Under the pieces are notes generated by a model, which was given only the letters and a program-made list of their open reading frames with translations, searched no databases and was not told the origin of the DNA. Both the position numbers and the translations under genes were made by a program. A stretch of 39,744 nucleotides of DNA from Peptococcaceae bacterium BRH_c4a. Its GTDB lineage: Bacteria; Bacillota; Desulfotomaculia; Desulfotomaculales; Desulfocucumaceae. Shown here in pieces: positions 1-39,744 of this stretch (positions within the stretch are counted from its first letter, which is position 1; every line of letters starts with the position of its first letter). The stretch covers positions 1-39,744 of the forward strand of contig LADN01000063.1 of NCBI GenBank assembly GCA_000961585.1, read 5' to 3'.

Positions 1-470
1 CATTAAAGCATTAAAGCGCTGAAGTACTGAAGCACTGAAGCACCAAAGCATTTTTATGCAAGCCCAGAGTTTTTCCGGGGTCGCTCCTGGGTCACTTGAG
101 GGTCGCTGCATTGTCGCTAATGGGTAGGCGGAGCGATTTAAGTCCGGCCTGCATTACCTCCTGCTGCAACTGTCTCTAAACTCGGTCGCCAACGGAATGC
201 CGACCGCCTCCAACGCCGCGTCCTTGCGTCGATTCCGGCTTCCGGCTGCGTCCTGCAGCCGGCTCGGCATTCCGTAGGCTCGGTCGTTAAGAGACAGTAG
301 CAGCCTCCGGTACATTCCGCACGGACTTAAATCACTCCCCCTCACTGCATGTCGCTGTGGGGTCGCTTGAGGGTCGCTTTTAAGGCAGGCTGTCACCATT
401 CTGGATTCTGGCTCCTGGCTCCTGGATTCCGCCGTCTGCAAGACGGCAACGCCCGTCAGGGCGTTTTTTT
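1..470 (+). repeat. Composite intergenic repeat, copy A (full length, left end at window edge)
   Basis: This 470-base stretch holds no convincing gene. In order it contains: a run of TGAAGCAC/TTAAAGC-like 8-9 bp units (1-53); four 11-bp iterons beginning GTCRCT at exactly 80, 91, 102 and 113; a branched palindromic core (130-338); three more iterons at 351, 362 and 373; four 7-bp units, ATTCTGG twice and CTCCTGG twice (398-425); a hairpin GCCGTCT-gca-AGACGGC (431-447); and a hairpin AACGCCC-gtca-GGGCGTT (448-465) running into a T tract. The stop codon of the opposing potassium-channel gene (469-471) overlaps the T tract. The same modules recur near 7.9, 10.2, 35.5, 39.0 and 39.4 kb. Confidence 0.9.
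130..338 (+). other. Branched palindromic core of repeat copy A
   Basis: Nested inverted repeats can be read directly. The outer stem is GGAG plus GATTTAAGTCCG (130-146) against CGGACTTAAATC plus CTCC (322-338), with one C/A mismatch. The second stem is GCTGC plus ACTGTCTCT (163-177) against AGAGACAGT plus GCAGC (290-304). The third is ACGGAATGCCGA (192-203) against TCGGCATTCCGT (264-275), a perfect 12 bp. The terminal hairpin is CCGGCTGC (242-249) against GCAGCCGG (255-262). The second full copy at 39240-39448 keeps the pairing despite base changes, which argues for a selected RNA or single-strand DNA fold. Confidence 0.85.
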
Positions 471-1473
471 AATGTTCTGTTCCTAGGGCGTCAACTTCAA
501 GCTTGGCCAGACTTTCGGCGGCGCCGCAGACAATGAGAAGATCTCCTGGGTTGAAGGTTTCATCAGGCATGGGATTGAGTATAATTTCCTCATTTCTTTT
601 AATGGCCAGAAGGAGTATATTGTATTTTTGTCTGAGTCCTGAATTCTTCAAATCTGTTCCTGTAAGAGAGGATCCGCTCCCCAGCAATATTTCTTCCAGC
701 TCTATATTTACATCCCTGGAGTCCACCAGTGTTTGAACATAAGAAACACTGGCTGGCTTAAGCACCGACAGGGCCATCCTGGCCCCGGCTATGGCTGAGG
801 GGCAGATGACCTGATCGGCTCCTGCCTTTCGCATTTTATTGACGTTTTCCGGCCTGTTGGCCCGAGTTATTATTTTAATGTGGGGGTTTACTGTTCTGGT
901 TGACATGGTTATAAACAGGTTGCTGCTGTCATCAGGCAGGGTGGTAATAAGTCCTGCAGCGGTTTCCAGGTGGACGGCATTCATTACTTTGTCCTCGGTG
1001 GCATCACCAGCGATGTATTGGATACCCATTTCCCGCAGTTCATTTAGCTTTTCCGGGTCTTTTTCAACCGCCACGAAATCAACCTTTTCCCTCAGCAGTT
1101 CGGCGGCCACCTCCTTACCTACCCTCCCGGCTCCGCAAAGTATGATATGATTATCCAGTTTGGCAATCTTCTTCACCATTTTTCGCCTCCACCACAATTC
1201 AAGTAACTGGCCTTCCAGGAGTCCTGAGAAAATTGTGCTCAGGAGATAGGCAAAAAGGCCCACGCCACCTATAATCATCACCATGGCCGCCAGCCGGCCG
1301 GCTGTGGTATGCGGCACAATATCCCCGTAACCTACGGCGGCCATGGTGATAACGGTGAGCCAGATAGCATCCATAGCCGAAAAGCCTTCCAGTTCCATGA
1401 AAGCCATGGTGCCTACGGCTGTCATAGTCAACAGGCCCAGTAGGATCTTCAAAAAAGTATTCATAGAAGACAA
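469..1473 (-). CDS. Two-TM potassium channel with RCK (TrkA-N) domain
   Basis: Product of 334 aa with the layout of an MthK-type ligand-gated potassium channel: TM1 (about residues 6-26), a pore helix and selectivity filter AVGYGD, TM2 (about 60-88), then a cytoplasmic RCK/TrkA-N Rossmann domain opening with IILCGAGRVGKE and a TrkA-C domain in the last 80 residues. It should conduct K+ across the cytoplasmic membrane, gated by a ligand bound to the RCK ring. The TTG start at 1473 is chosen because GAGGTG lies 7 nt upstream; an ATG three codons in is less well placed. A sigma-A-like promoter lies just upstream. Its stop codon sits in the T tail of repeat copy A. Only one RCK domain is seen. 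Confidence 0.9.
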   Translation of the reverse strand: MSSMNTFLKILLGLLTMTAVGTMAFMELEGFSAMDAIWLTVITMAAVGYGDIVPHTTAGRLAAMVMIIGGVGLFAYLLSTIFSGLLEGQLLELWWRRKMVKKIAKLDNHIILCGAGRVGKEVAAELLREKVDFVAVEKDPEKLNELREMGIQYIAGDATEDKVMNAVHLETAAGLITTLPDDSSNLFITMSTRTVNPHIKIITRANRPENVNKMRKAGADQVICPSAIAGARMALSVLKPASVSYVQTLVDSRDVNIELEEILLGSGSSLTGTDLKNSGLRQKYNILLLAIKRNEEIILNPMPDETFNPGDLLIVCGAAESLAKLEVDALGTEH

Positions 1474-1493
1474 AACTTAACACCTCAGATCCT

Positions 1494-1521
1494 ATTATAT
1501 ATTGGAAAACAGAAAATCCAA
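1494..1521 (-). promoter_or_regulatory. Sigma-A-type promoter of the potassium channel gene
   Basis: On the minus strand: -35 TTGGAT (1521-1516), 16-nt spacer, -10 TATAAT (1499-1494). The start point would fall near 1487, giving a very short leader containing the GAGGTG ribosome site. Confidence 0.6.
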
Positions 1522-1672
1522 CAGCACTTTGATGAAAAAAAGAAAAAGGGCTGTTTTTCTGCAACCCCGATTAAACCATTTTGAACACCAATTTTTTGCT
1601 ATGGGTTCCATATTCAATAGGAATTTAAAGGGAAAAAATCCCATTAAGTAGAATATATGAATGTAAAAGGGG

Positions 1673-1978
1673 GTGCCGGGTCTGAAAGAAACATTGATGC
1701 AGATACTTGAACGCATGGACCGTATAGAAGAGCGGCTTATTCACCAGAGTGATTTAATTTGCGCTCTGCAGCACAGCTCCGAGGTGGCCAGGGCGGAAAG
1801 GGAGGCAATGATGCTTGCCCTGGCCCGTTCAGGAGGACAGATAGCGGAAATAAACAGGTTGTCTGAAGATATTTCAAGAAAAATTTATGTACTGGCCTCG
1901 GGGCAGGATTCCATAAAGGAAAACCTGAAGGATCAGGCACTGGACATAACACTTTTGAAAAAAATAATATCTCTGTAG
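1673..1978 (+). CDS. Small hypothetical protein, probable coiled coil
   Basis: 101 aa, not recognised as a named family. It is almost wholly charged helix with heptad-like hydrophobics (for example LMQILERMDRIEERL near the N-terminus and LASGQDSIKENLKDQ near the C-terminus), no membrane segment and no cysteine motif. The GTG start at 1673 directly follows AAAGGGG, which is too close for a normal ribosome site, so the true start may be the in-frame TTG (1694) or ATG (1697). It stands alone between the potassium channel gene and the LUD-domain gene. Reading-frame length and composition support a real gene; its role is unknown. Confidence 0.6.
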   Translation: MPGLKETLMQILERMDRIEERLIHQSDLICALQHSSEVARAEREAMMLALARSGGQIAEINRLSEDISRKIYVLASGQDSIKENLKDQALDITLLKKIISL

Positions 1979-2169
1979 AGATTTATGGAACATGTTGAAA
2001 ATATAGTGGTTTCCTTACCTGGGGCAGGAATAAGTGTATAGATGTTGAAAAGAAATTCATACCCTGCAGATGGTGACAAGCCGGTAGATCCATTGAGGCC
2101 ATGCGGAGGCGCAGTGAGCCCGGATTGTTCCGGCGGAACGGAAAAAGCATAGATTAAGGGGGATATTAA

Positions 2170-2811
2170 ATGAGCGACTTTGATCGGTTTTATGAGGAGA
2201 GGGCCGGGAGGGTAGTGTCGGCGCTGAAAAAGAATCTCTTCGAAGCCCTGTACACTCCCACCCCGGAACAGGCGGTGGAGGAAATAATGAAAAGGATACC
2301 CGAAGGGTCAACCGTGGGCGTAGGCGGGTCAGTAACCGTAAGGGAACTGGGTCTGGTGGAACTCCTCAAAACCAAGGGCCACACAGTGTTTGACCACTGG
2401 CAGCCGGGACTGGACTCCGGAGAGGCGGACAATATCCGCCGCCGGCAGCTGACATCGGATATTTTCCTCTCCAGCTCCAATGCGGTAACGGCCGAGGGAC
2501 ACCTGGTAAACATCGACGGATCGGGAAACAGGGTGGCCTCCATGACCTTCGGCCCCCGGAAGGTAATAGTGGTGGTGGGTATTAATAAAATTACCAGAGA
2601 TTATCAGTCCGCCATGAACCGCATAAAAAATGAGGCGGCGCCTCTGAATTTCCGCCGTCTGAATCTTCCCACGCCCTGCGCCAAAACAACCTTTTGCGCA
2701 GACTGTCCGCCCCCTGTCAGGTTCTGCAGGGTTACAGCCGTAACAGAGGTCAGGCCATCGGGTATTCCTGAATTTGTCGTGATCATTGTGGGGAAAAACA
2801 TAGGGTTATAA
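2170..2811 (+). CDS. LUD-domain (DUF162, LutC/YkgG-like) protein
   Basis: 213 aa. The LUD fold is recognisable from the GVGGSVTVRELGL motif near residues 50-63 and the later FLSSSNAVTAEGHLVNIDG stretch, both characteristic of the DUF162/LUD family that includes LutC of the lactate-utilisation system. A four-cysteine cluster (C-x5-C-x2-C-x6-C, in TPCAKTTFCADCPPPVRFC) near the C-terminus occurs in many anaerobe members and could bind metal or an Fe-S cluster. LutA and LutB are not nearby, so a lactate oxidation role cannot be assumed. The ATG is preceded by AGGGGG at good spacing. A strong hairpin follows the stop codon. Confidence 0.85.
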   Translation: MSDFDRFYEERAGRVVSALKKNLFEALYTPTPEQAVEEIMKRIPEGSTVGVGGSVTVRELGLVELLKTKGHTVFDHWQPGLDSGEADNIRRRQLTSDIFLSSSNAVTAEGHLVNIDGSGNRVASMTFGPRKVIVVVGINKITRDYQSAMNRIKNEAAPLNFRRLNLPTPCAKTTFCADCPPPVRFCRVTAVTEVRPSGIPEFVVIIVGKNIGL

Positions 2812-2831
2812 TAAATTAAGGGCCGGATCCG

Positions 2832-2867
2832 ATAGAAGCCCCCATTCATAAGAATGGGGGCTTCTAT
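2832..2867 (+). terminator. Hairpin terminator after LUD gene
   Basis: Perfect 15-bp stem ATAGAAGCCCCCATT / AATGGGGGCTTCTAT with loop CATAAG. There is no long T run after it, so it may terminate in both directions or only stabilise the 3' end. Confidence 0.6.
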
Positions 2868-2900
2868 GTCATGAGTCGAAAATACGGCTGATTGCCTATG

Positions 2901-2916
2901 ATACCGCCAGGGGTAT
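2901..2916. promoter_or_regulatory. Upstream operator-like inverted repeat (site 1)
   Basis: ATACCGCCAGGGGTAT is a 16-bp inverted repeat with one mismatched pair. Its centre is about 93 bp upstream of the start-point palindrome. Confidence 0.45.
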
Positions 2917-2958
2917 GAATCGTTGGGTGTATGTCATAATCCTTGGGGTGAATGGTTG

Positions 2959-2987
2959 TTGACGATGAGTTTTGCCTGTGCTACTAT
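2959..2987 (+). promoter_or_regulatory. Sigma-A promoter of the Fe-S/cytochrome b/Tat operon
   Basis: TTGACG (2959-2964), 17-nt spacer, TACTAT (2982-2987). The predicted start point is near 2994, at the left edge of the palindrome TACCCCATGGGGTA. Confidence 0.75.
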
Positions 2988-2994
2988 TTAAACA

Positions 2995-3008
2995 TACCCC
3001 ATGGGGTA
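2995..3008. promoter_or_regulatory. Perfect palindromic operator at the transcription start (site 2)
   Basis: TACCCCATGGGGTA is a perfect 14-bp palindrome covering roughly +1 to +15 of the preceding promoter, the usual place for a repressor that blocks initiation. Confidence 0.6.
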
Positions 3009-3085
3009 CCATAATTGAAGTGCGGTAACACAGTAAAATTGTCTAATTGACCGGTGCAGTTGACTAAATATCTGCAACTGCTACA

Positions 3086-3098
3086 ACCCCCTGGGGGT
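3086..3098. promoter_or_regulatory. Downstream operator-like inverted repeat (site 3)
   Basis: ACCCCCTGGGGGT is an odd-centred 13-bp inverted repeat between promoter and start codon, about 91 bp from the start-point palindrome. Confidence 0.4.
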
Positions 3099-3122
3099 AA
3101 TAAATTTATGGAGGAGGTTATT

Positions 3123-4127
3123 ATGTCCGGCTTGACAAGAAGGCAGTTTCTTAAAAGAACTCTGGCCTCGGGGGTTGCCGGGGGCCTGGTGTTGAGCGGA
3201 GGTGTAAGGATTGCCCATGCGGCCTCCGCCACAGATGTCATGGGGACCTTGTATGATTTGACCAGATGTGACGGCTGTATAGGTCAAAAGGTTCCCCTCT
3301 GCGTGACAGTCTGCAGAGAGGAAAACAAATCCAGGTTTCCCGACCCGGTGCCGGCTGAACAGATCCAGTATTACTGGCCCAACAAGAAAAAAGAAGATTG
3401 GCAGGGCAAGAAGCATCTGACCAACCGCCTGACCCCCTACAACTGGACCTTTGTTCAAAAGGCTCAGGTGGAACATAACGGAAAACCTTTGGAGGTGTTT
3501 ATACCCAGAAGGTGCATGCATTGCGATAACCCCCCATGCGCCAACCTGTGTCCCTTCGGGGCTCAGTACAAAAGCCCCGAAGGCCCGGTGCTGATCAATA
3601 AGGACCTTTGTCTGGGAGGCGCCAAGTGCCGGGATGTATGCCCCTGGGGAATTCCCGCCAGGCAGGCGGGGGTTGGGCTGTATATGAAAATTGCCCCCAA
3701 GTTTCTGGGGGCCGGGGTAATGTACAAATGTGACCTCTGTTATGACAGGGTGAAAAAGGGTCTGGAGCCGGCCTGTGTGGTGTCCTGCCCCCGGAAAGCC
3801 ATTATGTTCGGCTCTAAAAAAACCTTGAGGGAAGTGGCCTATAAAAGAGCAGAAGAAATAGGCGGATTTGTGTACGGTGACAAAGAAAACGGTGGCACTT
3901 CAACTTTTTATGTATCATCAGTGCCCTTTGAAAAAATAAATGCCGCACTTAAGGAGCAAAAGTCCCGTCAGCAGGATCCGGCGGCTACAGGCTTTCCCTT
4001 GATGCAGGCCGGGGTGGCCAATTTTCTGGACTCGGCCAATGGAATGGTGGCCGGCATGCTGGCGGCGCCCGTGGCAGGAGCCCTGGCGGCCGGGTACGCT
4101 GCCTATAAAACCATGAAGGAGGGTTAA
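3123..4127 (+). CDS. Tat-exported four-cluster ferredoxin subunit (HybA/FdnH/DmsB type)
   Basis: About 334 aa from the ATG at 3123, chosen because GGAGGAGG lies 5 nt upstream and the protein then begins with a twin-arginine signal (LTRRQFLKR) and a hydrophobic stretch. Cysteine groups: CDGCIGQKVPLCVTVC, CMHCDNPPCANLCP, CLGGAKCRDVCP and CDLC...ACVVSCP, as in the electron-transfer subunits of DMSO-reductase-type enzymes and HybA. The C-terminus has a hydrophobic segment (GMVAGMLAAPVAGALAAGYA) that could anchor it. In the third group the second cysteine is replaced by Gly166, the position that is tryptophan in NarH. It should pass electrons to or from the cytochrome b encoded next. No catalytic molybdopterin subunit is encoded beside it. 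Confidence 0.9.
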   Translation: MSGLTRRQFLKRTLASGVAGGLVLSGGVRIAHAASATDVMGTLYDLTRCDGCIGQKVPLCVTVCREENKSRFPDPVPAEQIQYYWPNKKKEDWQGKKHLTNRLTPYNWTFVQKAQVEHNGKPLEVFIPRRCMHCDNPPCANLCPFGAQYKSPEGPVLINKDLCLGGAKCRDVCPWGIPARQAGVGLYMKIAPKFLGAGVMYKCDLCYDRVKKGLEPACVVSCPRKAIMFGSKKTLREVAYKRAEEIGGFVYGDKENGGTSTFYVSSVPFEKINAALKEQKSRQQDPAATGFPLMQAGVANFLDSANGMVAGMLAAPVAGALAAGYAAYKTMKEG

Positions 4128-4129
4128 GG

Positions 4130-4825
4130 TTGGGCGAGAAAATACTGCCTGAAATAAACAAGGTTCAAAGACATGGCCTTTCGGTGCTTTTTGTTCACTG
4201 GACCATGGCGCTTTCAACAATGGTGCTGATCTTCAGCGGTTTTGGCCAGATGCCCATGTATAGGCGCTACGGGCTAACTGCTCTCCCCGGCCTGGGGTGG
4301 TCAGCCGATTATTCCGTCACCCTTATTATCCATTACATTGCGGCCATGCTATTTCTGTTGGCTGTGTTCTATCATATAGTTTATCACCTGATCAGGAAGG
4401 ATTTTGATATACTGCCCCGCCGGGGAGATATGAAGGAATCCCTGGCCATTATGAAGTCAATCATATTTGGGGGAAAAGAGCCTCCCTGCGACAAATATCT
4501 GGCCGAGCAGAGACTGGCATACGCCTTCATAGCGTTTCTGGTGTTTGCAATCTCCGTCACCGGCGTGATCAAGGTTATGAAAAATCTTCCTTCTTTCAAT
4601 TTCTCCGGCAACTTACTGATTTGGGTAAACGATGTTCACACCCTTGCCTCCATGCTATTGGTCTTTGGCATACTGGCCCACCTGGCGGCCTTTGTATTCA
4701 GGGTGAACCGCCCTCTGATAGCCGGAATGTTCACCGGCAAAGTGGATCTGGATTACTGCAAACACCGGCATTGCAAATGGTACGACAGGCTGTTGCTGAA
4801 GGAATCCTGCAAAGATCGGGAGTAA
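4130..4825 (+). CDS. Membrane cytochrome b, formate dehydrogenase gamma (FdnI)-like
   Basis: 231 aa with four predicted membrane helices and histidines placed as heme b ligands (VHWTMALS, IIHYIAAM, YHIVYH, DVHTLASMLLVFGILAH). This is the layout of the FdnI/HybB-like cytochrome b subunit that links periplasmic Fe-S proteins to the quinone pool. The TTG start at 4130 follows AAGGAGGG by 6 nt and lies 2 nt after the Fe-S gene, so the two are translated together. The C-terminus has CKHRHCKWYDR, a small Cys/His group of unknown role. Confidence 0.85.
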   Translation: MGEKILPEINKVQRHGLSVLFVHWTMALSTMVLIFSGFGQMPMYRRYGLTALPGLGWSADYSVTLIIHYIAAMLFLLAVFYHIVYHLIRKDFDILPRRGDMKESLAIMKSIIFGGKEPPCDKYLAEQRLAYAFIAFLVFAISVTGVIKVMKNLPSFNFSGNLLIWVNDVHTLASMLLVFGILAHLAAFVFRVNRPLIAGMFTGKVDLDYCKHRHCKWYDRLLLKESCKDRE

Positions 4826-4863
4826 CAGGCGGCATGACGGGTTTGATGGAAGGAGGTTAAACT

Positions 4864-5613
4864 GTGAACGACGGTGAGTTAATGCCCTTGCAGGGCCACC
4901 TGAAGGAACTAAGAAAAGTGTTGATCGTGTCAGGCATTTCTGTGCTGGCCGGCGCCTTTGTAATATTTCTTGCCTGGGGTGACTGGCTGTTCCAATTTTT
5001 GACGTCGCCCTTAAGGGAATTAAATGTTCCCGTTATATCGATAAGGGTCGCAGAAATATTCATGACAAAGATGAAAATAAGTCTTCTGGCCAGTATTGCG
5101 CTATCCTTTCCGGTTATACTCATTCAAATCTGGGGGTTCTTGTCCCCGGCGCTGACAAAGAGGGAAAGAAAGCTGGCGGCGTTGCTTATCCCCCTTTCGG
5201 TCACCCTTTTCGCAGTCGGGATGTCCTTTGCGTACTTTACGGTGTACCCGGTGGCGGTAAAATTTTTATTATTGATGGCCACCGACGGCATGACTCCTAT
5301 GATCACAGTGTGTGAGTACCTGACCTTTACTGTGGCGTTTTTCATCCCCTTCGGAATAGCCTTCCAGATGCCCCTGGCCATTTTTGTGCTGGGTAAATTG
5401 GGTATTGTAAGCCCGTCAGCCCTTTCCAGGAATAGAAAATATGTTCTTCTGGCAGTATTAATAGCCTCGGCAGTACTGACACCCGGTCCCGATGTTATTT
5501 CACAGCTTATGATGGCCGGCCCGGTTTACCTGCTGTATGAGATCAGCATATTAATATCGTATCTTCTGTGGAGGAAAGGAAAAAAGAAATCGGTCACAGG
5601 TGTTCAGATTTAG
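4864..5613 (+). CDS. tatC: Sec-independent protein translocase TatC
   Basis: 249 aa, the usual length of TatC, with the N-terminal signature PLQGHLKELRK and six predicted membrane segments ending in a basic tail. It is the receptor for twin-arginine signal peptides. The GTG start is supported by AAGGAGG 6 nt upstream. It sits in the operon of a Tat substrate (the Fe-S protein) and directly before tatA, which suggests a Tat system co-expressed with, and perhaps mainly serving, this redox module. Confidence 0.95.
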   Translation: MNDGELMPLQGHLKELRKVLIVSGISVLAGAFVIFLAWGDWLFQFLTSPLRELNVPVISIRVAEIFMTKMKISLLASIALSFPVILIQIWGFLSPALTKRERKLAALLIPLSVTLFAVGMSFAYFTVYPVAVKFLLLMATDGMTPMITVCEYLTFTVAFFIPFGIAFQMPLAIFVLGKLGIVSPSALSRNRKYVLLAVLIASAVLTPGPDVISQLMMAGPVYLLYEISILISYLLWRKGKKKSVTGVQI

Positions 5614-5663
5614 CCTGTCCCTGTTGAAGCGGTAATCTATCTTAGTATTTAGGAGGAGATATT

Positions 5664-5831
5664 ATGTTTGGTATTGGTCCTTGGGAACTTATTCTGATAC
5701 TGGTAATAGCCCTTGTGATTTTTGGTCCGGGAAAGCTTCCCGACGTGGGCAAAGCCCTGGGTAACGGGCTGAAAGAATTCAGGAAGGCCTCCGAAGGTAT
5801 TAAGTCCGAATCACAAAAAGAAGTATCCTGA
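5664..5831 (+). CDS. tatA: Twin-arginine translocase subunit TatA/TatE
   Basis: 55 aa: [20 protein letters not shown] opens the single membrane helix, followed by the [14 protein letters not shown] hinge and amphipathic helix and a short charged tail ending KEVS. This is the TatA family signature; the length is at the short end. AGGAGGAG lies 5 nt before the ATG. It is encoded 50 nt after tatC. TatA multimers form the translocation path, and no separate tatB is seen, as is usual in Gram-positive bacteria. Confidence 0.95.
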
Positions 5832-5923
5832 ATCAAATATAATTTTATGAACACATAGATAGTGGTTTTTTGCGTGGTTGTATATTTGCAACTTATTGGT
5901 TCGACAGAGCAAAAATACAGAAG

Positions 5924-5932
5924 TGCTATGAT
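5924..5932 (+). promoter_or_regulatory. Possible extended -10 promoter of the zinc-ribbon gene
   Basis: TGC followed by TATGAT forms an extended -10. A -35-like TCGACA lies at 5901-5906 with a long 20-nt spacer, so this is a weak call. Confidence 0.35.
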
Positions 5933-5961
5933 AGTGGAAAAGACTTGGAGGTGATGAAAAC

Positions 5962-6144
5962 ATGGCCAGGGTAAATTGTGAATGTAGTGACTGCCAGAAT
6001 AAATTCAGTGTTAATTATGTATTATTTAAGCCGGACAAATTAAAATGCCCTGCTTGCGGAAGTTACCAGGTAAAAGAGGAATCTGCCCAGGGTGGAGCTT
6101 GTGGTTGCAGCAAAGCTGCAGATAGGCCTGTGAGGTTTACCTGA
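5962..6144 (+). CDS. Small zinc-ribbon protein
   Basis: 60 aa. Two cysteine knuckles, CECSDC near residues 6-11 and CPAC near 30-33, are spaced as in FmdB-like zinc ribbons, and a Cys-rich tail (GGACGCSK) follows. It should bind one zinc; partners are unknown. GGAGGTGA is 7 nt upstream of the ATG. It has its own terminator and stands alone between tatA and fapA. Confidence 0.75.
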   Translation: MARVNCECSDCQNKFSVNYVLFKPDKLKCPACGSYQVKEESAQGGACGCSKAADRPVRFT

Positions 6145-6211
6145 GGTTAATATTATCAGAGAGAAGCATTTCGTTTCTCATTGTGCTTTGAATAAAATAA
6201 CCACAAAATAG

Positions 6212-6236
6212 ACCCGTAAAACGGGTTTATTTTTTT
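6212..6236 (+). terminator. Intrinsic terminator after zinc-ribbon gene
   Basis: Stem ACCCGT-aaa-ACGGGT followed by TTATTTTTTT. Confidence 0.85.
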
Positions 6237-6353
6237 ACTTTCAAAGGGACAGTGAGATTGAAAAATAGGTGGATTTTTATCTTATTTTTTGCAATAATAA
6301 AATAAGTGTATATTTTGTATTTGACAGACTTCTAAAAAAAGAAGGTACTGGCT

Positions 6354-7814
6354 ATGTTAGGTCTTGTGAAGATTGATGTTTCCAGAGATAAAATGACGGC
6401 TACCATTAAGGCCAGCGGTGTTGATAATATCACCAGGGAGGATATTATCGGCGCTCTTAAAAATAATGGGGTAGTCTATGGTATATTTGATGATGTGGTG
6501 GACATTTCTACCTCTGTAAGATCCGGCGGTATTATGGTTATTGCTAAGGGAGAACCTCCTGTTCAGGGGGTTAACGGCTGGGTAGAGATATTGTGGGAAG
6601 ACAGTTCAGAACAGGATAACAATGAGAACTCCAAGGCAGTGGATTTTAGGGAAACCAGCAAACTTGTTTCGGTAGACGAGGGGTTTTTGCTGGCCCGGCG
6701 ACACCCTCCCCGTGAAGGGACACCTGGAAAAGGTGTCACCGGTGAGGACATTATGCCAATCCAGCCAAAGGACGCCAGGATAGTTGCCGGCAGGGGGGCT
6801 AAACTGGACGAAACAGGTGACAGGGCCTATTCCACTATCCAGGGAAGGCCGGTGGCAAAAATTGCCGGAACCACTGTAAGTATTTTGGTGGAGCCCTCTT
6901 ATACAGTAACCGGCGATGTTAGTCTGAAAACGGGTAACATTAGATTTAAGGGCGATGTCACTGTTGCTGGAAATGTAACTGAAACCATGTCTTTAGAGGC
7001 ATCCGGCAGCGTCAGGGTTAACGGGATTGTGACCGGGGCCAGTGTGCACTGTGGGGAAAGCCTGGTGGTGCTCAAAAATGTTATAAGCAGTAACATTTTA
7101 GCAGGTCTGGGTTATCTTGAATGCGGTAAGGTGAAGTATCTTTTACAGGATTTGTACTCGGATTTGGTAAAAATGCTGCAGATTATGGAGCAATTAAAGG
7201 GACAGTCACCAAACCTTGAAAAAATTCCATTTTTTCAAGTGGTCAACGGATTTATAGAAACCAGGTTTAAAAATATAAAGGTAAATGCCAGGCAGGCAAT
7301 AACCCTGAAAAGCTTCAACCTTCCCTTCGAAGTGTCCGAGGCCCTGGAGGCCATAAAAATAGCCGTGGGAATAAGCTTTACCCAGGAAGATTTTAAAGAT
7401 ATGATGAACAAGCTATCCCAGGCACTGGCAATAATGAACGCCCAGGAAAACAAGGGCGCCAGGGTAGAGGTGGGGGCTGTTTCGGCTTCCACCATAAAGT
7501 GTTCAGGTGATGTGATGGTTTCCAAGGGATGTGTCAACACCACCATCTATGCCGGAGGAGATGTGAAAATTATCGGGCACTTCAAGGGTGGGGAAATATA
7601 CTGCGAGGGCAACGTGGAAATGGAAGAACTGGGCAGCAACCTTGGCGCCCCTCCTCTGGTGAGGGTTAAGTCAAAGCATATGGTTAAAATCCATAAACCA
7701 CTGCCGGGTTCAATAATACAGATAGGATCAAGCCGCATAAATATATCAAGGGAATTGGGCCGCAGTGTCTTCAAGCTGAATACCGACAATGAGATTGAAA
7801 TTATCCCTGTATAG
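6354..7814 (+). CDS. FapA (DUF342) family protein
   Basis: 486 aa matching the FapA/DUF342 family: an N-terminal domain with the PPREGTPGKGVTGEDI motif (about residues 119-134), then a central right-handed beta-helix rich in glycine-spaced repeats (VTGDVSLKTGNIRFKGDVTV, and VRVNGIVTGASVHCG), a helical insert around residues 255-370, and a second beta-helical part ending near 486. FapA proteins are linked to flagellar assembly or cell-surface polarity in some bacteria, but no flagellar gene is near, so that role is not assumed. The ATG is preceded by GAAGG. A hairpin with a T run follows. Confidence 0.85.
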   Translation: MLGLVKIDVSRDKMTATIKASGVDNITREDIIGALKNNGVVYGIFDDVVDISTSVRSGGIMVIAKGEPPVQGVNGWVEILWEDSSEQDNNENSKAVDFRETSKLVSVDEGFLLARRHPPREGTPGKGVTGEDIMPIQPKDARIVAGRGAKLDETGDRAYSTIQGRPVAKIAGTTVSILVEPSYTVTGDVSLKTGNIRFKGDVTVAGNVTETMSLEASGSVRVNGIVTGASVHCGESLVVLKNVISSNILAGLGYLECGKVKYLLQDLYSDLVKMLQIMEQLKGQSPNLEKIPFFQVVNGFIETRFKNIKVNARQAITLKSFNLPFEVSEALEAIKIAVGISFTQEDFKDMMNKLSQALAIMNAQENKGARVEVGAVSASTIKCSGDVMVSKGCVNTTIYAGGDVKIIGHFKGGEIYCEGNVEMEELGSNLGAPPLVRVKSKHMVKIHKPLPGSIIQIGSSRINISRELGRSVFKLNTDNEIEIIPV

Positions 7815-7829
7815 AGGGCTCATGGCTTC

Positions 7830-7849
7830 CGCCGGCAAGGCGTTTTTTT
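7830..7849 (+). terminator. Hairpin terminator after fapA-like gene
   Basis: CGCC-ggcaa-GGCG followed by seven T. The same short hairpin type closes repeat copies C and E2. Confidence 0.6.
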
Positions 7850-8041
7850 ATCGTTTAGGAAAGTATATGCCATATTAAAGTATTAAAGCGCTGAAGCCTT
7901 ATCGGCACTAGTTCCTCCGGGGGTCGCTCCGGGGTCGCTTGAGGGTCGCTATTAAAGCAGGCTGTTACCATTCTGGATTCTGGCTCCTGGCTCCTGGATT
8001 CCGCCGTCTGCAAGACGGCAACGCCCGTCAGGGCGTTTTTT
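7850..8041 (+). repeat. Composite intergenic repeat, copy B (core missing)
   Basis: It starts with the AGGAAAGTATATG and CATATTAAAG units also found at 39119, then three 11-bp iterons at 7923, 7934 and 7945, then directly the GCAGGCTGTTACC segment, four 7-bp units (7970-7997) and the two hairpins with T tail. The branched core of about 240 nt present in copies A and E2 is absent between the iterons. The right half of this copy is read as the last 29 codons of cinA on the other strand. Confidence 0.85.
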
Positions 8042-9235
8042 CAATGTGTGCCAAAGTAAAACCAGACATATTTGTACTGCTCTCTGGCGCAGTTCCACTC
8101 CATCTCCGGGAAGCAGCAGCACTTCTTTGCAAAGAGTCCTGCCGGCCAGGGAGGTGGCAATGGTTACCGCCTGATCCGCCGGGAACAGACCGCCGCTAAT
8201 TCCTGAAATGGCTATGCCAATGTCTGCTTTGGCTTTTTCCCTTATTATTTCGGCCAGTTCCGCAACCGGGTTGTTCCGGGCTGAAATTTTCATTCCCAAT
8301 AGATTTTCCAGGCCGTCAACATCCGCCACTGCGGAAAGCTTGAAAAAATCCGCACACCGGGGAAACGAGGTCAACAGGTGGGAAAGGTACCCGCCGGAAA
8401 AAGTTTCTGCCACGGCTAGAGTGATCTTCATATCCCCCAGCATTTTCCCCACCACTTGCTGAAGCGTTTCGTTGTCCTTACCGTATACATAGCTTCCCAG
8501 CAGACCCATAACCTTTTGCTCCATGGCATCGTTCATGTTTTCCGCCTCTTTGCTTCCGGAGGCCTTGGAGGTTATGCGCAGGTGTATTTCTGAGAATTTG
8601 GCCGTTGGCGCCAGAGTGGGATTCCGGCTTTGAAATAACTGCCCAGCCATTTCATCAACCTTGCTTTCAGCAATTCCGCAAAGCTTTAGAACCCTTGATC
8701 TGATAACGGCCGCCGCCTCCATCCTTTTTGGCAGCATAGGCGCCACCTGGTGGTCTATCATGTTTTTGAATTCATTGGGCGGCCCCGGAACAAGGACATA
8801 CAGCTTTCTGTTATAATCAAGGGCCAGCCCCGGAGCGGTGCCCAGCGGGTTATCCAGTATAACGGCGCCCTGGGGGGCAAGGGCTTGCTTCAGGTTGTTG
8901 GAGGACATTTCTATTCCCCTGGACTTGAAAAAACGCTCTGTGATAATGCGGGCATCCGGGTGTTCCGCCAGGGGAATGCCCAGGGCCTCAGAAAGGGCTT
9001 CCCTGGTCAGATCATCCTCGGTGGGCCCCAGGCCGCCGCAGATTATCACCAGATCGGATCTGGAGGAGGCCTGAAGTATGGCCTCTTTAATCCTTTTTTT
9101 ATTGTCTCCCACTGTCACCTGGAAAAATAGGTCTATGCCCATGGAGGCAAGGGTCTGCTGCAGGTGTTGAGCGTTTGTATTCAAAATCTGTCCCAGCAGA
9201 AGTTCAGTACCTGTAAAAATCACTTCGGATTTCAA
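7952..9235 (-). CDS. cinA: CinA-like protein with degenerate deamidase domain and repeat-derived tail
   Basis: 427 aa. The N-terminal MoCF-like (COG1058) domain is well conserved: GTELLLGQILNTNAQ and GGLGPTEDDLTREAL, linked in CinA to nucleotide pyrophosphatase activity. The C-terminal domain corresponds to NMN deamidase (PncC), but the usual AESCTGG reads AETFSGG, and the GSS and YSNEAK segments that carry the serine and lysine dyad are replaced by RCADFF and ADVDGLE, so deamidase activity is doubtful. The last 29 residues (from KKRPDGRC) are encoded by the hairpins and 7-bp units of repeat copy B. The TTG start has GGGAGTGA upstream. Neighbours are convergent (fapA) and divergent (carbonic anhydrase). 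Confidence 0.88.
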   Translation of the reverse strand: MKSEVIFTGTELLLGQILNTNAQHLQQTLASMGIDLFFQVTVGDNKKRIKEAILQASSRSDLVIICGGLGPTEDDLTREALSEALGIPLAEHPDARIITERFFKSRGIEMSSNNLKQALAPQGAVILDNPLGTAPGLALDYNRKLYVLVPGPPNEFKNMIDHQVAPMLPKRMEAAAVIRSRVLKLCGIAESKVDEMAGQLFQSRNPTLAPTAKFSEIHLRITSKASGSKEAENMNDAMEQKVMGLLGSYVYGKDNETLQQVVGKMLGDMKITLAVAETFSGGYLSHLLTSFPRCADFFKLSAVADVDGLENLLGMKISARNNPVAELAEIIREKAKADIGIAISGISGGLFPADQAVTIATSLAGRTLCKEVLLLPGDGVELRQRAVQICLVLLWHTLKKRPDGRCRLADGGIQEPGARIQNGNSLL

Positions 9236-9335
9236 GCAATCACTCCCTTTTGTAAAGTTACCATTATTATACTACAGTAGGAAGCATGCCAGGAATTGTT
9301 TAAAATTCAGTGCCAGTTAATTGTTAAAAAAAAAG

Positions 9336-9364
9336 TTGTGGTCATAGGTTGCTTATTGTATAAT
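9336..9364 (+). promoter_or_regulatory. Sigma-A promoter of the carbonic anhydrase-like gene
   Basis: TTGTGG (9336-9341), 17-nt spacer, perfect TATAAT (9359-9364), about 80 nt before the start codon. Confidence 0.7.
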
Positions 9365-9446
9365 ATATCACAAGCAGATAAAATGTAGTGACCAATCCGG
9401 TGAATTTAATGGAAACATTATAAATGTTTTGGGGAGAGTGTTAAAT

Positions 9447-10100
9447 ATGTTTATTGAAAGCTCACCGGTAACAACATGGCGGGGGGAAATAAAGAGGCCC
9501 CAGGTGCACCCAACGGCTTATATACATCACACTGCAGTACTGATAGGTGACGTTCGTATAGGAAAAAACGTTACCATTTGCCCGGGAGTGGTAATCAGAG
9601 CTGACGAGGGATCTCCCATTATTATAAACGACGGATCAAACATCCAGGACAGAGTTGTCATGCACTGCCTGCAGAACAGTTCTATTGAAATAGGAGTTAA
9701 CTGCAGTATTGCCCACGGGTCGGTTATCCACGGCCCTTGCGTTATAGGAAGGGAAACCTTTGTAGGGTTTAATGCAGTGATTCACCACGCCTGGGTGGGC
9801 AATAGCTGTTACATATCCCACTGTGCTCTGGTGACAAACGTCAGTTTGGCGGATAACACCATGGTGCCTTCAGGAAAGATGCTTGAGTCCCAGGACGAGG
9901 TTATTAACCTTCCAGCGGTAACTGAAGACCAGAAGGAATTTAACAGCAGGGTTGCAAGCGCGAACGAAGAACTGCGCCGTGGTTACAAAAATATACACCA
10001 TCTGGAAATTCATTGCCACGATACCCACCATGAGCACAAAGCCAGATCGAAAAGAATGTGGGAAGGTTCCGATGAAAAAGAAATTGTAACTGCGGGCTGA
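9447..10100 (+). CDS. Gamma-class carbonic anhydrase-like left-handed beta-helix protein
   Basis: 217 aa. Hexapeptide-type repeats (HPTAYIHHTAVLIGDVRIG, VTICPGVVI and so on) form a left-handed beta-helix. The three zinc histidines of the archaeal Cam family can be placed: VVMHCLQ, SIAHGS and VIHGP. The DEGSPI segment matches the loop carrying the first catalytic glutamate of Cam. The proton-shuttle glutamate after the first His is Gln here. It probably hydrates CO2 or is a close relative; the cytoplasm is likely as no signal peptide is present. The ATG at 9447 is preferred to the upstream TTG because GGGGAG lies 10 nt upstream. The C-terminal 50 residues are a His-rich helix. Confidence 0.8.
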   Translation: MFIESSPVTTWRGEIKRPQVHPTAYIHHTAVLIGDVRIGKNVTICPGVVIRADEGSPIIINDGSNIQDRVVMHCLQNSSIEIGVNCSIAHGSVIHGPCVIGRETFVGFNAVIHHAWVGNSCYISHCALVTNVSLADNTMVPSGKMLESQDEVINLPAVTEDQKEFNSRVASANEELRRGYKNIHHLEIHCHDTHHEHKARSKRMWEGSDEKEIVTAG

Positions 10101-10123
10101 TTTTGTCACTAACAAAAATTTTC

Positions 10124-10337
10124 GGGGTTTTCCCGGTTTTGCTTGAAGGCGGTTTGCTGACGCCCTACGACTGACGACTATTTCAGCATCCGCACGGACT
10201 AAAACCCCTCCCCCTCACTGCATGTCGCTGTGGGGTCACTTGAGGGTCGCTTTTAAGGCAGGCTGTCACCATTCAGAATTCTGAATTCTGAATTCCGCCG
10301 TCTGCAAGACGGCACCGCCGGCAAGGCGGTTATTTTA
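10124..10337 (+). repeat. Composite intergenic repeat, copy C (left half replaced)
   Basis: It retains the right arm of the core (GGACTAAAACCCCTCC), iterons at 10224, 10235 and 10246, the GGCAGGCTGTCACC segment, 7-bp units ATTCAGA and ATTCTGA twice (10271-10291), hairpin GCCGTCT/AGACGGC and hairpin ACCGCC/GGCGGT with TTATTTTA tail. The left part is other sequence including a GACGCC/GACTGACGAC run. The stop codon of the opposing acyl-CoA synthetase gene (10335-10337) lies in the tail. Confidence 0.85.
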
Positions 10338-12476
10338 TTTCCTTACCACCAGCATGGCGTCAGCCGCCTTCACCCCTTTGGGGTAAACAATGAGGGGGTT
10401 GATATCCAGTTCCTCTATTAGCTCCCTGTAGTCGGTAACCAGGTCTGAAACCCTGAGGATAACGTCCGCAATAGCATCGACATCCACCGGAGGTTTCCCT
10501 CTGACACCCTTCAGTAAGGCCGCTCCCTTTATTTCGTCGATCATATCCCGGGCGTCACCGGGGCTGACCGGGGCTATCCTGAAGGAAACATCTTTCAGCG
10601 CCTCTACAAAAATTCCTCCCAGACCGAACATTATGGCGGGGCCAAACACCGGGTCCCTGGTAACTCCGATTATTACCTCGACTCCTTCGGGAAGCATTTC
10701 CTGTACTGAAACCCCGTTTATACGGGCGTCAGGCGCGTATAGCTTTACATTCCGGATGATTTCTTCAAAGGAACTGCTAACCTGGTCATCGTTTTCAAGA
10801 TTCAGCTTCAGGCCCCCGGCCTCGGTTTTGTGGGGTATATCTGGGGAATCTATCTTTAGCGCCACAGGATACCCTATATCCCGGGCCCGGGCTACGGCCT
10901 CCTCCGGAGTGGCTGCCAGGGCCTGGCGGGTAACAGGAATGCCGTATTTCTCCAGAATTTCCTTGGCGTGGATTTCACCAAGGGTTTGGCCTGGTTTCAG
11001 AAGGTAATCCAGGTCGGGTTTTGACTGGCTCCGGCGGGTCGCGCGGTATTTTTCCAGTGTTCTCTTCTCCAGTTTTTCTTTGTATGTAACCAGGTTTGAT
11101 AGGGCTTTTATGGCATCCATGGTTTCGAAGATTACAGGTATGCCCGCCCGCTTGAATTCTGCCAGGGGCGGATCCGCAGGGGCGCCGGGGAACCTGAAAG
11201 GAGAGAATAACACTAACTTGTCGGTATTACTGCAAATATCAATGATTTCACCCACCACAGGATGATCCGCAGGCAGGGGAAAGTCAAGGCTTCCTATGAT
11301 TATGTCTATATCGGGGTCTTCGCACAGAGCCCTTAAGACAACTGGAGTGATTGCCGGCTCCTTCAGGAAAGCCGCCGTCAGGTCAACAGGGTTGCGGGAG
11401 GATGCGAAGAAAGGGAGAGCAGTGTCCATCTTTTTCCTGGTTTGATCACCCAGGGTAACAACATTCAGCCCAACGGATTCACACAGGTCTGCGAGGAACA
11501 CCCCTGCTCCTCCTGAGGTGGAGATTATGGCGGTATTCCTGCCTCTGGGCAGTTTACCGGTCTGGAATAAAGGGGTGAAGGCGATTAGATCGGTAAAATT
11601 ATCTATCCTGATAACACCTGTCTGTTTGAAAAAGGCATCGTAAATGATGTCGGAACCGGCCAGAGAACCGGTGTGGGAGGCCGCTGCGCGGCTTCCTGCC
11701 GAGCTGCGCCCCACTTTCATGATCAAGACAGGCTTTTCCTTTTTCAGAGCATCTTCGGCCACTCTCCTGAGTTTGCCGGCATTTTTGGATCCTTCAAGAT
11801 ATCCGCCTGCCAGCCTGGTGTTGGGGTCGTGAATCATGTACTCAAGAAAATCGGTAAACTCCAGGTCCGCCTCATTGCCTACACTTATAAAATAGTTAAA
11901 GCCCACTCCTTTTTCCAGCGAGGCGGCGTAGATCGCTGAACCGAAGGCCCCGCTCTGAGATGCAAAGCCCAATAACCTGGGCTCCACCGGCGGAAGGTCC
12001 ACTATAGGGGCGAAGGAGGCCATAACGCCGTTCATGGTATTGACCAGTCCCAGACAGTTGGGCCCCAGTATACGAAGGCCTGTTTTTCTGGACAGTTCCG
12101 TTATCCTCTGCTGCTCGGCAAGGCCTTCGGGACCTGTTTCGGCAAATCCGGAACTAAAAATAACCGCCGCTTTTACCCCCTTGGACACGCATTCCTCCAG
12201 GGCAGAGTATACCTTGTCAGCCACTATGCTGATTATGGCGAGATCAACGGGTTCCGGGATATCCAGCAGTGAAGGGTAACATTTTATTCCGTTTATATTT
12301 GTGCGGGCAGGGTTCACCGGATATATTTTTCCGCTATAACCCTTGCTCAGAAGGGCGCCAACGGGTCTTCCCCCGGGTTTGTCGGGATTATTGGAAGCTC
12401 CGATTACGGCAATGGACTGTGGATTGAAAAAAGGTTCCAGGGAACTGATGGGGTTTGGGTCATCGTTCAGGCTCAC
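10335..12476 (-). CDS. ADP-forming acyl-CoA synthetase (fused alpha and beta subunits)
   Basis: 713 aa. Order: CoA-binding domain (about 10-140, with SIAVIGASNNPDKPGG), succinyl-CoA ligase-like domains with SQSGAFG and the phosphorylated-histidine motif HTGSLAGSD (His268), a linker, and a C-terminal ATP-grasp domain (about 480-710, with GYPVALKIDSPDIPHKTEAGG). This is the fused alpha-beta form of NDP-forming acetyl/acyl-CoA synthetase, which converts acyl-CoA, ADP and Pi to acid, CoA and ATP or the reverse. It fits a fermenting or syntrophic anaerobe. The GTG start follows AGAGGTGG by 6 nt. Its stop lies in the tail of repeat copy C. Substrate cannot be read from the sequence. Confidence 0.9.
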   Translation of the reverse strand: MSLNDDPNPISSLEPFFNPQSIAVIGASNNPDKPGGRPVGALLSKGYSGKIYPVNPARTNINGIKCYPSLLDIPEPVDLAIISIVADKVYSALEECVSKGVKAAVIFSSGFAETGPEGLAEQQRITELSRKTGLRILGPNCLGLVNTMNGVMASFAPIVDLPPVEPRLLGFASQSGAFGSAIYAASLEKGVGFNYFISVGNEADLEFTDFLEYMIHDPNTRLAGGYLEGSKNAGKLRRVAEDALKKEKPVLIMKVGRSSAGSRAAASHTGSLAGSDIIYDAFFKQTGVIRIDNFTDLIAFTPLFQTGKLPRGRNTAIISTSGGAGVFLADLCESVGLNVVTLGDQTRKKMDTALPFFASSRNPVDLTAAFLKEPAITPVVLRALCEDPDIDIIIGSLDFPLPADHPVVGEIIDICSNTDKLVLFSPFRFPGAPADPPLAEFKRAGIPVIFETMDAIKALSNLVTYKEKLEKRTLEKYRATRRSQSKPDLDYLLKPGQTLGEIHAKEILEKYGIPVTRQALAATPEEAVARARDIGYPVALKIDSPDIPHKTEAGGLKLNLENDDQVSSSFEEIIRNVKLYAPDARINGVSVQEMLPEGVEVIIGVTRDPVFGPAIMFGLGGIFVEALKDVSFRIAPVSPGDARDMIDEIKGAALLKGVRGKPPVDVDAIADVILRVSDLVTDYRELIEELDINPLIVYPKGVKAADAMLVVRK

Positions 12477-12573
12477 TGTGTTCCACCTCTTAATAGTTAT
12501 TTTTTTGCCGGCTTTGGACTGTGCCTCCCGGTTGTCTTTAATTTTGTCGAGTTCACACAGATCCAGAAGGATT

Positions 12574-12591
12574 TTGGCAGGAAAATGCCAA
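12574..12591. promoter_or_regulatory. Inverted repeat in the divergent intergenic region
   Basis: TTGGCA-ggaaaa-TGCCAA, a perfect 6-bp inverted repeat with 6-nt spacer, between the divergent acyl-CoA synthetase and FAD-protein genes. It is a possible operator; the rest of the gap (12477-12737) is AT-rich with no further structure seen. Confidence 0.35.
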
Positions 12592-12737
12592 GTGTTATTA
12601 TATTAATGCTATCTAATTTTCCGTAGAATGTAAATAATATTTTCATATATAAAATATTTAACATCTTTATTTTTATACTCTTTTACAATTTATAGTGTTT
12701 TTATTTTTGAAAATAATTCAGAGTGAGGTTTTGCCGA

Positions 12738-14351
12738 TTGATCAGGGTAAACGATATTAAACTACCCATTGACGCAGGTGAAAGGGAGGCCATCAGGAAG
12801 GAACTGGTCAGGAGACTAAAGGTTTTGGAGCGGGAAATTATTGACTTTAAAATATTCAGGCGGTCGGTGGACGCCAGGAATAAGACCAATAAGGAAGATG
12901 TTATTTATTTTGTTTATACCGTGGATGTATTGCTTGCCGATGAGGCACGGGTACTGGCAAGGTCCAAAGACGGGAGAATGAGCGTCACCCCCGACCTAGT
13001 CTACCATTACGTGACGCCCGGACAATTGAAAATGGAAGGCAGGCCGGTGGTGGTGGGGTCTGGACCGGCAGGGCTTTTTGCCGCGCTGATACTGGCCGAG
13101 ATGGGATACAGCCCCCTGGTGCTGGAAAGGGGAGGGGACGTAAACAGCCGGACGGAAGCTGTGGATCGCTTCTGGAAAACCGGTGTGCTTGACACTGAAT
13201 GCAATGTTCAGTTCGGTGAGGGTGGGGCCGGGACTTTTTCTGACGGTAAGCTTACCACATTGATCAGGGACAGGAGATGCAGAAAGGTACTTGAAGAACT
13301 GGTCCTGTCCGGAGCTCCGGAAGAGATCCTGTATATTAACAAGCCCCATGTGGGGACAGACATACTTAAGGGTGTGGTAAAGAATATCAGGGGGAAAATA
13401 ATAAAACTTGGCGGTGAGTTCAGGTTTAACTGCCTGGTAACTGATATTCCAATCAGAAGCGGGCGGGTCGAAGGTGTGGTGGTAAATGACTCCGCTGTGA
13501 TGATAGCCGCAGGGGCTGTTATTCTGGCAATCGGGCATAGTGCCAGAGATACCTTTGGAATGCTGTATGAAAGAGGAGTAACTATGACACCCAAGGCTTT
13601 TTCCATGGGTGTAAGGGTGGAACATCCCCAGGGTTTGATTGATAAAGCCCAGTATAAGCGGTTAGCCGGCCACGAAAAACTGGGTGCGGCTGACTATAAA
13701 CTGGTTTATCATGACAAATCAGGCCGGTCATGCTATACATTCTGTATGTGCCCCGGGGGAGTGGTGGTGGCCGCCGCATCTGAAAGCGGCGGTGTGGTCA
13801 CTAATGGTATGAGTCTTTATGCCAGGGACGGGAAAAACGCAAACAGCGCTCTTCTGGTTGGCATTACACCAGATGACTTTGCAAGCCGTCATCCTCTGGC
13901 CGGTATTGAACTGCAGAGAAAGTGGGAAAGAAAAGCCTTTATGCTGGGGGGTGGTAACTATATGGCCCCGGCGCAATTGGTGGGGGATTTTCTGAAAGGA
14001 AGGCCGACTTCAGCTTTGGGATCGGTAACTCCGTCATATACCCGGGGGGTAATACCGGCGGATTTAAGTCTATGCCTTCCCAGTCATGTCGTCGCTACCA
14101 TAAAGAAAGCTATTACTGATTTTGACAGTAAACTGAAAGGTTTTGCCTATCCGGAAGCCGTTCTTACCGGGGTGGAAACCAGGAGCTCATCTCCCGTAAG
14201 GATAAATAGAAACGAGGAATACCAGTCTTCAGTAGGGGGATTATACCCTGCCGGCGAGGGGGCGGGATATGCCGGCGGAATTATATCCTCTGCGGCGGAC
14301 GGCATCAGGGTTGCTGAGGCAATAGTTGCGAAATACAGGCCATTAAAGTAA
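12738..14351 (+). CDS. FAD-dependent dehydrogenase, COG2509 family
   Basis: About 537 aa. A small N-terminal domain (about 95 residues, starting LIRVNDIKLP) precedes an FAD-binding Rossmann fold with VVVGSGPAGLFAA (about 103-115) and the conserved CNVQFGEGGAGTFSDGKL segment, then a C-terminal GLYPAGEGAGYAGGI motif that closes on FAD. This is the COG2509 family of uncharacterised flavoproteins; the substrate is unknown. The TTG at 12738 is chosen because family members start at this residue and GTGAGG lies 9 nt upstream; the in-frame GTG at 12723 would be part of that ribosome site. It is divergent from the acyl-CoA synthetase gene. Confidence 0.85.
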   Translation: MIRVNDIKLPIDAGEREAIRKELVRRLKVLEREIIDFKIFRRSVDARNKTNKEDVIYFVYTVDVLLADEARVLARSKDGRMSVTPDLVYHYVTPGQLKMEGRPVVVGSGPAGLFAALILAEMGYSPLVLERGGDVNSRTEAVDRFWKTGVLDTECNVQFGEGGAGTFSDGKLTTLIRDRRCRKVLEELVLSGAPEEILYINKPHVGTDILKGVVKNIRGKIIKLGGEFRFNCLVTDIPIRSGRVEGVVVNDSAVMIAAGAVILAIGHSARDTFGMLYERGVTMTPKAFSMGVRVEHPQGLIDKAQYKRLAGHEKLGAADYKLVYHDKSGRSCYTFCMCPGGVVVAAASESGGVVTNGMSLYARDGKNANSALLVGITPDDFASRHPLAGIELQRKWERKAFMLGGGNYMAPAQLVGDFLKGRPTSALGSVTPSYTRGVIPADLSLCLPSHVVATIKKAITDFDSKLKGFAYPEAVLTGVETRSSSPVRINRNEEYQSSVGGLYPAGEGAGYAGGIISSAADGIRVAEAIVAKYRPLK

Positions 14352-14428
14352 AAAGGCTGCTTAAAATTATTTCTTTCACAACAACATAACATTGATTATA
14401 ATTACGCTGCAATCCTACTGATCTTGAT

Positions 14429-14457
14429 TTGTTCCGACAAATGGAGGATACTATATA
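14429..14457 (+). promoter_or_regulatory. Promoter of the MarR-family gene
   Basis: TTGTTC (14429-14434), 17-nt spacer, TATATA (14452-14457). The start point is predicted near 14464, the first base of a long inverted repeat. Confidence 0.55.
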
Positions 14458-14463
14458 TAGACA

Positions 14464-14494
14464 GACCGGACGATTATCTGAAACTCGTCCGGTC
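14464..14494. promoter_or_regulatory. Inverted repeat at the start point of the MarR gene
   Basis: GACCGGACGA (14464-14473) and TCGTCCGGTC (14485-14494) form a perfect 10-bp inverted repeat with an 11-nt centre. It has no T run, so it is a possible autoregulatory operator or a 5' mRNA hairpin. Confidence 0.55.
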
Positions 14495-14543
14495 AATACA
14501 AATGTTTTGCGTATATATAATTTTAGGGTGAATGGAGATTATT

Positions 14544-15002
14544 ATGGATAGGATGCAAAAGGTTCATCAAAAAATGGAGGGCATTTTCCCCAAATATTAC
14601 CAATACGTCAACAATCCCACCTGTTACGGGCTAACCCCGGTCGAAATGTACCTTATGGAAATACTCCGCAAAAAGGGAGGCAGATCGGTGACTTCCTTGG
14701 CTCCCTTGTTGGGGGTAACCCCCGGGACCGTGACCAATCTCACAGACCGGCTCAATGGTAAAGGTTACGTAATAAGGGAAAGGGGAGAGGAAGACAGAAG
14801 GGTGGTCCATATAATACCCACCGAAGCAGGATTGAAACTGGTGGACAGGATTAACTCCGACAGGATAGAAATACTGAAGAGGGTTTTCGATAAACTGGAC
14901 GGGCAATCTATTGATGCATTGGTAAATATGTTGGAAAATGTAGATAGGTGCTTTGATTTATATATACAAGAAGTGAAGTTTACCCGCCAGGCCGGGGTAT
15001 AA
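14544..15002 (+). CDS. MarR-family transcriptional regulator
   Basis: 152 aa with the winged-helix order of MarR proteins: GLTPVEMYLMEIL, recognition region SVTSLAPLLGVTPGTVTNLTDRLNGKGYV, and the wing RERGEEDRRVVHIIPTEAG. Dimerising helices fill both ends. The ATG at 14544 has GGAG at suitable distance; an upstream ATG (14532) is less well placed. Target genes are unknown. The upstream FAD protein gene is 190 nt away. The palindrome over its own start point suggests autoregulation. Confidence 0.88.
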   Translation: MDRMQKVHQKMEGIFPKYYQYVNNPTCYGLTPVEMYLMEILRKKGGRSVTSLAPLLGVTPGTVTNLTDRLNGKGYVIRERGEEDRRVVHIIPTEAGLKLVDRINSDRIEILKRVFDKLDGQSIDALVNMLENVDRCFDLYIQEVKFTRQAGV

Positions 15003-15035
15003 AATTTATAAAAAACTTACGACAATGGTCTGTAT

Positions 15036-15071
15036 TAATTAAGCCCCCTATATTGAAGGGGGCTCAATTAT
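15036..15071 (+). terminator. Hairpin terminator after MarR gene
   Basis: TAATTAAGCCCCC pairs with GGGGGCTCAATTA around the loop TATATTGAA, with one unpaired base. It lacks a clear T run. Confidence 0.5.
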
Positions 15072-15147
15072 TGGGCAAGACCTTCTATGTCTTTTTCTGT
15101 TCTTTGCCTCTTGCAAAAAAAACTGTCAAACAAATGTTAAGGTAAAG

Positions 15148-15172
15148 CTGAGTAATCGTTAGATTATCTCAG
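15148..15172. promoter_or_regulatory. Inverted repeat upstream of the TPR-ADH-kinase-activator cluster
   Basis: CTGAGTAATC and GATTATCTCAG form a 10-bp inverted repeat with one bulged base, about 95 nt before the TPR gene. It is operator-like; no confident promoter was identified beside it. Confidence 0.35.
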
Positions 15173-15266
15173 TATCCTTATACGCGGTTTACCGATGGTG
15201 GTGGTGTTAAATTTGTGCTGGGCCATAACCATGAATATAATAAGGGTAGTATAAGGGGAAATTTAA

Positions 15267-15938
15267 ATGAAAAGTATAATGATTTTTTCACTGATCACTC
15301 TTTTTACGGGGAATCCCTTTTTAGCCCTGGGTGTAATTCTGGTCATATATTTTTTTATAGATCGAAAATTTATTGGAATACTGCCGGATTTTTTTGCCTC
15401 CTGGAGGAGGCGGAGGCGCATCGGCGAGCTGGAAAGGATTGTAAGGGTAAATCCTCACAATGGCGATGCCCTTCTTGAACTGGGGGTGCATTATTTTGAA
15501 AGAGGCGGATTCAGAAGCTCAGTGGATGTTCTGGAACAGTCATACGCAAAAATGAAGGACTGGCCGGATGTTCATTTTTATCTGGGGGCCGCGCTTTATG
15601 AAACCGGGCATAAAGAAAGGGGGCTTACGGAAATAAAGGAATCAGTAAATATGAATCCCAAAATATCAAGGGGCCTACCATATATATATCTGATTAGGTC
15701 AGTACTGGAACATAAGGAGTCAGGCGGGAGCACCGACATCTGGGAAGCCAATCTCTTAAAATACGGATCAGTTCAGTCTTTTTTCCAGGCCGGGAAACTC
15801 TTCAGAAGATACGGGGAAAAATCCGGGGCGGCCAGATTCTTTCATGAGGTGTTGGAAAACTACAGAATATCGTCTCCCACCTTTCGCCGAACCTATAGGA
15901 GAATGGCTATTTTGTCAAAAGTTTTCCTGAGAGGATAG
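15267..15938 (+). CDS. Membrane-anchored TPR-repeat protein
   Basis: 223 aa. An N-terminal hydrophobic region (about residues 4-40, possibly two passes) is followed by a basic stretch (SWRRRRRIGELE) and at least two tetratricopeptide units (for example NPHNGDALLELGVHYFERG and WPDVHFYLGAALYETGHKE). The repeats should face the cytoplasm and bind a protein partner. AAGGGGA lies upstream of the ATG. It is the first gene of a tightly spaced run with the alcohol dehydrogenase (4-nt gap), kinase and activator, but its role there is unknown. Confidence 0.75.
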   Translation: MKSIMIFSLITLFTGNPFLALGVILVIYFFIDRKFIGILPDFFASWRRRRRIGELERIVRVNPHNGDALLELGVHYFERGGFRSSVDVLEQSYAKMKDWPDVHFYLGAALYETGHKERGLTEIKESVNMNPKISRGLPYIYLIRSVLEHKESGGSTDIWEANLLKYGSVQSFFQAGKLFRRYGEKSGAARFFHEVLENYRISSPTFRRTYRRMAILSKVFLRG

Positions 15939-15942
15939 TATA

Positions 15943-17091
15943 ATGAATATAAGTAAATTCGTCTCACCGGAGATTATTTTCGGTGTTAACGCTCTCAGCC
16001 AGGTTGGAGAGAGCGCCCTGCGGCTGGGGGCAAATAAAGTTTTTGTGGTAAGCGACCCGGGGGTCATCCAGTGCGGCTGGGTGGAACAGGCCGTCTCCTA
16101 CCTGCAGGAAGCGGGGCTGGAATATGAGGTTTGGAGTAATTTGACCAGTAATCCCAAGGACCGGGAAGTGCCAGAGGGGTTGGAAAAATATCTGGAAACC
16201 GGTTGCGACGCCCTTCTGGCCGTTGGCGGAGGCAGCCCCATCGACATGACCAAGGCTATTGCCTTCCTGGCCACCAACGGAGGTTTAGTTCAGGATTACG
16301 AGGGTGTGAATAGAATAACCCGGCCCCTCCCACCCATGGTTATTGTGCCCACCACGGCCGGTTCGGGATCTGAGGTTTCGCAGTTTGCCATTATTGTGGA
16401 CAAGGTACGCAAGGTTAAAATGACAATTATATCCAAATCCCTTGTGCCGGATATTGCCATAATCGACCCGGTGCTTCTGCAGAGTAAAGGCTCCCGGTTG
16501 ACAGCGGCCACGGGGCTGGACGCATTGAGCCACGCCATTGAATCCTTTGTTTCCCTAGCCGCCACGCCCCTTACCGATGTTCACGCCGTAAACGCAATCA
16601 GGCTAATTGCTGATAATCTCCGGGAATCGGTTTCCTGCCGCACCAATCTTACCGCCAAATCAGCCATGTTCATGGCCAGCCTGCAGGCGGGCCTGGCCTT
16701 TTCCAACGCTATTCTGGGGGCTACTCACGCCATGACCCACCAGATTGACGGGCTTTTAGACCTGCATCACGGTGAAACAAACGCTATTCTGCTGCCTCAT
16801 GTAATGGAGTATAACATGATTGCCTGTGCGGACAAGTACAGCCAGGTGGCCCAAGCCTTCGGTGAAGGCGTTACGGGGATCAGCAAGTGGGCGGCCGCTG
16901 AAAAGGCTGTTTGCGCGGTACGGCGTCTGGTTCGGGATATAGGTTTGCCTCAAACACTGTCGGTGATAGGGCTGAGTGGTGACATAATTCCAGGGCTAAG
17001 TGCCAGTGCGCTGAAAGATGCCTGTATTGTAACCAATCCCAGGGATGCCGGTATTGAGGATATTGCGGACATCTACCGTAAGGCTCTTTAA
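15943..17091 (+). CDS. Iron-containing alcohol dehydrogenase (first copy)
   Basis: 382 aa, typical of group III Fe-ADH. N-terminal nucleotide-binding domain with VGGGSPIDMTKAIA (about 92-105) and TTAGSGSEVS; C-terminal metal domain with LDALSHAIESFVS, THAMTHQIDGLLDLHHGETN supplying the Asp and His ligands. It reversibly oxidises an alcohol to an aldehyde with NAD(P). The gene is 4 nt after the TPR gene and followed closely by kinase and activator genes, so alcohol metabolism is probably what that two-component pair controls. It is a paralogue of the dehydrogenase at 23.7 kb. The substrate is not predictable. Confidence 0.92.
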   Translation: MNISKFVSPEIIFGVNALSQVGESALRLGANKVFVVSDPGVIQCGWVEQAVSYLQEAGLEYEVWSNLTSNPKDREVPEGLEKYLETGCDALLAVGGGSPIDMTKAIAFLATNGGLVQDYEGVNRITRPLPPMVIVPTTAGSGSEVSQFAIIVDKVRKVKMTIISKSLVPDIAIIDPVLLQSKGSRLTAATGLDALSHAIESFVSLAATPLTDVHAVNAIRLIADNLRESVSCRTNLTAKSAMFMASLQAGLAFSNAILGATHAMTHQIDGLLDLHHGETNAILLPHVMEYNMIACADKYSQVAQAFGEGVTGISKWAAAEKAVCAVRRLVRDIGLPQTLSVIGLSGDIIPGLSASALKDACIVTNPRDAGIEDIADIYRKAL

Positions 17092-17106
17092 TGGGGGGTG
17101 GGCTGG

Positions 17107-18774
17107 TTGAACATGGATAAAAACAAGCTGATTGAAAACCTGACCGGAGTAAATTCCTCCAAGTTGAATTATTACCTGGAGTTAAAGCAACGCAACCAGG
17201 AGATTATCAAGCAGAATAACCGCCTGGAAATTATTCACCAGATTGTCAGGGACATCAATATTGATATGTCAATAAAAGACATTATAGAAAGGGTATTCAG
17301 GAAACTGCCCACAGTAATTCCCTGCGATTTTCTGGGGATGGCTCTTTTTAACGGAAAGAATCTTGTCTATACTGCCATGGAGCCCCCATGCCGCTGTATT
17401 GGTCAGAATGTGCCCAGAAAATCTCTGCTATGGGAAACCGTCAGGCTGCGGGAGAGCAGGATTTACCACCTGGACCAGGCGGCAGACAACTACTACACGG
17501 GCTTGAGGTCGGATATGATGCCGGGGCTGGCTTCACTGGCTGTGGACCCGTTGTTTGTCAAAGGTGAGGTAATTGGTGTCTTAATCATTGGTAGCGCAAA
17601 AACCGCTGCATACAGCCAGGAACTGAAATTCACCCAGCAGATGGCCGACCAGCTGGCCATCTGCATTGAAAATGCCAGGCTGTTTGAGAAAGTGGTGCAG
17701 GGGCGGCGGGAATGGGAAGAAACATTTCGTGCCCTCACTGATCCTATTTTTCTAATAGATCTCAACTATAAAATAGTGAAGAGCAATGACCGCAAAAAAG
17801 AATTGGAGAACGAATCAGTTAAAGGGGCCGGTGGCAGAAAATGCCATGAGTTGCTGTGGGGCAGGAAGAAAAAGTGCGAGTCTTGCCTGCTGGACGAGGT
17901 GTATAAAACCCAAAAATCAGCCTACCGACGCATTCAGCGGCCATCGGGAAAGGTTCTGGATGTTTTTTACTACCCGGTTTTTAACGAAGAAAATAAAATT
18001 TACGCTATCATCCATCATATCAAAGACATGACCGAGCAGGTAAAAATTGAGGCCCAGCTGGTACAGTCCGCCAAGTTGGCGGCCATTGGCGAGATGGCTG
18101 CCGGGGTGGCCCATGAATTGAACAGCCCAATGACGGTTATTATTGGTAATGCTCAGATTCTACTGCGTGAAATGGACAAAAACAGCCCTCATTCGGAACT
18201 GTTGAATGATATTGCCAACTGCGGACTGAGATGTAAAAAAATTATCCAGAATCTGCTTACATTTTCCCGGCAGGATCAACAGCCCTTTGCTCCTACCGAT
18301 CTGAATAAAGTTGTGGAAAGGGTTCTAAGCCTCATCCATTACCAGATTAACAGGAACAATATTGATATAAAACTGGAACTTGATCCATGGTTACCGTTGG
18401 TAACGGCAAACGATCATCAGTTGGACCAGGTGCTGTTAAATTTTGTCCTTAACGCCCGGGACGCTCTGGAGGGCCTTGACAGTGAAAAGCAAATAAGTAT
18501 ATCAACATCGGTCAGGGAAGGTTTCAATGGGCGCAGATATGTTATGGCAACGGTGAGAGATAACGGCATAGGAATGCCGTCGGAAAATCTAAGTAAAATA
18601 TTTAACCCTTTTTTTACCAGCAAGGAGGCAGCCAGGGGTACGGGGTTGGGACTGAGCGTAAGCCTCGGGATAGCTGAGGGACACGGAGGCAATATCGAAG
18701 TGGAAAGCATTATGGGGGAGGGTAGCACCTTTTCGCTGGTGCTGCCGATGGAAGCCGGCATGGAGGAGGTGTAG
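17107..18774 (+). CDS. GAF-PAS sensor histidine kinase
   Basis: About 555 aa, no membrane segment, so a cytoplasmic sensor. Order: coiled coil (about 10-45), GAF domain (about 50-195), PAS domain (about 205-315, with the Cys motif KCHELLWGRKKKCESC), HisKA with GVAHELNSPM (His336), then HATPase_c with N box LNFVLNARDAL, G1 DNGIGMP, F box FNPFFTSK and G2 GTGLGLS. The cysteines in the PAS domain could bind metal or sense redox state. The TTG at 17107 is preferred for spacing from GGGGGG; GTG 17098 and ATG 17113 are alternatives. It is translated 4 nt before its likely partner, the sigma-54 activator. Confidence 0.92.
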   Translation: MNMDKNKLIENLTGVNSSKLNYYLELKQRNQEIIKQNNRLEIIHQIVRDINIDMSIKDIIERVFRKLPTVIPCDFLGMALFNGKNLVYTAMEPPCRCIGQNVPRKSLLWETVRLRESRIYHLDQAADNYYTGLRSDMMPGLASLAVDPLFVKGEVIGVLIIGSAKTAAYSQELKFTQQMADQLAICIENARLFEKVVQGRREWEETFRALTDPIFLIDLNYKIVKSNDRKKELENESVKGAGGRKCHELLWGRKKKCESCLLDEVYKTQKSAYRRIQRPSGKVLDVFYYPVFNEENKIYAIIHHIKDMTEQVKIEAQLVQSAKLAAIGEMAAGVAHELNSPMTVIIGNAQILLREMDKNSPHSELLNDIANCGLRCKKIIQNLLTFSRQDQQPFAPTDLNKVVERVLSLIHYQINRNNIDIKLELDPWLPLVTANDHQLDQVLLNFVLNARDALEGLDSEKQISISTSVREGFNGRRYVMATVRDNGIGMPSENLSKIFNPFFTSKEAARGTGLGLSVSLGIAEGHGGNIEVESIMGEGSTFSLVLPMEAGMEEV

Positions 18775-18778
18775 CCAC

Positions 18779-20317
18779 TTGACAGAAAACCTGGAAACTC
18801 CCTCGGTATTTATCATCGATGATGAAATAGAGGTGGGGAATTTTTTCAGTCACCTTTTTGAGAGAAAAGGATACAGGGTGAATGTGGCCAACTGTGGTGG
18901 CGATGCCATTAAGCTAATGGATACCCACAGGTTTCATGTGGCCATGGTTGACTTGAAGCTGCCGGATTCCGACGGCTTAACCCTGCTACAGGAGATAAAG
19001 GCCCGGCTGCCCGGCTGCGAAGTAATCATAATGACCGGTTACAGCACCACCCGTACTGCTGTCAAAGCCATTCAACTGGGAGCATTTGACTATGTAGAAA
19101 AGCCCTTTGAAGACATAGGTGAAATAGAAGTCCTGGTTCAGAGGGCGGTGGATTATAGCCTGGGCGCCCGGAGTACGGGGGATGCGCATCCGGAATGGGC
19201 TGACGTTGCGGAAATGGTGGGTTTTCAGGTGGGGTCCACCCTACAGATGAGCAGGCTAGTGTCCATTGCGTATAAAATTGCCAGGAAAAGTATAAATGTG
19301 CTGATACAGGGTGAAACGGGAACCGGCAAGGAGGTGCTGGCCCGTTTCATCCATGCCGCCAGCAGCAGGGCGGAAAAAATGTTTATACCTATAAACTGCG
19401 GGGCACTGCCGGAAAACCTGCTTGACAGCGAGCTGTTCGGGCATGAAAAGGGGGCTTTTACCGGGGCGGCAGGTCAGAGAAAGGGTATTTTTGAACTGGC
19501 CAACCAAGGGACTCTTTTTCTTGATGAGATCGGCGAGGCCAGTATGCCCATTCAAGTAAAGCTTTTAAGGGTTCTGGAGACCGGTGAGTTTTTACGTGTG
19601 GGCGGAGAAAAATCAATCAGAACTGACGTCCGCATAATTGCGGCCACCAACGTGGATCTGGAACAGGCCGTAAAGAACAGGGAGTTCAGAGAGGATCTGT
19701 TTTACCGGCTGGACGTGGTGAGACTGGGGATCCCTCCTTTGCGTAACCGCAAAGTGGACATACCCCTCCTGATAAAACACTTTATCAGGAGGTCGGCCAG
19801 TGGTGTCCGCCGGTATCCGGAAATGTCCCCGGAGGCCATGGAGCTTTTAATTAATTATGGCTGGCCCGGCAATATAAGGGAACTGGCCAATACAGTGGAA
19901 CAGGCTGTGGCTCTTTGTGACGGACCGGTTATCATGCCGGTTCACATTCCGGATAAAATAGCCTTCCGAACCTCTGTGGAAAGTAACTTAAAGGAAAACG
20001 TGACGCCTGAGTCACTGCCGGAATTGCTGGAAAAGGCGGTTGTAAACAGCGATAGACTAAATTTGCTCTCCCCTGAGCACCTTTACCGGGTACACCGGCT
20101 GCTAAAGGCGCTGGACCGGCAGGTGGGCGAGGCCATGCTGGCCAAAGGTCTACCCCTTCAACCTCCGCCGCCCCTGGAGGAGGTTGAGGTCAGGGTCATG
20201 ACCGAAGCTCTGGCTTACCATAACGGAAATGTCACCTTGGCCGCCAAAGCATTGGGTATAGGGAGAAACACCCTTTACAGAAAAATAAAAGAGTACAATA
20301 TCGAAATAAGGGGGTAG
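18779..20317 (+). CDS. Sigma-54-dependent response regulator (NtrC type)
   Basis: 512 aa. Receiver domain with acidic pocket IIDDE and phosphoacceptor Asp58 (VDLKLPDSDG); AAA+ domain with Walker A GETGTGKE (about 178), the sigma-54 contact loop GAFTGA (about 225) and Walker B LFLDEIGEA; C-terminal Fis-type helix-turn-helix (NVTLAAKALGIGRNTLYRKIKEY). It should activate -24/-12 promoters when phosphorylated by the kinase encoded just upstream. The TTG start follows GGAGGAGGTG by 8 nt. The only good -24/-12 element noticed in the window is at 23470, in front of the second dehydrogenase and AOR genes, which makes that operon the likely target. Confidence 0.93.
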   Translation: MTENLETPSVFIIDDEIEVGNFFSHLFERKGYRVNVANCGGDAIKLMDTHRFHVAMVDLKLPDSDGLTLLQEIKARLPGCEVIIMTGYSTTRTAVKAIQLGAFDYVEKPFEDIGEIEVLVQRAVDYSLGARSTGDAHPEWADVAEMVGFQVGSTLQMSRLVSIAYKIARKSINVLIQGETGTGKEVLARFIHAASSRAEKMFIPINCGALPENLLDSELFGHEKGAFTGAAGQRKGIFELANQGTLFLDEIGEASMPIQVKLLRVLETGEFLRVGGEKSIRTDVRIIAATNVDLEQAVKNREFREDLFYRLDVVRLGIPPLRNRKVDIPLLIKHFIRRSASGVRRYPEMSPEAMELLINYGWPGNIRELANTVEQAVALCDGPVIMPVHIPDKIAFRTSVESNLKENVTPESLPELLEKAVVNSDRLNLLSPEHLYRVHRLLKALDRQVGEAMLAKGLPLQPPPPLEEVEVRVMTEALAYHNGNVTLAAKALGIGRNTLYRKIKEYNIEIRG

Positions 20318-20365
20318 TTGCCCATGCCGTCGGCGGCGCCACGGAGGATGAGAACCTGATCCGGC

Positions 20366-20392
20366 CACAGAGGGCACAGAGAACACAGAGAA
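20366..20392 (+). repeat. Three 9-bp tandem units (CACAGAG core)
   Basis: CACAGAG occurs at 20366, 20375 and 20384, giving three 9-bp units in the non-coding gap after the activator gene. The rest of 20318-20533 is AT-rich; no gene is seen. Confidence 0.6.
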
Positions 20393-20517
20393 GTTTATAG
20401 TTGAAAGCAATCTGAATGGGCTTTTAGTTATAGGGCTTTTTTATAATTTTAAAATGTTCAAGGTTAGACTCAAACAATAAAGGATTTTTTTGTTTTTTAT
20501 AGAATATTTCTTGACAA

Positions 20518-20523
20518 TATAAT
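20518..20523 (+). promoter_or_regulatory. -10 element upstream of the first riboswitch
   Basis: Perfect TATAAT placing the start point near 20530, just before stem P1 of the first riboswitch at 20534. The -35 is weak (T-rich). Confidence 0.5.
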
Positions 20524-20533
20524 TTAAAAAATA

Positions 20534-20630
20534 CTTCTCCGAGTCAAGATACCTTTCTGGCGGATGCCATGGTATTAGACCGATAGGGTATACCGGGAAA
20601 CCGGTGTGCCTCCCGTTGCGGAAAGGAGAG
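20534..20630 (+). ncRNA. Moco/Tuco-type riboswitch, first of a tandem pair
   Basis: It carries the hallmark segments of the Moco RNA family: CTCCGAGTC at the 5' side, ACCGGGAAACCGGT hairpin, TGCCTCCC, and GCGGAAAGGAG at the 3' side, closed by CTTCTCC pairing with GGAGAGG. The family senses molybdenum or tungsten cofactor, and here it lies ahead of tungstate uptake genes. A perfect intrinsic terminator follows, so ligand binding probably controls read-through. Confidence 0.85.
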
Positions 20631-20644
20631 GCAGCAGGGCGTTT

Positions 20645-20695
20645 ATAAGCCCTTCATTGTCTTGTCCGGATGCAATGAAGGGCTTATATTTTTTT
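20645..20695 (+). terminator. Riboswitch-linked intrinsic terminator
   Basis: Stem ATAAGCCCTTCATTG / CAATGAAGGGCTTAT (15 bp, perfect) followed by an A and eight T. It lies between the two riboswitch copies. Confidence 0.88.
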
Positions 20696-20707
20696 ATTAA
20701 TAACCGA

Positions 20708-20803
20708 GTCTCCGAGTCTACCTGCCTAAAGCTCTTGTCATGGCAGACTGACCGACAGGGTATGCCGGGAAACTGGTATGCCTCCCATAGCGGAAAGGAG
20801 AGA
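20708..20803 (+). ncRNA. Moco/Tuco-type riboswitch, second of a tandem pair
   Basis: It has the same conserved blocks as the first copy: CTCCGAGTC, GACCGACAGGGTATGCC, GGGAAAC, TATGCCTCCC and GCGGAAAGGAG. The hairpin reads CCGGGAAACTGG rather than CCGGGAAACCGG. No intrinsic terminator is visible between it and tupA (20898), so it may act on translation or by another route. Confidence 0.85.
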
Positions 20804-20897
20804 TGTGTTTTGAAAAAACCGTTTTATTGACCGGGTCATACTGTTCATTTACTGGCTTGGTTATACTTGATTAAGACAAAAGGAGTGTTTTTACAAG

Positions 20898-21782
20898 ATG
20901 TTAAAAAGAAATTTGGTTTTAGCAGCGGTAGTATTGTTTGGACTGTTCCTTGCCGGGTGCCAGTCTAAAACTGAAAAAGCTCCCCGGGAGGCGGTAAAAC
21001 CACCTGCAGTAAAAGACGTGATTCTGGCTACCACAACCAGCACCCAGGACAGCGGGTTACTGGAGGTTCTTATCCCCGACTTTGAAAAGAAAACCGGATA
21101 CAAAGTAAAGCCCATCGCTGTTGGAACCGGCCAGGCGCTTAAAATGGGAGAGAAAGGAGAGGCCGACGTGCTGCTGACCCACGCCATGAGTGCGGAAAAG
21201 CCCCTGGTTGACTCAGGTGTTGCGGTAAATTATAAACTTATTATGCACAATGATTTTGTTGTGATTGGCCCGGAAAACGACCCGGCGGGAGTTAAGCAGG
21301 CCAAAGACAGCGCCGAGGCTTCCAAAAAGATTGCCGAAAAGGGATCGGTATATATCTCCAGGGGAGACGACTCCGGCACTCATAAGCAAGAGCTGTCCAT
21401 CTGGAAAGTCGCCGGTATTAATCCGAAGGGAATGAAATGGTATCAGGAAACCGGCAGCGGCATGGGGCAGACACTGAATGTCGCCAATGAGAAGCAAGGC
21501 TACACCCTCACTGACCGCGCCACATACCTTGCCCAGAAGAAGAATCTGAAACTGGTCATAGTTGCCCAGGGAGATAAGGCATTGCTGAATATATACCACG
21601 TAATGCAGGTAAACCCCGAAAAATTCCCCAAAGTAAACGGAGCGGGGGCAAAGGCTTTTGTGGAGTATTTGGTCAGCCCCGAAACACAGAAAATTATCAG
21701 CCAATTCGGCAGGGACAAATACGGCGAGTCTTTATTTTATCCTGATGCCGGAAAGAAAGCTGAAGAATTGGGTAAAAAGTAA
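20898..21782 (+). CDS. tupA: Tungstate ABC transporter, substrate-binding lipoprotein TupA
   Basis: 294 aa. A lipoprotein signal ends at LAGC (Cys about 22). The mature part begins with VILATTTSTQDSGLLEVLIP, the TTTS oxyanion-binding motif of TupA, and has GRGDDSGTHKQEL-like (SRGDDSGTHKQEL) and TLTDRATYL motifs typical of the tungstate/molybdate binders of this family. It captures tungstate outside the membrane for TupB and TupC. The ATG has AGGAGTG 10 nt upstream. Control by the two upstream riboswitches fits tungsten rather than general anion uptake. Confidence 0.93.
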   Translation: MLKRNLVLAAVVLFGLFLAGCQSKTEKAPREAVKPPAVKDVILATTTSTQDSGLLEVLIPDFEKKTGYKVKPIAVGTGQALKMGEKGEADVLLTHAMSAEKPLVDSGVAVNYKLIMHNDFVVIGPENDPAGVKQAKDSAEASKKIAEKGSVYISRGDDSGTHKQELSIWKVAGINPKGMKWYQETGSGMGQTLNVANEKQGYTLTDRATYLAQKKNLKLVIVAQGDKALLNIYHVMQVNPEKFPKVNGAGAKAFVEYLVSPETQKIISQFGRDKYGESLFYPDAGKKAEELGKK

Positions 21783-22513
21783 TGAAGTGCATACTGGAAG
21801 CCATAGACATAATACTTAAAAAAGGGAACAGAGAGATTCTTAATATTGGGCAGTTTGCCCTGCAAGAAGGTGAAATACTGGCTGTTGTCGGCCCCAACGG
21901 GGCCGGCAAGAGCACTCTCCTGCAGGTATTGGCGCTGCTCCAGCAGCCAACAAAGGGGGTAGTTTTGTTTCGCCAGAACATTGTTAACAAAAAAAACGCC
22001 CTTGGTTTCAGGCGCAGGATGGCTGTTGTTTTTCAGGAATCATTGCTGCTAAATACCACCGTTTTCAACAATGTTGCCCAGGGGCTGAGGTTGAGGGGTT
22101 TTTGCAGAAACGAGATCCCTTCAAGGGTAAATTTATGGCTGGACAGGCTGGGGGTGTCCCACCTGGCGCACCGCATGCCAAGGTTTTTGTCGGGGGGTGA
22201 AGCTCAAAGGGTAAATATTGCCAGGGCTATGGCGCTCAACCCCGAGGTGTTATTCCTCGATGAGCCTTTCACCGCCCTTGATTATCCCACCAGGGTTTCA
22301 ATTTTGAAAGAGATGGGGGTTATTTTAAAAGAATCCGGGACAACCACTTTTTTTGTAACTCACGATTACACAGAAATTCCTTATCTGACCGATAATGCCA
22401 TTGTCATGGGAGAGGGTCAAATAAGTCAACGGGGTAAGGCGTCGAAGCTTTTCAGAGATGGGTTCGAAAATATTTTTTGCTCATCAAAAAAGATTAAAGT
22501 AGGTATGGTATGA
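21782..22513 (+). CDS. tupC: Tungstate ABC transporter ATPase TupC
   Basis: 243 aa ABC ATPase: Walker A GPNGAGKST, Q-loop VVFQES, signature LSGGEAQR, Walker B VLFLDEPF, and switch histidine VTHDY. The ATG overlaps the tupA stop by one base, so translation is coupled. It energises uptake by TupB. The name rests on the neighbours. Confidence 0.92.
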   Translation: MKCILEAIDIILKKGNREILNIGQFALQEGEILAVVGPNGAGKSTLLQVLALLQQPTKGVVLFRQNIVNKKNALGFRRRMAVVFQESLLLNTTVFNNVAQGLRLRGFCRNEIPSRVNLWLDRLGVSHLAHRMPRFLSGGEAQRVNIARAMALNPEVLFLDEPFTALDYPTRVSILKEMGVILKESGTTTFFVTHDYTEIPYLTDNAIVMGEGQISQRGKASKLFRDGFENIFCSSKKIKVGMV

Positions 22514-22514
22514 T

Positions 22515-23213
22515 ATGGAATTAGTCTGGGACGGCATGGTGAAGGCATTTGAGCTGTTGCTGCGGGGAGACAGGGAGGTATTGGGAATAACTTTTCTGAC
22601 TCTTCAGGTTTCCGGTCTGGCTACCCTTATAAGCGTGATAATAGGTGTTCCGCTAGGGGTATTCCTTGCTCTGGCTGTCTTTCCGGGGCGCAATGTGGTT
22701 GTCAGCATAGTGAATTTCGGCATGGGGCTGCCTCCGGTGGTGGTAGGTCTATGGGTCTCTATTTTCCTTTGGCGTTCCGGCCCGCTTGGCTTTCTAAACA
22801 TGATGTATACGCCCGGGGCTATTATTGTGGCCCAGGCCATAATAGCGTCACCGATAGTCACGGGATTTACCATAGCAGCCATAGGTCAGTTGAACCACAA
22901 AATAAAGTTGCAAATACTGGCTCTTGGAGCATCCCGCTTGCAGTTGCTCTGGCTGCTTATACGGGAAGCGCGGATGGGTCTGATAGCCGCTGTAATTGCC
23001 GGTTTTGGCGGGGTAATATCAGAAGTGGGAGCATCCATGATGGTGGGGGGAAACATCAGCGGCTACACCAGGGTGCTTACAACAGCAACGGTAATGGAAG
23101 TTTCAAAGGGTAATTTCGATATCGCCATTGCCATAAGTGTCATATTGATGTTATTGGCCTATACCATCACCTTTGCCTTAACCATGTTACAGCAAAAGGA
23201 CAGGCACTCTTAA
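22515..23213 (+). CDS. tupB: Tungstate ABC transporter permease TupB
   Basis: 232 aa, about five membrane helices, with the ABC permease EAA loop near LGASRLQLLWLLIREARMGL. It forms the membrane channel of the tungstate transporter. It starts 1 nt after the tupC stop and is followed by a strong terminator, so tupA-tupC-tupB form a three-gene operon. Confidence 0.92.
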   Translation: MELVWDGMVKAFELLLRGDREVLGITFLTLQVSGLATLISVIIGVPLGVFLALAVFPGRNVVVSIVNFGMGLPPVVVGLWVSIFLWRSGPLGFLNMMYTPGAIIVAQAIIASPIVTGFTIAAIGQLNHKIKLQILALGASRLQLLWLLIREARMGLIAAVIAGFGGVISEVGASMMVGGNISGYTRVLTTATVMEVSKGNFDIAIAISVILMLLAYTITFALTMLQQKDRHS

Positions 23214-23241
23214 TCTGTAGCATACTAAACGGTTTTATAGT

Positions 23242-23274
23242 AAGGTCACCGGTTAGCGCCGGTGACCTTTTTTT
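23242..23274 (+). terminator. Intrinsic terminator of the tup operon
   Basis: Stem AAGGTCACCGG / CCGGTGACCTT (11 bp, perfect), loop TTAGCG, then a T run. Confidence 0.92.
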
Positions 23275-23296
23275 ACCCGCATGTTCTTTTTAGGAA

Positions 23297-23342
23297 TTTC
23301 TGTTCCGGGATGGTATCAGACTGCGCTATTTTGGAACAGAAA
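23297..23342. promoter_or_regulatory. Candidate upstream activator site
   Basis: TTTCTGTTCC (23297-23306) and GGAACAGAAA (23333-23342) form a perfect 10-bp inverted repeat with a 26-nt spacer, about 130-170 bp upstream of the -24/-12 promoter, a usual distance for sigma-54 activator binding. Confidence 0.4.
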
Positions 23343-23420
23343 AAGCCCCGGTCTCCCCGTACTCTCGATACTGATTTGTTATAAATATTCCCCCCGACAG
23401 AGTAAAAAACACAATGAAAA

Positions 23421-23435
23421 TACGGCCTGACCGTA
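23421..23435. promoter_or_regulatory. Short inverted repeat upstream of the sigma-54 promoter
   Basis: TACGG-cctga-CCGTA, perfect 5-bp arms, 35 bp before the -24 element. It could be a regulator site. The rest of 23275-23469 holds no gene. Confidence 0.3.
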
Positions 23436-23469
23436 CTGGCAATAATTATTACACCTAAATGCCTTTTAC

Positions 23470-23485
23470 AGGCATACCACTTGCT
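23470..23485 (+). promoter_or_regulatory. Sigma-54 (-24/-12) promoter of the ADH-AOR operon
   Basis: AGGCATACCACTTGCT: GG at 23471-23472 and GC at 23483-23484 have the required 12-bp offset, and the sequence matches TGGCAC-N5-TTGCW except at two positions. A start point near 23496 gives a leader of about 160 nt. Confidence 0.65.
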
Positions 23486-23654
23486 AATATGAATTGTCAC
23501 AATAAACAAAAAAGGGGGAACATTTTAACTCTACTGGTACAGCTTTTAGTTTTCTCCAGCGACATTCAAGCGGAACCATGACAGGCCTCAGTTATTCAGT
23601 CAAACAAGTTTGTGATTCATTAAAAAACAAATGGGAATAGGGAGGTATTTTTTT

Positions 23655-24818
23655 ATGGCATTGGGAGAGCAAGTATACGGTTATTTTATACCCACGGTTA
23701 ATCTCATGGGAGTTGGGGCGTCCAAGGAAGTGGGCAACCAGGTGAAGGTGCTGGGAGGGACCAAGGCCCTCATAGTTACCGACGGGTTTTTGGCCAAGTC
23801 CGGAATGGCCGACCAGATCAAGTCCCAGGTTGAGGCAGTGGGGACAGAGGCGGTAATTTTCGGCGGCGCTGAGCCAAACCCCACCGACATCAACGTTCAC
23901 AATGGATTAAAGGCATACCAGGAAAACAACTGCGACATGATCATTTCCCTGGGCGGAGGCAGTTCCCATGACTGCGCCAAGGGTATTGGAATAGTGGCCT
24001 CCAACGGGGGCAATATCCGGGACTATGAGGGCATTGACAAGTCAACCAAGCCCATGCCTTCATTTATCGCCATCAACACTACCGCTGGGACGGCCTCGGA
24101 AATGACCCGTTTCTGCATCATAACCGACACCGACCGTTCGGTGAAGATGGCCATAGTTGACTGGAGGGTAACTCCCAACGTAGCCATAAACGACCCTGTT
24201 CTTATGTCGGGGATGCCTCCGGCTCTTACTGCGGCCACCGGCATGGATGCCCTGACCCACGCCGTGGAGGCCTATGTATCCACCATCGCCACCCCGGTGA
24301 CTGATTCCGCAGCCCTTATGGCCATAAAGCTTGTTTCTGAAAATCTGCGCAATGCCGTGGCCAACGGCCAGAACATGGTGGCTCGGGACAAGATGGCTTA
24401 CGCCGAGTTCCTTGCCGGCATGGCCTTCAATAACGCCAGTTTGGGTTATGTGCACGCCATGGCCCACCAGTTGGGCGGTTTTTACAACTTGCCTCACGGT
24501 GTGTGCAACGCCATTTTGCTGCCCCACGTGTGCAAATTCAACCTGATAGCCTGCCCCGAGAGGTTTGCCGAGATTGCGGCAGCCATGGGAGAGAACATCA
24601 CCGGCCTTTCGGTGCGGGATGCCGCAGACGTGGCAATCGCCGCCATCCAGAAGCTTTCGGCCGATGTGGGCATTCCTTCGGGACTTAAGGACCTGAGCGT
24701 GAAGGACGAGGACCTCAATGTAATGGCCGGGAATGCCATGAAGGACGCCTGCAGCTTCACCAACCCCAGAACAGCCACCATGGCCGATGTCATCGAAATA
24801 TACCGCTGCGCCATGTGA
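23655..24818 (+). CDS. Iron-containing alcohol dehydrogenase (second copy, AOR-linked)
   Basis: 387 aa from the ATG at 23655, chosen because GGAGG lies 9 nt upstream. Group III Fe-ADH with [14 protein letters not shown] (about 97-110), [13 protein letters not shown], and metal-ligand segments [32 protein letters not shown]. It interconverts alcohol and aldehyde. Codons are strongly GC-ending and regular, as in highly expressed genes. It lies 29 nt before the AOR gene, so together they can link alcohol, aldehyde and acid. Transcription is probably from the -24/-12 promoter at 23470. Confidence 0.93.
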
Positions 24819-24847
24819 AACCTGTAAAAAAGGTGGAGGAGATTAAA

Positions 24848-26575
24848 ATGGCCAAGATATTAAGGGTTAACATGTTTCAAAAGGAACTGAAGTGGGAGGA
24901 TGTTCCCGGAAAATATGCCGCTCTTGGAGGCAGGGCGCTGACTTCACAGATAATACTGGACGAGGTTCCGGCTACCTGCGACGCCCTTGGAGAATTAAAC
25001 AAGCTGGTTATCGCACCCGGCCTTCTTTCGGGCACCAACGCCCCATCATCCGGGCGCCTGTCAATAGGTGGCAAAAGCCCCCTGACCGGTGGAATAAAAG
25101 AAGCCAATGCGGGGGGAATAACCTCTCAAAAACTGGCCAGCCTTGGCCTAAAGGCAATAATTCTGGAAGGCAGGCCGGAAGGAAGCGGCTGGTACGGAAT
25201 AAAAATATCCGCCGACGGCGCTGAAATGTTCAATGCCAATGATCTGGCCGGTAAAGGCACGTATGAGGTGACCTCAATATGCAGGGAGCAGTACGGGTCC
25301 AAGGTTGCCGTTGTTACCATCGGGACGGCGGGAGAAATGCAGCTTCTATCTGCAGGGGTTGCCAATAATGACACTGAAGGAAACAGCAGCCGCTATGCCG
25401 GCAGGGGCGGGCTGGGGGCAGTAATGGGATCGAAGCGTGTGAAGGTTATCGTGGTGGACAGCCCCGGAACCTTTGACGCCCCCGTTAAAGATTCTGAAAG
25501 ATTCAAGGCCGCGGCTAAAAAATTCTCCAGAATATTGTTGGACCACCCGGTTACGGGCAAGGGACTACCGGCATATGGCACCAACGTTTTGATGAATATT
25601 ATTAATGAGGCCGGCACTCTGCCCACCCGTAACTTCCGTTACGGAAGGTATGACAAGGCCTGCGAGGTATCCGGAGAGAAACTGGCCGAGGTGGCCGTGG
25701 CCCGGGGAGGTAAAGCCACACACGCCTGCCATCCCGGTTGCGTAATGCGCTGTTCCAATGTCTACCCGATGCCGGACGGCAAGGTTTGCGCTCCCATCGA
25801 ATACGAAACCGCCTGGGGTTTCGGACCTAACCTGGAGATTGGAGACCTGGACGTGGTGGCAAAGCTGAACTATATATGTAACGATGTGGGATTGGATACT
25901 ATCGAGATCGGGTGTGCCCTGGGCGTGCTGATGGAGGCGGGAGTGATCCCCTTTGGTGACGGGAACGCCGCCGTATCAGCCCTGGAAGAGGTAGGCAGGG
26001 GTACCGCCCTGGGCCGCATAATAGGCAGCGGAGCCGCTGTGGCCGGCAAGGCTTATGGTGTGACCAGGGTACCGGTGGTGAAGGGGCAGGGCATTCCAGC
26101 ATACGACCCCAGGTCCTGCAAAGGCAACGGAGTGACTTACGCAACATCAACCATGGGTGCCGATCATACAGCAGGATACGCCGTAACCGCCAACATCCTA
26201 AGCGTAGGGGGTACTGTTAACCCGCTGTTTGCCGAGGGGCAGGTAGACTTGTCCAGGAATCTGCAGATTGCTACAGCAGCAGTTGATTCCACCGGTCTGT
26301 GCCTGTTTGTTGCCTTCGCCGTGCTGGACAACCCCGAAGGGCTTCCCGCAATTGTTGAAATGATCAACGCCCAGTATGGCGTGAACCTTACTGTGGATGA
26401 TGTGGTAGCCCTGGGTCAGAATGTGTTAAAGGTGGAGCGGGAATTCAACAGCAGGGCCGGATTTACCAAGGCTGACGACAGGCTGCCCGAATTCTTCGTT
26501 AATGAGGAGCTGGAGCCCCATAAAACAAAGTTTGACATCAAAGATGAGGAACTGGACGGAGTTTTTAACTTCTAG
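24848..26575 (+). CDS. Tungsten-type aldehyde:ferredoxin oxidoreductase (AOR family)
   Basis: 575 aa from the ATG at 24848 (GGTGGAGGAG upstream). The N-terminal AOR domain (about 1-205) shows GGRALTSQIILDEVP and NNDTEGNSSRYAGRGGLGAVMGSK, typical pterin-binding stretches. The [4Fe-4S] cysteines are Cys294, Cys298 and Cys302 (ACHPGCVMRCSN) with Cys485 (STGLCLF). The first spacing is x3, not the x2 of classic AOR. The enzyme oxidises aldehydes to acids with ferredoxin, or reduces acids when ferredoxin is very reduced, and needs a tungsten bis-pterin cofactor, which matches the riboswitch-controlled tungstate transporter upstream. It is co-transcribed with the alcohol dehydrogenase. Substrate range is unknown. 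Confidence 0.92.
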   Translation: MAKILRVNMFQKELKWEDVPGKYAALGGRALTSQIILDEVPATCDALGELNKLVIAPGLLSGTNAPSSGRLSIGGKSPLTGGIKEANAGGITSQKLASLGLKAIILEGRPEGSGWYGIKISADGAEMFNANDLAGKGTYEVTSICREQYGSKVAVVTIGTAGEMQLLSAGVANNDTEGNSSRYAGRGGLGAVMGSKRVKVIVVDSPGTFDAPVKDSERFKAAAKKFSRILLDHPVTGKGLPAYGTNVLMNIINEAGTLPTRNFRYGRYDKACEVSGEKLAEVAVARGGKATHACHPGCVMRCSNVYPMPDGKVCAPIEYETAWGFGPNLEIGDLDVVAKLNYICNDVGLDTIEIGCALGVLMEAGVIPFGDGNAAVSALEEVGRGTALGRIIGSGAAVAGKAYGVTRVPVVKGQGIPAYDPRSCKGNGVTYATSTMGADHTAGYAVTANILSVGGTVNPLFAEGQVDLSRNLQIATAAVDSTGLCLFVAFAVLDNPEGLPAIVEMINAQYGVNLTVDDVVALGQNVLKVEREFNSRAGFTKADDRLPEFFVNEELEPHKTKFDIKDEELDGVFNF

Positions 26576-26585
26576 CAGTGTAACT

Positions 26586-26645
26586 CTTACTGGCCGGTGC
26601 GACCGGAAATAGTCCGGCCTGTGGTGGTGCAACAGGGGCAGTAAG
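26586..26645 (+). ncRNA. Candidate three-way-junction RNA at the 3' end of the AOR transcript
   Basis: CTTACTG (26586-26592) pairs with CAGTAAG (26639-26645). Inside, GCCGG (26593-26597) pairs with CCGGC (26614-26618), and CCTGT (26618-26622) can pair with ACAGG (26632-26636). CCGGT (26594-26598) can instead pair with ACCGG (26602-26606), which excludes the GCCGG stem. It lies between the AOR stop and a terminator. Confidence 0.45.
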
Positions 26646-26649
26646 CGAT

Positions 26650-26690
26650 AAAGGGGCATTTGCATTTGGCAGATGTCCCTTTATTATTAA
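26650..26690 (+). terminator. Terminator of the ADH-AOR operon
   Basis: AAAGGGGCAT pairs with ATGTCCCTTT (one G-T pair) around a 13-nt loop, followed by TTATTATT. Confidence 0.65.
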
Positions 26691-26701
26691 GAAACAATAG
26701 A

Positions 26702-26731
26702 TTGGCCTTTTGTTCGATTTTATGGTATAAA
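26702..26731 (+). promoter_or_regulatory. Promoter of the GbsR/MarR-like gene
   Basis: TTGGCC (26702-26707), 18-nt spacer, TATAAA (26726-26731). Confidence 0.5.
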
Positions 26732-26766
26732 AGATATATAACGTACTAAACGATGGAGGTGCTTCG

Positions 26767-27300
26767 TTGGACCAGTTGCTGGATCAATCCAGGGAAGTCC
26801 TGATTCAGGCCCTTGGCCGGCAGAGCTCATTCTGGGGACTGGGAAAGTCTGTGGGTGAGATATACGCAGCGCTGTATGCCAGCCCGGAGCCTCTTTCCCT
26901 GGAGGAGGTGGCAAAAAGGCTGCAGGTGACAAAGGGTAATGTCAGTATCTCAATTCGTCAGCTGGAGCAATTGGGCATGGTGCGCCGGTCCTGGCAAAGG
27001 GGGGACCGGAGGGTGTTCTTTGAGGCTGAAACTGATTTTTGGAAAATTACTCACATGGTGTTGGGGCTCCGTCATAAACAGGAATTTGATCAGTCGTTTA
27101 CACTGGTTGAAGAGAGCGCCCGGTTGGCTGGGGAGGCCAATCCCTCCGGTGAGAAGGACTGTTTGCTGGAACGCCTTAAATCCCTGCAGGAGTTTTACCG
27201 GGTACTGGACGGCGCGGTGGAGGCAGCCCTGGCCATGGGTCCCGAAAGGCTAAGGGCGGCAGTGGATGTATTAAGGTCTTTGAGCCGGGGGAATAAATGA
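26767..27300 (+). CDS. GbsR/MarR-like winged-helix regulator
   Basis: 177 aa. N-terminal winged helix with SVGEIYAALYASPEPLSLEE, recognition helix KGNVSISIRQLEQLG and wing RRSWQRGDRRVFFEAE, followed by a helical dimerisation region; this is the order of the GbsR subgroup of MarR regulators. The TTG start has GGAGGTG 6 nt upstream. It stands just after the AOR operon with its own promoter and about 50 nt before the SDR gene, which may be in the same unit. The effector and targets are unknown. Confidence 0.85.
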   Translation: MDQLLDQSREVLIQALGRQSSFWGLGKSVGEIYAALYASPEPLSLEEVAKRLQVTKGNVSISIRQLEQLGMVRRSWQRGDRRVFFEAETDFWKITHMVLGLRHKQEFDQSFTLVEESARLAGEANPSGEKDCLLERLKSLQEFYRVLDGAVEAALAMGPERLRAAVDVLRSLSRGNK

Positions 27301-27351
27301 AAGCAGTGGGCAGGTTATCGGCCAACTGGAGTTAATAAAGGGGGGATACCC

Positions 27352-28272
27352 GTGGTTAGCTCAGAAATGAATATTGTTACCGGGTCATTCGGCTACACCG
27401 GAAGGCACATAACACAGCGCCTTATTTCGGCGGGAAAAAAAGTTCTGACCCTCACAGGTCATTCTGACAACGGCAGCCTCTTTGGAGGCCGGGTCAGTGC
27501 CGCTCCCTTCAATTTTGACAACCCGTCTGAATTGGTGAAGAGCATGCGGGGGGCTGATATATTTTTCAATACATACTGGATCCGCTTTCCTTATGGGCAG
27601 GAAACTTATGAAAAGGCTGTGGAGAACACCAGGATACTTATCAATGCGGCTGTGGAGGCCGGTGTCCGCAGGATTGTCCATATAAGCATCACCAACGCCT
27701 CATCGGATTCAAAGTTTCCTTATTTCAAAGGGAAGGGGCTTATTGAAGAAGCCATCATCCATTCAAAAATGTCATACGCCATCATTAGGCCAACTGTCAT
27801 TTTCGGGCCCGGGGACATCCTTATAAACAATATAGCATGGTTGTTAAGGCGCTATCCGGTGTTTGCAATCCCAGGGTCCGGGGACTACTGCCTTCAGCCG
27901 GTGTTTGTGGAGGATGTGGCTGATATGGCCGTGAATTGCGCATGCCAGGAAAAAAACCTGATTATTGACGCTGTTGGTCCTGATGTATTCACTTTTAATC
28001 AACTGGTGAGTCTCATTGCTGAAAAGGTTGGCAGCAGGGCCTGCATTATGCATTTAAGGCCTGGCCTGGCGTTATTTCTTTCCAAACTGCTGGGTTATCT
28101 GGTTAGGGACAGGGTACTTACAAATGATGAAGTTGGGGGGCTGATGGATAACCTGCTGGTTTCCCCGGGCCCGGTAACAGGTAAAATGAGTCTGGCCCAC
28201 TGGCTTACTGAGAATAAAAATATTGTGGGATCCGGATATGCCTCAGAGCTGCAAAGACACTACACATACTGA
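27352..28272 (+). CDS. NAD(P)-binding SDR/NmrA-like epimerase-family protein
   Basis: 306 aa. An N-terminal Rossmann fold with VTGSFGYTGRHI (about 9-20), the extended-SDR segment VRRIVHISITNAS, a YxxxK pair in FPYFKGKG, and IIRPTVIFGPGD. This resembles the NDUFA9/ubiquinone-linked and NmrA-like extended SDR groups, which may be redox enzymes or sensors. The substrate is not identified. The GTG start has AAGGGGGG about 5 nt upstream; an ATG five codons later is possible. No membrane segment. Confidence 0.8.
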   Translation: MVSSEMNIVTGSFGYTGRHITQRLISAGKKVLTLTGHSDNGSLFGGRVSAAPFNFDNPSELVKSMRGADIFFNTYWIRFPYGQETYEKAVENTRILINAAVEAGVRRIVHISITNASSDSKFPYFKGKGLIEEAIIHSKMSYAIIRPTVIFGPGDILINNIAWLLRRYPVFAIPGSGDYCLQPVFVEDVADMAVNCACQEKNLIIDAVGPDVFTFNQLVSLIAEKVGSRACIMHLRPGLALFLSKLLGYLVRDRVLTNDEVGGLMDNLLVSPGPVTGKMSLAHWLTENKNIVGSGYASELQRHYTY

Positions 28273-28423
28273 AATAACGGAAACAGCGGCATAATAAGAC
28301 AGCCTTAATAATTTGCGAATCAATGAATCCCGGTAAAGCTATTTAAATATGGCGATACATTTTGGATTTCTTCCAAAAACAGGGTGGGAATCTGTAAAAA
28401 ATAAAAGGAGGATGATAAAATTG

Positions 28424-30316
28424 ATGAGCGGCGCAGAAATCAAACAAGAAGCCCAGTCATTGGAATTCCAGGCAGAAGTAAAGCAGTTGCTGGATATAGT
28501 TATCCACTCAATTTACACCGAAAAGGAAATTTTCGTACGTGAACTTATATCCAATTCCTCGGATGCCCTGGAAAAATTTCGTCTGGTTTCTCTTATGGAG
28601 ACCGACCATGTCGACAAAGACATAGCCCTGGAAATATCTGTGACAACAGACGAAAAGGACCATATCCTTACCATTGAGGATACAGGTATCGGCATGACCA
28701 GGCAAGAGCTGATTGAAAATCTGGGGACCATAGCGCATTCAGGCTCCAGGGAGTTTTTAAAACGCCTGGCCCATGGTGATAATAAGGATACGCAGCTCAT
28801 TGGGCAATTTGGCGTGGGTTTTTATTCCGCCTTCATGGTGGCTTCAAGGGTTCAGGTGCTGACCCGGTCGTACAAATCCGGGGAGAGCGGTTTTGAATGG
28901 TCCTCGGATGGTTCCGGCAGTTATACCATTTCCCCGGTGGAGGGGTTAAGGCGGGGGACCAGAATAATAATCCACCTTAAAGAGGAGGATTATGAGTTTG
29001 CCCGGGAAGATAATATTAAAAAAATAATTAAACAGTATTCCAACTTTGTTCCCTTTGATATAAAGGTCAATGGCCAGCAGACCAACACCATCCGGGCCAT
29101 CTGGACCCAGAATAAGAACGAGATTACCGATCAGGAGTACAATGAGTTTTACAGGTTTTTGACCAACTCCTTCTCCGACCCGGTATACCGTCTGCACCTT
29201 TCTTCAGATGCCCCAATACAACTGAACGCTCTTTTGTTCGTTGCCGGTGAAAACATGGAGCGCTTTGGACTGGGCCGTCTTGAACCGGGTGTTAACCTGT
29301 ACAGCCGAAAGGTCTTGATTCAGCCAAAGGCCAGGGAAATACTGCCCGAATACATGCGCTTTATCAAAGGAGTTGTGGATTCCGAGGATCTCCCCCTGAA
29401 CATTTCCAGGGAAACCGCCCAGAACAGCCGCCTGATTAAAAAAATAAGTAAGTTCCTGACCAGGCGCATAATATCCTTTCTTGAGGAAGAGGCCTCCAGG
29501 GATAAAGAGAAATATCAGAATTTCTGGGATCTTTTTTCAGTATTCATCAAGGAAGGCTGCGTCAGCGATCCGGATAACCGGGATCAACTGGCCAAGCTTC
29601 TGCGCTTTCAGTCCAGCGGGAGCCAGGAAAACAACATGGTTTCACTTTCTGAATACATCGCCCGGATGAAGGACGGGCAAGAATCGGTATATTACATCAA
29701 CGGGCCCTCCCGCCAGATCATTGAAGCAGGCCCGTACATGGAAGCCTTCCGGGAAAGGGATATTGAGGTCCTATACCTGATGGAGCCGGTGGATGACTTT
29801 GTGATGACCGCCATTGTTGAATTCCAGGGTAAAAAACTCATTTCCGCCGATCAGTCCGATCTGGATCTGCCCCCGGTAAACCAAAAGGAGGACGGGGCGG
29901 AGTCTCCCGATATTGACGACCAGTCCCTTTCACCCGAAGAGGTTAAGGCATTTACCGGCTGGATGAAGGAAGTGCTGGGAGACATGGTAAGTGAGGTGCA
30001 GATATCCCGCAGGCTGGTGGACAGTCCGGCTGTGGCCGTAAATCCCGACCGCATGATGACCACCAGTATGCAGCGTGTACTTCAGGCAACCAACAGGGAT
30101 TTTTCCGGAATAGGGTCCAAGGTTTTGGAAATAAACCCCAAAAACAAGGTCATTATACGTCTGGCAAGGTTGAGGGATGCAGGCGCCGATGAGGAATTTC
30201 TCAGGTCCTGCGCCCTGCAGATAGCGGACAACGCCTTCCTGGCAGCCGGCCTCCCCGGTGATCGGCTCAAGATGATTGACCGTATTTACAACATAATGGG
30301 GAAGGCCCTGGAATAA
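28424..30316 (+). CDS. htpG: Molecular chaperone HtpG (Hsp90)
   Basis: About 630 aa, the family length. The N-terminal GHKL ATPase domain has YTEKEIFVRELISNSSDAL (N box), EDTGIGMT (G1) and IGQFGVGFYSAFMV (G2); the middle domain has the conserved NISRETAQ; the C-terminal dimerisation domain follows. It folds cytoplasmic client proteins. The ATG at 28424 or the TTG at 28421 are both well placed after AAAGGAGG; the upstream in-frame ATG at 28349 has no such site. No CIRCE element was seen upstream. A long hairpin follows the stop. Confidence 0.95.
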   Translation: MSGAEIKQEAQSLEFQAEVKQLLDIVIHSIYTEKEIFVRELISNSSDALEKFRLVSLMETDHVDKDIALEISVTTDEKDHILTIEDTGIGMTRQELIENLGTIAHSGSREFLKRLAHGDNKDTQLIGQFGVGFYSAFMVASRVQVLTRSYKSGESGFEWSSDGSGSYTISPVEGLRRGTRIIIHLKEEDYEFAREDNIKKIIKQYSNFVPFDIKVNGQQTNTIRAIWTQNKNEITDQEYNEFYRFLTNSFSDPVYRLHLSSDAPIQLNALLFVAGENMERFGLGRLEPGVNLYSRKVLIQPKAREILPEYMRFIKGVVDSEDLPLNISRETAQNSRLIKKISKFLTRRIISFLEEEASRDKEKYQNFWDLFSVFIKEGCVSDPDNRDQLAKLLRFQSSGSQENNMVSLSEYIARMKDGQESVYYINGPSRQIIEAGPYMEAFRERDIEVLYLMEPVDDFVMTAIVEFQGKKLISADQSDLDLPPVNQKEDGAESPDIDDQSLSPEEVKAFTGWMKEVLGDMVSEVQISRRLVDSPAVAVNPDRMMTTSMQRVLQATNRDFSGIGSKVLEINPKNKVIIRLARLRDAGADEEFLRSCALQIADNAFLAAGLPGDRLKMIDRIYNIMGKALE

Positions 30317-30318
30317 AT

Positions 30319-30377
30319 AGTCGTCGGACGTCAGGCGTCAGACGTCGGGATATCCTGATGTCTGACGTCCGACGACT
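30319..30377. terminator. Long bidirectional hairpin between convergent htpG and Fe-S protein genes
   Basis: AGTCGTCGGACGTCAG (30319-30334) pairs perfectly with CTGACGTCCGACGACT (30362-30377), and CGTCAG with CTGATG inside. It is built of repeated GACGTC-like units. The stop codon of the Fe-S gene (30331-30333) and its last codons are inside it. Confidence 0.75.
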
Positions 30378-31050
30378 TAACCGGGCATACAGCCACGCAC
30401 ATTCCGCATCTTTTTCCGGCGTTGGCGACAAACATGTAGTGGGCGCATCTTTCCTTATCGATAACCCACCCGGTTTGGGGGGAATAGTTTCCTTCCCAGC
30501 CGCTGAGGGCGCCCGACGGGCAACTGGATACGCATTCCCCGCAAGCTATGCAGTTGCTTTCCGTAACTGCATCATTGTAATAGAGAGAGGCCGTGGTGAT
30601 TACCGAGGACAGCCTCACCCGGGGGCCGGCCTTTTCCGTCAGCAGTATATTGTTTATTCCAAAGGCGCCCAGTCCGCATATTACGGCGGAGTGCTTGTGG
30701 GAAAAATCGCCCTTGAGCCTGGCATAGTCGCCTATGTCAGCCTCGGGCCCGATGCCGATGGACTTATAACCCCTGTCTTCAAAGAACCGGGCCATTTTAT
30801 GGGCTGCCTGTACAAGTATTTGGTTTGCCGCCGTGAATTCAAGCATATACTGGTTTCTGGTTCCGGGAAGGTTTTCAACAGCCCCGTTGTTTAATCTGTA
30901 GGTAAAGGTGACCACGCTTTTGGCTCCCGGCAGTATATCCCCCGGCCGGTGTCCCACAGGGGCTTTACTATATGCCGAAACCGGGGCGCAGCCGAATTTG
31001 TGCAGTCCCAGGCTCATGGCCAGGTAACTCAGCTCACTGTTGATATCCAC
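30331..31050 (-). CDS. Double-cluster [4Fe-4S] protein, distantly QueG-like
   Basis: 239 aa. The C-terminal half has two ferredoxin-type clusters: CIACGECVSSCP and a lone Cys followed by CGMCVAVCP, the double-cluster layout seen in epoxyqueuosine reductase and reductive dehalogenase relatives. The N-terminal half lacks a visible cobalamin motif and the protein is much shorter than QueG, so a tRNA role is unlikely. No Tat signal, so probably a cytoplasmic electron carrier or reductase. The GTG start follows AGGAGGGA. The last ten residues (RHQDIPTSDA) are encoded by the hairpin shared with htpG. Confidence 0.8.
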   Translation of the reverse strand: MDINSELSYLAMSLGLHKFGCAPVSAYSKAPVGHRPGDILPGAKSVVTFTYRLNNGAVENLPGTRNQYMLEFTAANQILVQAAHKMARFFEDRGYKSIGIGPEADIGDYARLKGDFSHKHSAVICGLGAFGINNILLTEKAGPRVRLSSVITTASLYYNDAVTESNCIACGECVSSCPSGALSGWEGNYSPQTGWVIDKERCAHYMFVANAGKRCGMCVAVCPVKSSDVRHQDIPTSDA

Positions 31051-31177
31051 AGATATCCCTCCTGACTAATCTGGTTGTCTAATTATAACATGCTATAAAG
31101 AGGTATTTTGTGCTGTTGCTATAAATAGTAATTTGGGGTATCCTGTCATATTGTTCAACGGCGGGCAGGGGATGTAT

Positions 31178-33034
31178 ATGCTGAGAAACATTAAAATTTT
31201 TCTTTTTTTCCTTATTATTGTGATCATACTGGAATTCACGGGTATATATATATATACCTTCTATGCAGTCAGTGAGCCGGTCGGTCTGCCAAAACTCGAA
31301 AGCAATACATTCATCTATGACCTTAACGGTAATAAGATGGGGGAATTGCAGGGGACAATAAGCAGAGTGCCGGTTCCGCTGGGACAAATACCGGAATATG
31401 TTCAGAACGCCTTTGTGTCCGTAGAGGATGAGAGGTTTTACCACCATTCCGGAATAGATCTGAAGGCCATAGCCCGGGCCTTTTACGGCAATATTCAGCA
31501 GGGGGTTATCGTCCAGGGGGGAAGCACAATTACCCAGCAGGTAATAAAGATTTATTATCTGTCCCCGGAAAAGACCTATGTCAGAAAAATCAGGGAGGCA
31601 TTGCTGGCCCTTCAGTTTGAAAATACCCATGACAAGTCCGAAATACTTGAGCTTTATTTAAACGGTATATACCTTGGGGAGGGGGCATACGGGGTTCAGG
31701 CAGCCTCCAGGATATACTTCGACAAGGATGTAAAGGATCTGACCCTGTCCGAGGGCGTTATATTATCAGGGCTGGCCAGGGCTCCCGGGCACTATAACCC
31801 ATACGTAAACCCAAAAGGACTGAAGGGTCGGCGCGGGGTGATACTGGAAAAGATGCTGGCCCAGGGCATGCTGGAATGGACCGCAGCCGAGGAGGCCCGC
31901 AATGCTCCCATGGAGTTTCGGAAAAGAGACCAGCCCGTGAAAAGATCCGGGCAGTCCTATTATATCGACCATGTCGTTGAAGAGGCCGTCAGACTGGTGG
32001 GGAAAGAGGCTGTGTACGGGGGCGGGCTGAAGATCGGGACTTCCTTTGAACCAACGGTGCAGTCTATGGTGGACATGGTTTTATCCGAAGAGTCCTTACA
32101 GGATGATAAAATACAGTATTCCCTGGTCCTCCTTGACAGTAGAAAAGGGGAAATAATATCCATGGTGGGGGGAAGAAATTACGAGGCAACCAGAGGCTTT
32201 AACCGGGCAACTCAAATGAAAAGGCAGCCCGGAAGCACTCTGAAGCCTGTAGCCGTATATGCCCCGGCCTTTGAACTGGGGTACCGGCCTGAATCGCTGG
32301 TGGAGGATACGTCCCGGTCCTGGTGGGGTTACACCCCGCGAAACTATGACGATGAAAGTTGGGGCAGCATCACGGTGGAAAGGGCGGTGCAGTGGTCCAG
32401 AAATATTGCCGCTGTCTGGCTATTGGACAGGATAGGGGTGGATCAGGGCTACTTCTTCACCCGCAAGCTGGGGATTAAGCTGGACGAGGGAGATAGGAAC
32501 CTGGCCCTGGCCCTGGGAGGACTGACCAAGGGGGTATCTCCCCTGGAAATGGCCGGAGCCTACTCTTGCTTTGCCAATGGGGGCATCTACAACCCTCCTC
32601 ACTCCATAACCTTGATAGAAGACGCCTCCGGAAAGGTTATATACCGGCCCCCTAACGCCACTCCCGTGATGAAAGAAGCCACGGCCTCACAGATGACCGA
32701 GGTTCTGAAGACGGCGGTGCGGGCTGGGATAGGTACCGAGGCCGGGGTCGCCGGATACGAGGTGGCTGGAAAGACAGGCACCACCGAACTTCCCGCAAAC
32801 GGTCAGTTTAAGGGAATAAGGGGTAACAAGGACGCCTGGTTTGTGGGGTACGTGGACAGGTATACCTGTGCCGTGTGGGTGGGATACGATGAAAAGGATA
32901 TGGATCAGCAGCACTACCTGAAGGCATGGGGGGGCACAAAATCAGCGGAAATCTTCGGCCGGGTTATGGGCAGGATAATGTTATCCTCAGAAGTAATACA
33001 TATTCAGAAAGGGAATGGAGAATTCAATGTCTAG
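31178..33034 (+). CDS. Class A penicillin-binding protein (PBP1A type)
   Basis: About 618 aa. One N-terminal membrane helix (about 5-30), a GT51 glycosyltransferase with VEDERFYHHSGID and GGSTITQQ, and a transpeptidase domain with SxxK (PGSTLKP), SxN (WSRN) and KTG (AGKTGTT) motifs, all three intact. It polymerises and cross-links peptidoglycan outside the membrane. The ATG at 31178 lies 6 nt after AGGGG; earlier in-frame starts have no ribosome site. Its 3' end overlaps the next gene by 8 nt, so the two are coupled. Confidence 0.93.
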   Translation: MLRNIKIFLFFLIIVIILEFTGIYIYTFYAVSEPVGLPKLESNTFIYDLNGNKMGELQGTISRVPVPLGQIPEYVQNAFVSVEDERFYHHSGIDLKAIARAFYGNIQQGVIVQGGSTITQQVIKIYYLSPEKTYVRKIREALLALQFENTHDKSEILELYLNGIYLGEGAYGVQAASRIYFDKDVKDLTLSEGVILSGLARAPGHYNPYVNPKGLKGRRGVILEKMLAQGMLEWTAAEEARNAPMEFRKRDQPVKRSGQSYYIDHVVEEAVRLVGKEAVYGGGLKIGTSFEPTVQSMVDMVLSEESLQDDKIQYSLVLLDSRKGEIISMVGGRNYEATRGFNRATQMKRQPGSTLKPVAVYAPAFELGYRPESLVEDTSRSWWGYTPRNYDDESWGSITVERAVQWSRNIAAVWLLDRIGVDQGYFFTRKLGIKLDEGDRNLALALGGLTKGVSPLEMAGAYSCFANGGIYNPPHSITLIEDASGKVIYRPPNATPVMKEATASQMTEVLKTAVRAGIGTEAGVAGYEVAGKTGTTELPANGQFKGIRGNKDAWFVGYVDRYTCAVWVGYDEKDMDQQHYLKAWGGTKSAEIFGRVMGRIMLSSEVIHIQKGNGEFNV

Positions 33035-34208
33035 AATTGAGCTGATAGCTACCTCCACCTTCGGGCTGGAAGCGGTGGTGGCCCGGGAGGTCAGAGAACT
33101 GGGGTATGAGGAGGTTGCTGTTGAAAATGGCAAGGTAACCTTTACCGCCGATTTGATGGCCATATGCCGGTGCAACCTGTGGATCAGGTCCGCAGACCGG
33201 GTGCTGATAAAAATGGGAGAATTCAGGGCGCAGACTTTTGAAGAGCTTTTTCAGCAAACCAGGGCCCTTCCGTGGCCGGACTGGATACCGCTGGACGCTG
33301 CCTTTCCGGTGGATGGGAAGTCAATAAACTCAAAGCTGTTCAGCGTTCCGGATTGTCAGGCCATAGTGAAGAAGGCCATTGTTGAAAAGATGAAAGATAC
33401 CTACAGGAGGAACTGGTTTGATGAAACCGGCCCCCGCTACAGGGTGGAGGTGGCCCTTCTCAAGGATGTGGCCATACTGACCATGGATACCAGCGGCGCC
33501 GGGCTGCACAAGAGAGGGTACAGAAAACTGGGAAGTGAGGCTCCCCTGAAAGAAACCCTGGCGGCCGCTATGATTATGCTCAGCCGGTGGCGCTCCGACC
33601 GGGTTTTGATTGATCCCTTTTGCGGGTCCGGCACAATTCCCATCGAGGCGGCCCTTATAGGTCTGAACATTGCTCCGGGGTTAAAGAGGGAATTTGACGC
33701 CGAAAGGTGGCCGGTGGTGCCGGGTTCAATGTGGCTCAGGGCCAGGGAAGAGGCCGGGGACGCTGAAATTGGTGATTGTAAGCTTGCGGTGCATGGATTT
33801 GACATTGACAAGGAGGTGTTGAGTCTGGCCCGCTATCACGCCCGCCAGGCCGGGCTGGGGGATCTCGTCACTTTCCAGGAAAAACCGGTTTCCGAACTTC
33901 GCACCAGGAACAAATACGGTTACATAGTTTGCAACCCTCCATATGGAATCAGGCTGGGAGAAGCCTCCGAGATTGAGAGGCTTTACAGGGAAATGGGATC
34001 GGTATTCAAAGAACTGGATACATGGTCATATTACATTCTGAGCGCCCATCCCGAATTTGAGCGTCTTTTCGGGAGCAGGCCGGACAAGAAAAGAAAGCTT
34101 TATAACGGCAGGATACAGTGTAATTTTTATCAATATTTCGGCCCAAGGCCGCCAAGGAGGGAAGCGGGCAGGGAACTGCAGGAGCCCGCTGCTAAAAATG
34201 TGTTATAA
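33027..34208 (+). CDS. THUMP-domain rRNA guanine-N2 methyltransferase (RlmL/YpsC type)
   Basis: About 393 aa. N-terminal THUMP/ferredoxin-like part (about 1-165), then a UPF0020 methyltransferase with SAM-binding DPFCGSGTIPIEAAL and the catalytic NPPYG motif. It should make m2G in 23S rRNA or a related RNA using SAM. The ATG at 33027 is chosen since GGAG lies 6 nt upstream. It overlaps the PBP gene end. It lacks the second methyltransferase domain of E. coli RlmKL. Confidence 0.9.
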   Translation: MSRIELIATSTFGLEAVVAREVRELGYEEVAVENGKVTFTADLMAICRCNLWIRSADRVLIKMGEFRAQTFEELFQQTRALPWPDWIPLDAAFPVDGKSINSKLFSVPDCQAIVKKAIVEKMKDTYRRNWFDETGPRYRVEVALLKDVAILTMDTSGAGLHKRGYRKLGSEAPLKETLAAAMIMLSRWRSDRVLIDPFCGSGTIPIEAALIGLNIAPGLKREFDAERWPVVPGSMWLRAREEAGDAEIGDCKLAVHGFDIDKEVLSLARYHARQAGLGDLVTFQEKPVSELRTRNKYGYIVCNPPYGIRLGEASEIERLYREMGSVFKELDTWSYYILSAHPEFERLFGSRPDKKRKLYNGRIQCNFYQYFGPRPPRREAGRELQEPAAKNVL

Positions 34209-34322
34209 TAATGGTCTATTTCATCTGTTGCAGGCGTATTTGCCATAAGGTATAATTACATGTACACTTATTATTTGGAATTACTGAAATTGAAATAAAA
34301 TATATATCTCGGAGGTGTGGTT

Positions 34323-35171
34323 GTGAATACATTAAGAGTTTGGTTGTTGATGGGAGTTCTGACCATTCTGCTGGTTATGATGGGTAGCGCTATGGGCGGC
34401 AGATCAGGCGCCACCGTATTTTTCCTGATCGCAATGGCCATGAATTTCTTCGGGTACTACTTCAGTGATAAAATTGCCATTAAGATGACAAATTCATATC
34501 CGGTATCTCAGTCAGAGGCTCCCGAGCTGTATGAAATGGTTGGCAGGTTAAGCCAGCGGGCGGGAATGCCCATGCCCAGGCTTTATGTTACCCCTTCAGA
34601 CCAGCCCAACGCCTTTGCCACCGGGCGTAACCCGGCCAATTCGGCCGTGGCCGTAACCGAAGGTATTATGCGGATGCTGAACCGATCGGAAATAGAAGGA
34701 GTTCTGGCTCATGAGCTGGCCCACATCAAAAACAGGGATGTGCTGATAGGCACCATAGCCGCCACCTTTGCCGGAGCCATATCGATGATCGGAAATATGC
34801 TGCAGTGGGGGGCTATTTTCGGCATGGGCCGTAGTGACGATGAAGAGGAAGGCGGATCCGGTATTGTGGGTGTGCTTATAATGGCCATTGTCTTTCCCAT
34901 AGCTGCCATGATAGTCCAGATGGCCATATCCCGTTCCAGGGAGTTTGGCGCTGACGCCTCCGGGGCACAGATCGCCGGCTCTTCTTCGGGTCTGGCCAAT
35001 GCGTTGCTAAAGCTGGAGTCGGCGGCACACCACATACCGATGCAGGTTAACCCGGCCGCTTCGCACATGTTTATTGTAAATCCCCTTTCAGGGGCTTCTC
35101 TTGCCAAGCTTTTCAGCACTCACCCCCCCATACAGGAGAGGGTGGAGAAACTGCGCAGCATGAGAGTTTGA
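34323..35171 (+). CDS. htpX: Membrane metalloprotease HtpX (M48 family)
   Basis: About 282 aa. Two N-terminal membrane helices, zinc motif HELAH (130-134), two further helices (about 142-205), and the third-ligand segment [11 protein letters not shown]. It degrades misfolded membrane proteins. The GTG at 34323 is 7 nt after GGAGG and is preferred over GTG 34317. It has its own upstream region and a GC hairpin after the stop. Confidence 0.93.
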
Positions 35172-35188
35172 TAGAAAAACAAGCCGAC

Positions 35189-35205
35189 GGCGGGTTAATC
35201 CCGCC
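35189..35205 (+). terminator. Short hairpin after htpX
   Basis: GGCGGG-ttaat-CCCGCC followed by a pyrimidine-rich stretch (ACTCTCTTTCTTT). It may only partly terminate, since the next small gene follows at once. Confidence 0.5.
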
Positions 35206-35232
35206 ACTCTCTTTCTTTCAAGGAGTATTTTT

Positions 35233-35418
35233 ATGAACAGAATCAGAAGTTTGTTTTTTGTTATAGGATTAATATTTTTTACTTTAGGCATGACTGCGGC
35301 AGGTCTGATAAAAATATTTGACAATCAGCTGACCATTGGAATTATCTGTATAGTTTTAACAGTGATGATCATAGCAATATGTTCATTCCACCTGATTTCT
35401 GGTAAAAAAGAGAGCTAA
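35233..35418 (+). CDS. Small two-TM membrane protein
   Basis: 61 aa with two hydrophobic helices (about 6-27 and 33-54) and a short basic tail GKKES. No known family recognised. AAGGAG lies 7 nt upstream of the ATG, and it follows htpX by 61 nt in the same direction, so it may be co-expressed with it. Confidence 0.6.
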   Translation: MNRIRSLFFVIGLIFFTLGMTAAGLIKIFDNQLTIGIICIVLTVMIIAICSFHLISGKKES

Positions 35419-35482
35419 TGGAACCTGGTACAGGAAAAAGCTGTCTGCTTTAACAGGCGCTCGGGGTAATTTGTCTGTCAAT

Positions 35483-35533
35483 ATTCTGGATTCTGGATTC
35501 TGGATTCCAGCCGTCCGACAGGACGGCTATTTA
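35483..35533 (+). repeat. Composite intergenic repeat, copy D (right end only)
   Basis: Three ATTCTGG units (35483-35503), then hairpin AGCCGTCC-gaca-GGACGGCT (35509-35528) and a T-rich tail. It lacks iterons and core. The tail carries the stop codon (35531-35533) of the opposing YkvI-like gene. Confidence 0.75.
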
Positions 35534-36667
35534 TTTTCCGTCCTCCTGTTCCGGCCTGTACGCCGGCTGAGGAACCAGCCTCTCTCTGAAGTAACCGTAG
35601 GTCAGTCCGGCAAGCATTAAAATACCGGCATACCCCACTGCAGAATACAGTACCCGGACCAGATTGGAAAAACCCAGCTGACCTGCAGCCAGGGATACAA
35701 TCCCGGCGCCGATCACCAGCCATCGGAATCTTTTTCCCTCCGGATTGGATACCCTGGCCGAGAAGCCATACAGGCTGCCCACTGCGGTGGTATATACCTC
35801 GGCCAGCAGAATCAGGCTGTAGGCTGTCTGAACATAGGGCGAGAACCGGGCGGCAACCTGGATCATGGGGATTTCAAATCCTGATATGGTCGGACTGAAT
35901 GTCATCAGGGAAAGATTTATGGCCAGTGCCCCCAGACCCAGTCCTATCCCGCCATAAAGCGCCCCTTTTTTCAGTGTGTTCGGGTTATTTCCGGCCAGCT
36001 TTCCCATGGGCCCCAGCACAGCCACTCCCAGCACCAGGTTGTACGAAACGTAAACGATGGCCGACAGGGGCCAGAGGGGTACCGGAGGTTTGGTTGCGGC
36101 GGCCCACTGGTTCATTGACGTAATGCTTGCAGGATTGGTCAAAAGGGACGCTATAGCCAAACCCAGTACTGAAATCAGCAGGAAAGGCACCACAAAGCTT
36201 ATGGCGCTTAGTACCCCATGAATGCCCAGTAAAACAGTAAAAACCGTGACCAGCGCCATAAGCAGGCTGCCCAGAAAGTAGGGCAGACCAAACTGCTCGG
36301 CAAAAATGGCTCCGGACCCTGCTGTCATGGCGGTGAGGGCGCCAAAAAGGAAAAAGGTAATGACTGCGTCGATAATCTGCCCCAGATAGCGTCCCCCGGC
36401 ATGCCGTATTATTTCCAGGTGGGACTTGGCCTTAAATCTGCGGCCCAGATCCAGTATGATATATCCGAAAAAAACAAACATGAAAGTGGATACAAGGAGA
36501 GCAAAGATGCCGCCGGCTCCGAAAAAGGTAAAAAACTGCATGACCTCCTGACCCGAGGCGAATCCTGCTCCCACGATGGTTCCAATGTAGGCGGCAGCCA
36601 CTTTAAAAATTGAGATTTCCTTTTTTGTAGTATTCATGGTATTTATTATTTCTTGATAAGCCATCAT
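35531..36667 (-). CDS. YkvI-like (COG3949) membrane carrier
   Basis: 378 aa with about ten membrane helices and an N-terminal segment IGTIVGAGFASGQEVMQFF, the signature of the YkvI/COG3949 group in the APC superfamily of transporters. The substrate is unknown. Two starts are possible: ATG 36667 or ATG 36637 (MNTTKKEIS); neither has a good ribosome site, so the start is uncertain. Its stop is in the tail of repeat copy D. Confidence 0.82.
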   Translation of the reverse strand: MMAYQEIINTMNTTKKEISIFKVAAAYIGTIVGAGFASGQEVMQFFTFFGAGGIFALLVSTFMFVFFGYIILDLGRRFKAKSHLEIIRHAGGRYLGQIIDAVITFFLFGALTAMTAGSGAIFAEQFGLPYFLGSLLMALVTVFTVLLGIHGVLSAISFVVPFLLISVLGLAIASLLTNPASITSMNQWAAATKPPVPLWPLSAIVYVSYNLVLGVAVLGPMGKLAGNNPNTLKKGALYGGIGLGLGALAINLSLMTFSPTISGFEIPMIQVAARFSPYVQTAYSLILLAEVYTTAVGSLYGFSARVSNPEGKRFRWLVIGAGIVSLAAGQLGFSNLVRVLYSAVGYAGILMLAGLTYGYFRERLVPQPAYRPEQEDGK

Positions 36668-36697
36668 TTAATCGGGTAAGAAAAAGGCAATATAAAG

Positions 36698-36723
36698 AAG
36701 CTGCCGACCAAAGTCGGCAGCTT
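36698..36723 (-). terminator. Terminator of the DUF2680 gene
   Basis: Stem AAGCTGCCGAC / GTCGGCAGCTT (11 bp, perfect) with loop CAAA; on the minus strand it is followed by a T-rich stretch. Confidence 0.75.
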
Positions 36724-36766
36724 GAACGAAGTACCTTTATTATTGCCTGACCATATGCTATGGTGG

Positions 36767-37150
36767 CTATTGCTGGGCCGGAGCTGGAGCCGGAGCCGGA
36801 GCCGGAGTTTGGTTGGAACCCCAACCCCCCATCATTCCACCGCCTCTGAAACCTTTTCCGGGACCCATTCCAATTCCCGGCCCTCTACCCTGTCCGGGGC
36901 CGCCCATGGGGCAAATAAAGCCGTTTTGCTCATGAAACTGGTACATTTCATCAAAATGCTTCTTCCAGATATCTCCTTGGGCTGGGGTAATCTTGCCGTC
37001 CTTTACGGCCTGGTCCACATAGGCCCGTTTTTCTGAAAAAATGTTGTCCAGCCAGGCCTTGTTGTCCGGAGTGGTGGCCGCCAGCGCCGGCACGGCTATG
37101 ATTGCCGCCAGGGCTGCCAGTACTACCACCGCAATCCACTTTTTGTTCAC
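36767..37150 (-). CDS. Secreted DUF2680-like Gly/Met-rich protein
   Basis: 127 aa. A signal peptide ends near PALAA (about 25). The mature part has a DUF2680-like segment (about 30-75, DNIFSEKRAYVDQAVKDGKITPAQGDI), then a Gly/Met-rich stretch (RGPGIGMGPGKGFRGGGMM) and a tail of Ala-Pro repeats. It is exported; the function is unknown. The GTG start follows AAGGAGGG. Met- and His-containing segments could bind metal, but that is speculation. Confidence 0.75.
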   Translation of the reverse strand: MNKKWIAVVVLAALAAIIAVPALAATTPDNKAWLDNIFSEKRAYVDQAVKDGKITPAQGDIWKKHFDEMYQFHEQNGFICPMGGPGQGRGPGIGMGPGKGFRGGGMMGGWGSNQTPAPAPAPAPAQQ

Positions 37151-37499
37151 CAGGGTATCCCTCCTTTTTGTTTCTTAAAAATAGTATAGACATTTAGTGT
37201 GTCAAACAAGATGCGGAAATGTTACATTTATGTTACAATCATATCTCTTGCCGGAGCGAAAAAAATGATTGCGACCGGAAGCCTGTACTTAATCTCCTTC
37301 ATATATTGACTTCATATGTTTTCCGGTGATAAAATTCCTTTAACGATCCGATGTTCAAAACAAAACACCTTTTGTCAGGTCGCCTGACCGGGCCGGGAGG
37401 CAACGGGTAAGATTTAACCCCGTGGGACGTATAATGTGCCACGGGGTTGTATATTGGTTAATGGTTTTTTAAAGTCATCGTTTTACCAGGGGGTTGAGG
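37151..37499. promoter_or_regulatory. Intergenic region with promoter and structured leader of the CDF gene
   Basis: No gene. A promoter TTGACT (37306-37311), 18-nt spacer, TAAAAT (37330-37335) would start near 37342, leaving a leader of about 155 nt with two hairpins: GTCAGG-tcg-CCTGAC (about 37375-37389) and AACCCCGTGG / CCACGGGGTT (about 37417-37449), with a T run 15 nt further on. Confidence 0.5.
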
Positions 37500-38396
37500 A
37501 TGGATAAAAAGGTTAAAGCTGCGCAGCTTTCAATTATGTCCAATACAGGCCTCACTGTTTTGAAGCTGGTTGTGGGAGTTTATATGGGTTCCATCAGCGT
37601 TATATCGGAGGCGTTGCATTCCGGTATAGATTTGGTGGCATCAATTATTGACTATCTTTCGGTGAAGCAGTCCAGTAAGCCGGCCGACAGGGATCACCCG
37701 TACGGCCATGGAAAGTTTGAAAATGTGGGGAGCATAATTGAGGCTGTGTTAATCATTGTGGCCGCAGCGGTTATAATTTTCCAGGCCATTCCAAGGTTTT
37801 ACAGCCCGGCTGAAGTGCATTCCCTGGGTATAGGATCGGTCGTTATGGCAGTGTCTGTGATGGTAAATATACTGGTATCGGGCAAATTAATGAAGGTAGC
37901 CAGGGAAACCGGCTCCCCGGCTCTGGAGGGAGACGCATGGCATCTCAGGGCTGATGTTTATACCTCCCTGGGTATTTTTGCGGGGCTTGTGGCCATAAAG
38001 ATAACCGGTCTGATGATATTGGATCCCATAATTGCCTTGGGGGTTTCCCTGTTTATACTGAAAGCGGGATTTGACCTGATCAGGAAGTCTTTCCGGGTTA
38101 TTGTGGATGAAAGTATTTCGGAAGAGGAGATAGAGGCGCTGAATGAGGTTTTGGCGGAGAGTTCGGTGCACTTTCTGGATTACCATGAACTGAGAACCAG
38201 AAGGGCCGGGTCTCAGAGATTCATTGACCTGCATCTGGTATTTCCCCGGGACCTTCCCATAAAGGATATTTATGATAAATGCAGGGAGCTGGAGCATAAA
38301 ATAGAGATTAGGCTTTGTGAAGTGGATGTTGTTATTAAGGTTGAACCATGCGGTCAGGAATGCCGCCAATGCAGCTTTGACTGTAAAGAGGAGTGA
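37500..38396 (+). CDS. Cation diffusion facilitator (CDF) metal exporter
   Basis: 298 aa, six predicted membrane helices. CDF metal-site motifs: HSGIDLVAS (helix II) and HLRADVYTS (helix V), with DHPYGHGKFE after helix II. The cytoplasmic domain ends in a cysteine group CGQECRQCSFDC, unusual for the family and a possible extra metal site. It exports Zn2+, Co2+, Fe2+ or another divalent metal. The ATG at 37500 lies 6 nt after AGGGGG and is preferred to the TTG at 37494. Confidence 0.9.
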   Translation: MDKKVKAAQLSIMSNTGLTVLKLVVGVYMGSISVISEALHSGIDLVASIIDYLSVKQSSKPADRDHPYGHGKFENVGSIIEAVLIIVAAAVIIFQAIPRFYSPAEVHSLGIGSVVMAVSVMVNILVSGKLMKVARETGSPALEGDAWHLRADVYTSLGIFAGLVAIKITGLMILDPIIALGVSLFILKAGFDLIRKSFRVIVDESISEEEIEALNEVLAESSVHFLDYHELRTRRAGSQRFIDLHLVFPRDLPIKDIYDKCRELEHKIEIRLCEVDVVIKVEPCGQECRQCSFDCKEE

Positions 38397-38491
38397 GACG
38401 GGTAGGGCGGTGTTACTGCTCCGGATGGGGCAAAACTCACCGGTATTAAGCTTCAAAGAACTGGTTATCATTCAAAAAAGGGGATGAGAAA

Positions 38492-38845
38492 ATGGTTGAC
38501 ACTGAACAATTAATGAAGAATATCGAGTTTTCAGCAGCGTTAAATTTGAAGGAACTGGTGGGCTACCAGGAAGGTCGGGTAATCAGCAGAACGCTGGCAC
38601 AGTTGCCCTGGGTAAACATCACGCTCTTTGCCTTGTACAAGGGGGAGGGAATCAGCACCCACACCACCTCCGGAGATGCCATGGTGCAGATTTTGGACGG
38701 AGAGGCCGAAATAACCATTGGTGACAAGGTGCTGACGGTAAAATCCGGGGAGACCGTCATGATGCCCTCGGATGTGCCCCACGCCCTGGAGGCCCGGGAA
38801 GGATTCAAAATGCTTCTGACAGTTGTGAAAAGCGGTAAGCGGTAA
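38492..38845 (+). CDS. Small single-domain cupin protein
   Basis: 117 aa, one cupin barrel. Motif 1 (GEGISTHTTSGDAMVQILDGEAEI) has only one of the usual two histidines; motif 2 (MMPSDVPHALEA) keeps its His, so metal binding is possible but not typical. No enzyme activity can be assigned. The ATG has AGGGGATG upstream. It is 95 nt after the CDF gene and could be in the same transcript. Confidence 0.82.
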   Translation: MVDTEQLMKNIEFSAALNLKELVGYQEGRVISRTLAQLPWVNITLFALYKGEGISTHTTSGDAMVQILDGEAEITIGDKVLTVKSGETVMMPSDVPHALEAREGFKMLLTVVKSGKR

Positions 38846-38892
38846 GCTTTTTCTCAAATTATAAATATAAAAAACACTGCAGCCCAAGCCAT

Positions 38893-39112
38893 GTTAACGT
38901 GCTAAAAGGTTAAAAAATAGCACTAAAACCACTCCCCCTCAATATATGTCGCTTAAGGGTCACTTTTAAAGTATGCTGTCACCATTCTGGATTCTGAATT
39001 CTGAATTCCGCCGTCTAAGCATCGGGGACATTCCTCTGACCCCCAGAGGCAGTCACGTTAGAGAGGTGTGTCCCCTTTCCTTAGCCGACAACGCCCTTCA
39101 GGGCGTTTTTTT
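38893..39112 (+). repeat. Composite intergenic repeat, copy E1 (with nested palindrome)
   Basis: A partial copy: iterons at 38948 and 38959, the TATGCTGTCACC segment, 7-bp units ATTCTGG and ATTCTGA, the left arm of the GCCGTCT hairpin, then an inserted palindromic segment, and the hairpin AACGCCC-ttca-GGGCGTT with T run (39090-39112). It forms a direct tandem with copy E2. No gene in 38846-39662. Confidence 0.8.
39024..39075 (+). repeat. REP-like palindrome nested in repeat copy E1
   Basis: Outer arms GGGGACA (39024-39030) and TGTCCCC (39069-39075) with inner hairpin CCTCTG / CAGAGG (39033-39049). It breaks the GCCGTCT / AGACGGC hairpin that is intact in copies A, B, C and E2. Confidence 0.6.
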
Positions 39113-39558
39113 ATCGTTAAGGAAAGTATATGTCATATTAAAGTGCTAAATCGTCAAAGCATTTTTATATAGCCCAGAGTTTTTCCGGGGTCGCTCCGGG
39201 GTCACTTGAGGGTCGCTGCATTGTCGCTAATGGGTAGGTGGAGGGGTTTGAGTCCGATCTACTTATCCTCCGGCTGAACTGGCTCTAAGCTCGTCGCCTA
39301 ACGGACTGCCGACCGCCTCCAACGCCGCATCCTTGCGTCGATTCCGGCTACCGGCTGCGTCCTGCAGCCGGTTCGGCAGTCCGTACGGCTCTGTCGCCAA
39401 GAGCCAGATAACAGCCTCCGGAACATCCGCCTGGACTAAAACCCCTCCCCCTCACTGCATGTCGCTTGAGGGTCACGTTTGCTTATTCTGGCTTCTGACT
39501 CCTGGCTCCTGGATTCCGCCGTCTGCAAGACGGCACCGCCGACAAGGCGGTTATTTTA
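39113..39558 (+). repeat. Composite intergenic repeat, copy E2 (full length)
   Basis: It begins with AGGAAAGTATATG and TTAAAG units as in copy B, then iterons at 39190, 39201, 39212 and 39223, the branched core (39240-39448), iterons at 39461 and 39472, 7-bp units, hairpin GCCGTCT-gca-AGACGGC (39518-39534), and hairpin ACCGCC-gacaa-GGCGGT (39535-39551) with a TTATTTTA tail. Confidence 0.88.
39240..39448 (+). other. Branched palindromic core of repeat copy E2
   Basis: Outer stem GGAGGGGTTT plus AGTCC against GGACT plus AAACCCCTCC; second stem CTGGCTCT (39279-39286) against AGAGCCAG (39400-39407); third stem ACGGACTGCCGA (39301-39312) against TCGGCAGTCCGT (39373-39384); terminal CCGGCTGC / GCAGCCGG. 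It differs from copy A by paired changes in all three long stems. Confidence 0.85.
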
Positions 39559-39662
39559 TCCTCCCCGCCCTGGGTCCATTGTCCTATGGTGGCAGTTTTC
39601 ATCATATGGTAAAATAATAATGTATTTTCAGTAGTTAATTGGAAGGAATAGGGGGTTGTTTT

Positions 39663-39744
39663 ATGAGGGTAAGAATAGGGTTGTTTATAACGGCGTTTTT
39701 GATTGCTGTCCTGGGGGGTATCGGCCCGGTGGCGGCGGAACAGG
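39663..39744 (+). CDS. Start of an exported protein (truncated by window end)
   Basis: 27 residues are visible: a signal peptide with basic start (MRVRIGLF), a hydrophobic core and a likely cleavage site after PVAA. AGGGGG lies about 8 nt upstream of the ATG. Too little is visible to name a family. Confidence 0.6.
   Translation, partial: MRVRIGLFITAFLIAVLGGIGPVAAEQ

Follow-up and report, generated by a model that had tools for sequence, protein, structure and literature searches.

The closest described relatives of the locus analysed here are the Moco/Tuco riboswitches (Rfam RF01055) of Regulski et al. 2008 (PMC2408646), which include a form lacking stem P3, a tungstate-transporter context, a 3′ strand of P1 resembling a Shine–Dalgarno (SD) sequence, a terminator platform, and tandem arrays in Syntrophomonas wolfei and G. 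metallireducens. In that report, the absence of P3 is tied to use of the tungsten cofactor (Tuco or Wco), the bulge of P2 is the site of a tetraloop receptor, and the ribosome-binding site of E. coli moaA within P1 is a published expression platform. The S. wolfei triplet has terminators after its first two copies only. Tandem Moco/Tuco RNAs (PMC2408646), like tandem riboswitches generally (PMC9481103), have been proposed to give a steeper or two-level response. The latter survey, from 2022, which by its own statement did not assess all platforms, includes tandem Moco RNAs (13 doublets and 2 triplets) and tandem Wco RNAs, the Wco pairs lying upstream of genes unrelated to cofactor synthesis, and gives the name bi-mechanism to pairs that act on transcription and then on translation; its named examples are SAM-II with SAM-V, SAM-II doublets, and SAM-II with SAM-I/IV. 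The B12 riboswitches of Mycobacterium tuberculosis provide an experimental precedent for riboswitch-linked upstream open reading frames (uORFs; PMC11260477).

In the window, by which we mean the whole 39,744-nucleotide stretch of Peptococcaceae bacterium BRH_c4a that was analysed, cmscan against Rfam 15 (gathering score of RF01055, 36 bits) places two full-length aptamers (model positions 1–135) on the plus strand upstream of a tupA-like gene: copy 1 at 20525–20644 (54.7 bits, E = 1.5e-10; 92.3 bits with model R1) and copy 2 at 20698–20816 (70.6 bits, E = 3.3e-15; 100.1 bits with model R1). A preliminary description had placed two Moco/Tuco-type aptamers with common core blocks before tupA, and had proposed a covariance check with RF01055; both copies pass the 36-bit threshold, copy 1 being the weaker but not degenerate by score, and the coordinates given earlier (20534–20803, with a terminator at 20645–20695) are right within a few bases. 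The conserved core (CUCCGAG, CAGGG/UAGGG, GGGAAAC, GCCUCCC, and GGAAAGGAG) and the pairing of P1, P2, and P4 are present, as judged from an alignment of 49 aptamers (A2), whose consensus fold has two-sided changes at 19 pairs. P1 of copy 1 is formed by 20534–20540 and 20625–20631, and that of copy 2 has CUCC (20710–20713) as its 5′ strand and GGAG (20797–20800) as its 3′ strand. No third RF01055 copy is found in the whole 3.49 Mb genome assembly. Since P3 is absent from both aptamers in the cmscan alignment and the gene context is tungsten-related, both copies are predicted to be sensors of the tungsten-cofactor (Tuco/Wco) type. Work in vitro with the free tungsten cofactor is difficult. The tandem arrangement itself is not new, because tandem Moco/Wco RNAs, the S. 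wolfei triplet, and bi-mechanism tandem riboswitches have all been published; a steeper or two-level response is plausible here as well.

The operon downstream comprises genes, all on the plus strand, for a TupA-like tungstate-binding protein (20898–21782; Pfam PBP_like_2; 229.5 bits with NCBIfam TupA against a cut-off of 400), the ABC ATPase of the tungstate transporter (21782–22513; ABC_tran; best NCBIfam match WtpC, below cut-off), and the permease (22515–23213; BPD_transp_1; NCBIfam ABC_perm1 at 270 bits, over cut-off; TupB at 158.7 bits against a curated cut-off of 320). Its earlier naming as tupABC thus stands as to the three kinds of protein, and is qualified by TupA and TupB scores below the curated cut-offs. 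An aldehyde ferredoxin oxidoreductase family gene (24815–26575) adds tungsten-related context for the Tuco (Wco) subtype. Genes for a GAF/PAS histidine kinase and a sigma-54 response regulator lie upstream of the riboswitch pair (17098–20317), and downstream of the transporter an Fe-type alcohol dehydrogenase gene precedes that of the oxidoreductase (together 23631–26575). The two-component genes, riboswitch pair, transporter, and oxidoreductases are likely an alcohol/aldehyde oxidation cluster with its own tungsten supply. Directly upstream of copy 1 P1, the leader has a possible sigma-70-like promoter (TTTATA-16-TATAAT; 20496–20523, plus strand; consensus match 10/12), a weak candidate, since shuffled sequences average 1.0 such sites. 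A second candidate, inside the copy 1 terminator (TTGTCC-17-TATATT), was no better than shuffles and was dropped.

Copy 1 runs into an intrinsic terminator (20644–20696, plus strand), consisting of a hairpin (20644–20688, −25.1 kcal/mol), which is also present in the minimum free energy fold, and a U tract (20689–20696). In other family members, copy 1 has a counterpart of this terminator at the same position. No clear antiterminator for copy 1 was identified in the window; in a related genome, G006, the more stable fold has an alternative pairing at the expense of P1 (−65.0 versus −61.5 kcal/mol), yet the terminator stays free. Within 150 nucleotides downstream of copy 2 there is no terminator, in agreement with the preliminary description, which had assigned one to the first copy only; its proposal that the two copies use different expression platforms is likewise supported.

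The 3′ end of copy 2 carries GGAAAGGAG (20792–20800, plus strand), a conserved aptamer element, near-invariant in alignment A2, whose GGAG closes P1 and is also SD-like. The element is SD-like in nearly all aptamers and so by itself proves nothing about translation control. Nine nucleotides after GGAG begins a six-codon leader ORF (20810–20830, plus strand; UUG AAA AAA CCG UUU UAU UGA), which would encode M-K-K-P-F-Y-stop if initiated. Folding of the sequence downstream gives a hairpin without a U tract (20828–20863, plus strand) that begins at the stop codon of this ORF. The tupA gene has an SD of its own, AAAAGGAG (20878–20885, plus strand), 12 nucleotides from the ATG at 20898 and 80 nucleotides downstream of the SD-like sequence in copy 2 P1. 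The earlier suggestion that copy 2 may act on translation is upheld in altered form only, since the ribosome-binding sequence within P1 precedes the leader ORF rather than tupA. A 23-codon ORF from the ATG at 20803 was dropped, both because 2 nucleotides after GGAG is too short a spacing and because the same ATG opens frames of merely 3–8 codons in relatives.

The leader ORF recurs in all five copy-2-type leaders of the family as M/L-x-x-x-F-Y-stop, always of six codons and starting 8–10 nucleotides after GGAG. The four counterparts are AUG GUU AAA CCG UUU UAC UGA in G007 (MVKPFY, 9-nucleotide spacer), AUG AGU AGA UCU UUU UAC UGA in G006 (MSRSFY, 10 nucleotides), UUG AGA AUG CAU UUU UAC UGA in G001 (MRMHFY, 8 nucleotides), and AUG ACC GUU AAG UUU UAU UGA on contig C28 of G003 (MTVKFY, 10 nucleotides), where an extra AUG stands one codon upstream. 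UUG is the start in two of the five (the window and G001). Codons 2–4 vary freely, whereas UUU UAY UGA changes only at the synonymous third base of the tyrosine codon. Naively, treating the related leaders as independent, one would expect all five to carry a start at that offset with a probability of 3e-7, and any in-frame start in range with a probability of 3e-5; since the FY-stop motif and six-codon offset were picked post hoc, from five related leaders of one bacterial family, the true strength is below these figures. Across 122 distinct aptamer tails, a start codon lies 5–12 nucleotides after GGAG in 52 (51.4 in shuffles) and a short ORF is present in 20 (25.5 in shuffles), the FY-stop ending occurring only in the five leaders of the family. 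Given this background frequency, the idea that Moco RNAs generally carry mini-ORFs was dropped. Pattern searches covering 113 class and 398 phylum genomes returned Moco-linked FY-stop leader ORFs in this family only, the phylum matches outside the window being judged by sequence alone. On G003 contig C28, the aptamer pair and leader ORF precede an NAD-type aldehyde dehydrogenase gene, and tupA of G003 has no Moco RNA, which indicates that the module goes with the switch and not with tupA. Our guess is that expressing a tungsten-free aldehyde dehydrogenase under shortage of the tungsten cofactor would be sensible beside tungsten-dependent aldehyde oxidoreductases.

RF01055 aptamers are found in 104 of the 113 genomes of the class, and the eight genomes of the window's family hold 21 copies, 14 of them in seven tandem pairs (counted from coordinates). 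Among 80 tupA-like loci of named genomes, 34 have one or more Moco RNAs in the 700 nucleotides upstream, and 4 have two. The copy 2 aptamers of the window, G006, and G001 share 76–82% identity with one another, against 70–72% with the adjoining copy 1, and copy 2 of G003 contig C28 groups with them at 70–78%. Because copy 2 aptamers resemble each other more than their neighbouring copy 1, the comparison points to an ancient pair whose positions and roles are fixed, rather than to a recent local duplication, although the aptamer tree is weakly supported. The single aptamer before tupA in G007, with a 5′ half like copy 1 and a 3′ half and tail like copy 2, would fit a deletion between the two copies. 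G007 has a further RF01055 copy before a transporter ABC ATPase gene on another contig (L014, G007:C7, 1501–1627). Some class members (G026, G027, G028, G090, and G091) hold 22–27 RF01055 copies, more than the 15 of S. wolfei in the 2008 report. At loci of other families (L081, L074, L077, L038, and L042), the second copy has behind it a terminator-like hairpin whose U tract is poor and, shortly after, a GGAGG-like sequence, a combination that may act on both transcription and the ribosome site of the gene.

We propose, with about an even chance of being right, that the two copies form an OFF/OFF pair in which copy 1 would end transcription and copy 2 would gate translation of the leader ORF, so that tungstate uptake is shut at high cofactor. 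With ligand bound to copy 1, the terminator hairpin at 20644–20688 would halt RNA polymerase, both the ligand control and the OFF direction being inferred. Formation of copy 2 P1 would pair CUCC with GGAG and hide the SD of the leader ORF; without ligand, a ribosome would load there, the ORF being conserved in sequence and its translation inferred. A ribosome ending at UGA would prevent the aptamer from closing and unfold the hairpin at 20828–20863, and leader translation may reach tupA expression by coupling, by protection of the leader, or by holding P1 open. Strong hairpins with U-rich tails right after the leader stop are present in G007 and G003 contig C28 only, and suggest that in these relatives a ribosome on the leader ORF would prevent termination; a conserved terminator at this place was dropped as a candidate, being seen in neither the window, G006, nor G001. 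Several points count against the model: the leaders are only five and come from one family, with a motif chosen post hoc; UUG is the start in two of them, the window's included; tupA has an SD of its own, and the 67 nucleotides from leader stop to tupA start are far for coupling; copy 1 of the window shows no clear antiterminator; and the post-stop hairpin is not conserved in G006 and G001, so that the last step lacks a uniform anatomy. A more specific version, which we hold to be rather unlikely, is that the terminating ribosome on the M-x-x-x-F-Y leader peptide, possibly slowed at the FY-stop codons, serves as an antiterminator or coupling device.

A simpler account is that the 3′ flank of copy 2 directly controls translation of tupA or mRNA stability, as in pseudo-cooperative or bi-mechanism tandems, and that the FY-stop block is untranslated and owes its conservation to a constraint on RNA or DNA, or to descent. 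Tandem Moco/Wco RNAs are already in print (PMC2408646, PMC9481103), the relatedness of the five leaders makes conservation by descent possible, and the full-length fold pairs the SD region of tupA with the 5′ flank of copy 1. That pairing, by eye, is not apparent in the leaders of G006 and G007, and sequestration of the tupA SD by this flank was dropped. The start codon, moreover, keeps its frame and six-codon distance to the stop though the spacer from GGAG shifts between 8 and 10 nucleotides, and the module also stands upstream of a non-homologous gene. The five leaders offer the FY-stop block no pairing partner in common, an argument against its conservation on purely structural grounds, and its role as one side of a conserved alternative stem was dropped. 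We regard this account as possible, leaning to doubtful.

Two further readings concern copy 2 and the ligands. The last Moco RNA upstream of tupA-like genes is mostly followed by a terminator, and the window hairpin at 20828–20863 could be the remnant of one; copy 2 might then be a spare or decaying riboswitch that has lost its own terminator, leaving control to copy 1. Copy 2 is, however, the better conserved (70.6 versus 54.7 bits), and G007, with one aptamer only, retains the copy 2 tail with leader ORF and terminator-like hairpin, which makes decay improbable. The P2 bulge raises the other reading, that the two aptamers sense different ligands (Moco and Tuco, for example) as a two-input gate: both copies have a GAAA tetraloop, and at the receptor copy 2 has CCUAAA/CAUGG whereas copy 1 has CCUUUC, which is off consensus and occurs once among 132 aptamers in which CCUAAR is commonest. 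This bulge is variable across the class, though, and the copies are alike in lacking P3, the Tuco-linked feature (PMC2408646), in their core blocks, and in lying upstream of a tungstate operon; a two-ligand gate is accordingly very improbable.

Set against the described systems, the OFF/OFF pair proposed here shares with the bi-mechanism tandems of the survey that also includes tandem Wco RNAs (PMC9481103) two independent platforms, the first transcriptional (an intrinsic terminator) and the second probably translational. It departs from them in that the second platform does not control access to the ribosome-binding site of the regulated gene, which lies 80 nucleotides downstream, the P1 sequence preceding the leader ORF instead. 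The SAM-II/SAM-V tandem (PMC9481103) likewise has a terminator on the first copy and occlusion of a ribosome-binding site on the second, but combines two aptamer classes and controls the gene's own site directly. In the M. tuberculosis B12 system (Kipkorir et al. 2024, PMC11260477), the switch also controls a short uORF, needed by ppe2; there, the aptamer belongs to another class, and the uORF overlaps the gene start (AUGA) and acts for the most part by termination-reinitiation. The ORF in the window has six codons, and its stop is 67 nucleotides from the gene. In the report of Regulski et al. (PMC2408646), the term 'leader peptide' has 0 occurrences, and in the window the last copy precedes a conserved six-codon leader ORF. 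We found no published description of a copy 2 hiding the ribosome site of such an ORF, and the leader ORF behind copy 2 looks, from sequence comparison, to be the one new feature of the locus. If it is translated under riboswitch control, it would offer a simple answer to the recurring puzzle of Moco/Tuco RNAs that lack a terminator and stand a long way from their gene, as noted for S. wolfei in 2008. A leader peptide would then serve as the expression platform of a riboswitch stacked behind a terminator riboswitch, adding one more riboswitch class with a regulatory uORF and linking the sensing of tungsten cofactor to the translation of a minimal peptide. If it is not translated, the locus would be an ordinary tandem Wco riboswitch, yet a clear example of fixed-order copies with different platforms.

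Two repeat families were also observed. RF01731 (TwoAYGGAY) has 115 matches in the genome (98 contigs), with copies in the window at 155–312 and 39265–39423 (minus strand); many matches lie no more than a few hundred bases from the end of a contig, three recur at an exact 442-nucleotide period in contig C91, and RF01731 is here a structured repeat, dispersed and high in copy number. The second family is a MITE-like inverted repeat whose end motif, GCCACAGAGGNCACAGAG, is found 28 times in the genome, including 20363–20381 of the window, and 168 times in G001, where one copy (L135, 2687–2917) lies between the two tupA aptamers and explains much of the 352-nucleotide gap between them.
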